Of a stretch of DNA of 64,000 nt, positions 1 to 64,000 are shown one piece after another. The notes under the pieces were generated by a model. That model did not search any database. It saw only the letters and a list, made by a program, of their open reading frames with translations, and had not been told where the DNA came from. Each line of letters starts with the position of its first letter. Positions within the stretch are counted from its first letter, which is position 1. The position numbers and the translations under genes are program-made. Origin of the DNA: Croceicoccus pelagius (GTDB lineage Bacteria; Pseudomonadota; Alphaproteobacteria; Sphingomonadales; Sphingomonadaceae); assembly GCF_001661915.1 (NCBI RefSeq), contig NZ_LYWY01000040.1, forward strand, positions 248,001 to 312,000, given 5' to 3'.

Positions 1-114
1 GCGGGCGAGCGCGTCTTCGGACAAGTCGAAGGCGGAAACCTCGTGGCCGGCTTTTGCAAGGTTCGCGGCCATGCCGCCGCCCATGTTGCCAAGGCCGATG
101 AATGCGATTTTCAT
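1..114 (-). CDS. mmsB: 3-hydroxyisobutyrate dehydrogenase, N-terminal fragment (cut by window edge)
   Basis: Only the first 38 codons are inside the window. They begin [20 protein letters not shown] and show the Rossmann GxGxxG dinucleotide-binding loop typical of NAD-dependent beta-hydroxyacid dehydrogenases. In valine degradation this enzyme oxidises 3-hydroxyisobutyrate to methylmalonate semialdehyde. It lies 27 bp downstream of the enoyl-CoA hydratase gene on the same strand, in an operon that supplies the preceding steps, and this context is why mmsB is preferred over other members of the family (for example tartronate semialdehyde reductase). The catalytic Lys region is outside the window and cannot be checked. 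Confidence 0.8.
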
Positions 115-141
115 GTCTTATTCCCTCTCGAGGTCTGCGCC

Positions 142-936
142 TTAGCGCCCCTTCCAGTTCCCTGCGCGCTTTTCGACGAACGCGGCCATGCCTTCGGCCT
201 TGTCCTCGGTAGCGGTGAGCACCTGGAACATGCGGCGTTCGGCAATCAGGCCCTGATCGAGCGTGGTTTCAAACGCCGTGTTGACCATTTCCTTGTTCAT
301 CATCGCGGCCAGCGGCGGCATCGAGGCGATGGTCGCGGCGGTCTTCATCGCGTCCTCAACCAGATCAGCCAGCGGCACGATGCGGGTGACGAGGCCCGAA
401 CGTTCGGCTTCCTCGGCGTCCATCATGCGGCCCGTCAGGCACATTTCCATGGCCTTCGCCTTGCCGACCGCGCGGGTCAGGCGCTGCGAACCGCCCATGC
501 CGGGCGCTACGCCAAGCTTGATCTCGGGCTGGCCGAACTTGGCCGTATCGGCAGCGATGATGAAGTCGGCCATCATCGCAAGCTCGCACCCGCCGCCCAG
601 CGCAAAACCGTTCACGGCAGCGATCCACGGCTTGCGAACCTTCTTCACGATGTCGGCGGTCCAGCCGGCGAAGAAATCCTCGATGTAGAAGTCGGCGGCA
701 GGCTTGTCCGACATTTCCTTGATGTCGGCGCCCGCGGCAAAAGCCTTCTCGCCGCTGCCGGTGAGCACCGCGCAAAGCTGCGAGCTGTCAGCCTGAAACT
801 TGGCGAAGGCGTCGGTCAGTTCGGCCAGCACGGTCGAATTGAGCGCGTTCAGCGACTTGGGCCGGTTGAGCGTGATCAGCGTGACCGCGCCGCGCGTTTC
901 GGTGAGGATCGTCTCGTAGGTGGTCTCGGAGCTCAT
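142..936 (-). CDS. enoyl-CoA hydratase/isomerase (crotonase)
   Basis: A 264-residue crotonase-fold protein with the oxyanion-hole segments [11 protein letters not shown] and [11 protein letters not shown]. The predicted acid/base residues lie where expected for a hydratase that adds water to methacrylyl-CoA or a similar enoyl-CoA. The start chosen is the ATG whose ATGA overlaps the stop of the upstream hydrolase gene, a typical translationally coupled junction; an in-frame ATG four codons upstream (METAMSSE) is the alternative. It belongs to a four-gene valine catabolic operon. It could also act on crotonyl-CoA in fatty-acid oxidation, since specificity cannot be read from the sequence alone. 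Confidence 0.88.
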
Positions 937-1988
937 AGCGGTTTCCATTCCTGGTCTGCGGGCAGCGGCGCGTAGAGGCTTTCGACCATTTCTTCGGTCA
1001 CTTCCTCGGGCGTGGCGGGCTGCCACTGCGGATTGTTGTCCTTGTCGACAAGCAGGGCGCGAACACCTTCGGCAAAGTCGTGGCGCGTGATCGCGCGCGA
1101 TGCGCCGCGCAGTTCCATCGCCATGTTCTCGGCAAAAGTCTCGCAAGCAGCGCCGAGTTCGAGCTGCTTCAGCACGTTCTTGCAGGCCGACGGGCTTTTC
1201 GTGCGTAGCGTTTTCAGTTCCTTGGCCGCCCAATCGCCACCATCCGCCTCAAGCGCGGCGATGATATCTTCAAGGCTGTTCGAAGCGAAAAGGCGGTCGA
1301 TCAGGTCTAGATTGCCGCTGATCCGCGCAGGCGGCGGAGCGAAGGACTGGCCTTCCAGCGTGCCCTCGATATCTTCCGGGTGCGAGATGATGCGCGCCTT
1401 CGCCTCGGAAAGGCGTTCATGCGGCAGGTAGTGCGTCGCAAGGCCTACCGCGAGGCATTCCGCCCCATCCAGCCGCGCGCCCGTAAGGCCGAGGAACTGC
1501 CCAAGCCGACCGCGAAGGCGCGACAGGTACCAGCCGCCGCCGACATCGCAGATTAGGCCGATGCCGGTTTCCGGCATGGCGAACTTTGTGTTCTCGGTCG
1601 CGACGCGATACTTCGCAGGCTGCGAAATGCCGACGCCGCCGCCCATCGTGATGCCGTCCATGAAGGCGACGATCGGCTTCGGATACGTGAACATCAGGTG
1701 GTTCAGCTTGTACTCGACGTCGAAGAAGTGACGCCCGCTGGCACCTTCGTCTTCCAGCGCCGACTTGCGGAGCAGGGTGACGTCGCCGCCGGCGCAGAAA
1801 CCGCGTCCCTCGGCATGGTCGACGATCACCGCCCTGATGCTGTCATCGTCCTTCCATTCGACCAGCGCGGCGATCATCGCCTCGCACATGTCGAGTGTCA
1901 GCGAGTGGATCGCCTTGGGGCGATTGAGCGAAAGGTGGCCCACCGCGCCATGGCGGTGAACGTGAACGTTTTGGGTACTTTCGGTCAT
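933..1988 (-). CDS. 3-hydroxyisobutyryl-CoA hydrolase
   Basis: A 351-residue crotonase-superfamily protein longer than ordinary hydratases, with the HIBCH-type features [20 protein letters not shown] and an [12 protein letters not shown] segment. These mark the thioesterase branch (ECH_2 domain) that hydrolyses 3-hydroxyisobutyryl-CoA to free 3-hydroxyisobutyrate and CoA in valine breakdown. It sits between an acyl-CoA dehydrogenase and an enoyl-CoA hydratase with stop/start overlaps on both sides (TAATG upstream, ATGA downstream), so the three enzymes are almost certainly co-translated and form consecutive steps. Confidence 0.9.
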
Positions 1989-3130
1989 TACTTCACGAGG
2001 TCCCTGCCGACGATCATGCGCATGATCTGGTTGGTGCCTTCCAGGATCGAATGGACGCGCAAGTCGCGCAGCAGCTTTTCGATCGGGTATTCCTGGAGAT
2101 AGCCGTAGCCGCCGAACAACTGTAGCGCGCGGTCGACCACTTTCGATCCGGTCTCGGTCGCGATCATCTTGGCCATCGCGGCAAAGCGCGTCTTGTCGGG
2201 CGCGCCCTCGGTGACCTTTACCGCCGCCATGTAGAGCAGCGCGCGGGCGGCCTCCAGTTCGGCGGCCATTTCGGCCAGCGTGAACTGCGTATTCTGGAAG
2301 TCGGCAATCGCCTTGCCGAACTGCTTGCGGTCCTTCGTATAGGCAATCGCCTCGTCCAGCGCGCGCTGCGCGCCGCCCAGAGAGCAGGCACCGATGTTGA
2401 GACGCCCACCGTCAAGGCCCGACATCGCGATGGAGAAGCCCTGCCCCTCCGCGCCGACGAGATTAGCCTTGGGCACCTTGACGTTGTCGAGGTTCAAAGC
2501 GGCAGTCGGCTGCGAATTCCAGCCCATCTTCTTTTCCTGCGCGCCGAAGGAAACGCCTTCCATGTCCTTTTCGATCACGACGCAGGAAATGCCCTTCGGC
2601 CCATCCTCACCGGTGCGGACCATGGTGACGTAAACCTCGTTCTGGCCGCCGCCGGAGATGAACTGTTTCGAGCCCGAAATTTCCCAGTGGTCGCCCTTGT
2701 CGACCGCCTTGGTGCGAAGTGCCGCAGCGTCCGAACCCGACGACGGCTCGGTCAGGCAGTACGAGGCCATGCGGTCCATCGTGATGAGGTCGGGAAGGTA
2801 GCGTTCCTTTAGGTCCTGCGACCCGTAAGTGTCGATCATCCACGCGGACATATTGTGGATCGAGATGAAGGCGCTGGTCGAAGGACAGCCATAGGCCATC
2901 GCTTCCATGATGAGCGCCGCGTCCAGCCGGCCCAGACCGATACCGCCCGATTCCTCGGAAACGTAGATCGATGCAAAGCCCAGTTCAGCGGCCTGCTTGA
3001 TCGTGTCGCGCGGGAAGATGTGCTCCTCGTCCCATTCGGCAGCGTGGGGGGTGATGTTGTCGGCGGTGAAACGCTGCGCCATCTCCTGGATGGCGAGCTG
3101 GTCCTCGGTAAGGCCGAACTGATCGCTCAT
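1988..3130 (-). CDS. acyl-CoA dehydrogenase, probably isobutyryl-CoA dehydrogenase
   Basis: A 380-residue flavoprotein of the acyl-CoA dehydrogenase family. Seen in order: the N-terminal helical domain, the FAD-contacting SYCLTEPSSGSDAA segment, the KQFISGGG strand, and the C-terminal ILEGTNQIMR motif that carries the catalytic Glu. It would oxidise isobutyryl-CoA to methacrylyl-CoA using an electron-transfer flavoprotein. The isobutyryl assignment rests on the operon, which encodes the next three valine-degradation enzymes; alone it could be a short- or branched-chain dehydrogenase. It is the first enzyme gene of the operon, 30 bp after the small lipoprotein gene upstream. Confidence 0.88.
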   Translation of the reverse strand: MSDQFGLTEDQLAIQEMAQRFTADNITPHAAEWDEEHIFPRDTIKQAAELGFASIYVSEESGGIGLGRLDAALIMEAMAYGCPSTSAFISIHNMSAWMIDTYGSQDLKERYLPDLITMDRMASYCLTEPSSGSDAAALRTKAVDKGDHWEISGSKQFISGGGQNEVYVTMVRTGEDGPKGISCVVIEKDMEGVSFGAQEKKMGWNSQPTAALNLDNVKVPKANLVGAEGQGFSIAMSGLDGGRLNIGACSLGGAQRALDEAIAYTKDRKQFGKAIADFQNTQFTLAEMAAELEAARALLYMAAVKVTEGAPDKTRFAAMAKMIATETGSKVVDRALQLFGGYGYLQEYPIEKLLRDLRVHSILEGTNQIMRMIVGRDLVK

Positions 3131-3160
3131 GCTATTCCTCTTCTCTCTCCCCCGACAGGT

Positions 3161-3460
3161 TCAGCCGCAGCTGATCCGATCGATCGTCATATTGTCATCG
3201 TAGGACACGGTCAGGCGGTCGGGCCTGAAGTCCATCGTCATCGCGGAACGCGGCGGCGCCCAGCGAAGGATGCGCGCCCCCGTGCTCTCCAGAAGCTGCG
3301 CGCCGATTTCGGCCGTCGCAGTCATGCCCAGCATGGCCTGCGCATCGGTCGCATCGCAGGCGCCGTCAGCCCCGACGCGAACGGGTTCCGCCGCTTCGTT
3401 CGTGGTGGTCACACATCCCGCCAGAAGGACGGGAGCGGCAAGAAAGGCCAGACGCATCAT
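3161..3460 (-). CDS. putative I78-family peptidase inhibitor lipoprotein
   Basis: A protein of about 99 residues (MMRLAFLAAP start) with a lipobox LLAGC ending a short signal peptide, so it is probably lipid-anchored. The mature part has the layout of Inhibitor_I78 proteins: a Cys, an ALG-like motif (MLGMTAT), then RILRWAPP...MDFRPDRLTVSYD and a C-terminal Cys; the two Cys probably form a disulfide. Known I78 proteins inhibit serine proteases. The start at 3460 overlaps the stop of the upstream lipoprotein gene (TGATG); ATGs at 3469 and 3457 are alternatives. It lies directly upstream of the valine operon and may be transcribed with it. Confidence 0.7.
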   Translation of the reverse strand: MMRLAFLAAPVLLAGCVTTTNEAAEPVRVGADGACDATDAQAMLGMTATAEIGAQLLESTGARILRWAPPRSAMTMDFRPDRLTVSYDDNMTIDRISCG

Positions 3461-3918
3461 CAGCCACACCTCTGGTAAGTAAAGGGACCTTGGGCATCAC
3501 CCGCATCGGTCGAGCGGGTCAATGTCGCACCGTCGAGTGTGAGCGTCTCGGTCCGCGACCACTCCATTCCTTCACCGGTATAGGCGAACTTCGCGACCAC
3601 GTGGTTCGCGTCACGCTCGGTAACCTGCTCCAGCTTGCCCACACTTTCATAAAAGCGCAGCGAGTTTGAGCTGACTTTCATCAGCCCCTTGGCGTCGCCC
3701 GCCTGCGAAGTGCAGTCGGCATCGACCATGCCCCAGCGCCCGCGCAAGGGGGCCGGGATGGTCTGCTCCATTTCGTCGGTCGCGTCCGCGACCGCCGGTT
3801 CGGCGGTGTCGGGCGCAGCATTGGCGTCTTGCGTGTTCACGCCCTCGGGCGCGCTCGTATCACCGCAGGCGGTGAGGCCGAGCGCCATCAAACTGATGAG
3901 AAGAGCTGTTTTCTTCAT
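3460..3918 (-). CDS. hypothetical lipoprotein
   Basis: A 152-residue protein with a clear lipoprotein signal: MKKTALLISLMALGLTAC, a lysine-rich n-region, a hydrophobic core and the lipobox LTAC. It is followed by an acidic Ala/Asp/Thr-rich linker (about residues 20-50) and a compact C-terminal domain beginning PLRGRWGMVDADCTS and ending FTYQRCG, in which two Cys may pair. No specific function is recognised; the GRWG...DC start recalls small periplasmic lipocalin-like lipoproteins, but this is weak. It heads the same-strand run that continues into the I78 inhibitor and valine genes and is separated from the aldehyde dehydrogenase upstream by a strong hairpin. Confidence 0.7.
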   Translation of the reverse strand: MKKTALLISLMALGLTACGDTSAPEGVNTQDANAAPDTAEPAVADATDEMEQTIPAPLRGRWGMVDADCTSQAGDAKGLMKVSSNSLRFYESVGKLEQVTERDANHVVAKFAYTGEGMEWSRTETLTLDGATLTRSTDAGDAQGPFTYQRCG

Positions 3919-3938
3919 GGCAACCTTTCAACGCGTGA

Positions 3939-3976
3939 ACGGCCTGCCCACCCGGATTGCCTGGTGGGCAGGCCGT
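3939..3976 (-). terminator. intrinsic-terminator-like hairpin after the aldehyde dehydrogenase gene
   Basis: A perfect 14-bp inverted repeat: arm 3939-3952 (ACGGCCTGCCCACC) and arm 3963-3976 (GGTGGGCAGGCCGT) with a 10-nt loop. It lies 22 bp past the aldehyde dehydrogenase stop and 20 bp before the next gene on the same strand, where a terminator is expected. There is no clean U-tract on the minus side, so termination efficiency is uncertain. Confidence 0.65.
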
Positions 3977-3998
3977 TTATGTGACTGCGCGCGACGTA

Positions 3999-5420
3999 TC
4001 AGATTGCAGCCATGATGTCCTTACCGAACAGTTCTTCATCGCTCGGCAGGGTCTTGGGCGTGGCAAGCGGCTTGGAGACCCACGTTTCGTTGATCAGGTC
4101 GCGCCACGTGATGTTGTTGTTTGTGCCGTTACCGCCCCATGATCCGCAGCCCAGCGAGAACGTCTGGCGCATGCCGTTCCACAGGTTGCCCGAGTTGGAG
4201 GGCGACTGCGGCTGGTTCACCATGACGCGGCTGGTGCGGGTGCCCTCGGCCAGCTTCATGATGTTCTCGTCCGAGTTGGAATAGATACCGCAGCTGTGGC
4301 CCTGGCCCTGATAGGCCTGGATCCGATTGGTCAGCGCGATCGCTTCCTCGATGTCCTTCGCGCGGTAAAGCGCCATCGTCACGGTCATCTTCTCGCCCGA
4401 AAACTTGTGCTCGGGGCCGGCGCCGGTTTCGGGGACGATGAAGAACAGCGTACCTTCCGGAATTTCGAAGCCGGCATAGCTGGCGATGAACTCAGCCGGC
4501 TGTGCGACGACCTTGGCGTTGATGTGCTCACCGTCTTCCCAGATCGCGTTTTCGAGCTTCTTCTTCTGCTCGTTGTCGAGGACGAGGCCGCCCTGCGCCT
4601 TCAGCTTTTCGAGCATTTCGTCGTAGATCGCATCGAACAGGATGACCGAGTTGTCCGAGGAACAGGATGCGGCATTGTCCAGCGTCTTGGAAATGCGGAT
4701 CTTCTCGGCCGCATCATCCAGATCGGCGGTATCGTCGACGGTGATCACGGCATTGCCGACACCGACGCCCAGCGCGGGGGTTCCGCTCGAATAGGCGGCC
4801 GTCACCATCGGCGCACCACCGGTGGCGAGCACGCGGTCGCACTGCTTCATCAGTTCGTTGGTCTTGTTTACCGAGGGAACCTCAATCGCCTGCACCAGAT
4901 CGGCGGGCGCGCCCATCTTGACGATCGCTTCACGCATTAGATCAACGATCTTCTTGTTCGTCAGCTTGGCGCGCGGGTGCGGCGCGATGATGATCGAGTT
5001 GCGGCCCTTGATCGCGCTGATCGACTTGATCACCGGAGTCGCTTCGGGATTGGTCGACGGCGAAAGCGCGCCGATCACGCCAACGGGCTTGGCGATCTTG
5101 ACGATGCCGCGCTCGGGCATTTCCTCGATGATGCCGACCGACTTGTCGTGGATGATGTCCTGCAGGGTCGCGCGGGTCTTCTTGGCGATCTTGAGGAACT
5201 TGCCCTCGTAATTACCAAGCTGCGTTTCATCGACGGTGAACTGCGCGATCTCTTCGGCAACGCCGGGCTTGCAGACGGCCCACACCATGGCGGTGATCAG
5301 CTTGTCGACCTGCTCCTGCGTGTAATCGGCGATCTGCTCCTGCGCGATGCGCGAGCGTTCGATCATCGCAGCGATTTCGGCGGCGTCGTCGGTGGGTTCG
5401 GTCAGAGTTGCGGTAGCCAT
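3999..5420 (-). CDS. CoA-acylating aldehyde dehydrogenase (SauS/EutE/AdhE-N type)
   Basis: A 473-residue aldehyde dehydrogenase fold without the N-terminal features of ordinary NAD(P)-ALDHs. The catalytic Cys is at about residue 253 in ASCSSDNSVI. The GALSPSTNPE segment is characteristic of CoA-acylating dehydrogenases, including the AdhE N-terminal domain and sulfoacetaldehyde dehydrogenase SauS. Such enzymes convert an aldehyde, CoA and NAD(P)+ to acyl-CoA. The match feels closest to SauS, but no sulfoacetate transport or sulfoacetaldehyde acetyltransferase gene is nearby, so the substrate is open. It is divergent from a LysR-type regulator gene that probably controls it. Confidence 0.75.
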   Translation of the reverse strand: MATATLTEPTDDAAEIAAMIERSRIAQEQIADYTQEQVDKLITAMVWAVCKPGVAEEIAQFTVDETQLGNYEGKFLKIAKKTRATLQDIIHDKSVGIIEEMPERGIVKIAKPVGVIGALSPSTNPEATPVIKSISAIKGRNSIIIAPHPRAKLTNKKIVDLMREAIVKMGAPADLVQAIEVPSVNKTNELMKQCDRVLATGGAPMVTAAYSSGTPALGVGVGNAVITVDDTADLDDAAEKIRISKTLDNAASCSSDNSVILFDAIYDEMLEKLKAQGGLVLDNEQKKKLENAIWEDGEHINAKVVAQPAEFIASYAGFEIPEGTLFFIVPETGAGPEHKFSGEKMTVTMALYRAKDIEEAIALTNRIQAYQGQGHSCGIYSNSDENIMKLAEGTRTSRVMVNQPQSPSNSGNLWNGMRQTFSLGCGSWGGNGTNNNITWRDLINETWVSKPLATPKTLPSDEELFGKDIMAAI

Positions 5421-5565
5421 GGCAGTATCCTCGGGAAAACTTCAGGTCGTGCTTGCGCGCCCCGGCTTGTTCGGTCGGTGTCTGCGAAGGTGGCAAAATC
5501 GCGCCTGCGCGAACATGCGCCGCCAAATCCGGCAACGGTACGAAAGCCAGATGGCATTCGTAATC

Positions 5566-5611
5566 GTTGCAGACAAGGTTAGATCGTGCAACCTCTACCT
5601 GCATTTTTGCA
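5566..5611. promoter_or_regulatory. probable LysR operator region between the divergent genes
   Basis: The 217-bp divergent intergenic region holds a perfect inverted repeat GTTGCA (5566-5571) / TGCAAC (5587-5592) with 15 nt between, followed by TGCA-TTTT-TGCA (5600-5611). LysR-type regulators bind dyads of this kind containing T-N11-A and commonly sit divergent from their target. Placement just before the regulator start fits autoregulation. Assignment by position and symmetry only. Confidence 0.45.
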
Positions 5612-5637
5612 GCCAAGAAGAGAGACGGGTTCTTTCA

Positions 5638-6534
5638 ATGCAACCGATCAACTGGAACGACCTGCAGGATTTCCTCGCAATCGCACGTACCGGGCAGCTG
5701 AGCCGTGCTGCAGCTGCGGTCGGCGTCGACGCGACGACGATGGGCAGGCGTCTGCGGCGGCTGGAATCGCGGCTGGGGCGTACCCTCTTTGAACAGACGC
5801 GTCAGGGACAGGTTCTGACTGAGGCTGGCGAAGCGATCCTCGCCGAAGTCGAAGGGATGGAGCGTGCGGCGGGCCGCATCGGCGAAGGCGCAGGGGCGGG
5901 CGAAGGACCGGTGGGCACGCTGCGGGTTTCGATGTCCGAAGGGTTCGGATCATGGTTCATCGCCGACAACCTCACCGACTTTACCGAGAGTCACCCGCGC
6001 CTCATCATCGACCTCGCGATGTCGAGCGGCTTCCTGAGCCCGTCCAAGCGCGAGGCGGACGTCGCCATCGTCCTTTCCCGCCCGCGCGCAGGGCCACTGA
6101 TGGCGGGCAAGCTGTCGGATTACGCGCTGCGGCTTTACGCATCGCCCGCCTATCTCGCGTCGCACGGGCGTCCGGAGAAAATCGAGGACTTGGCGCGCCA
6201 CCGCAGGCTGGTCGGCTATGTCCCTGACCTGCTGTTTGCGCCTGAGCTACGCTACCTGAGCCGCCTGCACCCCGATCTGGAGCCGAGCCTCAGGTCCACC
6301 AGCATCAACGCGCAGCACCGCCTGATCGCGGCGGGCGCGGGGATGGGCGTGCTGCCTTGCTTTATCGGGGATCAGGACCCCGCGCTCGAACCGGTGCTGC
6401 CCGATAATCGCATTACCGGCAGCTTCTGGCTGGTGACGCACAAGGACACACACCAGCTGGCGCGCGTGCAGGCTTTTCGGAATTGGCTGACCCGGATCGT
6501 GCGCCGCAAGCGCAACCAGTTGCTTCCAGCCTGA
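5638..6534 (+). CDS. LysR-family transcriptional regulator
   Basis: A 298-residue protein starting MQPINWNDLQDFLAIARTGQ, the usual LTTR N-terminus. The winged helix-turn-helix occupies about residues 1-60, with recognition-helix region GVDATTMGRRLRRLE. A LysR_substrate effector domain follows from about residue 90 (GTLRVSMSEGFGSWF). The ATG at 5638 is preferred because it places the HTH at the very N-terminus; the frame stays open upstream but would add about 97 residues not found in the family. It is transcribed divergently from the acylating aldehyde dehydrogenase, its likely target. The effector is unknown. Confidence 0.88.
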   Translation: MQPINWNDLQDFLAIARTGQLSRAAAAVGVDATTMGRRLRRLESRLGRTLFEQTRQGQVLTEAGEAILAEVEGMERAAGRIGEGAGAGEGPVGTLRVSMSEGFGSWFIADNLTDFTESHPRLIIDLAMSSGFLSPSKREADVAIVLSRPRAGPLMAGKLSDYALRLYASPAYLASHGRPEKIEDLARHRRLVGYVPDLLFAPELRYLSRLHPDLEPSLRSTSINAQHRLIAAGAGMGVLPCFIGDQDPALEPVLPDNRITGSFWLVTHKDTHQLARVQAFRNWLTRIVRRKRNQLLPA

Positions 6535-6574
6535 TGGCGACCACCTGCGCGATTGCAGGCGGCACGCCGTTTCG

Positions 6575-6904
6575 TCAGGCCTTGGCGATGGGCGCTTCGT
6601 CGCCGAGGTCTTCGTACCACGCCTCGACCGGGCCGTTCAGCTTGATGGTCAGCGGGTTGCCCTTGCGGTCCATAGACTTGCCAGCCTGGACGCGAACCCA
6701 ACCTTCGGAAATGCAGTATTCCTCGATGTTAGTGCGGACCGTGCCCTTGAAGCGGATGCCGACGCCGCGGCGCAGCTTATCGGCATCGAAATGCGCGCTG
6801 CGCGGGTTGATGGCCAACCGATCGGGGGGCACGTCGTTCGCGGCGGGCGCGACTTCGGCTGCGGTTTCGGCGTTCTCTACGGGCGTGTTTTCGTCTTCGC
6901 TCAT
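6575..6904 (-). CDS. DUF3297 family protein
   Basis: A 109-residue protein with an acidic, Ala-rich N-terminal extension (about 25 residues) followed by a compact conserved domain: DRLAINPRSAHFDADKLRRG, GIRFKGTVRTNIEEYCISEG, KSMDRKGNPLTIKL. These match the DUF3297 family, a small soluble protein of unknown function found widely in proteobacteria. It is convergent with the LysR gene, 40 bp from its stop, and lies next to tRNA-Val. It has no signal peptide or membrane segment. A molecular function cannot be assigned. Confidence 0.75.
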   Translation of the reverse strand: MSEDENTPVENAETAAEVAPAANDVPPDRLAINPRSAHFDADKLRRGVGIRFKGTVRTNIEEYCISEGWVRVQAGKSMDRKGNPLTIKLNGPVEAWYEDLGDEAPIAKA

Positions 6905-7017
6905 GGTCTGCGGCCTCTAATCTCAAGCACGCGCTTGTCAATCGCTGCGCGCTCTGGCAAAGGCGCGCCTCTGTTGGCGGACGGGGGCGATTCACTCCCC
7001 GCGAGATACCCGCGAAC

Positions 7018-7092
7018 GGGCGCGTAGCTCAGTGGTAGAGCACACCCTTCACACGGGTGGGGTCGCAAGTTCAATCCTTGCCGCGCCCACCA
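7018..7092 (+). tRNA. tRNA-Val(CAC)
   Basis: Full cloverleaf: acceptor GGGCGCG (7018-7024) pairs with CGCGCCC (7082-7088), D-arm GCTC/GAGC, anticodon stem CACCC/GGGTG with loop TTCACAC, T-arm GCAAG-TTCAATC-CTTGC, discriminator A and encoded CCA (7090-7092). Anticodon CAC (7050-7052) reads the valine codon GUG. Confidence 0.96.
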
Positions 7093-7126
7093 TTCCCGCC
7101 GGGAATGCCCTTCACCCACATTGCCA

Positions 7127-9325
7127 TCATACCGGGTCGGGCAAGCCCGCGAGGATGTCTTCAACCACCATCGGTACCTTGCGCAGGCGATGGCCGGTGG
7201 CGTTATAGACAGCATTCGCGATCGCGCCGCCAACACCGCACAGGCCCAGTTCGCCCACGCCGTGCGCCTTCATCGGATTGCCGTGCGGATCGACGTCGTC
7301 CAGGAACACGCAGTCCTGGTGCGGGATATCGGCATGGACCGGCACTTCATAAAACGCGAGGTCGTGGTTGATGAAACAGCCATAGCGTTCGTCGACCACC
7401 AGCTTTTCCGACAGCGCAGCGCCAACACCCATCGTCATCGCGCCGATGACTTGCGAGCGCGCGGAAACGGGATTGAGGATGCGCCCTGCCGAACATACCG
7501 CCAGCATCCGGCGCACGCGGACTTCGCCGGTGTAGCTGTCCACGCCCACTTCCACGAAATGCGCGCCGAACGTGCCGAAGGCATGAGTATCGCTTTGCCC
7601 GAAGTCGATCTTGCCTTCGGCCGATACCGGCCCGTCCGCCACCGCGTCGAGCAGCGAACAGACGCGGTTGCCCGACCGGACTTCGCCGTCCTCGAACTCG
7701 GCCCGCTCCTCATCAAGCGAGAGACGCTGCGCGATCTCGCGGCGCAAGTTGACGCAGGCGACATAGAGGCCCGAAGTCGAACTGGAGGCACCCCACTGGC
7801 CGCCCGAACCTGCCGATTTCGGAAATGCGGAATCGCCAAGGCGAACGTCCACGCGGTCGACCGGGACGCCCAGCATTTCACCTGCCGTCTGGGCAAGGAT
7901 CGTGTAGCTGCCGGTACCGATGTCGGTCATATCGGTTTCGACCGTAATGCGCCCGTTGGTCTCCAACCGGACCGCCGCGCCCGATGCACTGCGCAGGGCC
8001 GCGCGGTAGGCGGTGGCGACGCCCATGCCCACGAGCCACTTGCCCTCGCGCCGCGTGCCCGGCGCCTGCCGCCCGCTCCAGCCGAACCGTTCGGCCCCGT
8101 CCTGCAGGCAACGTACGAGATGGCGGTTCGAGAACGTCTTTTTCGGCTGGCTGGGATCGACCTGACTGTCGTTCATGACGCGCAATTCAATGGGGTCGAG
8201 CCCGAGTTTTTCGGCCAGTTCGTCCATCGCGATCTCGACCGCGATCGAACCGACCGCATCACCGGGCGCCCGCATCGCATTGCCTTCGGGCAAGTCGAGG
8301 TGGCCCATGTGATCGGCCATCAAACGGTTCGGTCCCGCATAGACCGATCGGCTGGACAGCACGGTCGATTCGGGATTGCCGCCCTCGACATTGCCGCTCC
8401 ACCCTTCATGACCGAACGCCTCGATCTTACCGTCGGCGCGCGTGCCGATGCGCAGCCGCTGGATCGTTTCGGGCCGGTTGATCGTGTTGTTGAAGATGAG
8501 CCCGCGCGGCATCACGACTTTCACCGGACGCCCCGTCTTGCGCGCAGCAAGAGCGGCAAGGATCGCGTCGGCATGCGCCCAGAGCTTCGCCCCGAAACCA
8601 CCGCCGATATAGGGCGAGAGGACGCGGACCCGGCTCTCGTCGATTTGCAGCATCGAGGCCATGCTGCTGCGCGTTGTCGCGATCATCTGGTTCGCGGTCC
8701 AGAGCGTCAGACCATCTCCTTCCCACTGCGCGATGCTGGCAAAAGGCTCGATCATCGCGGGCGAGTGGGCCGCCGTGCGGTATTCCTGGTCGAACTGCAC
8801 TTCGGCAGCTTCGAAAGCCGCTTCGAAATCGCCAACCCGCGTTTCGCCCGGGCCGCCGAACGCACCGCAGACTTTTGCATCGGCGCGCACGCCGTCGAGG
8901 CTGAACGCGCCGGCCTCGGCCTCGTAATCCACTTCCACCAGAGCGGCAGCGCCACGCGCTGCCTCGAACGTCTCGGCGATCACGACGCCGAGCGCCTGGT
9001 GGTAGTGCTGAACCTGCGGCCCGCCGACGAGCTTCACGGTCTTGCCGTTGGCCGTGCCGTTGATGTCGAAATTCTCGAACGTCAGGACATCTACGACGCC
9101 AGCCGCGCTCTTTGCCTTTGCGGTGTCGATTGCGGTCACCGTGCCCTTGGCGATGGTAGCCGGGATAATGAACCCGTGCAGCAGGCCGGGGAGGCCGTCG
9201 TGCCATTCGGCGGCATAAGTCGCCCGGCCCGTGGTCTTCAGCGGACCGTCGACGCGGGCGTGAGGTCGACCGACGACGCGGCCGGTGTCGATGGGCGTGT
9301 CGCCCATGGGTGCATCGAACTTCAT
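7127..9325 (-). CDS. paoC: molybdenum aldehyde oxidoreductase, large molybdopterin subunit (PaoC-like)
   Basis: A 732-residue xanthine-oxidase-family large subunit, starting [20 protein letters not shown]. Two molybdopterin-binding domains are visible, with a GGGFGAK loop in the first. The late [17 protein letters not shown] segment carries the active-site Glu expected for this family. The enzyme hydroxylates aldehydes to carboxylic acids with water at a molybdenum-MCD centre and passes electrons through the Fe-S and FAD subunits. Its start overlaps the FAD subunit stop (ATGA). Its length and the three-subunit organisation match E. coli PaoABC (YagTSR) rather than single-chain xanthine dehydrogenase. 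Its stop is 35 bp from tRNA-Val. Confidence 0.9.
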
Positions 9326-10275
9326 GCGCGGGCCTCCTTCGCTTCGGCGAGCACGGCGGCAATGGTCCGCGTGGCGAGATCGATCTTGAACGCGTTATCC
9401 TCCTGCGGACGCGCGCCTTCGAACAGGGCGGCGGCAACGGCCTTTGCGCCGTGCGGAATGGCCGCATCGGCACCTTCGCTCGCCCAAGGACGCGGCGCGA
9501 CGCCGCCCAGCGCGATGCGACCCGTTCCGTCGGGCTGGATCACGGCGGCGACCGAAACCAGTGCGAAGGCATAGGACGAACGGTCGCGCACCTTGCGGTA
9601 ATAGTGCGTACCGCCCGCAGGCGGCGGCAGGACGACCGCGATGATCAGTTCACCCGGCTCTAAAGCGAATTCCCTGACGGGTAGCGTATCACCGGGGAGC
9701 TGGTGGAACTCCGCAATCGGTATGGTGCGCGTCCCGCCGCCGGGTGCTGCGACTTCGACCCCTGCGTCCAGAACGCGCAGCGCCACGGCCATGTCGCCGG
9801 GGTTCTGGCACAGGCACAGATCGCTCGTCCCGATGACGGCAAGCGTGCGGCTGTGCCCGTCCTGCGCGGAGCAGCCCGACCCCGGATCGCGCTTGTTGCA
9901 GGCGAGCGCGGTGTCGTAAAAATAGGGGCAACGCGTGCGCTGCATGAGGTTGCCGGCAGTCGTGGCGCGGTTGCGGATCTGGCCCGATGCGCCGGCAAGG
10001 ATTGCGCGGGCGAGCACGGCATAATCGGCGATGATCCGGCTGTCAGCGGCAAGATCGGAATTGCGCACCAGCGCCCCGATCCTCAGCCCGCCTTGAGCCG
10101 TCGGCTCGATCGTATCCATCCCCGCACGATTCAGGTCGACCAGCCGGTCCGGCGTCACGATCTGCAGTTTCATGTGGTCAAGCAGGTTGGTCCCGCCCGC
10201 CACGAAACTCGCGCCCGCACCGGCGGCCAGCGCTTCATCCGCGCTCGTCACGCGGTCGTAAGTGAAAGCCTTCAT
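9322..10275 (-). CDS. paoB: aldehyde oxidoreductase FAD-binding subunit (PaoB-like, extra Fe-S site)
   Basis: A 317-residue CO-dehydrogenase-flavoprotein-type subunit, starting [16 protein letters not shown], with the FAD pyrophosphate loop [10 protein letters not shown]. Unlike most family members it has an insertion with Cys at about 116, 126, 135, 154 and 156 ([23 protein letters not shown]). This corresponds to the segment that binds an additional [4Fe-4S] cluster in E. coli PaoB. The start at 10275 overlaps the PaoA stop by ATGA and places the N-terminus exactly where the family begins; an upstream in-frame extension was rejected. Electrons would flow Mo to 2Fe-2S to FAD to an acceptor. 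Confidence 0.9.
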
Positions 10276-10805
10276 GCGCTCTCTCCCGCGACTTCGCAGA
10301 TGGCGTCGATAATGTTGGGATAGGCAGCGCAGCGGCAAAGATTCCCGCTCATCCGCTCGCGCAGTTCCATGTCGGTCAGCGCCGGGGCAGAAAGGTCATC
10401 GGTAACGTGGCTGGCACGGCCTTCGGACAGTTCGGCCAGCACCGCGACGGCCGAACAGATCTGGCCCGGTGTGCAATAGCCGCACTGCATCCCGTCGTGT
10501 TTAACGAAAGCGGCCTGCATCGGGTGCATGTCCTCGGGCGAGCCGAGACCCTCGATGGTCGTCACCTCGTCCCCGTCGTGCATCGCGGCAAGCGAGAGAC
10601 AGGAATTGACCCGCCGACCGTTCACCAGGACCGTGCAGGCGCCGCACTGCCCATGATCGCAGCCCTTCTTGGTACCGGTGAGATGGAGGTGTTCGCGCAA
10701 CGCATCAAGAAGGCTGGTCCGCGTGTCGAGGATCAGCGTCTGCTGCTCGCCATTGACGGTAAAGCTGACATCGACGGTCGGGATGCTCGCTGTGGGGCCT
10801 GTCAT
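10272..10805 (-). CDS. paoA: aldehyde oxidoreductase 2Fe-2S subunit (PaoA-like), no Tat signal
   Basis: A 177-residue protein with both [2Fe-2S] sites of the xanthine oxidase family: a plant-type ferredoxin site (Cys 49, 54, 57, 69 in [12 protein letters not shown] and NSC) and the helical site (Cys 108, 111, 147, 149 in QCGYC and LCRC). It resembles E. coli PaoA closely through the body, but begins at the ferredoxin domain ([12 protein letters not shown]) with no twin-arginine leader. The start lies only 1 bp after the MocA-like stop, so there is no room for a leader. The complex is therefore predicted to be cytoplasmic. Confidence 0.9.
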
Positions 10806-10806
10806 G

Positions 10807-11403
10807 TCAATCGTCTCCCAGGGAGGGCTTTGCTTTTAAGGATGTGGTCCGCAGGGTTTCCAGATCTGCCGGAGTGTCCACATCGAACGCTTCAGCGGCG
10901 GAAAGTTCCAGAGCTCTTGCATGGCGCAGCAAGGATTGCGCACCGCGATCGCCTGACAGTGCGCGCAAGTCGCTGTACTGTCTCATCCCGAAGAGCGCCG
11001 GTGGCTGCGGCCTGCCCTCGACAATCGTGGCAACGGGCTCGCCCTCGAAAGCCGCGATCAGCGCATGGATATGCGCGGCGGGCACGCAGGGCATGTCGGC
11101 AAGCGCGATCAGCACGCCAGCGATGTCGCGATCCGCAACCGCTGCCACCCCGGCGGCTATCGAAGCCGAGAGCGCCGGCTCGTCGGCATCGGGGGCAACA
11201 ATCTCGAAGCCGAGACCAGCGAAGTCGGGTGCATTGGCACCGGAAACCGCGATGTGCGCGGCAAACGGGATTTCCTTCAGCGTCGCGGCAGTATGGAGGC
11301 CGAGCGGCTTGCCATCCAGCGGCGCGAGCAGTTTCCCGCCCCCGAAACGCCGCCCTTCCCCGGCCGCGAGGAGGATGCAGGCGATGTCGGATGGATCGGT
11401 CAC
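10807..11403 (-). CDS. mocA: molybdenum cofactor cytidylyltransferase (MocA-like NTP transferase)
   Basis: A 198-residue nucleotidyltransferase of the MobA/MocA type: N-terminal nucleotide-binding loop [14 protein letters not shown], the conserved ALADMP motif (about residues 101-106) and DVDTPADLE near the C-terminus. It would attach CMP to molybdopterin to form the cytosine dinucleotide cofactor used by PaoC-type enzymes. Its location directly ahead of paoA, 1 bp apart, supports MocA over MobA (which makes the guanine form). No PaoD/XdhC-like insertion chaperone is encoded here, so that function must come from elsewhere or be absent. Confidence 0.82.
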
Positions 11404-11443
11404 GAAAGGATGACTAGCACGGCCAGCGCCGCCGTCCAGTCGG

Positions 11444-12040
11444 TCAGCCTGCGCTTTTCGGCCAGTAGCGGTGCATCCAGTCGGTCAGCGGGTGATCGCC
11501 CATCGCGCCCAGCATCGCGGCAAAGTCTTCCGGCGCCTCGTCCTGCCCCAGCTTGAAGCGCGGCTCCATCCGGTCGATCGTGGCGCGATATCCGATGACG
11601 CGGGCAAGCAGGTCGTCGATGCGGCTGGCAAGACCGTCCGTCGTCCAGCCGTCCGGGCCTTCCATGTGCCGCGTCAGCGCCTCGATCGCGGGGCGTGTCA
11701 TACCCTCGTCGAAGACCGTGCGCGCGGTAATGCGGGCCGATGCGAAGTTCCACGTCGGTCCCCAGTCGTCGCGCCCGACCATGGCGGGGCTCATGTACCG
11801 GTTCGGTCCGAGCACGAGGAACAGCGCCCGCCCGTCGGCATTCAGGGTCGCGGTGGTCGGCGCGCGGCGCGGCAAGTGGCCGAGAAACGAGACAGGCTCG
11901 CCCTCCCCGTCCCGCTCGATCACGACCGGCATCAGCATGCACGACGCCGGATCGGATACCGGGACGATCCAGCATAGCGGCATGGCATCGACGAGGCTCG
12001 CGACATCGCGCGGACCGATCGCTTCAAAAGCGCTATTCAT
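11444..12040 (-). CDS. PaiB-like FMN-binding protein
   Basis: A 198-residue protein of the FMN_bind_2 / PaiB family (often named negative transcriptional regulator): N-terminal LVDAMPLCWIVP, central SFLGHLPRRAP and ALFLVLGPNRYMSPAMV, and a C-terminal DWMHRYW. These give a split-barrel flavin fold close to pyridoxamine oxidase. The start at 12040 overlaps the esterase stop (ATGA); a start eight codons upstream was rejected because it runs into the esterase gene. The family name implies DNA binding, but no DNA-binding domain is visible. In this position, after an esterase and a PepSY membrane protein, a flavin-redox role is equally likely. Confidence 0.72.
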   Translation of the reverse strand: MNSAFEAIGPRDVASLVDAMPLCWIVPVSDPASCMLMPVVIERDGEGEPVSFLGHLPRRAPTTATLNADGRALFLVLGPNRYMSPAMVGRDDWGPTWNFASARITARTVFDEGMTRPAIEALTRHMEGPDGWTTDGLASRIDDLLARVIGYRATIDRMEPRFKLGQDEAPEDFAAMLGAMGDHPLTDWMHRYWPKSAG

Positions 12041-12993
12041 TGCGACCAGACCGCCTTCAGCCAATCCGACGCCTCATCCAGCGCGCGTTCGGCAAGCGGC
12101 GAAATGCTCATCGCCTCGAGGAAACTGTGCGTTGCACCGGCGTAGACTTTTGCTGTCACGTCGCTTCCCGCGGCCATCAGCTTTTCGGCGACGACCATGT
12201 TCTCGTCGGCAAGGATGTCGCATTCGGCGATGCACAGGAATGCGGGCGGGAGGTCGTGGAATTCGCCGTGGAGCGGGGTCGCCAGCGGATCGGGCCCGCG
12301 CTCTTCCCCGCGATAGTTGCGCCAGAACCAGTCCATTTCGTCCGGCGTCAGCATATAGGCGTCACTGCCGTAACGGTCATGGCTGGCGCGGCGGGTTTCA
12401 TCGAACGCGCCGTAGTTCAGCAGCATAGCGCGCGGCATCGGGAGTCCGCGATCGCGGGCCAGCATCGAGACGGCCAGCGACAGGTTCGCACCTGCGCTGT
12501 CGCCGCCTACGGCGACGCGGGCAGGGTCGATGCCGACCCTCTCACCACTTACCGCGATCCATTGCAGAACCTCGGCCAGCTCCTCGAGCGCGCGGGGGAA
12601 GGGGTTTTCGGGCGAGAGACTATAGTCGATGCCCAGCACTGCGCCCCCGCTGCGCGCGGCATATTCACGCATCAGCCGGTCATGCGTATCGAGGCTGAAG
12701 TTCGTCCAGCCGCCGCCGTGGATGTAGATCAGGACCGGCAGGCGATCGGCGACGACGGGCCGGTAGTGGCGCACACGGATCAGCGAAGGACCTATTCGGA
12801 ATTCGGACGTGTCGGCCATTTCCGGCCCGCCAGCGCGCCATGGTGCGCGTACCTCCTCGGCGATCTCGCGCATACGGGGGATGGTGAGGTCTTCGCCTTC
12901 CGACAGGCGCGCATAGGCCTCGTTCGCGATGCGAACGAATTTGCGGATGTCGGGGTCGATGTCGCTACCGGGAAGGGCCGTGTTCTCGTTCAT
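12037..12993 (-). CDS. HSL-family alpha/beta hydrolase (esterase)
   Basis: A 318-residue hormone-sensitive-lipase-type esterase. Visible are the oxyanion motif HGGGW (about 92-96), nucleophile elbow GDSAG (Ser 166), Asp in AECDILADEN (about 259) and His in AGATHSF (about 289), a complete catalytic triad. There is no signal peptide, so it is cytoplasmic. The start MNENTALPG at 12993 overlaps the PepSY stop (ATGA). Family members hydrolyse short acyl esters. Co-translation with a PepSY-type membrane protein, divergent from a siderophore receptor, suggests it may cleave an ester in an imported siderophore or its esterified ligand, which is inference. Confidence 0.82.
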   Translation of the reverse strand: MNENTALPGSDIDPDIRKFVRIANEAYARLSEGEDLTIPRMREIAEEVRAPWRAGGPEMADTSEFRIGPSLIRVRHYRPVVADRLPVLIYIHGGGWTNFSLDTHDRLMREYAARSGGAVLGIDYSLSPENPFPRALEELAEVLQWIAVSGERVGIDPARVAVGGDSAGANLSLAVSMLARDRGLPMPRAMLLNYGAFDETRRASHDRYGSDAYMLTPDEMDWFWRNYRGEERGPDPLATPLHGEFHDLPPAFLCIAECDILADENMVVAEKLMAAGSDVTAKVYAGATHSFLEAMSISPLAERALDEASDWLKAVWSQ

Positions 12994-14177
12994 GCACGGA
13001 CTTCCTTCTGTGCGCGCTGCCGCCTGCGCTGCGCGACGCGCGAGCGACGTTTCTTGAGCCATAAGTAGAGGCCGGTCGCCGACTGGCCGAACGTGACCAG
13101 GCCCAGCACGAAGACGATCAGCAGGCTGGCGAAGCCAAAGATCTCGCCGCTGTGAAGCGGATAGGCGACGCGGATCATCACAAGACCGGCCGTATCGTTG
13201 TAGGGATCGACCTGGTGGCGCCACTGGCCGTTGTCGGCGTCGAAGTAGTGATCGACGGGGCCGAGCTTTTCATAGGACAGCACGCCATCGGGCGAGAATT
13301 TCACGCCGTACATGTTCCAGTCGGGCATGTAGAGCATTCGCGCCGGCTCCCACTCCAGGCCGACCTCACGGGCATGGGACTCGGCAAACGGCAGGGCTTC
13401 TGCAAAAGTCAGCTTCGCGGTCGCGCCTTCGGGATAGGGCGGGTCCTCGTCGAACAGGTCGTGCTCGAGCGGGGAGATCGCTGTGACCGTCGGCGCATAG
13501 AACTCGCCCCAGAAATTGAGCGCGACCGATGTCGCGGCAAGCAGCAGGATAAAAGGCAAAAGCCAGAGTCCGCTCGCCCGGTGCAGGTCGAGCAGGAGAC
13601 GCGGCGTCGCGCTCGACCGGCGGAATTGCCAGTTGCGCCGCCACTGCTTCCAGAACGCGCCGCGCTCGGGAAACGTGAGGTAAAGCCCGACGAGCGAGAG
13701 CACGAACCACAGCGCCGCGACCGCGCCCAGCAACCAGCGGCCCCACGTGCCTGCCAGCAGGTCGAAGTGGAATTCGGCAACGCCGTTCACGAAGCCGTGG
13801 CGGGTCATCGCAGGCGCCCTGTCGCGCGTGCCGACGACCTCGCCGCTGACGGGCGTGAGGAATACTTCGTCATAAGCGGGCGCGATTTCGCCGGGCTTTG
13901 CGCCGACCTCGACCGGGATCGAACGGCCCGGCTCGGTAATCAGCGGGAAGCCGAGCACCTGTATTCGAGGATTGCGCTGCGCCCAGGCATCGACGGCAGC
14001 GACATTGTCGGCTGACGACATGCCCTGAGCAGCAGGCGCGGCATAAAGATCGGCATTGAGCGCTCGGTCGATCGGGCCGCGAAAGACAAGGACGCATCCG
14101 GTCAGCGCCGCAAGCGACAGGAACAGCAGGCAGGCCAGCCCGCAATAGCGATGCACCTGAAGCAGGAATGCCCGCAT
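12990..14177 (-). CDS. PepSY-associated membrane protein, possible ferric-siderophore reductase
   Basis: A 395-residue inner-membrane protein with an N-terminal helix (about residues 12-33), two central helices (about 145-167 and 198-222) and a C-terminal helix (about 345-372), separated by PepSY-type periplasmic domains. His residues sit at helix ends (VHRYCG near the N-terminus, LDLHRASG around 197, YPLHSGE around 344), the pattern of PepSY_TM proteins thought to bind heme and reduce iron. It ends in a strongly basic tail. It is divergent from a TonB-dependent siderophore receptor, matching the common receptor/PepSY pairing in iron uptake loci, and is first gene of the esterase/PaiB-like run. 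Confidence 0.8.
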   Translation of the reverse strand: MRAFLLQVHRYCGLACLLFLSLAALTGCVLVFRGPIDRALNADLYAAPAAQGMSSADNVAAVDAWAQRNPRIQVLGFPLITEPGRSIPVEVGAKPGEIAPAYDEVFLTPVSGEVVGTRDRAPAMTRHGFVNGVAEFHFDLLAGTWGRWLLGAVAALWFVLSLVGLYLTFPERGAFWKQWRRNWQFRRSSATPRLLLDLHRASGLWLLPFILLLAATSVALNFWGEFYAPTVTAISPLEHDLFDEDPPYPEGATAKLTFAEALPFAESHAREVGLEWEPARMLYMPDWNMYGVKFSPDGVLSYEKLGPVDHYFDADNGQWRHQVDPYNDTAGLVMIRVAYPLHSGEIFGFASLLIVFVLGLVTFGQSATGLYLWLKKRRSRVAQRRRQRAQKEVRA

Positions 14178-14513
14178 CGTCCGTACTGTCCTTTCCGTTC
14201 GCGCCCGTCGAAGCGGCCAAGCGGCCGCCAGTTTCCCCGACGCAGCCTATCGAAAGACGCAGCGAGAGCCACGACCTGACGGGCCGCTCTTTATCGCCAT
14301 AGGGACAAGTCTTCACTGTTGCAAACGACTATCAATAGCTATAGTGGCGCATTCGTCACACAGATCAATCAAGCAACATCACGTGGCCGTTTCGCAACGA
14401 TCAATGGCCCAACCACGCGAACGGGCCGTATCAAGCTGTGGTTATGTTGCAGAAGCGAAATAATTGGCGGCCGTATCGGATCGGCGGACGCCCGCTCAGC
14501 GAAAGGGGAAGTC
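14178..14513. other. divergent intergenic region of the iron locus
   Basis: 336 bp between the PepSY gene and the TonB-dependent receptor gene. It contains the Fur-box-like site at 14320-14340 and a purine-rich ribosome-binding site (GAAAGGGGAA) just before the receptor ATG at 14514. The first 100 bp after the PepSY start is GC-rich and shows nothing else recognisable; no small gene with a convincing start and ribosome-binding site was found. Confidence 0.5.
14320..14340 (+). promoter_or_regulatory. Fur-box-like operator
   Basis: TGCAAACGACTATCAATAGC plus the following T matches, by eye, about 16 of 21 positions of an alphaproteobacterial-type Fur palindrome (TGCAAATGATTATCATTTGC-like). It lies between divergent genes of iron-uptake type, the expected place. 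It is an imperfect dyad; regulation is inferred. Confidence 0.45.
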
Positions 14514-16712
14514 ATGACCTACTCCAACCGTCTCGCCGCAGGATGCGCCAAAGCGGCCATCGCCCTGCCGCTTCTCGCAGCCGCCGCCCCCGCCCTTGCG
14601 CAAAACGCGACGGACCAGAGCCGTCTCGAAACGGTCGAGACGATGGAAGACGGTGAGCGGGTCATCATCGTCACCGCCGACGCCTACGTCCCCGAAGGCA
14701 GCGTAACGGCGACCAAGAGCAACATCCCTCTCGTTGAAACGCCCCAGTCGGTCAGCGTGGTCAGCCGCGATCAGATCGACCTTCTGAACTTCATCGATGC
14801 GCAGCAGGCCGTGCGCTATGTCGCGGGCGCCACGGGCGAGAACTACGGCCCCGACCTTCGCTTCGACTTCATCCAGATCCGCGGCTTCACGCCCAAGCAG
14901 TTCATCGATGGTCTGGCGACACCTGTCACCACCACGATCTTTTCGAGCGGCGTCGATCTCTACGCTTTCGAAAGCCTCGACATCCTGAAGGGTCCGGCCT
15001 CGGTTCTTTACGGCAACTCGCCCCCGGGCGGCATCTACAACCAGACCAGCCGCCGCCCCGAAAGCGAGTTCAACGGCGAGATCGCGCTGAAGTACGGTAC
15101 CGACGACTACAAGCAGGTCGCGACCACGTTTACGGGCGCTGCGAACGAGATGCTCGACCTTCGCCTGACCGCGCTTTACCGCGACCGCGAGGCGGAGCGT
15201 GACGGCGTGGAGGCGGAACGTTTCTACATCGCACCTGCCGCCACCGTGCACATCGGACCGGCCACGACGCTGACCGGCCTCGGTTACTATCAGTACGACG
15301 AAACCCGCGGCGACACGAACGGCTTCCTGCCTGCCGCCGGCACCCTGCTCGACAATCCGAACGGCGAGATCGGCCGCGGCACCAATCTGGGAGAGCCCGA
15401 CTACAACCGGTACGAGCGCAAGCAGTGGGGCCTCGGCTTCGAACTCGCGCACGAGTTCAGCGACGATGCTGGCGCGACGATCAACGCCAAGTGGTCGGAC
15501 TACGACGAATATCAGCAGATCATCTACGGCTCGTACTTCGCCGATGCCGATATGCGGACCGTCGGCCGGTCGAGCTTTCCCTATGCCGAGAACGTTCAGA
15601 GCTTCGCCATCGACAATCGCCTCGACGCCAAGGTCTATACCGGCGATGTCGAGCACACCCTGCTAGCCGGTCTCGACTATCGCAACGTGCGCAACTTCGC
15701 GGCCTATGGCTTCGGCTTTGCCAGCAACATCGACCTTTACGATCCGGTCTATGGCGTCGGTGCGCCTTACGACACGCCGGAACTCGCCACCCGCTACAAC
15801 GAACAGCGCCTGCGCCAGACCGGCGTCTATGCGCAGGACCAGATCGCGCTTGGCGGCCTGCGACTGCTGCTTTCGGGCCGCTACGACTGGGTGAAGAGCG
15901 ACTACATCGCCCCGTTCACTCCGGTCGAAGGCGACTATGACCGCACCGAACAGAAGTCGAAGAAGTTCACGTATCGCGCCGGTGCAAGCTACGTCACCGA
16001 AGGCGGTTTCGTGCCCTACATCTCCTATGCCACCAGCTTCGAGCCGGTGCTGGGCGGTGACGCGGTGACCGGCGATGCCTTCACACCCACGACGGGCAAG
16101 CAGATCGAAGGCGGCATCAAGTACGATGCGCGCGGACTGTCCGAAGACATCGACCTGTTTGCAACCGCCGCGATCTACCAGATCAAGCAGAAGAACGTCG
16201 TCGCCACGCTCTCCGGTCCGGCCCTGCCCGTCTTTGGCGAGCAGATCGGCGCGGTGAAAGTTACCGGCGGCGAGCTGGAGTTCGTCGCCCGCATCCGCGA
16301 ACAGCTCGCGATCAACGGTGCCTACAGCTATACCGACAGCGAAATCACCGACAGTAACAACGCCGACGAAATCGGCGCACCGCTTCCGGTGACGCCCAAG
16401 CACAAGGTCTCGCTTTTCGCCGACTACACCTTCCAGCGCGGCGCCCTTGCCGGTTTCGGATTCGGCGCAGGCGTTCGCTATACCGATGGCAGCGCAGGCG
16501 CCCTGCCCAGCTTCTTCGAGCCGGTGGTCTACACGAGCGATAGCGCGACGCTGTTCGACGCGATCGTGCACTACGACACGCCGAACTGGCGTTTCGCGGT
16601 CAACGGGTCCAACGTGTTCGACAAGAAATACGTCGCGCGCTGCGCCGCCACGTTCAACTGCAACTTTGGGGCCGGTCGCCAGGTCATCGGCACTGCCACC
16701 TACAAGTTCTGA
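14514..16712 (+). CDS. TonB-dependent siderophore receptor
   Basis: A 732-residue outer-membrane receptor. The signal peptide MTYSNRLAAGCAK...APALAQ is followed by a TonB-box-like ERVIIVTA, a plug domain (LVETPQSVSVVSRDQI, FIQIRGFTPKQFIDG, ILKGPASVLYGNSPPGG) and a 22-strand barrel ending in aromatic YKF. The late CAATFNCNFGAGRQV segment is typical of the ferrichrome/ferrioxamine branch of siderophore receptors. The start at 14514 has a strong ribosome-binding site GAAAGGGGAA; the upstream in-frame ATG would bury the signal peptide. It is divergent from a PepSY membrane protein with a Fur-like box between. Ligand unknown; a hydroxamate or other siderophore is the best guess. Confidence 0.9.
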   Translation: MTYSNRLAAGCAKAAIALPLLAAAAPALAQNATDQSRLETVETMEDGERVIIVTADAYVPEGSVTATKSNIPLVETPQSVSVVSRDQIDLLNFIDAQQAVRYVAGATGENYGPDLRFDFIQIRGFTPKQFIDGLATPVTTTIFSSGVDLYAFESLDILKGPASVLYGNSPPGGIYNQTSRRPESEFNGEIALKYGTDDYKQVATTFTGAANEMLDLRLTALYRDREAERDGVEAERFYIAPAATVHIGPATTLTGLGYYQYDETRGDTNGFLPAAGTLLDNPNGEIGRGTNLGEPDYNRYERKQWGLGFELAHEFSDDAGATINAKWSDYDEYQQIIYGSYFADADMRTVGRSSFPYAENVQSFAIDNRLDAKVYTGDVEHTLLAGLDYRNVRNFAAYGFGFASNIDLYDPVYGVGAPYDTPELATRYNEQRLRQTGVYAQDQIALGGLRLLLSGRYDWVKSDYIAPFTPVEGDYDRTEQKSKKFTYRAGASYVTEGGFVPYISYATSFEPVLGGDAVTGDAFTPTTGKQIEGGIKYDARGLSEDIDLFATAAIYQIKQKNVVATLSGPALPVFGEQIGAVKVTGGELEFVARIREQLAINGAYSYTDSEITDSNNADEIGAPLPVTPKHKVSLFADYTFQRGALAGFGFGAGVRYTDGSAGALPSFFEPVVYTSDSATLFDAIVHYDTPNWRFAVNGSNVFDKKYVARCAATFNCNFGAGRQVIGTATYKF

Positions 16713-16732
16713 CACACCCCCGGAGACTTGAA

Positions 16733-19700
16733 TTGAACAGAACCCGGAGGCTGGCGCTCTCTCTTGCTGGCCTCCTCGCTGCCTGGCCTGGCATTGCCCT
16801 CTCTGACGGACCGGCACACCCGCCAGAGCGAACGACTGGCACAGGGGCGGTACCGGCCCATCCCCCCAGCGGGCTTGCACCGACCCCCATGGCCAGGCCG
16901 GGCCAGACCCTGCCGATGCAGCCTGCGCGCGAGATCGCATTCACGGTTGACGAAGGCACCGCGCTCCAGCCCGACCTGTCGTCCGATGGCACGACGATCG
17001 TCTTTGGCATGCTGGGCGATCTCTACACCCTGCCCGCCAAGGGCGGCACGGCCCGCGCCATCACGCGCGGCATGGCGATGGACACGCAGCCCGTGTTCTC
17101 GCCCGACGGAAAATGGATCGCGTTCCTGTCCGACCGGTCGGGCGCGGAGAACCTCTGGCTGATCCGCCCCGACGGCAGCGGCGCGCGGCAGGTCTCACTC
17201 TACGATGACGACCCGATCTTCACCTCGCCTGCGTGGAGCGCGGACGGCAAGGCGATTTACCTCTCGCGCTATCGGCCCGACCGGAATGCCTATGCACTCT
17301 GGCGCTTTGACCTGGACGGAGACCCGCTGGGCGAAGTGGTGGTCGGGAACCGTGTCGAGGGCAGCGAAACCTTGCGGCACGCGATGGGCGCGGTCGCCTC
17401 GCGCGATGGCAAGTGGCTCTACTATGCCGCGCACGAAGGCGGGCTGGATCTTGCCGAACCGATCGAGTGGCGGATCGTGCGCCGCGACCTTGCCAGCGGC
17501 GAGGTCGAACTACTGGTAAAGGCGGTGGGCGACGTCCGTCTGGGCAAGGTGCAGTCGAGCGCGTTTCGGCCCATCCTCTCGCACGACGGCAAGACGCTCG
17601 CCTATGTTCAGCGCAGGCCGGGCACGACGGTGCTGCGCGTGCATGACCTCGCCTCGGGCAAGGAGCGTGATCTGGCCGTGCTCGACATGGATTCGCTGCA
17701 GGCTTCGTACTGGAGCGATGCGGCCCCGGGGTTCAGCTTCACGCCCGACGACAAAGCGATCATCTATTCGCAAGGCGGCAAGCTGCGACGCGTTGCGCTC
17801 ATGGACGGGGCAAGCGCGGTCGTGCCGTTCACGGCGCAAGTAGAGGCCGAGCTGGGCCCACTGACCCGCGCACCGACGCGGGTCGGGACCGGGCCGGTCC
17901 ATGCGCGGATCATCCAGGCACCTGCTCTGTCGCCTGACGGGTCGACTGTTGCCTTCAGCGCGCTGGGCAAGGTCTATACGATGCCCCTCGCAGGCGGCGC
18001 TCCGGTTATCGTGGCACCCGACCTGCCGCCTCAGTTCCACCCGTCATGGTCGCGCGACGGGCAAACCCTCTATCTCGTCAGCTGGACCGCAGATGACGGC
18101 GGCCATGTCTGGAAGATCGATCTTTCCAACGGCAAAGCCAACCGCCTGACCGATCTCGACGCGTTCTACACGCACCCCGTCGAGGCACCTGACGGCAGCG
18201 TTCTGGCGGTCCGCTCCTCCACCGGCGACAGGCTGGCGAGCTATGTCGAGTTCGGCCAATTCCGCGAGGCGGAGCTTGTGAACCTCTCCACCGGCAAAGT
18301 GCTCGCCAGCGGCTCCATCGGCGGCACCCCACATTTTCTGGCCGACGGCACCCTGCTCGTGAACCGTCCCGACAGTGTCTATCGCGTGTCGGACGGCCAG
18401 CGGCTGGTCTCGGTCCAAGGCCCGAACTGGTACTTCGCCGAAGGCCCTGCGCAGGCCGACGACATTCGCGTCAGCCCCGATGGCCGCCACGCGCTGGCCC
18501 AGATCGCACAGCAGGTTCACCTCGTCCGGATCCCCGAAGACGGCACCGTCTCGCTGACTTCGAACCAGAACGAGCAGTTGAGCGATGTCGGCGCAGACTA
18601 TTTCGGCTGGTCGGACGATGGGCGCCGCGTGTTCTGGTCGGTCGGCTCGACAGTCTTTTCGCGGGACGTGGACGGCGGCCCGGTCGCCAGCGCGAAGGTC
18701 GACGTCACCCTGCCCCGCGACATTCCGCAAGGCCGTATCCTGCTGACCGGCGCGACCGCGATCACGATGGGGCCGCAAGGCACGATCGAAAATGCCGATA
18801 TCCTGATCGAGAACGACCGCATCGCAGCCATCGGACCGCGTGGCTCGATTGCCGTTCCCGCAGGGACCGAGCGCCGCGATATCGCAGGCCGCTTCGTCAC
18901 CCCCGGCTTCATCGACGTGCACGACCACGTCGCCGACATTCGCCGCGACGTGCTCGACTTCAAGCCTTGGGGGCCGGCTGCGAACCTCGCCTATGGCGTG
19001 ACGACTGCGTTCGACCCCTCGACGCTGACGATCGACATGCTCGCCTATCAGGATGCAATCGACGCGGGGCTGACCACGGGCTCGCGCATATTCTCGACCG
19101 GCACGGCGATCTTCTCGTTCAACGACTTCCGCTCGCGCAATGAAGTTCGCAACGTGCTGACCCGCTACCGCGATCACTACCGCCTCTCGAACATCAAGAT
19201 GTACCGTTCGGGCAATCGCCGGGTGCGCCAGTGGATCGCGGAAGAATCGCTCGCGCTCGGGCTACAGCCGACAACAGAGGGCGCGCTGGCGATGAAGCTC
19301 GACCTGTCGCAGATCATCGACGGCTATTCGGGCAACGAACACGCGATCCCGCCGCCCGCGCTATACGACGATGTCGTGCAGCTTCTGGCGCGCAGCGGGA
19401 CGAGCTACGACCTCACGCTGCAGATCACCCACGGAGGATATCCGGCGCAGGACTGGTTCATCACGCGCAAGGCGCCGCATGGCGACGTGAAATACGCGCG
19501 GCTCGCCCCAGGCTGGTTCCGCGATCAGAAGTTCTTCCAGCGCGAATGGGTCGACGATGCAGGCTTCAACTTCCCGACCGTCGCGGCCAGCCTCGCCAAA
19601 GTCGCGCGCGCAGGCGGGCTGGTCGCCATCGGCGCGCATGGCGAAGTACCGGGGCTCGGCACGCACTGGGAGATGCAGGCCCACGCGATGGGAGGCATGA

Positions 19701-19972
19701 CGCCCGAGGAAATCCTGACCGCGGCCACCATCGGGGGCGCGCGAACGATCGGGCGCTCGGCGGATCTTGGCTCTTTGGAAGCGGACAAGCTTGCCGATCT
19801 CGTGATCCTCGAAAAGGACCCCCGCCTCGACATCGCCAACACGCTCAGCCTTTCTGAAGTCATGAAAGGCGGGCGGCTTTACGATGCTGGCACGCTGGCC
19901 CCGATCTGGCCCGGAGAAGGCGAACCGATACGCTTCTGGTTCAGCCCGCCTCGTCCTCGCGCGGCTGATTGA
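16733..19972 (+). CDS. secreted beta-propeller (PD40/TolB-like) / amidohydrolase fusion protein
   Basis: A 1079-residue protein read from a TTG start preceded by CGGAG at 7-bp spacing. A signal peptide (MNRTRRLALSLAGLL...ALS) and a Pro-rich linker are followed by WD40-like PD40 repeats (QPVFSPDGKWIAFLSDRSG, HPSWSRDGQTLYLVS) to about residue 650. The C-terminus is an amidohydrolase domain with GFIDVHDHV (metal-binding HxH), ITHGG, IGAHGEVPG and a final ADLVILEKDPR. This fusion is known in many proteobacteria but without a firm substrate. It lies 20 bp after the siderophore receptor and is probably co-transcribed, so it may act on a ligand handled by the receptor. Its end overlaps the AraC gene convergently by 32 bp. 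Confidence 0.85.
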   Translation: MNRTRRLALSLAGLLAAWPGIALSDGPAHPPERTTGTGAVPAHPPSGLAPTPMARPGQTLPMQPAREIAFTVDEGTALQPDLSSDGTTIVFGMLGDLYTLPAKGGTARAITRGMAMDTQPVFSPDGKWIAFLSDRSGAENLWLIRPDGSGARQVSLYDDDPIFTSPAWSADGKAIYLSRYRPDRNAYALWRFDLDGDPLGEVVVGNRVEGSETLRHAMGAVASRDGKWLYYAAHEGGLDLAEPIEWRIVRRDLASGEVELLVKAVGDVRLGKVQSSAFRPILSHDGKTLAYVQRRPGTTVLRVHDLASGKERDLAVLDMDSLQASYWSDAAPGFSFTPDDKAIIYSQGGKLRRVALMDGASAVVPFTAQVEAELGPLTRAPTRVGTGPVHARIIQAPALSPDGSTVAFSALGKVYTMPLAGGAPVIVAPDLPPQFHPSWSRDGQTLYLVSWTADDGGHVWKIDLSNGKANRLTDLDAFYTHPVEAPDGSVLAVRSSTGDRLASYVEFGQFREAELVNLSTGKVLASGSIGGTPHFLADGTLLVNRPDSVYRVSDGQRLVSVQGPNWYFAEGPAQADDIRVSPDGRHALAQIAQQVHLVRIPEDGTVSLTSNQNEQLSDVGADYFGWSDDGRRVFWSVGSTVFSRDVDGGPVASAKVDVTLPRDIPQGRILLTGATAITMGPQGTIENADILIENDRIAAIGPRGSIAVPAGTERRDIAGRFVTPGFIDVHDHVADIRRDVLDFKPWGPAANLAYGVTTAFDPSTLTIDMLAYQDAIDAGLTTGSRIFSTGTAIFSFNDFRSRNEVRNVLTRYRDHYRLSNIKMYRSGNRRVRQWIAEESLALGLQPTTEGALAMKLDLSQIIDGYSGNEHAIPPPALYDDVVQLLARSGTSYDLTLQITHGGYPAQDWFITRKAPHGDVKYARLAPGWFRDQKFFQREWVDDAGFNFPTVAASLAKVARAGGLVAIGAHGEVPGLGTHWEMQAHAMGGMTPEEILTAATIGGARTIGRSADLGSLEADKLADLVILEKDPRLDIANTLSLSEVMKGGRLYDAGTLAPIWPGEGEPIRFWFSPPRPRAAD

Positions 19973-20720
19973 TGAAGGCGCTGGGCGGCATGCCGAAGAC
20001 CTTGTGGAAGGTCGCGGTAAAAGCGCTCGGGCTCTCGTAACCGACTTCGAAGGCGACGACGGCCACCGACTTTCCCGCCTCCAGCATCGGGATTGCCGCC
20101 ATCAGACGGACCTGCTGTCGCCAGGTCGCCAGCCCCGCGCCCGTTTCGCGCCGGAATGCGCGGGTGAAAGTACGCCGCCCCATCGCGGCAAGCGATGCCC
20201 ATGAGTCGAGATCGCGTTGGTCGGCAGGGTTGTCGATCAGGGCTTGGCACACGCGCAGCAGGCGTTCGTCCTGCGGCATGGGCAGATCGCTGGGCGTCAC
20301 CGCCATGCGGCGGATTTCGGATAGCAGAAGGCGGGCGATGTTCCCCTCGCGCGCGTCCATGTCGTAAGTCGGCTCGAACTGACCGACCTCGAAAACCAGC
20401 GCGCGGACAAGGTCCGACACTTCGATCACGCGGGCGGTCTGCGGATCGGGGTCAAGTTCTGGATCGATGTAGAGCGTGTAGGCAGACACCGGCCCGCGGC
20501 ATTGCACTTCGTGTTCGGTCCCCGCCGGAATCCAGATCGCGCGGCGCGGAGGCAGCATGAACAGCGCCTCGTCCGCCGAAACCATCATCACGCCCGAATT
20601 GCAGTAAGTCAGCTGCGAGCGCGAATGGCTGTGCCGAGGGTCCAGCATGCCGGCCGGATATTCGTCGGCAAAGCCCATGATCGGGCGGCTGGCAAGCGGG
20701 TAGTCGGCAGAGTGCTTCAT
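19941..20720 (-). CDS. AraC-family transcriptional regulator
   Basis: A 259-residue regulator with an N-terminal cupin (DPRHSHSRSQLTYC, PPRRAIWIPAGTEHEV) and a C-terminal double helix-turn-helix (LDSWASLAAMGRRTFTRAFRRETG and SVAVVAFEVGYESPSAFTATFHKVFGMPPSAF). The start MKHSADYPLA at 20720 is chosen because it places the cupin at the N-terminus; an upstream in-frame ATG at 20834 would overlap the next promoter. The cupin belongs to the group that senses small molecules, often in iron or aromatic metabolism. It is convergent with the receptor/amidohydrolase unit and could regulate it. Confidence 0.87.
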   Translation of the reverse strand: MKHSADYPLASRPIMGFADEYPAGMLDPRHSHSRSQLTYCNSGVMMVSADEALFMLPPRRAIWIPAGTEHEVQCRGPVSAYTLYIDPELDPDPQTARVIEVSDLVRALVFEVGQFEPTYDMDAREGNIARLLLSEIRRMAVTPSDLPMPQDERLLRVCQALIDNPADQRDLDSWASLAAMGRRTFTRAFRRETGAGLATWRQQVRLMAAIPMLEAGKSVAVVAFEVGYESPSAFTATFHKVFGMPPSAFINQPREDEAG

Positions 20721-20815
20721 GCGTGTGGATCCGAGAGGAACAGCCACCTTTGCGCCCCATGGCCGCCGCGTCAATCGCACCGCACATCCGCGATACCGTG
20801 ACATGTCAATGTTCC

Positions 20816-20855
20816 TTGACACTACACCAGACAAAATGTAAATGTCACTTTACAT
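20816..20855 (+). promoter_or_regulatory. sigma70-type promoter with a palindromic operator over the -10 box
   Basis: TTGACA (20816-20821) and TAAATG (20839-20844) are spaced exactly 17 bp. A perfect inverted repeat ATGTAAA (20836-20842) / TTTACAT (20849-20855) with a 6-nt spacer covers the -10 element. A 10-bp palindrome TGACATGTCA lies just upstream (20799-20808). The downstream operon encodes an XRE repressor, so autorepression is likely. Confidence 0.65.
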
Positions 20856-20877
20856 AAGGTCAAAGGAGCTTGCTATC

Positions 20878-21045
20878 ATGAGAACCGGTCATGCCATCTT
20901 CCTCGGCGGTCTCGTCATCGCCGTTGCCGTGCTCGACGTGCTCGAAATCCTGCCCTCGGGTTCGGCCAGTGCCGCCTTGCTGTTCGCCCCTGCGCTTGCT
21001 GTTGCGGGTCGCGGCCGCTCGGCCTGCGGCTTGCGTCGGGCCTGA
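20878..21045 (+). CDS. small membrane protein, first gene of the XRE operon
   Basis: A 55-residue protein starting MRTGHAIFLGGLVIAVAVLD with a good ribosome-binding site (AAAGGAG, 10 bp upstream). It has two hydrophobic stretches (about 7-24 and 30-45) and a basic tail. No family is recognised. It lies between the XRE-controlled promoter and a second membrane protein 5 bp downstream, so the three genes form one unit. The frame is open upstream to 20842, but that start would lie inside the promoter/operator. Confidence 0.55.
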   Translation: MRTGHAIFLGGLVIAVAVLDVLEILPSGSASAALLFAPALAVAGRGRSACGLRRA

Positions 21046-21050
21046 TCGAA

Positions 21051-21476
21051 ATGAACAAGCCTACGCGCACTCCTGCCTACAAGCGGTACTTCCGCCGTCA
21101 CCTCGTGCTGACGGCGGCATACCTGCTGGCGGTCTTTCTGACGTCGCGCTTCGTGCCCGACGATGCGGAGCCGACGCCGCTTTTCGTGGCGCTCGCGCTC
21201 CTGCCCGGTATCGCCGTCATCGGCTGGATATGGGCGATGGGCCGCCTTCTGGTCGAACTGGATGACGAATTCATGCGTATGCTCGAGGTGCGCAAGTTCA
21301 TCGTCGCCACCGGCGTCACGCTCGGCCTTACCAGCGTGTGGGGCATGGTCGAGCTTTATACCACCGTCCCGCGCATCCCGATCTTCTTCGTCTTTCCGAT
21401 CTGGTGCGCAGGCCTGATGATCGGTACCATCGTCAACCGCTTCGCCTTTGGCACCGACACCGGGTGCCCGCGGTGA
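21051..21476 (+). CDS. membrane protein of an XRE-regulated pair
   Basis: A 141-residue inner-membrane protein with four predicted helices (about 17-33, 43-62, 80-98 and 108-128) and a basic N-terminus (MNKPTRTPAYKRYFRRH). The cytoplasmic loop contains ELDDEFMRMLEVRKF. Proteins of this size directly before a short XRE regulator are common in alphaproteobacteria, but their function is unknown. The stop overlaps the GTG start of the XRE gene (GTGA), so the two are co-translated. I infer that the regulator controls production of this membrane protein. Confidence 0.7.
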   Translation: MNKPTRTPAYKRYFRRHLVLTAAYLLAVFLTSRFVPDDAEPTPLFVALALLPGIAVIGWIWAMGRLLVELDDEFMRMLEVRKFIVATGVTLGLTSVWGMVELYTTVPRIPIFFVFPIWCAGLMIGTIVNRFAFGTDTGCPR

Positions 21477-21664
21477 AGAACCGGCTCAAGGTCCTGCGCG
21501 CAGAGCGTGACTGGAGCCAGCAGGCACTGGCCGACCGGCTGGAGGTTTCGCGGCAAAGCGTGAACGCAATCGAGACCGGCAAATACGATCCATCCCTGCC
21601 GCTCGCGTTCCGGATCGCGGAGGTCTTCGGCCTCCCGATTGAGGAAATCTTCATGCCCCGCTGA
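21473..21664 (+). CDS. XRE-family transcriptional regulator (short HTH)
   Basis: A 63-residue protein that is essentially a single helix-turn-helix: MKNRLKVLRAERDWSQQALA, then VSRQSVNAIETGKYDPSLPLAFRIAEVFG, ending IEEIFMPR. This is the compact type of Xre/YozG-like repressor that acts as a dimer. It starts with GTG overlapping the stop of the membrane-protein gene. The palindrome over the -10 box of the operon promoter (20836-20855) is its likely binding site. Confidence 0.85.
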   Translation: MKNRLKVLRAERDWSQQALADRLEVSRQSVNAIETGKYDPSLPLAFRIAEVFGLPIEEIFMPR

Positions 21665-21745
21665 CAAGAAACGCCCGCGTCTTGACTTCCCTGCAACGCG
21701 CTGGGAACGATGGACGCGGGATTATTCAGGGGTCGCAAGAACAAC

Positions 21746-22843
21746 ATGGACGAAGAACAGGCGGAATCCGCCTTCGGTTTTCACGGAACCTGGCGCGAAT
21801 TCGCGCCGATCGCCTTCACCAACCTGCTGCTGATCATCGTCACGCTCGGCATCTACCGTTTCTGGGCCAAGGCGCGCGAAAGACGTTACTTGTGGAGCAG
21901 GACGCGCTTCATCGACGAGCGGCTGGAATGGACCGGCACGGGGCTTGAGCTGTTCCTTGGCGGCATCGTCGTCCTGTTGGCGTTCGTCATCCCCTATATC
22001 GTGATGACGCAAGTCTCGCAGGCGATGATCATGCGCGGGCAGACCGCGATCGGCGTGGCGCTGTTCGTCGTGCCGCTTCTGGCGCTGTTCTATCTCATGG
22101 GCGTCGCCCGCTTCCGCGCCATCCGCTATCGGCTCGGCCGCACCAACTGGCGCGGCATTCGCGGCGGCAGCAACGACAATGGCTTCCGCTACGGCTGGTC
22201 CTACATGTGGAAGACGACGCTGGGTTACCTCGCCTTCGGCCTCGGCGTGCCATGGGCGATGGTGTCCTTGTGGAACGAGCGCTGGCGCTCGATGAGCTTC
22301 GGGCCCATGGACTTTACCTGCAGCGCGGATTTCTCGCCGCTGATGAAGCGGTACCTGCTGTTCTATTTCAGTCCGTTTCTCGCGATCCTCGTCGCCGCGG
22401 CCGCGATGTTCGCCATCGCGCTGGGTTTCGCGGTGGACTTCGACGGTGCCGGCGGGTTCGATCCTGAAGAACCGCCGATCGGATTTGTCGCCGCGGTCGT
22501 CGTCGCGCTTTTCCTGTTCTACTTCGTGCTCGGCTTCATCTGGCTGGTTTATTTCGCCAAGTTCTACCGTGTGGTCGTGGGCCACATGGCTCTGGGCGAT
22601 CTGGAGTTCGAGTTCGATGCCAGGACCAAGGACTGGATCAAGCTGGGCCTTGGTGACGTCGCGCTTGTCATCCTCACGCTCGGCATCGGGTTCGTCTTCC
22701 TCGGCTACCGCCACTGGAAGTTTTTCGTGACGCACATGCAGGCCTATGGCGAAGTCAACGTCGACGATCTGACGCAGTCGACCACCAAACGTGCCCGCCA
22801 CGGTGAAGGCCTGCTCGATGCGTTCGACATGGGGGCGATCTGA
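21746..22843 (+). CDS. YjgN family (DUF898) membrane protein
   Basis: A protein of about 365 residues beginning [20 protein letters not shown]. It matches the DUF898/YjgN layout: F-F-G motif, then repeated modules of a membrane helix ending in [17 protein letters not shown]- or WRSM-type motifs, about seven hydrophobic helices in all, and a C-terminal [17 protein letters not shown]. Function is unknown; YjgN homologues are inner-membrane proteins. An in-frame ATG at 21710 would add 12 residues. The next gene, an M48 protease, starts 5 bp after the stop, a pairing often seen with YjgN and suggestive of membrane quality control. Confidence 0.82.
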
Positions 22844-22848
22844 TCGCC

Positions 22849-23919
22849 ATGTTCGAACGGAGCGAAATCCCCGCGTTCTGGTACGACGGCTACAGCGCCC
22901 GCCGGCACGAGGGGCTGGTGGAGTGGAGCGGCGGCGACACCCTTCTGCTGCGCGCCCATGACGGCGAACTGATGGAAGTCGCGATAGACGACCTCATTTT
23001 CGTCGAGCGCGGGGTGATGGACGGGTCCTATTCGCGCAAGGCCGACGACGGGTTCCGCCTCTCGTTCACCGGCACCGTCCCCGAAGACCTCGCGCAGCGC
23101 CTGCCCAGCGGTCAGAAATTCGGCAAGTGGATCGATCGCCTGGGCCTGCCCAAGGCGGCGGCGCTTTTCGCCGGAATCAGCGCCGTACTGATCGCGATCG
23201 TCATGACCGCGCCGACCTGGCTCGGCCCGCGCGTTCCCGCCAGTTGGGAGCGGAAGATGGGCGATGCCATGATCGGCGATCTGGGCAACCGGCTGTGTCA
23301 CACGCCTCAGGCGGACGCCGCGCTCGCCAAACTGGTCGACGAACTCGACCCAGAACGCCCTGTGACCCGCGTGGGTATCGCCAATGTCGACATGATCAAC
23401 GCCGTCGCACTTCCCGGCGGGCAGGTGCTGATCTTCGACGGGCTGCTGCAGGAAGCGGAAAGCGCGGACGAACTGGCCGGTGTCGTCGCGCACGAAATCG
23501 GCCACGTGCGCGAACGGCACGTGATGCAGGCCCTGCTGCGTCAGTTCGGGCTTTCGGTTCTTTTGGGCGGGATCAATTCCGATCTCGGCAGTTCGATCTT
23601 CGGCATTGCATCGATGAGCTATTCGCGCGAGGCGGAGCGTGAGGCGGACGCGTTTTCGCGCAAGCAGCTTGCCGCCGCGGACATATCGCCCGCCGGAACG
23701 GCAGAGTTCTTCGAATACCTGAAGGACGAAAGCGGGGATTCCCCCGAATGGGTGGGCTGGGTCGCCAGTCACCCAATGCCGGCAGAGCGTGAAGAGGCGT
23801 TCCGCAATGCGGTCGTGAAGGGCAAACGCTACAAGCCCGCGCTGACCGATGCCGAGTTCACCGCGCTGCAGGAAGCGTGCGAGAAAGACCCCGACACCGA
23901 GGAATTCAGCTTCTTCTGA
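22849..23919 (+). CDS. M48-family metalloprotease, membrane-anchored
   Basis: A 356-residue protein. It has a novel-looking N-terminal domain (about 1-95), one transmembrane helix (about 103-121), then an M48 peptidase domain with the zinc motif HEIGH (215-219), a third-ligand region [10 protein letters not shown] (about 251-260) and C-terminal [12 protein letters not shown]. The catalytic domain is predicted to be periplasmic, as in BepA/LoiP/YcaL relatives that clear misfolded envelope proteins. It follows the YjgN-like gene by 5 bp and is probably co-translated with it. Confidence 0.87.
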
Positions 23920-23978
23920 CGCACAGCTCGGCCCTGCCTGCGGTTCCAATCGCGCCCGCCGTTCCTAGATAGGCGGTC

Positions 23979-24751
23979 ATGACCGAAGCAGACCTTCCCG
24001 CAATCCGGCACTTCACCTCGGCAGAAGGGCTGGCGCTCGCCTATCGCCATGCGCCGGGCACCGGACCGCTGATCGTGTTCCTGCCGGGCTATATGTCCGA
24101 CATGGCAGGCGGCAAGGCGACGGCAGCGATGGCCGATGCCATGGCGCGCGGGCAGGCCTGTTTGCTGCTCGACTATTCTGGCTGCGGCGAAAGCGAGGGG
24201 GATTTTGCCGACGGGACGCTGACCCGCTGGCGGGACGAGGTACTGGCGCTGATCGACCACGCGGGAGCGGGCACGGCCGACAGGCCCGTCGTCATCGTCG
24301 GCTCCTCCATGGGCGGCTGGCTGATGTTTCTTGTGGCGGAGGCATTGTCGGAACGCGCCGGGCCGGATGCGCTGAAGGCGCTGGTCGGCATCGCGCCTGC
24401 GCCCGACTTCACCGACTGGGGATATTCGGCGGATCAGAAGGCCGCGCTCGATAAGGGCGAGGTCTGGTTCGAGGACAATATCTACGGACCCGAACCGACG
24501 CCCTATCATCCCGCGTTCCATAACGATTCGTTCCGGCACCGGATGCTGTCTCGCGGTATCGCCGTGACGTGCCCGGTTCGCATACTTCAAGGGCAGCGCG
24601 ATCCCGACGTTCCGTGGGAACTGTCGCTAAAGATCTCGGACGCGCTGACATCGCAGGACGTTCGATTGCAGATCATCAAGGACGGCGACCACCGCCTCTC
24701 GCGCGATTCCGATATCGCGCTCCTTCTCTCCACCATCGCGGAGGTCTCGGC

Positions 24752-24755
<4 letters not shown>
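23979..24755 (+). CDS. alpha/beta hydrolase
   Basis: A 258-residue alpha/beta hydrolase with the nucleophile motif GSSMGG (Ser about 110), an oxyanion-region segment [13 protein letters not shown], an Asp in GQRDPDVPW and a His in KDGDHRLSR. The GYMSDM...DYSGCGES pattern resembles the ABHD10-like group of (thio)esterases. There is no signal peptide. It overlaps the start of the following LLM oxidoreductase gene by 4 bp. The substrate is unknown. Confidence 0.8.
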
Positions 24756-25750
<995 letters not shown>

Positions 25751-25863
25751 TCGCCCCGCCCTGCACCCTATTCGCTCCCCTTCACCGACGCCCCCGGTTT
25801 TTGCCACTTGAACCGGCCGCCGCTGGACGATAGCGCGTGGGACAAGGACCCGAGGGAGATAAT

Positions 25864-27096
25864 ATGGAACACGCCGACGTACTCATCGTGGGTGCAGGTC
25901 ATGGCGGCGCAGCGGCAGCAGTCGCGCTTCGCCAGCAGGGCTTCGAAGGCAGCATCGTCATGGTGGGCCGCGAAAAGGAACCCCCTTACGAGCGTCCGCC
26001 GCTCTCCAAGGAATACCTCGCGCGCGAAAAAGAATTCGAGCGTCTTTACATTCGCCCGCCGCAGTTCTGGGCCGACAAGGACGTGGCCCTGCGCCTCGGC
26101 ACCGAAGTCGTCGCGATCGAACCTGTAGGCAAGGTCGCCACGCTGACCGGCGGGGACGAGATCACCTACACCAACCTCATCTGGGCCGCGGGCGGCGATG
26201 CGCGCCGCCTGTCGTGTTCTGGCGCGGACCTCAAGGGCGTCCATGCCGTGCGCACGCGCGCCGACGTGGACCGGATGATGGCCGAAATCGACGCGGGCGC
26301 GAAAAAGGCCGTTATCGTCGGTGGCGGCTATATCGGGCTGGAGGCGGCTGCGGTACTGCGCAAGCTGGGCATCGAAGTGGTGCTGCTCGAAATGCTCGAC
26401 CGCGTGCTGGCCCGCGTCGCGGGTGAGGAACTGTCGCGCTTCTATGAAAACGAACACCGTTCGCACGGCGTGGATCTGCGTCTCGAAACCGGCGTCGACT
26501 GCATCGAGGGCGACGGCGAGAAGGTGACCGGCGTGAAGCTGGCCGACGGCAGTATCGTCGAAGCGGACATGGTCATCGTCGGTATCGGTATCGTGCCCAG
26601 CATCGGACCTCTGATAGTCGCGGGCGCAGCGGGTGCGAACGGCGTCGACGTTGACGAATATTGCCGCACCACGCTCGACGACGTCTATGCGATCGGCGAC
26701 TGTGCGGCCCACGCCAACGCCTTCGCCGATGGCGCGGTCATTCGGCTTGAATCGGTGCAGAATGCCAACGACATGGCCAAGACCGTCGCGATGAAGATCG
26801 CAGGCGAGAAACAGCCCTACCATGCGACGCCGTGGTTTTGGTCGAACCAGTATGACCTGAAGCTTCAGACCGTGGGCCTGTCGATCGGTCACGACGAAAC
26901 GGTGCTGCGCGGCAATCCCGACGATCGCAGCTTTTCGGTCATCTACCTGAAGGAAGGCCGGATCATCGCGCTCGATTGCGTCAACAAGATCAAGGACTAT
27001 GTGCAGGGCAAGAAGCTGGTCGAAGGCCGCGCGATGATCGACCGCGACGTGCTGGCCGACGATACGGTCGCGCTCAAGGAAATGGCGACAGCCTAA
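25864..27096 (+). CDS. NAD(P)/FAD-dependent ferredoxin reductase-type oxidoreductase
   Basis: A 410-residue pyridine-nucleotide-disulfide reductase-fold protein like putidaredoxin/rubredoxin reductase. It has an N-terminal FAD loop [11 protein letters not shown], a second dinucleotide loop [12 protein letters not shown], the [11 protein letters not shown] motif and the C-terminal reductase domain ([15 protein letters not shown]). The ribosome-binding site GAGGGAGA precedes the ATG at 25864. It would pass electrons from NAD(P)H to a ferredoxin-like partner, but no ferredoxin or P450 gene is nearby. Its end overlaps the queG end convergently by 4 bp. Confidence 0.87.
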
Positions 27097-28160
27097 AGCC
27101 GGGCGAAAGCCCATTCCGCCGCTTCGGCAACGGTCGGGTCGGGGTCTTTCAGCAAGGCCCCGACCCGACCGCGAAGCGCCGCATCCCCGCTGTTGCCCGC
27201 CGCGATCAGGCAATTGCGCACGAACCGGTCTCGCCCGATCCGCTTGATCGGCGAGCCGGAAAACAGCGAGCGGAACCCCGCATCGTCCAGCGACAGAAGT
27301 TCGGACAGATGCGGTGCGGTCAGTTCCGCGCGCGGCAGGAACGCCATGTTCGCCGCCGCCTGGGCCGCAAAGCTGTTCCACGGGCAGACCGCAAGGCAAT
27401 CGTCGCAGCCGTAGATCCTGTTCCCCATCGCTTCGCGGAATTCGTGCGGGATCGGGCCCTTGTGCTCGATGGTCAGGTAGGAAATGCACCGCCGCGCATC
27501 GACCACGCGCGGACTCGGAAAGGCATCGGTCGGACAGGCGTCGAGACAACGGGTGCACGAACCGCAACGGTCCGCGTGCGGCTCGTCGATCTCCAGCGGC
27601 AGCGTCGTATAGATCGCGCCGAGGAACAGCCAAGAGCCCTGGGTGCGACTAACGAGGTTCGAGTGCTTGCCCTGCCAGCCGATGCCAGCCGCCTCGCCAA
27701 GCGGCTTTTCCATCACCGGCGCGGTATCGACGAAGACTTTCACCCCCGCTTCGATGCCGATCTTGCGCGCTTCCTCGACTAGCCAGCGGGCCAGCCGCTT
27801 CAGCGCCTTCTTCACGACATCGTGATAATCGCGTCCCTGTGCATAGACCGAGATTCGACCCACCCCACCCTCATCCGCCAGGGCCAGTGGGTCGTGGGCT
27901 GGCGCATAGCTCATGCCTAGCGCAATCACCCGCTGCGCGTCCTCCCACAGGACTTGCGGCGCGGCGCGCTGGTCCTTGCGGTCTTCCATCCACTGCATCG
28001 AGCCGTGGCGGCCATCATCCAGCCATTCGCCAAGCCGCGACGCGCGCACAGGATCGGTCCCCGCATCGGCAATTCCGGCCGCGACGAAGCCTTCCTCGCC
28101 CGCCCGTTCCAGCAGGCGGCGGCGCAAGTCGATCAGCATTTCGGGGCCGATTTCCGGCAT
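27093..28160 (-). CDS. queG: epoxyqueuosine reductase QueG
   Basis: A 355-residue protein that reduces epoxyqueuosine to queuosine in tRNA, the last step of the pathway. It has the N-terminal QueG domain ([23 protein letters not shown] and [10 protein letters not shown]), the cobalamin/active-site region [16 protein letters not shown] and two [4Fe-4S] motifs, [12 protein letters not shown] and [11 protein letters not shown], with HEAT-like repeats at the C-terminus. It is cytoplasmic. A start at 28139 (MLIDLRRR) is possible; the longer form is kept because its ATG is intact and only 8 codons longer. It is divergent from the ABC transporter genes. Confidence 0.93.
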
Positions 28161-28215
28161 TCGTTGTTAACTCTATCTTGCAGTATGGCAGCGCATGGGG
28201 CGATTGTAGGAACGG

Positions 28216-29222
<1,007 letters not shown>

Positions 29223-29226
<4 letters not shown>

Positions 29227-30455
29227 CCAGCCGGGCCTCGCGCTTCTGGCGCTCCATCTTCGTCATCGCGCGCCGTGATTACAGCGCGATCCTGTTCAGC
29301 CGGTCGTTCATCTTCTTCCTGCTCGGTCCGCTGTTCCCGATCGTCGTGATCGCGATGGCAGGCGGCATCGGGGCCAGCGTCAGCGGGCAACTCCAGAACC
29401 CGAAGCTCGGCATCGCGATGCAGGCCGAGGACGTGGATGCCTTCGTCGCCGCGCGCGACAAGCTGGCGCGCACCGTTCCCGATACGCCCGAAGTCGTCGT
29501 CGTCCTGCGGCTGAAACCGGGTGAGAACGTGATGACCCGTTCCCTGCTGGACCGCGTGAAGGACGGCAGCCCCATCGTCGCAATCCTGAGCGGACCGCTT
29601 TCGAATCCGAAACTGACTGGCGCGGGCGGACAGATCGACCGGTGGGAAGGCCCCGTCACCCTTATCGCCGCAGAGGCCATGCGCGGCGACACGACCGCCC
29701 TGCCCGCGGTCAACATGGAGCGCACGATCACCGCCAAGGCCGATACCGCGCGCAAGCGGATCAGGACGGCGCAGGCCTCGCAGACGCTGCTTTTCCTTCT
29801 TACCATGTTGCTTGCGGGCATGGTCATGTCGAACATGGTCGAGGAAAAGGCGAACAAGATCATCGAGGTGCTGGCCGCCGCCGTGCCGATGGACGCGGTG
29901 TTCTACGGCAAGCTGATCGCCATGCTGGGCGTCAGCCTGACGGGCCTTGCGGTCTGGGGCGTGTTCCTGTCACCCATCGCCATAGTCGGCGCAGGTCTGC
30001 CGACATTTGCAGCCCCTGCCGTGGGCTGGCCGTTGTTCCTGCTGTTCGGTCTGATCTACTTCTCGTTCGCCTACTTGCTGCTCGGTTCGCTTTTCCTCAC
30101 CATCGGCGGGCTCGCCGCGACGGTGCGCGAGGTGCAGACGCTGTCGATGCCGGCAACAATGCTCCAGCTGATCGTGTTCTTCTTCGCCAGCTACGCGCTT
30201 GGGGCGCAGGGCGAACCGATCGAGTGGGTGGCGATCGTCTTCCCGCTGTCCTCGCCCTATATCATGCTGGCACGATCGGCGGTGGACGGGGCGCTTTGGC
30301 CGCATTTCCTCGCCATTGTTTGGCAGGCCTTCTGCGTCGCGCTCATCATCAAGGGCGGGTCGACCCTGTTCCGCAAGACGGTGATGAAATCGGGCCCGGC
30401 ACCTGCAAAACGGAGCATCCTAGACCGCATCAGGGGCAAGCGCGAACCGGCCTGA
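29223..30455 (+). CDS. ABC-2 type transporter permease (NatB-like)
   Basis: A 410-residue integral membrane protein with one N-terminal helix (about 22-42), a large extracytoplasmic domain (about 45-190) and five or six helices from about residue 193 onward, the ABC2_membrane_3 arrangement. The conserved MVEEKANKIIEVLAA segment after the first C-terminal helix is typical of NatB/YhaP proteins. It overlaps the ATPase gene upstream (ATGA) and forms with it a complete two-component exporter. Confidence 0.87.
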
Positions 30456-30539
30456 ATCGTGCCCGTGTGAAACCGGCGGGCAGTTTCGAGCGTATATCAT
30501 TCATCCCCGCCTAAGCAGCGCCGGGATAGAACGGAGCGC

Positions 30540-31028
30540 ATGGGACTACTGACGCGACGCAATACGCTCGGCCTTTTGTGCGCGAGCGCGATCATGCCGA
30601 TCCTCGGCGCCTGCGGCTCGCGCCCGGCCGAGGCGCGCACTTATCCGCTGCAGCTGAGCGAGGACGAATGGCGCAAACGCCTGAGCCGCGAGGAATTTCG
30701 CATCCTGCGCCAGGCGGGAACCGAACGGGCCTTTTCCAATCCGCTGAATGATGAAAAGCGCAAGGGCACGTTCACTTGCTCAGGGTGCGGGCAGGCCCTG
30801 TTCTCCTCCACTACCAAGTACGAATCTGGCACTGGATGGCCCGCGTTCTATGCCCCGCTGAAAGGCGCGGTGGACAAGGATACGGACTACAAGCTCGGCT
30901 ATCCGCGCACCGAAATTCTGTGTTCTAACTGTGGCGGGCACCTTGGCCATGTCTTCAACGACGGGCCAAAGCCGACCGGCAAGCGGTATTGCATCAACGG
31001 CGGCGCGCTTGACTTCAAACCGGCGTGA
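30540..31028 (+). CDS. msrB: peptide-methionine (R)-S-oxide reductase MsrB, exported form
   Basis: A 162-residue MsrB with its zinc-binding CxxC pairs (Cys 80/83 in CSGC and 128/131 in CSNC) and the catalytic Cys in RYCINGGAL (about 151), so it is complete. The N-terminus is unusual for a cytoplasmic MsrB: two arginines (LLTRRNTLG), a hydrophobic stretch and the lipobox ILGAC at residues 21-25, giving a Tat-like or lipoprotein signal. The enzyme should act in the periplasm, reducing oxidised methionine in envelope proteins. It is not linked to msrA, which lies about 11 kb away and is also predicted to be exported. Confidence 0.9.
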
Positions 31029-31083
31029 CGAAAGCCTCACTCTTGGGTTCGACAGACGCGTTCTATCTGGCTAAGACAGCCCC

Positions 31084-33021
31084 ATGACTGCCGAACCGGC
31101 CACACCACTGCTCGATACCGTCAACACGCCTGACGACCTGCGGAAGCTGAAGCGCGAGGACTTGCGCCAGCTTGCCGACGAACTGCGTTCCGAAATGATC
31201 TCCGCCGTCGGACAGACAGGCGGACATCTCGGGTCCGGTTTGGGTGTCGTGGAATTGACGACTGCCATCCACTACGTCTTCAACACGCCGGAAGACCGGC
31301 TTGTCTGGGACGTCGGCCACCAGGCCTATCCGCACAAGATCCTGACCGGGCGGCGCGACCGTATCCGCACCTTGCGCCAGGGCGGCGGGTTGTCCGGCTT
31401 TACCAAGCGGAGCGAGAGCGAATACGACCCGTTCGGCACCGCGCACTCGTCCACCTCGATCAGCGCGGCGCTGGGCTTTGCCATCGCCAACAAGCTGACC
31501 GGAAAGCCCGGCAAGGGCATTGCCGTGATCGGCGACGGCGCGATGAGCGCAGGCATGGCCTACGAGGCGATGAACAACGCCGAACAGGCCGGAAACCGCC
31601 TGATCGTCATCCTCAACGACAACGATATGTCGATCGCACCGCCGGTTGGCGGGCTATCGTCCTATCTCGCGCGGCTGGTTTCCAGCGGCCAGTTTCTGGG
31701 CTTGCGCGAACTGGCCAAGAAATTTGCCCGCAAGCTACCGCGCCCGCTGCACAATGCCGCGCGCAAGACCGACGAGTTCGCCCGCGGCATGGCCATGGGC
31801 GGCACCCTGTTCGAAGAACTGGGCTTCTACTACGTCGGCCCGATCGACGGGCACGATCTCGATGCGCTGGTCCCCGTGCTCGAAAACGTGCGCGATGCCG
31901 CCGAAGGGCCGTGCCTGATCCACGTCGTGACGACGAAGGGCAAGGGCTATGCCCCGGCGGAAGAATCGGCTGACAAGTATCATGGCGTCACGAAGTTCGA
32001 CGTCGTCACCGGCCAGCAGAGCAAGAGCAGCGGCGGCCCGCCGAACTACCAGAACGTGTTTGGCGACACGCTGGCGAGGCTGGCCGAGACCGACGATCGC
32101 ATCTGCGCGATTACCGCCGCCATGCCGAGCGGGACGGGGGTTGACCGGTTCGCCAAGGCCCACCCCGACCGTTCGTTCGACGTCGGCATTGCCGAACAGC
32201 ACGCGGTGACTTTCGCGGCTGGCCTTGCCGCACAAGGGATGCGTCCTTTCGCGGCGATCTACTCGACCTTCCTGCAGCGCGCCTTCGATCAGGTCGTGCA
32301 CGACGTCGCGATCCAGAACCTGCCTGTCCGATTTGCAATCGACCGCGCCGGGCTCGTCGGCGCGGACGGTGCGACGCACGCAGGATCGTTCGACGTGACT
32401 TATCTTGCCACCCTGCCCAACATGGTCGTCATGGCCGCGGCGGACGAGGCGGAACTGGTCCACATGACTTACACCGCAGCCCTCCACGACAGCGGACCGA
32501 TCGCGTTTCGCTATCCGCGCGGGGCCGGCATCGGCATCGACCTTCCCGAAGTTCCCGAGCAGCTGGAGATCGGCAAGGGCCGCGTGGTGCGCGAAGGCAG
32601 CAAGGTCGCGATCCTCTCTCTCGGCACCCGCCTTGCAGAAGCGTTGAAGGCCGCCGATCAGCTGGAAGCCAAGGGCCTGTCGACCACGGTTGCCGACATG
32701 CGCTTTGCCAAGCCGCTGGACGAAGACCTGATCCGCAAACTCGCCGCGAGCCACGAAGTCCTTGTGACGATCGAGGAAGCCTCCATCGGTGGTCTGGGCG
32801 CCCATGTCCTGACGATGGCCAGCGATGATGGTCTGCTGGATGCGGGCCTCAAAATCCGCACCATGCGTCTGCCCGACGTTTTCCAGGACCACGATGCGCC
32901 CGAAAAGCAGTACGACGAAGCAGGCCTCAACGCCCCGCACATCGTCGATACGGTGCTTAAAGCGCTGGGTAAGGACAATCTGGGCCACAACAGCGCAGGC
33001 GTGGAGGAAGCGCGGGCCTGA
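31084..33021 (+). CDS. dxs: 1-deoxy-D-xylulose-5-phosphate synthase
   Basis: A 645-residue transketolase-like enzyme that joins pyruvate and glyceraldehyde 3-phosphate in the MEP isoprenoid pathway. The thiamine-diphosphate motif [17 protein letters not shown] (Mg/TPP binding, about 156) and the [10 protein letters not shown] and [15 protein letters not shown] segments are present, as is the [11 protein letters not shown]-terminal domain. Full family length, no signal peptide. It appears to be a single-gene transcript followed by a small hypothetical gene. Confidence 0.95.
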
Positions 33022-33035
33022 TCATCCCGGGCTGG

Positions 33036-33416
33036 TTGCTGGCAATCGGCTTCGTGGTCTGCGGATTGGCAGTCTGGTTCGCAGTAGCCTTCAGGGACAC
33101 CCGCAGCCAGATCGCGACGACGAAGGCGCGCCGCCCCAATCCATCGCGCGATGAATTCATCGAGATGATGGCTTGGGATTGTCCGGAGTACGTGGCCGTT
33201 TTCCTATGGGAGACGGCAATGCCTTATCTTGCGCCCCACCCCGACGACGATCTTCTCCGCGACCTGCCGATAGACGAGGACGACTGGTCGATGGACTGGC
33301 CGCGTGATTTTGCGACCCAAGAGGGTTTTCACGAGAGCAATCTGCCTGACTGGCCCAAAGGCTGGGCGACGACGATCCGAAACTACGGACGCTGGCTGAG
33401 CATGGGTCCCGTCTAA
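33036..33416 (+). CDS. hypothetical protein with one membrane anchor
   Basis: A 126-residue protein with an N-terminal helix (MLAIGFVVCGLAVWFAVAF) and a soluble acidic, Trp-rich domain (EMMAWDCPEYVAVFLWE, DDDLLRDLPIDEDDWSMDWPRDF). The start is uncertain: TTG at 33036 is the only reasonable codon, 14 bp after the dxs stop. No family is recognised. The last bases of its stop overlap the convergent NnrU gene. Codon use looks like that of its neighbours, so it is probably real. Confidence 0.5.
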   Translation: MLAIGFVVCGLAVWFAVAFRDTRSQIATTKARRPNPSRDEFIEMMAWDCPEYVAVFLWETAMPYLAPHPDDDLLRDLPIDEDDWSMDWPRDFATQEGFHESNLPDWPKGWATTIRNYGRWLSMGPV

Positions 33417-34090
33417 CCCAACCAGCGCCACACACCCGCCGGAATACCGCCCAGCGGCATGTGCGAAAAAGTAATCGCCAGCCACGCCACAAGCGCGACG
33501 AACCACGTCACGATGCTCGCCCCGGCCAAGCCCGACAAATTGGGCCAAAAGCTCGTCTTCGCCTCCCACTCCGGCCAAGCCGGGTCGAGCTGTTCCTTTT
33601 TCTTGTCCTGCAGCGCCGCGCCTGCCAGCGCGAGAACGATGAAGGCGCCCATGAAAACGAAGGTTCGCGCATCGGGCATGACGAGGATGTGCGCTGCGCC
33701 CCAGATCGCGATCCCCCACATCATCGGGTGGCGCGTGATCAGGAAGACGCCGGCAGGCTCCTTGCCCGCCGCCTTGCCTTCCGAACCGGGCAGCGCGGGA
33801 TTGCCGCGAAAGCTGCCCACCAGAAGCACGAGCGCTACGATCGTCAGCACGCTGGCGACGATCCATGCCCAGTCGCTCATCGGCTCGAACAGCCATGGTC
33901 CGCGTGGGGCCTTGGCGAAAGCGTGGCCCATGCCGCCCAGCGTGATCAGCGCCACCAGCGAATACAGAGCGAGGAAACCCTTCTCACCAAGCTTGGCGAC
34001 GAGCGGCGCGCGGGCCGGGTGGGAGAGGATGAAATGTGTGCCGACGAAAAGGACGGCAGCGGAAACCAGTGCGGAAAGTCCCAAGGGCAT
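33413..34090 (-). CDS. NnrU-family membrane protein
   Basis: A 225-residue protein with six predicted membrane helices. The segments HFILSHPARAPLVAKLGEKG, LVALITLGGMGHAF and LITRHPMMWGIAIWGAAHIL match the NnrU family, related to isoprenylcysteine methyltransferase-like membrane folds; NnrU was first associated with nitric oxide metabolism. No denitrification gene is present here, so a general membrane role (for example carotenoid isomerisation by Z-ISO-like members) is equally possible. It is convergent with the hypothetical gene. Confidence 0.8.
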   Translation of the reverse strand: MPLGLSALVSAAVLFVGTHFILSHPARAPLVAKLGEKGFLALYSLVALITLGGMGHAFAKAPRGPWLFEPMSDWAWIVASVLTIVALVLLVGSFRGNPALPGSEGKAAGKEPAGVFLITRHPMMWGIAIWGAAHILVMPDARTFVFMGAFIVLALAGAALQDKKKEQLDPAWPEWEAKTSFWPNLSGLAGASIVTWFVALVAWLAITFSHMPLGGIPAGVWRWLG

Positions 34091-34135
34091 CGCTGCCTCC
34101 CGACGATGATGGCACGTCGCGGCAGGCTAGCGTGT

Positions 34136-34164
34136 GGTGGGCGGCGCGCAAGGCCCCGCCCACC
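34136..34164 (-). terminator. terminator-like hairpin after the POT transporter gene
   Basis: Inverted repeat GGTGGGCGG (34136-34144) and CCGCCCACC (34156-34164), 9 bp with an 11-nt loop, 9 bp downstream of the POT gene stop. There is no U-tract, so the function is likely but not proven. Confidence 0.5.
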
Positions 34165-34173
34165 GGACCCGCC

Positions 34174-35820
34174 TTATTTCCGTTCGGGATGGATACCCGC
34201 AGCCTGCGGCTCGCCCAGTTCGGCATCTCCCGCCAGTTCCTCATGCGCCTCGTGCTCGCCCAGCGCGTCGAGGTGCATCCACTTCTTGACGATCGGGCTG
34301 AGCGCCAGGACGACAACGCCGATGCCGATCGTCCACCAGCCGATCTCGTTGTAGATGGAAAGCGTCAGTTCCTTGCTCATCTCGCCCGATTCGCCTCCGG
34401 TGGCTTCACCGATCTTGCCGGCCACGAAGCTGCCCACCGCGGTCATGTAGAACCATGCGCCCATGATGAAGCTGCCCAGATGCAGCGGGGCGAGGCGCGT
34501 CATGGCCGAGAGACCGACCGGCGACAGGCAAAGCTCGCCGGTCGTGTGCAGCAGGTAGATGAGGAACACGAAGAGCACGCCCGTCATCACCGCCGGATCG
34601 CCGGTGCCCGCGCCCCAGACGAAGACAAGGAAGCCCGCGCCGACCTGGAACAAGGCAAGGGCGAACTTGGCCGGTGCCGACGGTTCTAGCCCGCGCTTCC
34701 CAAGGAACTGCCACAGCGCCGCGAAAAGCGGGGCAAAGATGACGATGTAGATCGGGTTGATCGACTGAAACAGCGAGGTCGGGACCCCGCCCTTGTCGAC
34801 GAACTTGTCGGTATAGAGGTTCAGCGAACCGCCTGCCTGTTCGAAAAGGCCCCAGAACACGGGGTTCAGCGCGATTAGGAACAGGATCGCAAAGATGCGT
34901 TCACGCGCCTGCTTGGGCAGCTTGAACGCTTCGTAAAGCGTGTAGGCCAACATCGCGATACCGCAGACGATCAGCAGACCCTGAATCACGTCCTGATACT
35001 GGATCAGGAACCAGATCACAGCGACCGAGGCCGCGCCCACGACGTAGAGCGTGGTCTCGAGACGCTTGGCTAGCGGTGCCGGCGGCTCGCCTTGGCCCTT
35101 CAGGGCAGGCTTGCCGACGACGAAGATGATGAGGCCCAGGACCATGCCGATGCCGGCAAGTCCGAAGCCCCACGACCAGCCGATCGTCTCGCCCAGATAA
35201 CCGACGAGGATGGTGCCCAGCGCCGCACCGACGTTCACGCCCATGTAGAAGATCGTGTAGGCCGCATCGCGGCGCGTGTCGGTCATCTTGTAGAGCTGGC
35301 CGACGATCACGGAGATATTGGCCTTCAGAAAACCTGAGCCGACAATGATCAGCGCCAGTGCGAGCCAGAACACGTTGATCGCGAAATCGGCTTGCTTGAC
35401 CGCCGCATCGGTCACGCCCTGCATGCCTTCATAAGCCATCGCGAGGTGACCCAGCGCCAGCACGACGCCGCCGAACAGTACCGCCTTGCGCTGACCCAGC
35501 CAGCGGTCGGCAAGGTATCCGCCCAGCACCGGCGTGATGTAGACGAGACTGCCGTAGGCGCCGTAGATCAGGCTGGCCTTACCGTCGGAAAACAGCCAGA
35601 ATTTCGTGAGATAGAGGATCAGCAGGGCGCGCATGCCGTAGAAGGAGAAACGCTCCCACATCTCTGCATAGAACAGCACGAATAGCCCGCGGGGGTGGCC
35701 GATGACCTCCTCGCTCTTGCGCATGGAGATGACGCCGCCGATGGCCAGCACGGCAAATAGGGCGACCGCGGCGATGGCTGCGATCCAGTCGCCTTCGGTC
35801 CAGAGGCTGATGTCCTTCAT
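34174..35820 (-). CDS. POT-family proton-dependent peptide transporter
   Basis: A 548-residue MFS-type symporter of the POT/PTR2 family. The ExxERFxxYG-like signature is visible as EMWERFSFYGMRALL near the N-terminus, followed by YLADRWLGQRKAV and a 12-14 helix layout with a long C-terminal cytoplasmic tail. It imports di- and tripeptides with protons. The start MKDISLWTEGDW at 35820 is chosen over an upstream in-frame start (35871) because the family begins near the first helix. It is divergent from a small GntR-family regulator gene, a plausible controller. Confidence 0.9.
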   Translation of the reverse strand: MKDISLWTEGDWIAAIAAVALFAVLAIGGVISMRKSEEVIGHPRGLFVLFYAEMWERFSFYGMRALLILYLTKFWLFSDGKASLIYGAYGSLVYITPVLGGYLADRWLGQRKAVLFGGVVLALGHLAMAYEGMQGVTDAAVKQADFAINVFWLALALIIVGSGFLKANISVIVGQLYKMTDTRRDAAYTIFYMGVNVGAALGTILVGYLGETIGWSWGFGLAGIGMVLGLIIFVVGKPALKGQGEPPAPLAKRLETTLYVVGAASVAVIWFLIQYQDVIQGLLIVCGIAMLAYTLYEAFKLPKQARERIFAILFLIALNPVFWGLFEQAGGSLNLYTDKFVDKGGVPTSLFQSINPIYIVIFAPLFAALWQFLGKRGLEPSAPAKFALALFQVGAGFLVFVWGAGTGDPAVMTGVLFVFLIYLLHTTGELCLSPVGLSAMTRLAPLHLGSFIMGAWFYMTAVGSFVAGKIGEATGGESGEMSKELTLSIYNEIGWWTIGIGVVVLALSPIVKKWMHLDALGEHEAHEELAGDAELGEPQAAGIHPERK

Positions 35821-35992
35821 GTAAGCTCGTCTTCCCCGGTATTTTCGTGTGTGTCCGTTTCTGGGGTGCAAGCCTTAAAGCGCTTTGCCGCATTGTGAAG
35901 GGTTTTGTTGCAATTGAGACCATCTCCGATGACCAGAATGCAATCGCCCGAAAGCTTGACCCGACACGCTGTATTATGGCACTAGACCACCT

Positions 35993-36352
35993 ATGCCACG
36001 CTCCACCGGAACCCAGGCCACGCGCCCCGTTTACCTGCGTCTGCGGGACCTGATCGCCGCAGCGATCATCGACGGAAGCTATCCGGAAGGCGAATTGTTG
36101 CCATCTGTCCGCGCCTTCGCCGCCGAACAGGGCGCCAATCCGCTGACTGTGGCCAAGGCCTACCAGCAGTTCCAGGACGATGGTCTTCTGGAGGTCCGCC
36201 GCGGGATCGGTATCGCGGTCGTGCCGGGTGCGCGATCGCGCCTGGTGAAGGCAGAGAGGGACCAGTTCCTGACCGAAGAATGGCCTGCGGTCGCCGAACG
36301 GATCCGCTTGCTCGACCTCGATCTCGACATGCTGATGGCGCGTTCGGAATGA
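35993..36352 (+). CDS. GntR-family regulator, YtrA subfamily
   Basis: A 119-residue protein with an N-terminal winged helix (PVYLRLRDLIAAAIIDGSY, LLPSVRAFAAEQGANPLTVAKAYQQFQDDGLLEVRRGIG) and only a short C-terminal helix, the minimal YtrA-type GntR regulator. YtrA regulators usually control transporter operons with which they are linked, here possibly the divergent POT transporter 172 bp away. No effector domain is present. Confidence 0.82.
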   Translation: MPRSTGTQATRPVYLRLRDLIAAAIIDGSYPEGELLPSVRAFAAEQGANPLTVAKAYQQFQDDGLLEVRRGIGIAVVPGARSRLVKAERDQFLTEEWPAVAERIRLLDLDLDMLMARSE

Positions 36353-36498
36353 CCGGTCTGTATCGGACAGCACCGCAAACTGTCCCGAAATCTTATCATA
36401 TGTAATAGATATTGCGACTTTCCCGCCGGGATGGCACACTTATTCAAGTGGTTGCGGGCAGGGGATGATCTTTTTTCCGGCTTCGCAGTCGCTGACCT

Positions 36499-36554
36499 CC
36501 CGTGGTGAAGGGGTGCCACGGGTTCTGGCAATGTTACCGCCTTTGCCGGCGGTA
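36499..36554 (+). promoter_or_regulatory. two consecutive hairpins in the ihfB leader
   Basis: CCCGTGG (36499-36505) pairs with CCACGGG (36516-36522), and TACCGCC (36535-36541) pairs with GGCGGTA (36548-36554), both perfect 7-bp stems. They lie 45-100 bp before the ihfB start inside a 246-bp gene-free stretch (36353-36598), which also holds an AT-rich segment around 36395-36415. A structured 5' leader or a small RNA is possible; I recognise no known family. Confidence 0.4.
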
Positions 36555-36598
36555 TCTGTCGCAAGGGGGTCGCGAACTCTTCGACAGGCGGGGTAGAC

Positions 36599-36880
36599 AT
36601 GATTAGATCGGAACTCATCGAAGCGCTTGCGCAGGAAAATCCCGAACTTCGGCCCGAAGAGGTCGAGGCCGTGGTCACCTGCTTCTTCGACACGATCGCC
36701 GAACGGCTGGCCAGTGGCGGCCGGGTGGAACTTCGTGGTTTCGGTGCCTTCTCCACGCGCGAACGCGCCGCCCGCACGGGCCGCAACCCGCGCACCGGCG
36801 AGACCGTCGAGGTGCCCGGCAAGCGCGTGCCTTACTTCAAGGCCGGCAAGGACATGCGCGACCGCCTTAACGCGGACTGA
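36599..36880 (+). CDS. ihfB: integration host factor subunit beta
   Basis: A 93-residue HU/IHF-fold DNA-bending protein: [39 protein letters not shown], the flexible beta-arm [22 protein letters not shown] with the intercalating Pro, then MRDRLN. The arm sequence and length favour IHF beta over HU. It acts as a heterodimer with IHF alpha, encoded elsewhere, in nucleoid structure, recombination and transcription. A structured leader precedes it. Confidence 0.88.
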
Positions 36881-36975
36881 TCGCTGTTGCCCGCGCAATC
36901 GGGCACGTCTTTCACAACCTGCTGAAATCTCGCCATTGCGCGCCGCGGTCGCGCATCCTAACGCTGCGATCGCGT

Positions 36976-37060
36976 GCGGACGTGGCGGAATGGTAGACGC
37001 CGGGGACTTAAAATCCCCTGTACTTTGTACGTGCGGGTTCGAGTCCCGCCGTCCGCACCA
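36976..37060 (+). tRNA. tRNA-Leu(UAA)
   Basis: Acceptor GCGGACG (36976-36982) pairs with CGTCCGC (37050-37056), then discriminator A and encoded CCA (37058-37060). The anticodon stem GGGGA/TCCCC encloses CTTAAAA, giving anticodon TAA for codon UUA. The long variable arm (about 10 nt, TGTACTTTGTACG region) marks a class II tRNA. T-loop GTTCGAGTC is canonical. Confidence 0.95.
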
Positions 37061-37196
37061 CGTTTTCCAAGCGTTCCGACCTGTTCCAAAGTTAACGTGT
37101 CGCACTGGCGATACGGGAAAACTACTCAGGTCCATCCTGCTGCTTTTCCACGCTAAATTAACGAATTGACTGCATCCTTCCGGGTAACAGGGCCCC

Positions 37197-37931
37197 GTGA
37201 AAAGCGCCGTTTTCGGGCCCCCGAAGACCGCAACTGGCGCGAATGAAAGAGCGGGCAGCGTGAATGACCTGAGTCCTTCGCAATTCAATGGCCATCGCGT
37301 CGTTGGTGAACCGTCGGTGCGCGATCCCCAGCGGATACCGATCATCCGGACGGCCAAGCTCGTCTTTTCCGATGCCGAATACCCTTGCGTACTGCGCGAC
37401 ATTTCCGGCAGCGCGCTTCGCGTGAAGCTCTACGGCGCGCCGGTCGAGGAAGGGGCGAGCAGCTTTCATCTCGAATTCGGCGACGGGGACCGGTTCGAGG
37501 TGAGCGCGATCTGGGTCAGGGATGACCAGGCCGGACTGTCCTTTGCCAAGGAGAACGACCTGATGGCGCTGATCGGAGAGCATGGCCCATTCCGCAAACG
37601 CGCGATCCGCATCTCGGTCGAGCTTCCTTCGTCGATCAAATCGCTGGGCCTCATGATCGACGTGCATATCCGCGACCTGTCGCACGAAGGCGCGCAGATC
37701 CTGAGCGAGACGATGTTCTCGATGGACCAGCAGGTCCGCATCCAGATACCCCGCTTGGGCGAAGTCTATGCCAAGGTCCGCTGGCGGCAGCACCCCTCAT
37801 ACGGTCTGGCCTTCGTGGAAACCTTCCGGTTCGACCAGATCGCGGCGGTGGCAAGCGACCTTCAGGCCCTTTCGCGCGAGTGGCGCAAGGAAGGCACGCC
37901 TGGCCCGCGACCGGACGACATGGCGGCCTGA
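37197..37931 (+). CDS. PilZ-domain protein (possible tandem PilZ)
   Basis: A protein of up to 244 residues with two PilZ-like beta barrels. The first spans about 45-130 (RIPIIRTAKLVF, CVLRDISGSALRV) and the second about 133-225, with RKRAIRI and IRDLSHEGAQI, the RxxxR and (D/N)xSxxG c-di-GMP-binding motifs. It likely responds to cyclic-di-GMP in motility, adhesion or exopolysaccharide control. Start codons are GTG at 37197 or GTG at 37260; neither has a strong ribosome-binding site, so the N-terminus is uncertain. It precedes the FAD/GtrA/membrane-protein set but is probably its own transcript. Confidence 0.82.
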   Translation: MKSAVFGPPKTATGANERAGSVNDLSPSQFNGHRVVGEPSVRDPQRIPIIRTAKLVFSDAEYPCVLRDISGSALRVKLYGAPVEEGASSFHLEFGDGDRFEVSAIWVRDDQAGLSFAKENDLMALIGEHGPFRKRAIRISVELPSSIKSLGLMIDVHIRDLSHEGAQILSETMFSMDQQVRIQIPRLGEVYAKVRWRQHPSYGLAFVETFRFDQIAAVASDLQALSREWRKEGTPGPRPDDMAA

Positions 37932-38074
37932 TTCACGCGGCCTGCCCGCCGCACATTCGAAAAGCTGCAAAAAGAGGCCGCGAAAGCACCGCGTTAACGT
38001 CCTCTTAGCCATTTTCCTGCACGAATTGCCTTGGGTCGCCGCTTGGCGACGGAAGTTTTGCACAAGGGGGCACC

Positions 38075-39661
38075 GTGCAGCAGGGCACCGAAATGAAGCA
38101 GGGCAATTCCGAACTGGACGTCGACGTCGTGATCGTCGGCGCGGGACCGGCCGGTCTGACGGCGGGGTACCTGCTGACGAAGGCCGGAAAATCGGTCGCC
38201 GTGATCGAGAAAGACGACACCTACGTCGGCGGCATCAGTCGCACGGTCGAGCACGAAGGCTATCGTTTCGACATCGGCGGGCACCGCTTCTTTTCGAAGT
38301 CCAAGGCGGTGGTCGACCTGTGGAACGAGATCCTGCCCGACGACTTCATCTCGCGCCCACGGATGAGCCGCATCTACTACGAGGGCAAGTTCTACTCCTA
38401 CCCGCTGCGCGCTTTCGAGGCGCTGCGCAATCTCGGCATCTGGCGTTCGACCGTCTGCATGGCGAGCTTTGCCAAGGCGCAGATCTTCCCGCGCAAGCAG
38501 ATCAAGAGCTTCGAGGACTGGACCGTGAACCAGTTCGGTGAAAAACTGTTCTCGATCTTCTTCAAGACCTACACCGAGAAGGTCTGGGGCATGCCGTGCG
38601 ATGAAATGAGCGCGGACTGGGCCGCCCAGCGCATCAAGGGCCTTTCGCTCTGGGGCGCGGTGACCGACGGGCTCAAGCGTTCGCTCGGCCTCAACAAGCG
38701 TCCGAACGACGGGATGCAGGCCAAGACCCTGCTTGAGGAATTCCGCTATCCGCGCCTTGGCCCCGGCATGATGTGGGAAGCAGCCCGCGACAAGGTTCGC
38801 GAAGGCGGCAACCAGGTCCTGATGGGCCACGCCCTGCGCCAGCTCGCCGCCGACAGCAAGGGCGGCTGGCGCCTCAGTGCGACGCTGGCCGACGGCAGCG
38901 AACGGGTGATCCGCGCCCGCCACGCGATTTCCAGCGCCCCGATGCGCGAACTGGCGGCGCGCCTTGCCCCGGTTCCGGCCTCGGTCCTAGACGCCAGCGG
39001 GCTGAAGTACCGCGACTTCCTCACCGTGGCGCTGAAGGTCAAGTCGAAGGACCTGTTCCCAGACAACTGGATCTACATCCACGACAGCAAGGTTCAGGTC
39101 GGCCGTATTCAGAATTTCCGTTCGTGGTCGCCCGAAATGGTGCCCGACAGCGATGTCGCCTGTGTCGGCCTTGAATATTTCTGCTTCGAAGGCGACGGCC
39201 TCTGGGCATCGTCCGACGACGATCTCGTCGCTCTCGCCACGAAGGAAATGGAAATCCTCGGCCTGTGCGATCCGGCGGATGTCATCGGCGGTTCGGTCGT
39301 GCGCCAGGAAAAGGCCTACCCCGTCTATGACGAGGACTATGCCGAGCGCGTTAAGGTCATGCGGGAAGAACTGGAAGCCAAGCATCCCACCCTGCACCTT
39401 GTCGGACGCAACGGCATGCACCGCTACAACAACCAGGACCACGCGATGATGACCGCGATGCTGACGGTCGAGAATATCATGGCGGGCGAGCGCATCTACG
39501 ACACGTGGTGCGTGAACGAGGACGCGGAATACCACGAGGCCGGCAACGAGGGCGACGAGATCGAACTGCCCCGCTACTCGGCAGAAGACCGCGCCGCCGC
39601 GCTGTCCTCGATGCGCGACGTTCCCGAGCCGGTCGCACCCGAGAAGAAGGACGCGGCATGA
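38075..39661 (+). CDS. NAD(P)/FAD-dependent oxidoreductase (protoporphyrinogen-oxidase/UGM-like)
   Basis: A 528-residue FAD enzyme with an N-terminal dinucleotide-binding VIVGAGPAGLTAGYLL, the YRFDIGGHRFFSKSK motif and a C-terminal GRNGMHRYNNQDHAM FAD-contacting segment. These put it in the amine-oxidase-like family near protoporphyrinogen oxidase and UDP-galactopyranose mutase, a group often linked to polysaccharide or lipid-linked glycan genes. GTG at 38075 and ATG at 38093 are both possible starts. Its stop overlaps the GtrA gene (ATGA), so it is probably part of a cell-surface glycan unit rather than heme synthesis. Confidence 0.8.
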   Translation: MQQGTEMKQGNSELDVDVVIVGAGPAGLTAGYLLTKAGKSVAVIEKDDTYVGGISRTVEHEGYRFDIGGHRFFSKSKAVVDLWNEILPDDFISRPRMSRIYYEGKFYSYPLRAFEALRNLGIWRSTVCMASFAKAQIFPRKQIKSFEDWTVNQFGEKLFSIFFKTYTEKVWGMPCDEMSADWAAQRIKGLSLWGAVTDGLKRSLGLNKRPNDGMQAKTLLEEFRYPRLGPGMMWEAARDKVREGGNQVLMGHALRQLAADSKGGWRLSATLADGSERVIRARHAISSAPMRELAARLAPVPASVLDASGLKYRDFLTVALKVKSKDLFPDNWIYIHDSKVQVGRIQNFRSWSPEMVPDSDVACVGLEYFCFEGDGLWASSDDDLVALATKEMEILGLCDPADVIGGSVVRQEKAYPVYDEDYAERVKVMREELEAKHPTLHLVGRNGMHRYNNQDHAMMTAMLTVENIMAGERIYDTWCVNEDAEYHEAGNEGDEIELPRYSAEDRAAALSSMRDVPEPVAPEKKDAA

Positions 39662-40080
39662 CCGACGTCGCGGCCATCAGGCGCTTTGTCGCCTACGGCT
39701 TTGCCAGCGTCGCGGCGCTGGGCGTGGACCTTGCCTGCTTCTTCGCGCTGATGGCCATGCACGTCGCGGCTCCTGCCGCGGCAGCGGGCGGCTATGCGGC
39801 GGGCATCCTTGCCCACTGGTTCGCATCGAGCCGCTTTGTCTTTACCGGCCGCGTCGCCAGCGAAGGCAAGGCCCGCGCGGCCCAGCAAGGCCTGTTCGTT
39901 GGCTCCGCGCTTGTCGGCCTCGCGCTTACCTGGGCGATCGTCGCGGCCTGCACCGCGATGGGCATCGATGCGCGCGTCGCCAAGCTGATCGCCATCGGCG
40001 CCAGCTTCTTCGCCACCTTCCTTTTGCGCCTGCGCTTCGTGTTCACCGAAGACCAGGCCGCACCTGCCGGCACAAACTGA
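39658..40080 (+). CDS. GtrA-family membrane protein
   Basis: A 140-residue protein with four membrane helices (about 10-28, 37-55, 80-97 and 106-126) and the family motif RRFVAYGFASVAALGVDLACF. GtrA proteins are proposed to flip polyprenyl-phosphate sugars across the inner membrane. It starts with ATGA overlap to the FAD oxidoreductase and is followed after 19 bp by a large GT-C-like membrane protein, consistent with one polyprenyl-linked glycosylation unit. Confidence 0.85.
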   Translation: MTDVAAIRRFVAYGFASVAALGVDLACFFALMAMHVAAPAAAAGGYAAGILAHWFASSRFVFTGRVASEGKARAAQQGLFVGSALVGLALTWAIVAACTAMGIDARVAKLIAIGASFFATFLLRLRFVFTEDQAAPAGTN

Positions 40081-40099
40081 CGCGGCGGTGGAGGGGATC

Positions 40100-41869
40100 A
40101 TGATCGGAGAGCGCCGCCGCCACGGATTCGAAAAGGCAATGATTGCCCGGATTACGCTGATCTGGGCGATCGTTTCGGCGCTTCTTCTTGCCACGCAATT
40201 TCGCAACATTGCCGCCGTCATCTATCCCGACGGGGACGACATCCTGCGCCTCTTGCAGGTGCGCGACTGGCTGAACGGGCAGACCTGGTTCGATGTCACG
40301 CAATATCGCGTCGATCCGCCCGAAGGCACGCCGATGCACTGGACGCGGCTGGTGGATGTTCCGCTGGCTGCGATCATCGTATTGCTGACGCCGGTCATCG
40401 GAAACAGCGGTGCGGAAATCGCGGCGTCGGTCATCGTGCCGCTGGCGACGCTCTGGCTCGTGCTCATGCTGATCGGCCGCATCAGCTTCAAGATCTTCGA
40501 CGAGGAAGCGACAGGGCTCGCCTGCCTCGTCGCCGCGATGTCCACCTCGCTCCTCAACCAGCTTCGCCCGATGCGGATCGACCACCACGGCTGGCAGGTC
40601 GTCTGCGCATTGGTCGCGGTCAATGCGCTGATGGCGCGCAATGCGCGGCAGGGCGGCTGGATCGCCGGATTCGCCATGGCGGCGTGGCTGGCGATCAGCC
40701 TAGAGGCAATCCCCATGGTCGCCGCCATCATGGCCGTGGGCCTGTGGCGCTGGATGCGCTGCTGGCATGAACGGACTTGGCTCGTCTCGATGCTGCAGTC
40801 GATCTTCGTCAGCTCGCTGGTGATCTATCTCGCTACCAAGGGGCTGCCGATGGGTGCTTCGGTCTGCGACGCGATGGCCCCTGCCCCGCTTGCCGCGATG
40901 GGCATTCTCGCCATCGGCGCGACGGGTCTCGACCGCGCCACGCACCGTCCGTTCAGCTTTGCGCTGATGGCCTTTGGCGCGCTTGGCGTCGCGGCTGTCG
41001 CGGTTGAATTCACACTGGCCCCGCAGTGCACCGGCGGGACATTCGCCGAACTCGATCCGCTGACCCGCTCGCTCTGGCTGGGCAATATCGCGGAAGGCCG
41101 TCCGATCTGGGAAGGCAGCATCAGCCTTGCCTTGCTCAAGGTCATTCCGCCGCTGATCGCGCTCGTCACGATGTGGAACCTTATCAGGCGGCACAACGAC
41201 TGGCTGGGCCGCTGGCACCAGGAATATGCCTTTCTGCTGATCGTCGCGCTGGTCGTCGGCTGCCTTGTTGCACGCACCAGCGTCTATTCCGCCGCGCTCG
41301 CCGCCGTGCCGCTGGGCTGGCAGCTCAAAGTCTGGCTACGCTCGATCCGCACACTGAAGGAACCCGGCAAGCAGGCCGCGGCGGCGGCAGGCATCATCAC
41401 GGCGCTGGCACCGGCGGTACCGATCTCGCTGCTCATGGCTGCTGCGCCGACGCAGGCCTCGACCATCACATCCGCGCCGGTGGTTGCGGTGGCCGACTGC
41501 GACATTCGCGCGGCCCTACCCGCGCTGGGCGCAACGCCCGCCCGTATCTTTGCGCCGATCGACCTTGGTCCGCGCATCTTGCTCGACAGCCCGCATTCGG
41601 TGCTCGCGACCGCGCATCACCGCGCCGATGTCGCGATTGCCGACACGATGCGCGCTTTCATGGATTCGCCTGACGAGGCCCGCGCCATGCTGGACCGCCG
41701 CGGCTATGACTACATGATGCTGTGCACCGGCATGAACGAAGTGAACGCCTATGCGACGATAAAGCCCGACGGCTTCGCCGCCGACTTGCAGAAGGGTGAA
41801 ATTCCCGATTGGCTCGAACCGGTTGAGAATGAGAGCCAGAACGTCCTCGTCCTGAAAATCAGGGGCTGA
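40100..41869 (+). CDS. polytopic membrane protein, possible GT-C-type glycosyltransferase
   Basis: A 589-residue protein with a strong ribosome-binding site (GGAGGGG) before the ATG at 40100 and 10-12 predicted helices. The first loop has acidic residues in YPDGDDILRLLQVRDWL and an HWTRLVDVP segment, reminiscent of the DxD/oligosaccharyltransferase (STT3-like) first loop of GT-C enzymes. The C-terminal extracytoplasmic part (about 455-589) is soluble. It follows GtrA by 19 bp, so sugar transfer from a polyprenyl carrier is a plausible job, but no specific acceptor can be named. Confidence 0.6.
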   Translation: MIGERRRHGFEKAMIARITLIWAIVSALLLATQFRNIAAVIYPDGDDILRLLQVRDWLNGQTWFDVTQYRVDPPEGTPMHWTRLVDVPLAAIIVLLTPVIGNSGAEIAASVIVPLATLWLVLMLIGRISFKIFDEEATGLACLVAAMSTSLLNQLRPMRIDHHGWQVVCALVAVNALMARNARQGGWIAGFAMAAWLAISLEAIPMVAAIMAVGLWRWMRCWHERTWLVSMLQSIFVSSLVIYLATKGLPMGASVCDAMAPAPLAAMGILAIGATGLDRATHRPFSFALMAFGALGVAAVAVEFTLAPQCTGGTFAELDPLTRSLWLGNIAEGRPIWEGSISLALLKVIPPLIALVTMWNLIRRHNDWLGRWHQEYAFLLIVALVVGCLVARTSVYSAALAAVPLGWQLKVWLRSIRTLKEPGKQAAAAAGIITALAPAVPISLLMAAAPTQASTITSAPVVAVADCDIRAALPALGATPARIFAPIDLGPRILLDSPHSVLATAHHRADVAIADTMRAFMDSPDEARAMLDRRGYDYMMLCTGMNEVNAYATIKPDGFAADLQKGEIPDWLEPVENESQNVLVLKIRG

Positions 41870-42346
41870 TCAACCGCGACAGGCGGCGCAGACCCCGCGC
41901 AGTTCGACCACGGTTTTCAGCTCCTCGAAACCCGCCGCACCCGCAGCGCCGCGCAGTCCTTCGGTCAGGCGATCGTCGTCGATGTGTTCTGCGATCCCGC
42001 ACTTGTCGCAGATCAGGAAGATACAGTCGTGCCGGCACCCCGGATGGCGGTTCACCAGATAGGCGTTCGCGCTCTCGATCCGGTTGGCAAGGTTCGTCCG
42101 CACGAACAGGTCGAGGATGCGATAGACGCTGTTGGGCGCAACCCGCTTGCCTCGCTGCGCCGACAAGGCATCGGCAATGTCGTAGGCCGAGGCCGGAGCC
42201 TCGTTCACGGCCAGCGCATTGAACACGTCGGCGCGCATGTCTGTCCACTGCTCACCCGCATCGGTCAGCGCCCCGCGCGCCGCGCGCACAAGCGCTGCGC
42301 CTTCGTGTTCGGCGTGGGAATGGTCGTGCATGTCCGTGCAGGTCAT
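41870..42346 (-). CDS. zur: Fur-family zinc uptake regulator (Zur-type)
   Basis: A protein of about 158 residues, a Fur-family regulator with a winged helix (DIADALSAQRGKRVAPNSVYRILDLF) and dimerisation domain. Two CxxC pairs (about Cys 113/116 in CDKC and 153/156 in CAAC) give the structural zinc site. The His/Asp-rich N-terminus (MHDHSHAEHE) and the motif set fit Zur rather than Fur. It ends next to the membrane-protein gene (adjacent stops). An ATG at 42331 is an alternative start. Zinc-uptake targets are not in this window. Confidence 0.78.
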   Translation of the reverse strand: MTCTDMHDHSHAEHEGAALVRAARGALTDAGEQWTDMRADVFNALAVNEAPASAYDIADALSAQRGKRVAPNSVYRILDLFVRTNLANRIESANAYLVNRHPGCRHDCIFLICDKCGIAEHIDDDRLTEGLRGAAGAAGFEELKTVVELRGVCAACRG

Positions 42347-42425
42347 GCCAGCGATATAGGGCCTGCCGGAGCGCAAGTCATCCCGCCCGTCACGCGGGCC
42401 GGAGTCACTCCCTGCGGAAACGGCA

Positions 42426-43115
42426 TCAGTTCTTGCGGAAAGTCGCGGTATAATCCGCCGGGAACAGCGTCTTCAGCGCCTCGACCTTCGGGCGGTCCCA
42501 GCGGCGGATGTAGCCGTGGTTCGGGTTCTTCGCCATGAAATCCTGGTGATAGGCCTCTGCCCGATAGAAGGTGTCCTGCTTCTCGATCTTCGTGACGATC
42601 GGCTTGTCCCACAGCTTCGCCTTGCCCAGCTGCGCGATATAGGCCTTGGCCACCCGCGCCTGTTCCGCGCTGGTGGGGATCAGCGCGCTGCGATACTGGC
42701 TACCGTGGTCCGGCCCCTGCCGGTTCAGCGTGGTGGGATCGGCAACGACGGCAAAAAAGATGCGCAGCAATTCGTCATAGCGCACGACGCTGGGATCGTA
42801 CGTGACCTTCACCGCCTCGGCATGGCCGGTCGAACCAGTCGTGACTCGCTTGTAGCTGGCATCGCGCTTGCTGCCGCCGTGATAGCCGCTGACCGCGCTG
42901 GTCACGCCCTTCACGTGGCTGAAAACGCCCTCGACGCCCCAGAAACAGCCACCTGCAAAGATTGCGGTCTTGAGCCCGCCTTCTTCCTTCGCACGGATCA
43001 CTGCGGCCGGAGTCGCCACCGCCTCTTCGCCCGAGGCAGCAATCGCGGGTTGCTGGCACGCGCTTAACAGAGCGGCGCCAGCGAGCATCAGAAATGTGGA
43101 GCGGAAGGTGTTCAG
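42426..43115 (-). CDS. msrA: peptide-methionine (S)-S-oxide reductase MsrA, exported lipoprotein form
   Basis: MsrA with the catalytic GCFWG motif (Cys about 57), GYHGG, VTTGSTGHAEAV and DHGSQYRSAL, all family landmarks. A lipoprotein-type signal precedes it, with hydrophobic residues and the lipobox LLSAC (Cys 20). Reading from CTG at 43115, the signal is MNTFRSTFLMLAG, with a proper basic n-region, and the CTG overlaps the stop of a 41-codon gene (CTGA). The nearest ATG (43088) gives a signal with no positive charge. The enzyme should repair methionine in the envelope, like the exported MsrB in this window. Confidence 0.88.
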   Translation of the reverse strand: MNTFRSTFLMLAGAALLSACQQPAIAASGEEAVATPAAVIRAKEEGGLKTAIFAGGCFWGVEGVFSHVKGVTSAVSGYHGGSKRDASYKRVTTGSTGHAEAVKVTYDPSVVRYDELLRIFFAVVADPTTLNRQGPDHGSQYRSALIPTSAEQARVAKAYIAQLGKAKLWDKPIVTKIEKQDTFYRAEAYHQDFMAKNPNHGYIRRWDRPKVEALKTLFPADYTATFRKN

Positions 43116-43237
43116 CCCAGGACCGACGCGATGGCCTGCGCTTCGATCGGGAAGCCCGACACCGCGAAAAGCCCGGCTGCACCCAGCGCGAAGCCGATCG
43201 CGAAATTGCGGATAAGGCTGCTGTCGATGAGTGGCAT
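43112..43237 (-). CDS. 41-residue small membrane protein upstream of msrA
   Basis: A short gene reading MPLIDSSLIRNFAIGFALGA and on to IEAQAIASVLG, with one hydrophobic helix (about 10-28). Its TGA overlaps the CTG start proposed for msrA, and its codon use resembles that of nearby genes. It could be a real small membrane protein co-translated with msrA or a leader peptide that regulates it. No homologue is recognised and the ribosome-binding site is weak. Confidence 0.5.
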   Translation of the reverse strand: MPLIDSSLIRNFAIGFALGAAGLFAVSGFPIEAQAIASVLG

Positions 43238-43309
43238 GGCTTTGTCTTTCGTGACCGGTGTTTGCGTTTCTGAACTTGGTAAGCACGGTGTTAACCCGGG
43301 TCCGCTGAA

Positions 43310-43337
43310 GAAAGGATGAACTCTACCCCATCCTTTC
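43310..43337 (-). terminator. intrinsic terminator of the purH transcript
   Basis: Inverted repeat GAAAGGATG (43310-43318) and CATCCTTTC (43329-43337), a 9-bp stem with a 10-nt loop, followed on the minus strand by a short T-rich stretch. It lies about 40 bp downstream of the purH stop, so it fits as the end of the rpe/heparinase/purH run. Confidence 0.65.
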
Positions 43338-43378
43338 GTTCAGGAACCTGAACCGGTTACAGCAGCGCCTACGAAAAA

Positions 43379-44974
43379 TCAGTGCCGGAAGTGGCGCATC
43401 CCGGTGAAGACCATGGCAAGACCGGCATCGTCGGCGGCCTTGATGACGTCTTCATCGCGGATCGAACCGCCCGGTTGAATCACCGCCGTCGCGCCTGCTT
43501 CTGCTGCCGACAGCAGCCCGTCGGCAAACGGGAAGAACGCGTCGGAGGCGACCGCGCTGCCGACCGTCTTCGCCTCTGACCAGCCATAAGTCTCGGCAGC
43601 TTCGGCAGCCTTGGCGGCCGCGATGCGCGCCGAATCGCGGCGGTTCATCTGGCCCGCGCCGATACCGGCGGTCTGACCGTCCTTGGCGTAGACGATGGCG
43701 TTCGATTTCACGTGGCGGGCAACGGTCCAGGCGAACAGGCAATCCTTCAGCTCCTGTTCGGTCGGGGCGCGCTTGGTTACGACCTTGAGGTCGGCCTCGG
43801 TCACGGCGGCGCTGTCGCGGTCCTGAACCAGCAGGCCGCCTGCGATGACGACCTGATTGACGCCGGGACGGCGCGGATCGGGCAGGCCGTCGGACAGGAG
43901 CAGGAGGCGCAGGTTCTTCTTCTTGGCGAATATGGCCTTGGCCTCTTCCGTGGCATCGGGGGCGACGACGACTTCGGTGAAGATCTTGGTAATCGCCTCT
44001 GCCGTTCCGGCATCGAGCGGGCGGTTAACCGCGACGATACCGCCGAACGCGGAAACCGAATCGCAGGCGAGCGCCTTGTCCCACGCCTCTTCCAGCGAGT
44101 TCGCGGTGGCGACGCCGCAGGGGTTGGCGTGCTTGACGATCACCACGGTCGGCGGGCCGTCACGAAATTCGGCACACAGCTCCAGCGCGGCGTTCGCATC
44201 GTTGTAATTGTTGTAGGACAGCTCCTTGCCCTGCACCTGCATCGCCTGCGGCAGGCCAGATACGTGGGGACCTTCGGGCAGGTAGAGCGCCGCTTCCTGG
44301 TGCGGGTTTTCGCCGTAACGCAGGGTACCCGCGATCTTGCTGGCCATCGTGCGGCGCGGCGGGAATTTCTGGCCCTGGTCGGCATAGGCGAACCACTGGC
44401 TGATCGCGCTGTCATAAGCGGCGGTCGCGGCGAAGGCCTTGGCGGCGAGCATCTTGCGGAAATCGTATCCGGTCGCGCCGACGCCTGCGTCCATTTCGGT
44501 CACCAGCGCCGGATAATCGGCAGGGTCGGTGACGATGGCGACATATTCGTGGTTCTTCGCGGCAGAGCGCACCATCGACGGGCCGCCGATGTCGATATTC
44601 TCGATCACGTCGTCACGGCCAGCGCCGCTCATCACCGTCTGCACGAAGGGGTAGAGGTTGACGATGACGAGATCGATCGCGCCGATGCCGTGCTGTTCCA
44701 TCGCGGCGGCGTGTTCGGGATTGTCGCGCACCGAAAGAAGCCCGCCGTGGACCATCGGGTGCAACGTCTTCACGCGGCCGTCCATCATCTCGGGGAAACC
44801 GGTGATGTCGGACACGTCCTTCACCTCAATGCCCGCTTCGCGAAGGGTGCGCGCAGTGCCGCCGGTCGAGACCAGTTCCACCTTGCGAGCGGCCAGTGCC
44901 TGACCCAGTTCGACGAGACCGGTCTTGTCCGACACGGACAGGAGGGCACGGCGAATCGTAACGGGTTTTTCCAT
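43379..44974 (-). CDS. purH: bifunctional AICAR formyltransferase/IMP cyclohydrolase
   Basis: A 531-residue PurH that performs the last two steps of IMP synthesis. The N-terminal IMP cyclohydrolase (MGS-like) domain starts [20 protein letters not shown] and contains [12 protein letters not shown] and HPMVHGGLL. The AICARFT domain follows, with KHANPCGVA and a C-terminal [15 protein letters not shown]. The ATG at 44974 ([10 protein letters not shown]) has an AAGG ribosome-binding site; the in-frame TTG at 45046 is upstream of the domain. Full family length. Confidence 0.95.
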
Positions 44975-45085
44975 GAAGGCGGCCTTTCGCGCAGGAACGG
45001 TTGGGAGTTCGCCCGTGCCTCTAGGCCGTGGCCCTGCGGTCCGCAAGCACCCGAGAGGCCGATATCGCGTGCTGGATGGCGGGTT

Positions 45086-46921
45086 TCAGCCCATCCGCTT
45101 GAAGGACCAGAAAACCTTCCCGCCATCGCGCCCGACCGAACCGGTCAGGACAAGCTGGTGAACGCCGCGCGGATGGCCGCCCGCATCGATCCAGAGCGAT
45201 TCTTCGACCACGAGGCCCGGCGCACCGGTACGGAACTGCCAGTAGGACCCGTCGGGCATGGCGAGTGCAAAGCCCTTGCCCCCTTCGGATTCGAGCTGAT
45301 GCCCGATCTCTATCCCCTGCCCAAGGTGGAAGCGGATGGCATAGCCGTGATCGCCGCGCTTCGCCTTGCGCCCGCGCGGCAGCAGCGCATCGGCCCCTTC
45401 GAGTAGCGTGCCATCGGCAGAAAGGGCAAGCCGGCGTTCGTGAAACAGGCCGTGGCGCGCGACATATCCGTCGTGCGATGCGGTCAGCACCGAGGCGCTG
45501 CCGTCCTTCGTGCGTTCGAAGGTCACTGCCTTCACGCCCGAACCCATCTTGCCGTTCGGTTCGACCGGCGTCGAATCGTGTTCGCCCAGCATCAGGGTCG
45601 AGTGAGCTGCCGTGCTGCGCAACCCGTCCTCGATCCGGCGCGGGACCGCAGCGCCAGCCAGCGCCGCGCCGCCGCAATTGACGACGATTCGCTGTTCCTT
45701 GTGGCTGAATTCGAACGCCAGCGTCGATGCACAGCCGCCATGCGCCTGACGGCCCGAAGGCGGCGGCGCTGCGTCAAACTGCACAACGGACTGACGCAGG
45801 GCCAGACGCTGGAACCCCCAGTGCTTTGCATCATGCAGCGGACGCGCGCGCGGGTCCGCTGCCTCTGTCAGCAGGGCCAGGCGGTCCGCCGAAAGCGGCG
45901 CGCTGCCCTGCCAACTGCCCAGCGTCCCGTCCGAATGGGTCAACGACAGCAGCGCGGGCATCATCAACGAGAGCATGACCTGAAACTGCGGAGGCGGATC
46001 GCGGCGGCAGGCGCGGTAACAGGCCGACAGGCGCAGCAGGATTGCGATCGTCTCGATCTGGTCCACGGGCGAGCGCGAGAGCATCCCGCCATCCTCGCCC
46101 ACCGTATCGCCGAGCGCGGCGATCAGTCCCGCTTCGCCGAACAGGCGGCGCGGCTTGCCATCGGGCAGAAGCAGTCCTGCAGCGGTGATCGCGGCCCATG
46201 CGGGGATCACCTCGTGCGCAGCGCCGCCGCGCGGAGCCTGCTTGTCGAGCCAGAGCGCGGTCTTCGACAGATGGCGTAGAACTCTGGCGCGGAAGGAACG
46301 ATCATTGCCCGACAGGATCAACGGCGCATGGATCAGCCAGTTGAGAACCCGCAGACCGACATGGCCGACACTCCACGCGGGGCCGGCCCCGATCTCGGCA
46401 TTGGCCAGCATCCAGCGGCGCATGATGTCGTCCGCGACCGGCGCAACCTTGTCACGCGTGCCCGCCGCCTCGAGATCGGCCAGCCAGGTAAAGCCGTGTA
46501 CCGTGCGCGCCACCGGTGGGGCATGCGACGCGCTGCCATAGTCGGCAGCCTCGACCCCCAGCCGCTTGCCCGCGATCAGGAAGTGCCCGGCGCGCAAGGC
46601 CATGCCCGCCGCACGTTCGCCCGGAAGCGGCTCGTCGACCGTGGCAAGAATGCGCAGGCGCGAGGGCTTATGGAATGGGCGTACAAGGTTGCGCGCCGAA
46701 ACGCCGCGCGCATAGAGGAACCGCATTGCGCCATCGACGACACCCAGACGCGGTGGCGACAGGTCGGCAAGCTCCGGCTCACCCGAAAGCGTCGGCTCCG
46801 GCGTCAGCGGGGCGGGTTCGACCAGCCCGTTCTCGTTATCGCTGCCATTCAAGGGTAAAGCCCGGTTCCGGGGCTCGATCCGGACCGGCTCGTCAGGGAG
46901 GCGGGTCGGTTCGAAGCCCAT
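45086..46921 (-). CDS. heparinase II/III family protein
   Basis: A 611-residue protein of the heparinase II/III type: a helical N-terminal domain (about 70-300, GVSARNLVRPFHKPSRL ... SVGHVGLRVLNWLIHAPLIL) and a beta-rich C-terminal domain with HSTLMLGEHDSTP and GYVARHGLFHERRLAL, the region carrying catalytic His/Tyr in polysaccharide lyases. No signal peptide is evident, unlike secreted lyases. It lies 7 bp after rpe and 111 bp before purH on the same strand, an arrangement often seen in sphingomonads. The natural substrate is unknown. Confidence 0.78.
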   Translation of the reverse strand: MGFEPTRLPDEPVRIEPRNRALPLNGSDNENGLVEPAPLTPEPTLSGEPELADLSPPRLGVVDGAMRFLYARGVSARNLVRPFHKPSRLRILATVDEPLPGERAAGMALRAGHFLIAGKRLGVEAADYGSASHAPPVARTVHGFTWLADLEAAGTRDKVAPVADDIMRRWMLANAEIGAGPAWSVGHVGLRVLNWLIHAPLILSGNDRSFRARVLRHLSKTALWLDKQAPRGGAAHEVIPAWAAITAAGLLLPDGKPRRLFGEAGLIAALGDTVGEDGGMLSRSPVDQIETIAILLRLSACYRACRRDPPPQFQVMLSLMMPALLSLTHSDGTLGSWQGSAPLSADRLALLTEAADPRARPLHDAKHWGFQRLALRQSVVQFDAAPPPSGRQAHGGCASTLAFEFSHKEQRIVVNCGGAALAGAAVPRRIEDGLRSTAAHSTLMLGEHDSTPVEPNGKMGSGVKAVTFERTKDGSASVLTASHDGYVARHGLFHERRLALSADGTLLEGADALLPRGRKAKRGDHGYAIRFHLGQGIEIGHQLESEGGKGFALAMPDGSYWQFRTGAPGLVVEESLWIDAGGHPRGVHQLVLTGSVGRDGGKVFWSFKRMG

Positions 46922-46928
46922 GGAAGCA

Positions 46929-47600
46929 TCAGCCTCCCGCCGCCTTGAGGGCAGCGATGTTCTCAGCGTACTTGTCAGGCCCGCCCTTGAACGTGGCCGA
47001 TCCGGCGACCAGCACATCGGCCCCGGCATCGACGCAAAGCTTCGCGGTTTCCGCGTTCACGCCGCCGTCGACTTCAAGGTGGATGTCGCGGCCCGTCTTG
47101 TCGATCATCTTGCGCATCGCCTCGATCTTGCGAAGCTGCGAGTGGATGAAGCTCTGCCCGCCGAAACCGGGATTGACGCTCATCACCAGGACGAGGTCGA
47201 TGTCGTCGATCAGGTAGTCGAGCATCTTGGCAGGCGTTGCGGGGTTCAGCGAAATGCCCGCCTTGCAGCCCAGCGCCTTGATCGCCTGCACCGTGCGGTG
47301 GACGTGGGGTCCGGCCTCGGGATGAACTGTAATGATGTCCGCGCCTGCCTTGGCGAAGTCTTCGAGGTACAGGTCCACCGGGCTGATCATGAGGTGGACG
47401 TCGAAGGTCTTGGCCGTATGCGGACGAAGCGCCTTCACCACGGCGGGGCCGATGGTGATGTTGGGAACGTAGTGGCCGTCCATGACGTCGACATGGATCC
47501 AGTCCGCGCCGGCTGCGTCGATGGCGCGCACTTCCTCGCCAAGTGCGGCGAAGTCTGCAGACAGGATGGAGGGCGAGATAAGCGGTGTTGGCATGGACAT
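46929..47600 (-). CDS. rpe: ribulose-phosphate 3-epimerase
   Basis: A 223-residue TIM-barrel enzyme that interconverts D-ribulose 5-phosphate and D-xylulose 5-phosphate in the pentose phosphate pathway. Motifs: [46 protein letters not shown] and EVDGGVN, which include the metal-binding and catalytic Asp residues. The start at 47600 (MSMPTPL) is preferred; a start two codons later (MPTPL) is possible. It is the first gene of the run leading to heparinase II/III and purH. Confidence 0.94.
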
Positions 47601-47821
47601 CGAATTACTCCAGCCGGGCAAAGCGCCACAAGGCGCAATCGCAGCTTTATTCACATAGCTGAACACGGGCAGAGGTTGAAAAGCGCAGTTAACCCGCACT
47701 TGTTCCGGATCGTGTCAGTACAAACGCATCCGCTTGAACGCGGCGAAGCGCATGGTTAAGCGCAGATATCCCGCACAAGAAGGCGCGCCCCGGCGCCGGT
47801 GACGGGACGGAACCCGAAAAA

Positions 47822-48700
47822 ATGCGCCCAGCCGAAGCCATGTCCTTGATGCAGCGCGAAACCCGCGTCGCGCATGGCGTGGTAGATCCCGTGCTGGGCG
47901 GATACGCGGTGGCCGTCGGCCATAACCGGATCGTTGGCGACAGCTTCGTCCTCCGCGAGGAAGGCTTTGCGTGCAGCTATCGCAAGGGCGACTGCATCAC
48001 GATCCAGATCGACGATCCTGCCAAGAAAGGTCTGCTGGACCTGTTTCTTGCAGGGTCGGTGCATAGCGCAATTGCCGCAATCAACGGCTTCACCGCGCTC
48101 CACGCCTCGGCCGTGGAAGTGGACGGCAAGGCCATCGCCTTTACCGGCCCGTCCGGCGCGGGAAAGTCGACCACGGCCGCAGCGCTGCGATCGCGCGGAT
48201 TGCCCATCGTTGCGGACGATACGCTTGTCGTGGACATGGCCAGCGGCAAGCCGATGTGCCTTCCCGGCCACAAGCGGCTGAAGCTCTGGACCGATTCGGT
48301 CGAGATGACGGGAATGCCAGCCTTCGAGCTGGTGTCCGAAGACTACCGCAAGGTCTTCGCCGCCGAAGAGCCGAGCGAGATCGATCACCCTCTTCCGCTC
48401 GGCGCGATCGTCGTTGTCGAGGCGGGTGCTGCGCTGGCATTCGAACCTGTGCGCGGCGCAGCGCGGATCGCGCTGCTGGACGACGATCACTATACCTCGC
48501 AGCATCGCATCATGGCGCAAGGGCAGGATCGGGCAGGCCGCATGAAGGACCTTGCGCGGCTCGCCTGCGCGGTTCCGGTATTCCGCTTCACGCGTCCTCT
48601 GGACCCGGGTTGCTTCGCAAACACTCACGATTTTCTCGTGGGCACGTTATCAGGCATCTTTCGCATGGACAGACAGGGCGCAGATGATCAGCAAGTGTGA
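47822..48700 (+). CDS. HPr-kinase-like kinase of the lasso peptide cluster
   Basis: A 292-residue protein with a C-terminal HPr-kinase/phosphorylase-type fold: TALHASAVEVDGKAIA, Walker A GPSGAGKST (about 109-117) and ADDTLVVD (about 131-138). It lacks the N-terminal HprK regulatory domain and there is no HPr or PTS gene nearby. Kinases of this kind occur in paeninodin-type lasso peptide clusters, where they phosphorylate the C-terminal Ser of the peptide. It overlaps the B1 gene by 17 bp and is the first gene of the cluster. The ATG at 47822 has GGAA upstream; an ATG at 47840 is the alternative. Confidence 0.8.
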   Translation: MRPAEAMSLMQRETRVAHGVVDPVLGGYAVAVGHNRIVGDSFVLREEGFACSYRKGDCITIQIDDPAKKGLLDLFLAGSVHSAIAAINGFTALHASAVEVDGKAIAFTGPSGAGKSTTAAALRSRGLPIVADDTLVVDMASGKPMCLPGHKRLKLWTDSVEMTGMPAFELVSEDYRKVFAAEEPSEIDHPLPLGAIVVVEAGAALAFEPVRGAARIALLDDDHYTSQHRIMAQGQDRAGRMKDLARLACAVPVFRFTRPLDPGCFANTHDFLVGTLSGIFRMDRQGADDQQV

Positions 48701-48950
48701 AGGCAGTTACGTAGAAACCGAAGTCGACGGGGAAGTCGTCCTCATGAACGTCGATACCGGCACGTTCTTCTCGCTCGAAGGGACGGCGCTCGACGTCTGG
48801 AAGGCCATCGACGGCGCGCATGACGAAGCGGGCATCGCGGCCCTTCTCGCGCCGCAATTCGACGAAAGCGAAGCGCAGATCGCACAGCACGTCGGCGAAT
48901 TCATCGCCTCCTTGGCCGAGGCCGGACTGGTGCAGAAAACCGCACCATGA
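48684..48950 (+). CDS. PqqD-like leader-recognition protein (lasso B1)
   Basis: An 88-residue PqqD-family protein, MISKCEGSYVETEVDGEVVL then GTALDVWKAIDGAHDEAGIAALL and GEFIASLAEAGLVQ, the small winged-helix RiPP recognition element. In split lasso systems (B1 plus B2) it binds the precursor leader and delivers it to the protease and cyclase. It overlaps the kinase stop by 17 bp and the B2 start by ATGA, so the three are co-translated. It is not near PQQ genes, which rules out a PQQ role. Confidence 0.85.
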   Translation: MISKCEGSYVETEVDGEVVLMNVDTGTFFSLEGTALDVWKAIDGAHDEAGIAALLAPQFDESEAQIAQHVGEFIASLAEAGLVQKTAP

Positions 48951-49366
48951 CGCGCGTGCGCCTTCGCGCCTTGGAGGCAATGGCGCTTCTTCTGGCGGCG
49001 CGCATGATCGTGCGCTTCGTGCCTTTGCGCAGGCTAGGTCGCATCCTCGGCAAGTCCGAACCTTACGCCCTGCGACAAGACGTGGGTGCCGTTTCAGCAG
49101 AAGACGAACTTGCTGCGCGGCAATGTGCCGCCGCTGTCCGGCGGGCAGCATTTCGCCTTCCCGGAACGCTGTGCCTGCCGCAGGCCATCGGACTGCGCTG
49201 GATGATGGAACGGCGCGGCATGGACAGCACGGTCGTCGTCGGCATCCGTCCGGCGGGCGAGCGCGGAACCGCGCATGACCTTCACGCGTGGGTCGAATTG
49301 AACGGCCAGACAATACTTGGCGACAGCGATGGAATGCACGCCAGTTTATTACAATTCCGTAGTTAA
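48947..49366 (+). CDS. transglutaminase-like leader protease (lasso B2)
   Basis: A 139-residue protein with the C76 (GTLCLPQAIGLRWMMERRG), H113 (AHDLHAWVELNG) and probable D126 (ILGDSDG) triad of the transglutaminase-like fold. This is the layout of lasso B2 cysteine proteases, which cut off the leader and free the core N-terminus for ring closure. It overlaps the B1 gene by ATGA and is followed after about 115 bp by the precursor gene. Confidence 0.85.
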   Translation: MTRVRLRALEAMALLLAARMIVRFVPLRRLGRILGKSEPYALRQDVGAVSAEDELAARQCAAAVRRAAFRLPGTLCLPQAIGLRWMMERRGMDSTVVVGIRPAGERGTAHDLHAWVELNGQTILGDSDGMHASLLQFRS

Positions 49367-49378
49367 TTTCCTGATGGA

Positions 49379-49405
49379 TTGCATTTGGGTGCAACGCAAT
49401 ATAGG
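49379..49405 (+). promoter_or_regulatory. possible promoter before the precursor gene
   Basis: The stretch 49360-49450 is clearly more AT-rich than the flanking genes. It contains TTGCAT (49379-49384) and TATAGG (49400-49405) spaced 15 bp, close to sigma70-like boxes. A separate promoter would let the precursor be made in excess over its processing enzymes. Spacing is suboptimal, so this is tentative. Confidence 0.3.
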
Positions 49406-49481
49406 CGGGGTTGGAACCATCATGACGGTTAACGGCCAAATCCGTAAAACTATGGCCGAAGTAACGGGAAGCAAAACGGAC

Positions 49482-49616
49482 ATGCAGCAGAACGACCGCA
49501 CTTGGGTCAAGCCTGAACTGAAGTTCGTTGGCACGCTTCGCGATGTCGCAGGCTCGGCCAACCCCGCTGACCAGAGCGGCGGAAACCAGCAAGGCGTCGG
49601 CAACAGCAAGAGCTGA
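49482..49616 (+). CDS. lasso-type RiPP precursor peptide (atypical core)
   Basis: A 44-residue peptide from MQQNDRTWVKPELKFVGTLR. The leader has WxxPxLxxxG, matching the YxxPxLxxxG recognition motif bound by B1. The ATG at 49482 has GGGAAG upstream and gives a normal 23-residue leader; longer in-frame starts at 49422 and 49452 have lower-GC, less codon-like sequence. The Thr usual just before the cleavage site is missing (VA occupies it). If cleavage follows that Ala, the 21-residue core starts GSANPAD, so Gly1 could bond Asp7 for a 7-residue ring, and it ends NSKS with a C-terminal Ser. Residue numbers elsewhere (Gly44, Ser64) use the 49422 start. Confidence 0.72.
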   Translation: MQQNDRTWVKPELKFVGTLRDVAGSANPADQSGGNQQGVGNSKS

Positions 49617-49618
49617 TC

Positions 49619-49638
49619 GGGTGCCCTTCGAGGCACTC
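49619..49638 (+). promoter_or_regulatory. hairpin between precursor and cyclase genes
   Basis: GGGTGCC (49619-49625) pairs with GGCACTC (49632-49638) around a CTTCGA loop (one G-T pair), just after the precursor stop. Such hairpins in RiPP operons often stabilise precursor mRNA or partly terminate it so that the precursor exceeds its enzymes. Confidence 0.45.
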
Positions 49639-49657
49639 CGGCACTTCTGATTTCACC

Positions 49658-51526
49658 ATGATCGCGGCAGGTATCGTCTGGGGAGATAATCCTCGGTTCG
49701 ATCTGTCGCGTTTGTCGTTTGGCGATGCCGCAGCGGCTCGCGGCGACGAAACGCTGTCCCGCATGGGCGACAGCGCGGTCCTTCTGCGTCATCCGCCGCG
49801 GCAGGCCCACGGAAAGACCGCACGCACGCAGTCTGGCACCATCGTCGCCTTCAACGGCTGGATCGACAACGCGGACGAGATTTCGCGGGAACTCTCGCTC
49901 CCCGCCGACAGCAATGTCGCAGCGCTCTACGGCGCAGCGACCGAGACCTGGGGCATCGCCGCAGAACGCCGCATCGTGGGTGACTATGCCGCGATCATCA
50001 TTCCTGCCGACGGGGTCATGCGGCTTTCCCGCGCGCCTTGGTCAAAGCACGGGCTTTTCTACACACTCGCCAATAGCTGCGCCGTTGCCGCCTCGGTCCC
50101 GCGCGTGCTGTTCGGCCTTGGCCTCGAACGCTCGGTCGATCCGGCGCGCTATGCCGAGCTGCTCTATGGTCTCGCGCCATCGTGGGGTGCACAGACTTAT
50201 TTCGACGAAGTCAGCCAGGTCGAACAGGGCAGCGTCGTCACGATCGATCGCGGCAGCGTTCAGAAAGTGCAGTGGTATGACCCGCACGCCCTGTCCGCGA
50301 CGAGGCTTGCGCGCGACGAGGACTACGTCGAACAAGCGAACGCTCTTCTGGCGGATTCGGTGCGCCATGCGCTGGGCCCGGCGGTGAGGCCCGGCATCCT
50401 TCTGTCGGGCGGACTCGATTCGCCGCTTGTCGCTGCCGAAATTCTCGACCAGTTACCGGAAGGGCGCCGGCTCAAGAGCTTTACGTTTGTGCCGCTGCAG
50501 GAAGGCAACGAGCCTGTCCTGCCCGCGCATTTCCATTCGGACGGGCCAGCGGTCGAGGCATTCGCCGCGCTATATCCGGCGCTCGATCCGCAGTTCATCG
50601 ACAATCGCGGCATCGCATTCGGGCACATGCTGGACGATACTTTCCGCACAAGCGACGCAGCCTACCCATCGCTGATCGCATCCGAATTCCGTGGGCCGTG
50701 GCAGGCGGCATCAGACGCGGGATGCGACTGGCTGTTTACTGCCGACATGGGCAACCAGACATTTAGCTGCGAAGGCAACTGGGCCTTCGTCGAATTCCTG
50801 CGCACCGGGCGCTTTGGCGAACTGATGCGCCTCCTGCGCGCGGTGCCGGGCGATGATCGGCCGCTGTGGCGGCGTTTTGCCGCCCGCTCGATCCTGCCGA
50901 ACCTGCCTGCCGCGATCAGGTCGGCGGTCCGCACACTGGTGCATGGTGATATGGCCCGCCCGCTCGTGCGCAGGGAGGTACGCGAAAGGCTCGACCTCGA
51001 TGCCCGTTACCGCGCACAATATGGAGAGCGCGAATGGGTGCGGACGCGGCGCGATTTCGTCAGCGATGCCTGGTCGATGACCTCTGGCGGAACCGAGATG
51101 ACCGCCGCGGCCGAAGACCTCTACGGGTTCCGCTTCCGTACGATTCCACAGTACCGGCCCCTTCTCGAATTCTGCCTGACGATCCCGACTGACCAATACG
51201 TGCGCCATGGCGAACAGCGTTACCTCGCCCGCCGTATGGCGATAGGGCGTTTGCCCGAGGCGCAACGCACCAACCGGCGCTATGGCCGCCACGGCGTCGA
51301 CTGGTTCGAACGCGAAACGCCGCGCCTTGCCCTGATGCGCGAGGAGATCGAGCGTATCGCTGACGATCCGGTGATGAACGCGATCATCGACGTCGAAGGC
51401 GCGATGGAATTGCTCGACAACTGGCCCGACCGTCCCGACTACCGCGCCAAGCTCGAGGTATTCATGCCGCTTGCCGCCGCCGTCGTCGCGGGCCGCTTCG
51501 CCCGCTATGTCGACGGCCGCAATTGA
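49658..51526 (+). CDS. asparagine-synthetase-like lasso cyclase (C protein)
   Basis: A 622-residue asparagine synthetase B homologue. The ATP pyrophosphatase motif SGGLDS is at about residues 250-255, preceded by a glutaminase-like N-terminal domain that lacks the usual Cys2 (starts MIAAG) and so cannot release ammonia. These traits match lasso cyclases, which adenylate the ring Asp/Glu side chain so the core N-terminus can attack it. It follows the precursor by 41 bp including the hairpin. A true asparagine synthetase would need Cys2. Confidence 0.87.
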   Translation: MIAAGIVWGDNPRFDLSRLSFGDAAAARGDETLSRMGDSAVLLRHPPRQAHGKTARTQSGTIVAFNGWIDNADEISRELSLPADSNVAALYGAATETWGIAAERRIVGDYAAIIIPADGVMRLSRAPWSKHGLFYTLANSCAVAASVPRVLFGLGLERSVDPARYAELLYGLAPSWGAQTYFDEVSQVEQGSVVTIDRGSVQKVQWYDPHALSATRLARDEDYVEQANALLADSVRHALGPAVRPGILLSGGLDSPLVAAEILDQLPEGRRLKSFTFVPLQEGNEPVLPAHFHSDGPAVEAFAALYPALDPQFIDNRGIAFGHMLDDTFRTSDAAYPSLIASEFRGPWQAASDAGCDWLFTADMGNQTFSCEGNWAFVEFLRTGRFGELMRLLRAVPGDDRPLWRRFAARSILPNLPAAIRSAVRTLVHGDMARPLVRREVRERLDLDARYRAQYGEREWVRTRRDFVSDAWSMTSGGTEMTAAAEDLYGFRFRTIPQYRPLLEFCLTIPTDQYVRHGEQRYLARRMAIGRLPEAQRTNRRYGRHGVDWFERETPRLALMREEIERIADDPVMNAIIDVEGAMELLDNWPDRPDYRAKLEVFMPLAAAVVAGRFARYVDGRN

Positions 51527-51586
51527 GCCTGCACGCGCCCCTTGCAGCAGGTGACGCGGGCCGCACAGCCCATTAGGACGGATGCG

Positions 51587-53269
51587 ATGAAGGGCACATC
51601 GGTCACTCTCCTGCGCAGCGTAGCCGCGCCCCGCCTGCTGGCGCTGCTCGCGCTCATGCTGGCGAGCGCGCTGACCGAAGGGGCCGGCATCATCGCGCTC
51701 GTCCCGATGCTATCGCTGCTGTCGGCGGACGCGGGCAACATTCCCGACTGGGCGCACCCTTTGGCGAGCCACGTCACGCTCAGCGCTCTCCTCGCCTTCT
51801 TCGTCGCGCTCGTCGCCTTGCGTGCGGTGCTGCAATATGCGGTGAGCGTGCTGCAGCGCCGGTTACAGCTTGAGGTGGTCGATCACTGGCGTAAGACAGT
51901 CTTTTCCGCGCTGGTCAGGGCCGATTGGCGCACGCTTTCGGCGCTGCGCAATTCGGATCACGCCAGCATGGTCGTCATGGGTGTGGACCGGCTCGGCTAC
52001 GGGTTTGCCAACCTGCTGCTGCTGATTTCCGGCGCGGCGACGCTGGGGGCGATCTGGATCGCCGCGCTCTGGCTTTCGCCGGTGCTGGCGCTGGTCGCGG
52101 TGGGCGGCGGGCTGGTCGTCCTTGCCGGGTTCGCCCCGCTACGCCGTCGCGCACACCTTCTCGGCAAGCGGCTGGGCGAGGATTATCGCCGCGTACAGGC
52201 CGTGCTGGACGACACGATGCGCGCCATGCGGCTGGTAAAAAGCCACGGCCGCGAGCAGGCTGCGAGCGAGGAGATGACCCGCTCGACCAGCGACTTGCGC
52301 GACGCGCAGATCACATTCGAGAAAGCCGCAGGCCGCGCCCGCGTCCTGCTCCACGTGGGTGCGGCGCTCCTGCTGGCGGTGATCGTGGCGCTCGCCTCTT
52401 CCCGCGACATCGCCCCTGCCGTGCTCCTCCCGCTGATCGCTCTTTTCGCGCGCTCGGTGCCGCTGCTCGATTCACTGCAGCAGGCGGCCCAGCACTGGGT
52501 TCATGCGGTGCCTGCGCTGAAAGATGCCGAAGCGCTTATCGAAACCTTGCGCGAGGCCGAGGAACTGTCCCCGACCGGTTCCGCCCGCCTGCACCCGGCC
52601 AGCAGCATTTCCGTCAACGGTGTCGCCGTGCGCCATCCGGGGCGCGAGCAGGCAGCGGTCGAAGGCGTGACGCTTGATCTCGCGGTGGACGCGACAACCG
52701 TACTCGTCGGCCCGTCGGGTGCGGGCAAGAGCACGCTTGCCGACATCTTCGGCGGTCTTTTGCAACCGGACGAAGGCGTGGTGGAGATAGACGGCCAGGC
52801 TCTCTCTCCCGAAGGACTGATAGGCTGGCGCGCCTCGGTCGCCTATGTCCATCAGGAACCTGTGCTGTTCCACGGAACGGTGCGCGAAAACCTGCTCTGG
52901 GCAGAGCCCGAGGCCCGCGAGGATACGCTCGAACAGGCACTGCGTTCGGCAAGCGCGGGGTTCGTGTTCGACCTGCCCTGTGGGCTCGACACGGTGGTCG
53001 GCGATGCCGGACGCCAGCTTTCGGGCGGGGAGCGACAGAGGATCGCACTTGCCCGTGCGCTGCTTCGCGATCCGGCGTTGTTGATCCTCGACGAAGCGAC
53101 AAGCGCGCTCGACTCCGCGAACGAGGCGGCGATCGGCGCCGCAATCGCAGGCATGGCGGGCACGCGCACGATCCTCGTCATCGCGCACCGCGGCAAGCTG
53201 GCAGAGACTGCAGACACGCTCGTTCATATGCGGGATGGACGGATCGAAGCGATCGAGAATCGATCGTGA
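51587..53269 (+). CDS. ABC exporter of the lasso peptide cluster (D protein)
   Basis: A 560-residue type I ABC exporter: six-helix membrane domain (about 15-310) fused to an ATPase with Walker A GPSGAGKST (375-383), signature LSGGE (478-482) and Walker B LLILDE (498-503). It has no C39 protease domain, so it exports already processed peptide, as lasso D proteins do. The ATG at 51587 with an AGGA site is chosen; an upstream in-frame TTG at 51542 is less likely. It overlaps the nucleotidyltransferase-like gene (GTGA). Confidence 0.87.
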   Translation: MKGTSVTLLRSVAAPRLLALLALMLASALTEGAGIIALVPMLSLLSADAGNIPDWAHPLASHVTLSALLAFFVALVALRAVLQYAVSVLQRRLQLEVVDHWRKTVFSALVRADWRTLSALRNSDHASMVVMGVDRLGYGFANLLLLISGAATLGAIWIAALWLSPVLALVAVGGGLVVLAGFAPLRRRAHLLGKRLGEDYRRVQAVLDDTMRAMRLVKSHGREQAASEEMTRSTSDLRDAQITFEKAAGRARVLLHVGAALLLAVIVALASSRDIAPAVLLPLIALFARSVPLLDSLQQAAQHWVHAVPALKDAEALIETLREAEELSPTGSARLHPASSISVNGVAVRHPGREQAAVEGVTLDLAVDATTVLVGPSGAGKSTLADIFGGLLQPDEGVVEIDGQALSPEGLIGWRASVAYVHQEPVLFHGTVRENLLWAEPEAREDTLEQALRSASAGFVFDLPCGLDTVVGDAGRQLSGGERQRIALARALLRDPALLILDEATSALDSANEAAIGAAIAGMAGTRTILVIAHRGKLAETADTLVHMRDGRIEAIENRS

Positions 53270-54420
53270 ACGAGGCGCTCGACAGGCAGAAGGCGGCGCT
53301 CCTCGACCTCATCGGACCGGCGCGAACACCGCCCGAATGGAACGCGCTGGAAGAGGCCGACTGGCAGGCGATCGCCGCCATGGCGCAGCAGCACCGGCTG
53401 GAGCCTTGGCTGCACCACCGTTTGCGTACATCAGGGGGGGACTGGCTGGTTCGCGCCGATCTCGCCGGGCAATGGAAAGAGGCCTATCGCACCGCGTCGT
53501 TCAGCGCGCTGACCGCGCAGGCCGCGCTCGTCCGGCTTGCCCGCGCCTTTTCCGATGTCCAGGTACCGATGGTGGCTCTGAAAGGCGCGCGGCTGGCCTT
53601 CTTCGACTACCCCGAAGCGGCCCTGCGCCCGATGCGCGACATCGATCTTCTGGTCGCGCCCCAAGACCTGCCCCGCGCGCTCGAAGCCATGGCGCAGGCG
53701 GGTTGTGACGTGCCGGCCAATCGCGAACGCGCTATCGCCAAGGCACTCGACGGGGACAAGCACCTCGACCCGATCCTGCTGACCGATTGCCAGCGCTACG
53801 TCGAACTCCACCATCGCATTGCAGAACCGGGGCTGCCCTCTATCGACACCGCGACGATCCTCGCGAGTGCCAAGGTCGAGCATCTGGCCGGCACGCCGAT
53901 CGCCTTTCCGGGCGACGTGGAGATGCTCGGTCACCAGGTGCTTCACGCGGCCTACAACCACCGTTTCGACTGCGGCCCGCTCGCGCTGGTGGACATCGCG
54001 CAGTTGCTGGCACGCTCACCCGTCGATGCCGTGCGGTTTGCCGCCATAGCGCGGGAAGGCGGGTGGCTTGCCGGAGCACGGCTGGTCGTCGCACTGGTCG
54101 ACAAGGTCATGGGCCCGACGGGGCTGAACATCGGGCAGCAAAATGTCCCTGCCGAAGTGCTGGCCGAGGGTGAACGCTTGCTGCTGCAAGACTTCGAACA
54201 GCGAGCGCAGGTGCTTCTTGCCTCGCAATCCGCGCGCAACGGTTTGTTCGCGACCCTGGCATCGCGCCTCAAGGGGGGCATCAAACGCGAACACGAGGAA
54301 GGCTTCGTCCGCTGGCTGGCCAGCCGCACGGTGCGCTCGGTTCGGCAAGGCGGCAACGCCCGCGCCCGTTCCGAAGCCGCATCGGGGGCCATCGTCGCGA
54401 GGTGGCTGGAGGAAACGTAA
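53266..54420 (+). CDS. nucleotidyltransferase-like protein of the lasso cluster
   Basis: A 384-residue protein of the uncharacterised NTP_transf_5 nucleotidyltransferase family, with KGARLAFFDYPEAALRPM leading to RDIDLLV (Asp 125/Asp 127, the metal-binding DxD). The rest is helical. Homologues sit in kinase-containing lasso clusters, where one (from a Bacillus cluster) was reported to extend the phosphorylated peptide with a sugar or similar group. Starting GTG overlaps the exporter stop, so it belongs to this operon. A second tailoring step is likely, its chemistry unproven. Confidence 0.75.
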   Translation: MNEALDRQKAALLDLIGPARTPPEWNALEEADWQAIAAMAQQHRLEPWLHHRLRTSGGDWLVRADLAGQWKEAYRTASFSALTAQAALVRLARAFSDVQVPMVALKGARLAFFDYPEAALRPMRDIDLLVAPQDLPRALEAMAQAGCDVPANRERAIAKALDGDKHLDPILLTDCQRYVELHHRIAEPGLPSIDTATILASAKVEHLAGTPIAFPGDVEMLGHQVLHAAYNHRFDCGPLALVDIAQLLARSPVDAVRFAAIAREGGWLAGARLVVALVDKVMGPTGLNIGQQNVPAEVLAEGERLLLQDFEQRAQVLLASQSARNGLFATLASRLKGGIKREHEEGFVRWLASRTVRSVRQGGNARARSEAASGAIVARWLEET

Positions 54421-54506
54421 CACGGCTGCGAACTCTTGGATTAAGAAGGAATTCAGCGGCTATTCACGGGTCGATAGCTAGTTCGACCTGCAAGACTGCC
54501 GGAAAA

Positions 54507-54528
54507 GCCGCGTTTGCATCAAACCGGC
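54507..54528 (+). terminator. possible terminator after the lasso operon
   Basis: GCCG (54507-54510) plus GTTTG (54512-54516) pair with CAAAC (54520-54524) and CGGC (54525-54528), a 9-bp stem with one bulged base and a 3-nt loop, 86 bp after the last gene. No U-tract follows, so it is a weak call. The rest of the 217-bp gap holds nothing recognisable except the ribosome-binding site of the next gene. Confidence 0.3.
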
Positions 54529-54637
54529 CGGAACGGCTTTCGGGGGCGAATAGTTGGGGTTGAAAGCGTCGCCAGACGCCTCCACCTTTACGCCTTCTCC
54601 CCCGCAGACATGAATTATTTACGTATCGGAGATACCG

Positions 54638-55150
54638 ATGAGTGCACTTAAGTTCGGCCCAGGCAAGAAGAGCGTCCTCGCAGCGCCCGTGATGGCAATG
54701 GCGGGCCTTGGCGCGCTTGCTGCGGCTCCTGCCCCCGCGATGGCCGCACCGGCCCAGTGCCAGGGCGATCTTTCCGGCGCATCGTGGCTCAATGTCGAGG
54801 TCACGGGGGTCAAGAGTTCCTCGGGCCTGATGGCGGTCACAATCTATGCCGACGATTCCAGCCGCTTCCTCGCCAGCAAGGGTTCGCTCGACGTCGTGCG
54901 TTTCCCGGCCAAGGAGGGTACGTGGCGCGGCTGTGTGAAGCTGCCGAAGAACGGCGTCTATGCCATCGCGATCTATCACGACGAAGATGGCAGCCGTAAG
55001 ATCAACCGCAGCGGCTTGGGTCTGCCGACCGAAGGGTTCGGCTTTTCGAACAACCCCAGCACGCTGGCCGGCATTCCCGCCTTCCGCTCGGTCCGCCTCA
55101 GCGTGCCGAAGCCGGGCCTGACCACGCGGATCAACATCACTTACCCTTAA
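54638..55150 (+). CDS. DUF2141 family secreted protein
   Basis: A 170-residue protein with a signal peptide (MSALKFGPGKKSVLAAPVMA ... AMA|APAQC) and a DUF2141 domain: LNVEVTGVKSSSGLMAVTIY, RFPAKEGTWRGCVKLPKNGVYAIAIYHDEDGS, GLPTEGFGFSNNP. The fold is a small beta sandwich, and the protein is periplasmic or secreted; function unknown. The ribosome-binding site CGGAGAT precedes the ATG at 54638. It has its own strong hairpin downstream and so is monocistronic. Confidence 0.85.
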   Translation: MSALKFGPGKKSVLAAPVMAMAGLGALAAAPAPAMAAPAQCQGDLSGASWLNVEVTGVKSSSGLMAVTIYADDSSRFLASKGSLDVVRFPAKEGTWRGCVKLPKNGVYAIAIYHDEDGSRKINRSGLGLPTEGFGFSNNPSTLAGIPAFRSVRLSVPKPGLTTRINITYP

Positions 55151-55178
55151 GCTTTTCCGCAATAGGGCAATAACATGC

Positions 55179-55213
55179 GCCCCGGCCGCTCGACATGGCG
55201 GCCGGGGCGTTTA
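55179..55213 (+). terminator. intrinsic terminator
   Basis: GCCCCGGCCGC (55179-55189) pairs perfectly with GCGGCCGGGGC (55198-55208), 11 bp with an 8-nt loop, followed by GTTTA. It lies 28 bp after the DUF2141 stop and just before the M20 gene start, a clear terminator for the former. Confidence 0.8.
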
Positions 55214-55224
55214 TCTTGCGCCCT

Positions 55225-56436
55225 ATGAACCGCATCACGAATGACGAACTGACCGCCGCTGCCGAAGCCATCGGGCCAGAGATCACGGCCTTGCGCCGTG
55301 CGATCCATGCAGAGCCCGAACTGGGCCTCGAAACCCCGAAGACGATGGCCAAAGTGCGCGAGGCACTGGCCGACCTGCCGCTCGAATGGCGCGAAGGCCC
55401 GCAAACGACGGGACAGGTCGCGATTCTGAAAGGCGGCGCGGACGAAGGACGGCGCGTCCTGCTGCGCGGCGACATGGATGCTTTGCCGATGGGCGAGGAA
55501 ACGGGGCTCGATTTCTCCTCCACCATTCCGGGCCGGATGCATGCCTGCGGGCACGACACGCATACCGCCATGCTGGTCGGCGCGGTGAAGCTTCTGGCCG
55601 AACGCGTGAACAGCATCCGGGGCGAAGTCATGTTCATGTTCCAGCCGGGCGAGGAAGGTTTCGGCGGGGGCCGCATGATGATCGAGGACGGGCTGATCGA
55701 TCCGCTGCCAGAGGCCGCATTTGCCTATCACATCATTCCCAACGCCCCGCACGGGCTGTTCGTGTGCCGCGAAGGCCCGCTAATGGCCGCGTCCGATGCT
55801 ATCGAGATCCGCGTGAAAGGGCGCGGCGGCCATGCCTCCATGCCGCACTTCTCCGCCGACCCGCTGCCGGTTGCCTGCGAAATCGTGACCGCGTTGCAGG
55901 CCATGGTGACGCGGCGCTTCAACGCCGCCGAGCAGGTCGTCGTCACCGTCACCCAGTTCCGCGCCAGCGATGCCGACAACATCATCCCCGACGTCTGCAC
56001 CTTGCGCGGCACGATCCGCACCCTGTCGCCCGAAACGCGCGAGCGGGTTCACGCGGCCTGCAAGGATCTGGTCGAAGGCATCGCCTCAGCCCACGGCATG
56101 GCGGGCGAATTTATTGTCGAGCATGGCTTCCCCGTGACCAACAACGATGCCCGCGCGGTCGCCCTTGCCCGCGAAGTCGTGAAGGATCGCTTTGGCGAGC
56201 AAGCCTGGTACGACCTGCCCGATCCGCTGATGACGGCAGAGGACTTCTCATACGTCCTCGACGCTGTGCCGGGCGCGATGATCCTGCTGGGCGTCGCCAA
56301 GCCCGATGCAGACTGGCAAAAAGCGCCGGGGCTCCACAGCCCGCGCATGCATGTCGACGAGAGCGTGTTGCCGCGCGGATCAGCACTGCTGGCGGCGCTG
56401 GCGATGGAAACGCTGGAGCGGGGATTGCCTGCCTAA
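55225..56436 (+). CDS. M20-family amidohydrolase (hippurate hydrolase-like)
   Basis: A 403-residue M20D peptidase-type amidohydrolase. Zinc ligands are visible in MHACGHDTHT (Cys 108, His 110) and PGEEG (Glu 143/144); IRVKGRGGHASMPH, GFPVTNND and TAEDFSYVL are further landmarks. Such enzymes release acyl groups from N-acyl amino acids. The ATG at 55225 (MNRITNDE) is preferred because the in-frame start at 55195 lies inside the upstream terminator. There is no signal peptide, so it acts in the cytoplasm. Confidence 0.9.
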   Translation: MNRITNDELTAAAEAIGPEITALRRAIHAEPELGLETPKTMAKVREALADLPLEWREGPQTTGQVAILKGGADEGRRVLLRGDMDALPMGEETGLDFSSTIPGRMHACGHDTHTAMLVGAVKLLAERVNSIRGEVMFMFQPGEEGFGGGRMMIEDGLIDPLPEAAFAYHIIPNAPHGLFVCREGPLMAASDAIEIRVKGRGGHASMPHFSADPLPVACEIVTALQAMVTRRFNAAEQVVVTVTQFRASDADNIIPDVCTLRGTIRTLSPETRERVHAACKDLVEGIASAHGMAGEFIVEHGFPVTNNDARAVALAREVVKDRFGEQAWYDLPDPLMTAEDFSYVLDAVPGAMILLGVAKPDADWQKAPGLHSPRMHVDESVLPRGSALLAALAMETLERGLPA

Positions 56437-56516
56437 TCGCTGATCGGACAGGATTAAGGCAGTTTTCCTGAACATCGCTGGACCCTGACCGGCCCCTCCG
56501 TTAAGGCGGGCGCACA

Positions 56517-57839
56517 ATGAGTCGCCCCCGCTTTCCCATCCCGATACCCAAGCGCCTGAGCGAGGAAATGGGGGACTGGCGGCGCCGCGTAGCGACCCTG
56601 ATGGGCGCCGTTGCCATCGGCCTGGTCGCGCTGATCTTCGCCAAGGCCGGCGACATCGCACTAGACCTGTTTCACGCGATGGAAGCCCGCTGGTTCTGGC
56701 TACCCGCAATCCTCACACCCGCGATCTTCGTGATCTGCGCCTGGCTCACCCGCTTGCTGGCGGCAGAGGCGGCAGGATCCGGCATCCCGCAAGTCATCGC
56801 CGCCGTGCGGGATGAACGCGCGACGGAACGGCTGTTCTCGCTGAAGGCCGGTTTCGCCAAGATTTCGCTAACCGTGCTGGCGCTGCTGGGCGGCGCCTCG
56901 GTCGGGCGCGAAGGTCCGACGGTGCAGGTCGGCGCCGCGATCATGACCGCAACCCACCGCCTGACACAGGCCGCGGTGCGCCGCAGCGTCCTGATCGCGG
57001 GCGGCGCGGCGGGTGTTTCGGCCGCGTTCAACACGCCGCTTGCCGGGATCGCCTTCGCGATCGAGGAACTGGCCATCGCCTACGAACAGCGCATGGCAGC
57101 GCTCGTTATGGGTGCGGTCATCATTGCGGGTATGACCGCGCAGGGCATCGCGGGCGACTACACCTATTTCGGCTCGATCGACGCGACGCTGCCGTTGCAC
57201 ACAGTGCTGATTGCAGCTCCGGTCGCGGGCCTGCTGGGCGGCGCGCTGGGCGGACTGTTCGCGCGCACCCTTATCCGCTCGCGCCAGGTGGCAAGGCAAA
57301 GCCACTTGTTCGGCAAGCGTCCGATCCTCCTCGCTTTCGTCTGCGGCGCGGTCGTCGCGGCGGTCGGCATCGCCTCGGGCGGGCTGACATGGGGCACGGG
57401 CTACGAACCGGCGAAGATGGCGCTCGAAGGCCAGGTGATGAGCGAGTGGCTCGGCCCTGCGAAATTCGCCGCCACGCTGGCAACGTCGCTCAGCGGGATA
57501 CCGGGCGGGATCTTCGCGCCTTCGCTGGCCGTCGGTGCAGGCTTCGGGCAGTGGCTGACGTGGCTCTTCCCCGGCGCGACGGCGGGCGCGATCGTCATGC
57601 TGGGCATGGTGTCCTACTTCACCGGCGTCGTTCGCGCGCCGCTGACAGCCGTGATCATCCTGACCGAGACGACCGGCAATATCGGCCTCCTGCTGCCTCT
57701 GTTCGCCGCGGCGCTCTTTGCCGACTGGGCCGGTGCGATGGTCTGCCGCGAGAGGCTCTACCACGCACTCGCCAAGGATTTCATGCCTCCGCCAGAGGAC
57801 GACAAGGCCGAGTCCTCCAATTCCGACAAGCCTGTCTGA
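56517..57839 (+). CDS. ClC-family chloride/proton antiporter
   Basis: A 440-residue membrane protein with the ClC selectivity motifs GSGIPQV, GREGPTVQ and GGIFAPS and about a dozen re-entrant or spanning helices. The gating Glu in GREGP is kept, as is an acidic pair in FAIEELAIAY where the internal proton Glu of E. coli ClcA lies, so an H+/Cl- exchanger rather than a channel is likely. No C-terminal CBS domains are present. Start ATG at 56517. Confidence 0.9.
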   Translation: MSRPRFPIPIPKRLSEEMGDWRRRVATLMGAVAIGLVALIFAKAGDIALDLFHAMEARWFWLPAILTPAIFVICAWLTRLLAAEAAGSGIPQVIAAVRDERATERLFSLKAGFAKISLTVLALLGGASVGREGPTVQVGAAIMTATHRLTQAAVRRSVLIAGGAAGVSAAFNTPLAGIAFAIEELAIAYEQRMAALVMGAVIIAGMTAQGIAGDYTYFGSIDATLPLHTVLIAAPVAGLLGGALGGLFARTLIRSRQVARQSHLFGKRPILLAFVCGAVVAAVGIASGGLTWGTGYEPAKMALEGQVMSEWLGPAKFAATLATSLSGIPGGIFAPSLAVGAGFGQWLTWLFPGATAGAIVMLGMVSYFTGVVRAPLTAVIILTETTGNIGLLLPLFAAALFADWAGAMVCRERLYHALAKDFMPPPEDDKAESSNSDKPV

Positions 57840-57880
57840 ACGCTTTATCGCGGGCGTAGCCTCGCCTATGCGTGGCAGCC

Positions 57881-58768
57881 ATGAAGGACAAATGGGTCAT
57901 CGGGATAATCGGCGGGTCGGGTCTCTACGAGATCGACGCGATCGAGGATGCGCAGTGGATCGCGGTGCGATCGCCTTTCGGAACGCCGTCTGACGAAATC
58001 CTGTTCGGCAGGATCGGCGAAGTCGAGGTGCGCTTCCTGCCGCGCCATGGCAGGGGCCATCCGATCTCTCCGACCGAATTGAATGCGCGCGCCAATATTG
58101 ATGCCCTGAAGCGCGCAGGATGTACCGACGTAATCGCGATCAGCGCCATTGGGTCGTTGCGCGAAGAGCTGGAGCCGGGGCGGTTCGTCGTCGTCGACCA
58201 GTTCATCGACCGCACCATGAACCGCGCCTCCACCTTCTTCACCAGCGGCATGGTCGCCCATGTCTCGATGGCCGATCCGGTGTGCGAAAGGCTGTCGGGC
58301 CTTGTCGGCGCAGCGGTCGAGAAAGCCGGCGGCAAAGTCGCGCATGGCGGCACATACCTCGCGATGGAAGGGCCGCAGTTCTCCAGCCGCGCGGAAAGCC
58401 ATATGTACCGCCAATGGGGTGCAGACGTCATCGGTATGACCGCCATGCCAGAGGCAAAACTGGCGCGCGAGGCGGAGCTTCCCTACGCGCTTGTCGGCAT
58501 GGTTACCGACTACGACTGCTGGCGCGAGGACGAAGCGGCGGTCGACGTCGCCACCGTGCTGCGACAAATGCGCGCAAATTCGGAAGTTGCGCGGCGCGCA
58601 GTCGTCGAATTGGCGCGATCGCTGCCCGGAGTACGCAGCGCCTCGCCTATCGACACGACGCTCGACACCGCGCTCATCACTGCACCTTCGGCGCGCGATC
58701 CGATGCTGCTGGCAAAGCTCGATGCCGTGGCCGGACGCATCCTGAACCGGTCATCGGGCGAGTCATGA
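57881..58768 (+). CDS. mtnP: S-methyl-5'-thioadenosine phosphorylase
   Basis: A 295-residue purine nucleoside phosphorylase-family enzyme that splits methylthioadenosine into adenine and methylthioribose 1-phosphate. Motifs: IGIIGGSGLYEI (phosphate loop), RHGRGHPISPTELNARANI, ISAIGSLREEL, AMEGPQFSSRAESHMYR and GMTAMPEAKLAREAE, with VTDYDCW near the base site. ATG at 57881 is preferred over an in-frame GTG at 57872. Methionine-salvage partners are not nearby. Confidence 0.92.
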   Translation: MKDKWVIGIIGGSGLYEIDAIEDAQWIAVRSPFGTPSDEILFGRIGEVEVRFLPRHGRGHPISPTELNARANIDALKRAGCTDVIAISAIGSLREELEPGRFVVVDQFIDRTMNRASTFFTSGMVAHVSMADPVCERLSGLVGAAVEKAGGKVAHGGTYLAMEGPQFSSRAESHMYRQWGADVIGMTAMPEAKLAREAELPYALVGMVTDYDCWREDEAAVDVATVLRQMRANSEVARRAVVELARSLPGVRSASPIDTTLDTALITAPSARDPMLLAKLDAVAGRILNRSSGES

Positions 58769-58879
58769 CAGGAAATGTCATCGTCGTAACGCCATCTTTG
58801 CCTGTGTCCGCGTTATATTTGGCGTAGCATCTGGCCGGGGCCCCGTGCGTACGCGCCGGGCGGTATAGGGGGAAAACGC

Positions 58880-59569
58880 ATGGCAGGTGGCCTCGACATC
58901 CTGCACATCGAAGACGATTCGCGCACCGCATCGGACCTGCAGCAGCTGGTCCGCGCAACGGGCGACCGCATCACGTGGGAAGCCAACGGCGCAGACGGCC
59001 TGCGCCGCGCAGGGATCGGCGACTTCGACGTCATCATCCTCGACCGCATGTTGCCCGACATCGACGGGCTGACCGTGGTGAAGCGGATGCGCGAAAGCGG
59101 GATCGGCACGCCGGTCCTGATGCTTTCGGCGCTCGGTCGCACGATCGACCGGGCCGAGGGTCTGGACGCAGGCGCGGACGACTATCTGGCGAAGCCTTTC
59201 GAGGCGACCGAGCTGCTCGCCCGCCTTCGCGCCCTGCACCGCCGCGCCGCCGGTCATGCCCATAGCGCGGTCATCATCCACGGTGCTTTCGAGTGCCACG
59301 TAAAGGCCCGCACCGCCTTTCGCGGGTCCAAGCACCTTGCGCTCAGCCCCAAGGAATTCGAGCTTTTCCGCTACCTGATGGAAAACGCAGGCGAAGTCGT
59401 GACGCGCGAAATGCTGCTGCGTGACGTCTGGAAAATGAGCTTCGATCCGCAGACCAATGTCGTCGACGTCAACATCGGCCGCCTTCGCCGCAAGCTGGAG
59501 GACGGTTTCAACTCGCCCGCGCTGGAAACCATCTGGGGGACCGGCTATCGCCTGCTCGACGGCAAGTGA
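58880..59569 (+). CDS. OmpR-family response regulator
   Basis: A 229-residue two-component regulator. The receiver domain (about 5-118) has acidic pocket residues ILHIEDDS, phosphoacceptor Asp 55 (VIILDRMLPD) and the conserved Lys in YLAKPFE; the winged-helix DNA-binding domain follows (LSPKEFELFRYLMENAGEVVTREML, NVVDVNIGRLRRKLE). It precedes a histidine kinase gene by 47 bp on the same strand, forming a cognate pair. The signal is unknown. Confidence 0.93.
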   Translation: MAGGLDILHIEDDSRTASDLQQLVRATGDRITWEANGADGLRRAGIGDFDVIILDRMLPDIDGLTVVKRMRESGIGTPVLMLSALGRTIDRAEGLDAGADDYLAKPFEATELLARLRALHRRAAGHAHSAVIIHGAFECHVKARTAFRGSKHLALSPKEFELFRYLMENAGEVVTREMLLRDVWKMSFDPQTNVVDVNIGRLRRKLEDGFNSPALETIWGTGYRLLDGK

Positions 59570-59616
59570 TCGCGCCTGATGCGCGCGGCTTGCCGAGAAC
59601 GGGGGCATAGCGCGGC

Positions 59617-60984
59617 GTGACACAGGTCAGACTGCTCGATTCGATTTTCACCAGGCTCGTCGCCTGGTCCATCGCGGTCTGCATCGTCGTCGTGCTGGTG
59701 CTGGGCGCGCTGGTCGGTGCGAAGTTCGAACAACTGTCGACCGCAACCCAGGAAGCGGCCGTCAACGCCGACGTGACGACACTGGCCGAGGCATACCGGG
59801 AGGACGGTGTCACCGGCCTTGCCCGCCGCATCAACGAACGCCTCGCCTTCAGCGCGCCTGCGGGCACGGCGCCGTACTACCTGCTGGTCGACAACGACGG
59901 CGCGATCATCACCGGCAACCTGCGCGGCTGGCCAGAGGGCTTTGACGTAGGGACAGAGCCCAGATCGATCGCCCTTCCGGATGGCACGCGCGTCTATGCT
60001 CGCGCGATGATGCTGGCCGAGGGCAAGCTGTTCGTGTCGCGCGAATCCAGCCTCGATGAGATGATCCTCAACGAGATCGGCTTTGCCTTCGTCGCAGGCG
60101 GCCTTTTCGTCGTCTTTGCGGTCGGCGTTGCCGGACGGCTGACGACGGTGCGCCTTTCGCGCCGCGTCGGCCGCGTCATCCAGGCCTTTCAGAACCCGGA
60201 CGAGAAACGGCTGGAACAGCTGGCGAAAGACCGCGACGCCGAGGACGAGATCGGCGAACTGACACGGCAGACGAGCGAGACGCTGAACCGCCTCAACCAT
60301 CTCGTCGATTCTCAGCGCGAGACGACCGACCTCATCGCGCACGAGATGCGCACCCCGCTGATGCATCTCGACAGCCGCATCCTGAAATCGCTGAAGACCG
60401 CACCTGACGATGCCACGGCGCAGGGGTTGAGCGAGGCACGCAGCGACATCCGCGGGGTCATTACCATGCTCGAATCGCTGCTAGACATCTCGCACAGCGA
60501 AGCACACCGCGGCGACCCGCGCGGGCTGCATCCCGTGGACCTTTCGGACCTGCTCGAACACGTCGCCGAAATCTATGAAGGCAGCGCCGAAGAAACCGGC
60601 CACCACTTCGAATGGGAAATCGCGCCGGGGGTGACCTTTCTTGGCGAGGAAATGCAGCTCACGCGCCTTGTCACCAACCTGCTCGACAACGCGTTCAAGT
60701 ACGTGCCCAAGGGCGGAACCGTCATACTGACGCTGGCAGAAGGGCCGCTGATCACCGTCTCGGACTCCGGTCCCGGCATTCCCTATGAAGACCGCGACGC
60801 AATTTTCGACCGTTTTCGCAGAGCCAAGGGCAACGACGGCAGCAGCGGCGGCTCGGGCCTTGGCCTCGCGCTCGCCCGCGCCATTGCGCGCCGACACGGG
60901 CTCGACATCCGGCTCAAGCCGACGATGCGCGGCGCAACGTTCGAAGTCGGGCGCGAGAAGGCGAAAGCCGAAGAATCGGCCTGA
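59617..60984 (+). CDS. sensor histidine kinase
   Basis: A 455-residue membrane kinase from a GTG start. First helix about 10-33, periplasmic sensor domain about 35-150, second helix about 155-175, then a HAMP-like linker. The phosphoacceptor is His 242 (DLIAHEMRTPLMHL). The ATPase region has N box LVTNLLDNAFKYV, G1 VSDSGPGIP and G2 GGSGLGLALA. It is the partner of the response regulator upstream and ends next to the convergent Lrp/AsnC gene (TGATCA shared border). Confidence 0.92.
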   Translation: MTQVRLLDSIFTRLVAWSIAVCIVVVLVLGALVGAKFEQLSTATQEAAVNADVTTLAEAYREDGVTGLARRINERLAFSAPAGTAPYYLLVDNDGAIITGNLRGWPEGFDVGTEPRSIALPDGTRVYARAMMLAEGKLFVSRESSLDEMILNEIGFAFVAGGLFVVFAVGVAGRLTTVRLSRRVGRVIQAFQNPDEKRLEQLAKDRDAEDEIGELTRQTSETLNRLNHLVDSQRETTDLIAHEMRTPLMHLDSRILKSLKTAPDDATAQGLSEARSDIRGVITMLESLLDISHSEAHRGDPRGLHPVDLSDLLEHVAEIYEGSAEETGHHFEWEIAPGVTFLGEEMQLTRLVTNLLDNAFKYVPKGGTVILTLAEGPLITVSDSGPGIPYEDRDAIFDRFRRAKGNDGSSGGSGLGLALARAIARRHGLDIRLKPTMRGATFEVGREKAKAEESA

Positions 60985-61455
60985 TCAGATCGGAAGCCGC
61001 GTCGTCCACTTGATGCGGCGCATGGCGAAGCTGGAATTGACCGAGGCGACGCCCGGCATGTGGACGAGCACTTTCTTCAGGAACCGCTCGTATTCCTCGA
61101 TCGATCCGGCAACCACGCGCAGCAGGTAGTCGCTGTCCCCGCCGACGAGGAAGCACTCCACGATCTGCGGGTGGCTGTCGACCGCGCCGGCAAAGGCTTC
61201 CAACGTATCTTCATCGTGCCGCGTGATGCGAACGTTGGCGAAGACATCGACGCCAAGCCCGACCTTGCGCTGATCGAGCACGATCTCGCGGCTGGCGATC
61301 ACGCCATCTTCTTCCAGCTTCTTGAGCCGCCGCCAGCAGGGCGTGTGGGACAGGCCCACTTTATCGGCCAGCGCATTGATCGAAAGTTCGGGTTCGGCCT
61401 GCATGGTGCGCAGGATCTTCCAGTCGGTATCGTCCATGCCATTTCGCATTTGCAT
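60985..61455 (-). CDS. Lrp/AsnC-family transcriptional regulator
   Basis: A protein of about 156 residues: N-terminal helix-turn-helix (DDTDWKILRTMQAEPELSINALADKVGLSHTPCWRRLKKLEEDG) and C-terminal RAM ligand domain (FANVRITRHDEDTLEAF, PQIVECFLVGGDSDYLLRVVAGSIEEYERFL). It lies divergent from the branched-chain 2-oxoacid dehydrogenase genes, the position of BkdR-like activators, with a palindrome in between. Start options are ATGs at 61455, 61449 and 61437; the last (MDDTDWKIL) is the family-typical N-terminus. Confidence 0.9.
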   Translation of the reverse strand: MQMRNGMDDTDWKILRTMQAEPELSINALADKVGLSHTPCWRRLKKLEEDGVIASREIVLDQRKVGLGVDVFANVRITRHDEDTLEAFAGAVDSHPQIVECFLVGGDSDYLLRVVAGSIEEYERFLKKVLVHMPGVASVNSSFAMRRIKWTTRLPI

Positions 61456-61493
61456 CAAATAGTGAAATAGCTTTTACGCCAGAGAGCCGGAAA

Positions 61494-61508
61494 AGGAAAA
61501 TTTTTCCT
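61494..61508. promoter_or_regulatory. palindromic operator, probable Lrp/AsnC site
   Basis: AGGAAAA-T-TTTTCCT, a perfect 7-bp inverted repeat with a 1-nt centre, lies between the divergent Lrp/AsnC and bkd genes in an otherwise gene-free 150-bp region. AT-rich palindromes of about 15 bp are typical Lrp-family binding sites. The assignment rests on position and symmetry. Confidence 0.5.
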
Positions 61509-61608
61509 AACAGGGCGTGCGCGGCGGCAGATTCAGGGAAAACATTCCTCTCAAACTGCGTTAGACTGACGAGAGCGGCCCGCGAACATGCCGCAAGAGG
61601 ATGCACGT

Positions 61609-62880
61609 GTGACGAAATCGAACCTTCCCCGCCTAGAGCTTCACATTCCGGAGCCGCCTTCCCGTCCCGATACGGAAGTCAGCTTCGCGCACGTCAATCG
61701 CGGCGAGGCTGGCGCGGTGCGCCGCCCCGACATTGCCGAGCACGAAAGCAACATGCGCGACCTGCCGTACGAGCTGATCCGCGTGCTAGACGACGACGAC
61801 AGGGCCGTCGGTCCCTGGGACCCGAAGCTTGCGCCCGAAACGCTGATCAAGGGCCTGCGCGCCATGGTCCTGACCCGCGCGTTCGACGACCGGCTGTTCC
61901 GCGCCCATCGCCAGGGCAAGACCAGCTTCTACATGAAGTCCACCGGCGAGGAGGCGATCTCTGCCGCGCAATCTATGGCGCTGGACAAGGGGGACATGTT
62001 CTTTCCCACCTATCGCGCGATGGCTTGGCTTCACGCGCGCAACTATCCGCTCACCACGCTGTGCAACCAGATCTTCTCGAATGCGGAAGACCCGCTGGCG
62101 GGCAAGCAGCTGCCGATCCTGCACTCTGCGCGTGAGTACGATTTCTACTCGATCTCGGGCAACCTGGGCGTTCGTTTCGTCCATGCCGTGGGCTGGGCGA
62201 TGGCGTCGGCCTACAAGAACGACACCAAGATTTCCCTCGCTTATGTCGGTGACGGCACGACTGCGGAAGGCGACTTCCACGAAGCGATGACCTTCGCCGC
62301 CGCCTACCGCGCGCCGACGATCCTGTGCGTTACGAACAACCAGTACGCGATTTCCAGCTTCGCCGGTTTCGCAGCGCCCGAACGTCTGCCGTTTGCGGCC
62401 AAGGCGCTGGCCTATGGCTTCCCCGGCATCAAGGTCGACGGCAACGATTTCCTTGCCGTCTGGGGCGCGACGCAGTGGGCGGCAGAACGTGCCCGCACCA
62501 ACAACGGCCCGACCCTGATCGAGTTCTACACCTACCGCGCCGAAGGGCACTCCACCTCCGACGATCCCAGCGCATATCGCCCCAAGGACGAAGCGAAGCA
62601 CTGGCCGCTGGGGGATCCGGTCGAGCGCCTGAAGGACCACCTGATCGCGCTGGGCGCATGGGACGAGGAGCGTCACGCCGCGCTGGAAGCCGAACTGAAG
62701 GAAAAGGTGAAGATCGCCGTGAAGGAAGCCGAGGCCATCGGCACTCTGGGCCAGTCGAAGCCCCCGATCGAGGAAATGTTCGAGGACGTCTTCGCCGAAA
62801 AGGACTGGAGGCTGAAAGAACAGCTGCGCGAGCTCAAGCGCCGCCGTGCCGGGGATTCTGCGGCAGGAGAAGGCGCATGA
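61609..62880 (+). CDS. bkdA1: branched-chain 2-oxoacid dehydrogenase E1 alpha subunit
   Basis: A protein of about 423 residues, the thiamine-diphosphate E1 alpha chain that decarboxylates 2-oxoacids from Leu, Ile and Val. The TPP motif is GDGTTAEGDFHEAM ... NN; other landmarks are TSFYMKSTGEEA, FFPTYRAMAWL and the phosphorylation-loop equivalent GHSTSDDPSAYRP. The GTG at 61609 is chosen for the AAGAGGA site 7 bp upstream; an in-frame ATG at 61588 is the alternative. It is divergent from the Lrp-type regulator and overlaps the E1 beta start by ATGA. Confidence 0.92.
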   Translation: MTKSNLPRLELHIPEPPSRPDTEVSFAHVNRGEAGAVRRPDIAEHESNMRDLPYELIRVLDDDDRAVGPWDPKLAPETLIKGLRAMVLTRAFDDRLFRAHRQGKTSFYMKSTGEEAISAAQSMALDKGDMFFPTYRAMAWLHARNYPLTTLCNQIFSNAEDPLAGKQLPILHSAREYDFYSISGNLGVRFVHAVGWAMASAYKNDTKISLAYVGDGTTAEGDFHEAMTFAAAYRAPTILCVTNNQYAISSFAGFAAPERLPFAAKALAYGFPGIKVDGNDFLAVWGATQWAAERARTNNGPTLIEFYTYRAEGHSTSDDPSAYRPKDEAKHWPLGDPVERLKDHLIALGAWDEERHAALEAELKEKVKIAVKEAEAIGTLGQSKPPIEEMFEDVFAEKDWRLKEQLRELKRRRAGDSAAGEGA

Positions 62881-63908
62881 CCGAAACGAAGCGCATGAAC
62901 ATGATCCAGGCGCTCAACAGCGCGCTGGACGTGAAGATGGGTCAGGACGAGGACGTTCTCGTCTTCGGCGAAGACGTCGGCTATTTCGGCGGCGTCTTCC
63001 GCGTTACCGAAGGGCTTCAGGCCAAGCACGGCCTGAAACGCTGTTTCGACGCGCCGCTGACCGAAGGCGGCATCATCGGCAGCGCCATCGGCATGGCGGC
63101 GTACGGCCTGAAGCCGGTGCCCGAGATCCAGTTCGCCGACTACATCCTGCCCGCTTACGACCAGCTCGTGTCCGAAGCCGCGCGCCTGCGTTACCGTTCA
63201 AACGGCGAGTTTTCGGCCCCCGTCACCGTACGCACTCCCTATGGCGGCGGCATCTTCGGCGGTCAGACCCACTCGCAGAGCCCCGAGGCGATCTTCGCCC
63301 ACGTCACGGGCCTCAAGACGGTGATCCCGTCGAACCCCTATGACGCCAAGGGCCTGCTCATCGCCTCGATCGAGTGCGAGGATCCGGTCATTTTCCTTGA
63401 GCCCAAGCGCCTCTACAACGGCCCCTTTTATGGCCGCCCGGACGAGGAGCTGAAGACCTGGGCCAATTCGGGCCTTGCCACAGCGGACGTCCCCGTCGGG
63501 CATTACGAAGTCCCGCTGGGCCGCGCGTCGCTGGTGCGCGAAGGCAGCGAAGTCACCGTACTTGCCTATGGCACGATGGTTCACGTTGCAGAGGCCGGTA
63601 TCGCCGATGCCGGTGTCGATGCCGAACTGATCGACCTTCGCTCCATCGTCCCGCTCGACATCGATGCGATCACCGCCTCGGTACGCAAGACGGGCCGCTG
63701 CGTCATCCTGCACGAGGCATCGCGCTTCGGCGGCTTCGGCGGCGAGCTTTCCGCGCTCGTCCAGGAACGCTGCTTCGACTACCTGCGCGCGCCGATCGAA
63801 CGTGTCGCGGGCTACGACATGCCCTACCCTCACGCTTTCGAATGGGATTATTTCCCCGGGCCGATCCGGCTTGCCGAGGCGATAAAAGCAGCCGTGGAGT
63901 ATCGCTGA
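62877..63908 (+). CDS. bkdA2: branched-chain 2-oxoacid dehydrogenase E1 beta subunit
   Basis: A 343-residue E1 beta chain: LVFGEDVGYFGGVFRVTEGL, DAPLTEGGIIGSAIGMA, RTPYGGGIFGGQTHSQSPEA and a transketolase C-terminal domain (LAYGTMVHVAEAG, DLRSIVPLDIDAI). With E1 alpha it forms the alpha2beta2 decarboxylase. The start overlaps the E1 alpha stop (ATGA) and its stop overlaps the E2 start (TGATG), showing strict co-translation. Confidence 0.93.
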   Translation: MTETKRMNMIQALNSALDVKMGQDEDVLVFGEDVGYFGGVFRVTEGLQAKHGLKRCFDAPLTEGGIIGSAIGMAAYGLKPVPEIQFADYILPAYDQLVSEAARLRYRSNGEFSAPVTVRTPYGGGIFGGQTHSQSPEAIFAHVTGLKTVIPSNPYDAKGLLIASIECEDPVIFLEPKRLYNGPFYGRPDEELKTWANSGLATADVPVGHYEVPLGRASLVREGSEVTVLAYGTMVHVAEAGIADAGVDAELIDLRSIVPLDIDAITASVRKTGRCVILHEASRFGGFGGELSALVQERCFDYLRAPIERVAGYDMPYPHAFEWDYFPGPIRLAEAIKAAVEYR

Positions 63909-64000
63909 TGGGTACGTATAAGTTCCGCCTGCCCGACATCGGCGAAGGCGTCGCAGAGGCCGAGATCACCGCATGGCACGTCAAGGTCGGCGACACGATC
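63908..64000 (+). CDS. bkdB: branched-chain 2-oxoacid dehydrogenase E2, N-terminal fragment (cut by window edge)
   Basis: The first 31 codons read MGTYKFRLPDIGEGVAEAEI, the start of a lipoyl domain of a dihydrolipoamide acyltransferase. Catalytic and E3-binding parts are outside the window. It follows E1 beta with a TGATG overlap, so it is the E2 of the same complex. Confidence 0.88.
   Translation, partial: MGTYKFRLPDIGEGVAEAEITAWHVKVGDTI

Follow-up and report, generated by a model that had tools for sequence, protein, structure and literature searches.

The Croceicoccus genome analyzed here harbors seven genes on one strand of the window (the whole stretch of DNA that was analyzed, 64,000 nucleotides). 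The locus is a genuine lasso-type peptide gene cluster. Its features, with scores from the profile search, are listed below.

47822..48700, + strand: HprK-like tailoring kinase (K); Hpr_kinase_C PF07475 31.5 bits, slightly below the cut-off of 33.3, and HprK_rel_A 37.7 bits, also below cut-off
48684..48950, + strand: B1, PqqD-like leader-recognition protein; PqqD PF05402 60.7 bits (cut-off 23.4)
48947..49366, + strand: B2, transglutaminase-fold leader peptidase; NF033537 lasso_biosyn_B2 72.6 bits (cut-off 33)
49482..49616, + strand: precursor with the leader MQQNDRTWVKPELKFVGTLRDVA
49551-49613, + strand: core GSANPADQSGGNQQGVGNSKS according to the predicted cleavage site; core Asp7 at 49569-49571, core Gln8 at 49572-49574, C-terminal Ser
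49658..51526, + strand: asparagine-synthetase-fold cyclase (C) of the putative Gln-acceptor clade; Asn_synthase PF00733 45.8 bits (cut-off 21), clade placement 100/100
51542 (TTG) or 51587 (ATG) to 53269, + strand: ABC exporter; ABC_tran PF00005 109.9 bits, PF00664 41.8 bits
53266..54420, + strand: nucleotidyltransferase-like protein (N); NTP_transf_5 PF14907 157.6 bits (cut-off 31.2), a score that shows the domain family only

Open reading frames and profile search bear out the original prediction of seven same-strand genes of these families at these coordinates. Its description of the genes as mostly overlapping was generous, as overlaps occur at three of the six junctions. Residues H94, K115, D132 and D133 of the kinase are kept in all 26 aligned rows and correspond to the H-K-D-D motif that PMC9266682 reports for lasso kinases. 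The motif and the C-terminal Ser of the precursor are both present, a combination that suggests the paeninodin-like phosphorylated subtype. B1 is the sole PqqD match in the window's genome and stayed below the cut-offs of two lasso-specific PqqD models (38.4 and 37.2 bits). Residues C76 and H113 of B2, which is the sole PF13471 match in this genome, are kept in 21 of 21 aligned rows. The cyclase scored far below the cut-off of the lasso cyclase model NF033535 (63.4 versus 525 bits) and also below that of asn_synth_AEB (59.0 versus 267 bits). No C39 peptidase family was among the profile matches of the ABC exporter, as had been predicted. The KG...RP.D.D residues of the nucleotidyltransferase are kept in 10-11 of 11 aligned rows. 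The family matches and the kinase motif support both the presence of the two tailoring genes and the proposed likeness to split-B lasso clusters of the paeninodin/pseudomycoidin type, as far as these are described in PMC9266682. Between positions 47000 and 55500 no Rfam match was found; the promoter scan yielded none (1.1 expected) and the terminator scan eight (5.4 expected).

Distribution of the cluster and co-occurrence of B2

The complete seven-gene set is found in five of 55 related stretches, every one in the genus Croceicoccus. An ABC gene adjoins the cyclase in 46 of these stretches and the kinase in 19, and B2 lies within 20. Kinase homologues were found in 34 of 34 genomes, but this figure has no control and the homologues are often distant, so that nothing is drawn from it. 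The smallest clusters (L058, L066, L069, L072 and L076) consist of precursor, B1 and cyclase only, according to a six-family search. They belong to a group of twenty-four clusters without B2 that are positioned between rpe and DUF2141. As cluster members, the flanking genes rpe, DUF2141 and M20 were rejected; DUF2141 adjoins rpe in four of nine cluster-less relatives (ten searched, nine with the stretch read).

All genomes in two cyclase-bearing sets (47 of 47, 21 of 21) contained a B2-family match, compared with 10 of 40 without a cyclase. The first set comprises 47 of the 48 cyclase-bearing genomes (G116 was left out), and 40 genomes out of the 250 that lack a cyclase match served as the control. 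A B2-free pathway in cases where the cyclase has no adjacent B2 was rejected, as every genome with such a stretch that was searched has a PF13471 match; these genomes cover all of the 35 Gln-clade stretches without B2 except L004. In G002, G158 and G096 the sole B2-family match is located inside another RiPP cluster, and its service to the Gln-clade system is putative.

A class-wide search at 1e-25 detected a cyclase relative in 13 of 337 genomes, the window's own included; those from outside the family are not part of the tree described below. The plasmid collection contained none at 1e-20. In L167 a candidate precursor, read by eye, has Thr(-2) and Asp8; none was found in L166.

A conserved glutamine in the precursors

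The precursor matches none of the NCBIfam models. That orthologous precursors with the same leader adjoin related cyclases indicates that it is more than a chance ORF. Among 38 precursors, W and P of the leader are invariant and L is kept in at least 90%. In the register given by the predicted cleavage site, position -2 is V in 33 and I in 23 of 56 precursors. Val occupies this position in the window's leader, and Ile/Val at -2 is a known lasso leader variant (PMC10368454). Cleavage at this site would leave Gly1 and Gln8 in the core; across the 56 precursors residue 1 is mostly Gly (44; Q 6, A 2, P 2, N 1, V 1) and the core ends in Ser in 55. If W were placed at the canonical -17, Ala would be at -2 and the Gln would be residue 7. 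Ala(-2) is reported in predicted lasso leaders (PMC10368454), but this register would make Ile or Val the first core residue of the D9 paralogues, whose leader spacing is identical. Position -3 in the Gln clade is D in 52, N in three and E in one of the 56 precursors. Asp(-3) was rejected as a ring acceptor: it also occurs in 8 of 11 precursors of the sister clade, which contain D8/D9 of their own, and is thus read as part of leader recognition.

At the ring-closing position, 51 of the 56 precursors from the 55 related loci contain a Gln (Q8 48, Q9 3), the others E8 (3) or N9 (2). The lasso reading of the original prediction agrees with the gene set, but the conventional core that it took for granted is uncertain for the window's precursor. 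Clustering at 60% identity left 28 clusters with a similar composition (Q8 23, Q9 1, E8 2, N9 2). One core column is Q in 48 of 56 precursors, whereas 2000 within-core shuffles reached a maximum of 15 of 56, and the codons of the putative acceptor Gln vary (CAG 40, CAA 11). Twenty-one of the 55 loci were recruited by a profile rich in Gln precursors; the 34 loci recruited via the cyclase alone have Gln in 32 of 35 precursors. The alignments establish both the register and the conservation of Gln8.

Asp and Glu are absent from positions 7-9 of 37 of the 51 Gln cores and from the entire core in 34, and an Asp/Glu ring is therefore impossible for those 34. The core of Qipengyuania gaetbuli (L004), GPPGGVRQSSAIGHS, contains no acid. 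The precursors of the sister (D) clade have D8 (7) or D9 (4) at the same distance from [VI](-2). They were chosen by eye and then measured by script, and 11 of 11 assignable is a biased rate, because an acid helped the acceptance of some. For L044, L050, L051 and L052, four rows of the 15 in the D clade, no precursor could be assigned.

In the window's core Asp7 lies next to Gln8. The peptide might therefore be a conventional lasso with a seven-residue ring between Gly1 and the side chain of Asp7, with Gln8 conserved only because the cyclase recognizes it. This would be in line with the presence of Asp7 in L002, L056 and L083 of the same genus and with the fold and PP-loop of the cyclase, which match acid-activating enzymes. 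However, position 7 varies across the clade (D in 11 of 56; N in L057, also of this genus), whereas Gln8 is conserved, even in the 34 acid-free cores. The sister clade has its acid at 8 or 9, and a single mechanism for the whole clade is simpler. A ring at Asp7 is thus considered unlikely.

The cyclase clade and its marker residues

The structure model of the cyclase (pLDDT 91.2) has the predicted fold of asparagine and beta-lactam synthetases. Structure comparison gave Z scores of 28.1, 26.7 and 25.1 to 7ylz, 1m1z and 1ct9 and of 17-19 to glutaminase-domain enzymes; judged by the model, the fold still includes a glutaminase-type domain. The PP-loop SGGLDS (residues 250-255) is kept in the Q clade, with S250 in 54 and D254 in 55 of 55 rows. 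The column of AsnB Cys2 is a gap in all 55 Q-clade cyclases, in agreement with the predicted lack of Cys2, and contains Cys in 2 of 15 D-clade rows. AsnB Asp352, the Asp of the GSDE motif, is replaced by Asn in 70 of 70 cyclases. Lacking both residues, the cyclase appears distinct from true asparagine synthetases, as the original prediction demands.

In the cyclase tree the D clade (15 rows) and the Q clade (55 rows) are separated at 100/100; within the latter Glu at the ring-closing position arises twice and Asn once. The tree omitted 9 of 79 cyclases, namely L005 and L040 (contig ends, no assigned precursor), L054, L055, L084 and L085 (distant) and L138, L140 and L143 (another type). Both the genes and this clade split are established at the sequence level. 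Ala362 and His545 are among the residues that mark the Q clade (46 of 55 each), the D clade having Gly (14 of 15) and Gln (15 of 15) at these positions, and Cys356 occurs in 49 of 55 Q-clade versus 3 of 15 D-clade rows. No single cyclase residue tracks the acceptor strictly; Glu-type rows retain His545 (2 of 2 readable) and Ala362 is missing from 6 of 50 Gln-type rows. Three genomes of the genus Croceicoccus contain both kinds of cyclase, one each, alongside a single B1 (PqqD) and a single B2. This indicates that the acceptor goes with the cyclase.

Cys356, which is present in all three Glu-type rows, could be the nucleophile of an ATP-free route in which the cyclase deamidates Gln8 to Glu or transamidates, giving a product of ordinary isopeptide form. 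E8 at the same position (3 of 56) and the glutaminase-type domain retained in the fold would suit such a thiol route. Yet the ATP loop, dispensable for an ATP-free route, is kept while Cys2 is absent in all 55, and instead of deamidation selection could have placed a Glu there at no cost. This makes the thiol route decidedly improbable.

Proposed ring closure and comparison with known systems

By analogy with homologues, B1 would bind the WxxPxL leader, the kinase would phosphorylate the C-terminal Ser, B2 would cleave after D[VI]A and free Gly1, and the ABC protein would export the product. The nucleotidyltransferase may decorate the phosphoserine, as PsmN does. The cyclase would join the N-terminal amine to residue 8 as usual, but here residue 8 is a Gln. 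The retained ATP loop, the missing glutaminase Cys and the smallest clusters, in which a further enzyme has no place, lead us to infer ATP-dependent activation of the Gln8 side-chain amide by the cyclase. The product could be a normal isopeptide, with loss of NH3, or an amidine, with loss of water. For the acid-free L004 core the calculated [M+H]+ is 1406.714 unreacted, 1389.687 as Gln8 isopeptide and 1388.703 as amidine or nitrile; for the window's otherwise unmodified core it is 1942.849 as Gln8 isopeptide and 1941.865 as Gln8 amidine or Asp7 lactam, to which phosphorylation would add 79.966. Both the closure of the ring at Gln8 and the chemistry involved are thus deduced, and a lasso-type macrocycle closed through the ATP-activated amide of Gln8 in one of these two ways is the reading we favor as fairly likely. 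The ring is probably closed by chemistry other than that of known lasso peptides. A Gln acceptor in lasso peptides was not found in the literature searched, most subscription articles lying outside its reach. We propose only tentatively that this new macrocyclase clade adenylates the Gln8 amide and that attack by the N-terminal amine yields a 'lasso amidine' rather than an isopeptide. PesC provides a precedent for an AS-like RiPP enzyme that adenylates an amide (PMC13060819).

A peptide without a ring at Gln8, in which the amide becomes a nitrile or the carboxylate of the C-terminal Ser is modified, would resemble the products of other AS-like RiPP enzymes: PesC forms a C-terminal nitrile via an amide, and TsrC and ScdTA amidate C termini (PMC13060819). 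The C-terminal Ser kept in 55 of 56 precursors would fit. However, the Gln occupies the lasso ring position, which is also taken by Glu, Asn and, in the sister clade, Asp, and the co-occurrence of B2 with the cyclase suggests that a free N-terminus matters, which leaves this explanation very unlikely. It is hardly credible that B2 itself joins Gly1 to Gln8 by ATP-free transamidation: it has the transglutaminase-fold Cys and His, and Gln is the usual transglutaminase donor, but in three genomes a single B2 would serve Gln8 and Asp9 precursors, the acceptor tracks the cyclase clade and the cyclase would be left jobless.

If the favored closure through Gln8 yields an amidine, the activity would be new for enzymes on this branch of the asparagine-synthetase fold, and we know of no threaded peptide with an amidine linkage. 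Asp/Glu at 7-9 is also written into the rules of genome-mining programs, and present tools would misname or miss products of a true Gln-acceptor clade. According to PMC10368454, known lasso rings close on Asp/Glu at 7-9, and this belongs to the definition of a lasso peptide; a clade-wide Gln acceptor, if true, would add a second chemistry of ring closure to the class. Where a Gln- and an Asp-kind cyclase coexist in a genome and appear to use the same B1 and B2, they form a natural pair for dissecting acceptor choice.

According to the model, the cyclase shares its fold over most of the chain with beta-lactam synthetase and the hydroxyamidotransferase TsnB9, at 15-21% identity in structural alignments; the substrates of both are small molecules. 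The nitrile synthetase PesC (nitrilobacillins) and other AS-like RiPP enzymes share with the cyclase an AS fold acting on a RiPP and, as proposed here, ATP-dependent amide adenylation. PesC, however, targets a C-terminal carboxylate/amide and takes nitrogen from glutamine or ammonia (PMC13060819), whereas the cyclase here lacks Cys2 and would act on an internal Gln. The Bradymonas bsf cluster shares Ile/Val(-2), kinase, B1 and B2, and such leaders are reported also in Sphingomonadales; it differs in a ring assigned to Gly1-Asp8 and in phosphorylation of Ser3, and no mature product of it was detected (PMC10368454). Pseudomycoidin of Bacillus pseudomycoides, from another phylum and with another core, has a kinase (PsmK) and an annotated nucleotidyltransferase (PsmN) in common with the present cluster, N being likened by domain family only; PsmN is needed for the hexose on phosphoserine (PMC9266682). 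The phosphorylated split-B lasso systems of paeninodin (Paenibacillus dendritiformis), SyanA and ThcoA share B1, B2, cyclase, H-K-D-D kinase and C-terminal Ser (PMC9266682), and are set apart by Gln8 and by Val(-2) instead of Thr in the Croceicoccus precursor.

The gene cluster and its tailoring enzymes

The seven genes of the predicted lasso cluster are present on the plus strand at 47822-54420. They had been described as mostly overlapping, which holds for kinase/B1, B1/B2 and ABC exporter/nucleotidyltransferase, whereas the precursor gene stands in a gap of 291 bases between B2 and the cyclase. The gene labels agree with Pfam and NCBIfam models, although the match is weak for the kinase and below the cut-off for the lasso-cyclase model. 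The cyclase shares 83% identity with that of Croceicoccus gelatinilyticus, and the precursor start position is the same among the orthologues of the genus. The cluster is flanked by

46929-47699 and 54638-56436 of the window: rpe and DUF2141/M20, on either side of the cluster

Relatives were sampled by a cyclase search of 298 genomes of the family (threshold 1e-30); the clusters of its 48 matches were fetched and four named loci added. A profile built from 38 precursors and run on 396 genomes of the order gave 41 matches, all within the family of the window's genome, and 21 further clusters were fetched from it. In 24 of 35 B2-less relatives the cluster likewise lies between rpe and DUF2141, and these genes adjoin each other in four of nine relatives without the cluster. 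Thus, the rpe-DUF2141 interval is a shared chromosomal site of the cluster.

The leader peptidase B2 is encoded in only 20 of the 55 Gln-clade stretches, yet all searched genomes with a cyclase harbor a B2-family match (47/47 and 21/21, versus 10 of 40 relatives without cyclase). Many species therefore probably rely on a B2 supplied in trans. In three genomes (G002, G158 and G096) the sole B2-family match sits within another RiPP cluster. Another RiPP cluster type with kinase, B1 and B2 was seen in L138:3830-6131, L140:5735-8205 and L143:3447-5536; its precursors contain a stretch resembling TFTQE or VFTQE and terminate in Pro-Ser, and its asparagine synthetase (AS)-like enzyme keeps the GGDE motif. 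Eleven fetched stretches (L137, L139, L141, L142, L144, L145, L147, L148, L149, L151 and L153) contain B2-type genes, and the 11-12 kb around them yielded no further lasso gene; their genomes harbor a Gln-type cluster without B2, or an Asn-type one in the case of L141.

The H-K-D-D residues of the kinase are conserved in 26 of 26 rows, and the kinase adjoins the cyclase in 19 of 55 stretches only. Of the 56 precursors, 55 end in serine. Judging from paeninodin and pseudomycoidin, this residue is expected to be phosphorylated, after which a hexose may be added as in pseudomycoidin-type systems (PMC9266682). Strong nucleotidyltransferase matches were restricted to the genus of the window (5 of 55 stretches), with weak matches of 77-93 bits in L079, L123 and L136.

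Glutamine at the presumed ring-closing position

The precursors have a common leader, W..P.L...G...[DNE][VI]. With the residue that follows D[VI]x taken as position 1, the presumed acceptor residue in 56 Gln-clade precursors is Gln8 in 48, Gln9 in three, Glu8 in three and Asn9 in two. The glutamine at this position across the clade (51 of 56 precursors) had gone unseen in the original prediction. Of the 51 Gln cores, 34 are entirely devoid of Asp and Glu. Near-copies do not account for the count, since 23 of 28 precursor clusters at 60% identity have Gln8 and one has Gln9; in shuffled cores the best column reached at most 15 of 56. Glutamine was found in 32 of 35 precursors from loci located via the cyclase alone and in 19 of 21 located via the profile. 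Two tandem precursors, each with Gln8, precede a single cyclase in L082 (3802-3927 and 4005-4130).

Because the window core carries Asp7, a residue present in 11 of 56 precursors, beside its Gln8, an ordinary seven-residue ring closed at Asp7 is possible for this peptide; its computed mass equals that of a Gln8 amidine.

Sphingomonadales leaders with Ile/Val at -2 and predicted lasso clusters in Erythrobacter genomes have been noted before (PMC10368454 and PMC9723273). No report of Gln as lasso acceptor was found in the literature searched, mostly open-access papers. A recently described lasso peptide that begins with Asn still uses Asp as acceptor (PMC12670498), and the accessible portion of a 2026 review of interlocked peptides mentions no Gln acceptor (PMC13352647).

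The cyclase and its Asp-type sister clade

In a tree of 70 cyclases the Asp clade (15 rows), made up of more distant cyclases within the family, is separated from the Gln clade (55 rows) with support 100/100; within the latter, Glu appeared on two occasions and Asn on one. Among the 11 assignable Asp-clade precursors, seven carry Asp8 and four Asp9, and the spacing to Val/Ile at -2 matches that in Gln-clade cores. The window's genome (G000), G178 and G221 each harbor one cyclase of either clade. In G000 the second is

L036:5582-7643 (G000:C34), outside the window: AS-like cyclase accompanied by a precursor of its own; the core is SIVKRPGFDTRNNHGS, with Asp9 and a Ser at the C-terminus

B1, B2 and ABC genes were not found in the 13-kb stretch around it. 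As a genome-wide family search gave one B2 and one PqqD in total, this system probably borrows B1 and B2 from the window's cluster. The same pairing occurs in G178 (L037) and G221 (L038). In all three genomes Gln- and Asp-type precursors share the leader GT[LI].DV, and a single B2 and a single PqqD coexist with both cyclases. The choice of Gln or Asp thus follows the cyclase rather than B1 or B2.

The AlphaFold model of the window cyclase is confident (pLDDT 91.2) and best matches TsnB9 hydroxyamidotransferase (Z 28.1, 520 aligned, 3.2 A), followed by beta-lactam synthetase (Z 26.7, 439 aligned, 3.3 A) and E. coli AsnB (Z 25.1, 461 aligned, 3.6 A). Gln-clade cyclases keep the ATP loop (Ser250 in 54/55, Asp254 in 55/55), and all 55 lack the glutaminase Cys2. 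The clades differ at several columns, including positions 362 (Ala in 46/55 versus Gly in 14/15 of the Asp clade), 545 (His in 46/55 versus Gln in 15/15) and 356 (Cys in 49/55 versus 3/15). A thiol route via Cys356 is a rival to direct amide activation. Glu-type members of the Gln clade keep both the His (2/2 readable) and the Cys (3/3); these residues thus mark the clade, not the acceptor alone.

Proposed amide activation and known systems

In five of the 24 B2-less clusters between rpe and DUF2141, B1, precursor and cyclase alone were seen, so that an additional enzyme preparing the glutamine is unlikely to be encoded in the cluster, although enzymes encoded elsewhere are possible. Together with the intact ATP loop, the missing glutaminase Cys and a Gln in the place of the acid, this leads us to infer that the cyclase activates the Gln amide by itself. 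The side-chain amide would be activated with ATP and attacked by Gly1; the product would be an amidine or, with loss of ammonia, an amide. In the ATP-pyrophosphatase enzymes GMP synthetase, argininosuccinate synthetase and TilS, an amide-like oxygen is activated and a nitrogen attacks. The AS-like RiPP enzyme PesC converts an amide with ATP, by adenylation, and so provides a precedent for the amide activation proposed for the window cyclase, although its product is a nitrile (PMC13060819).
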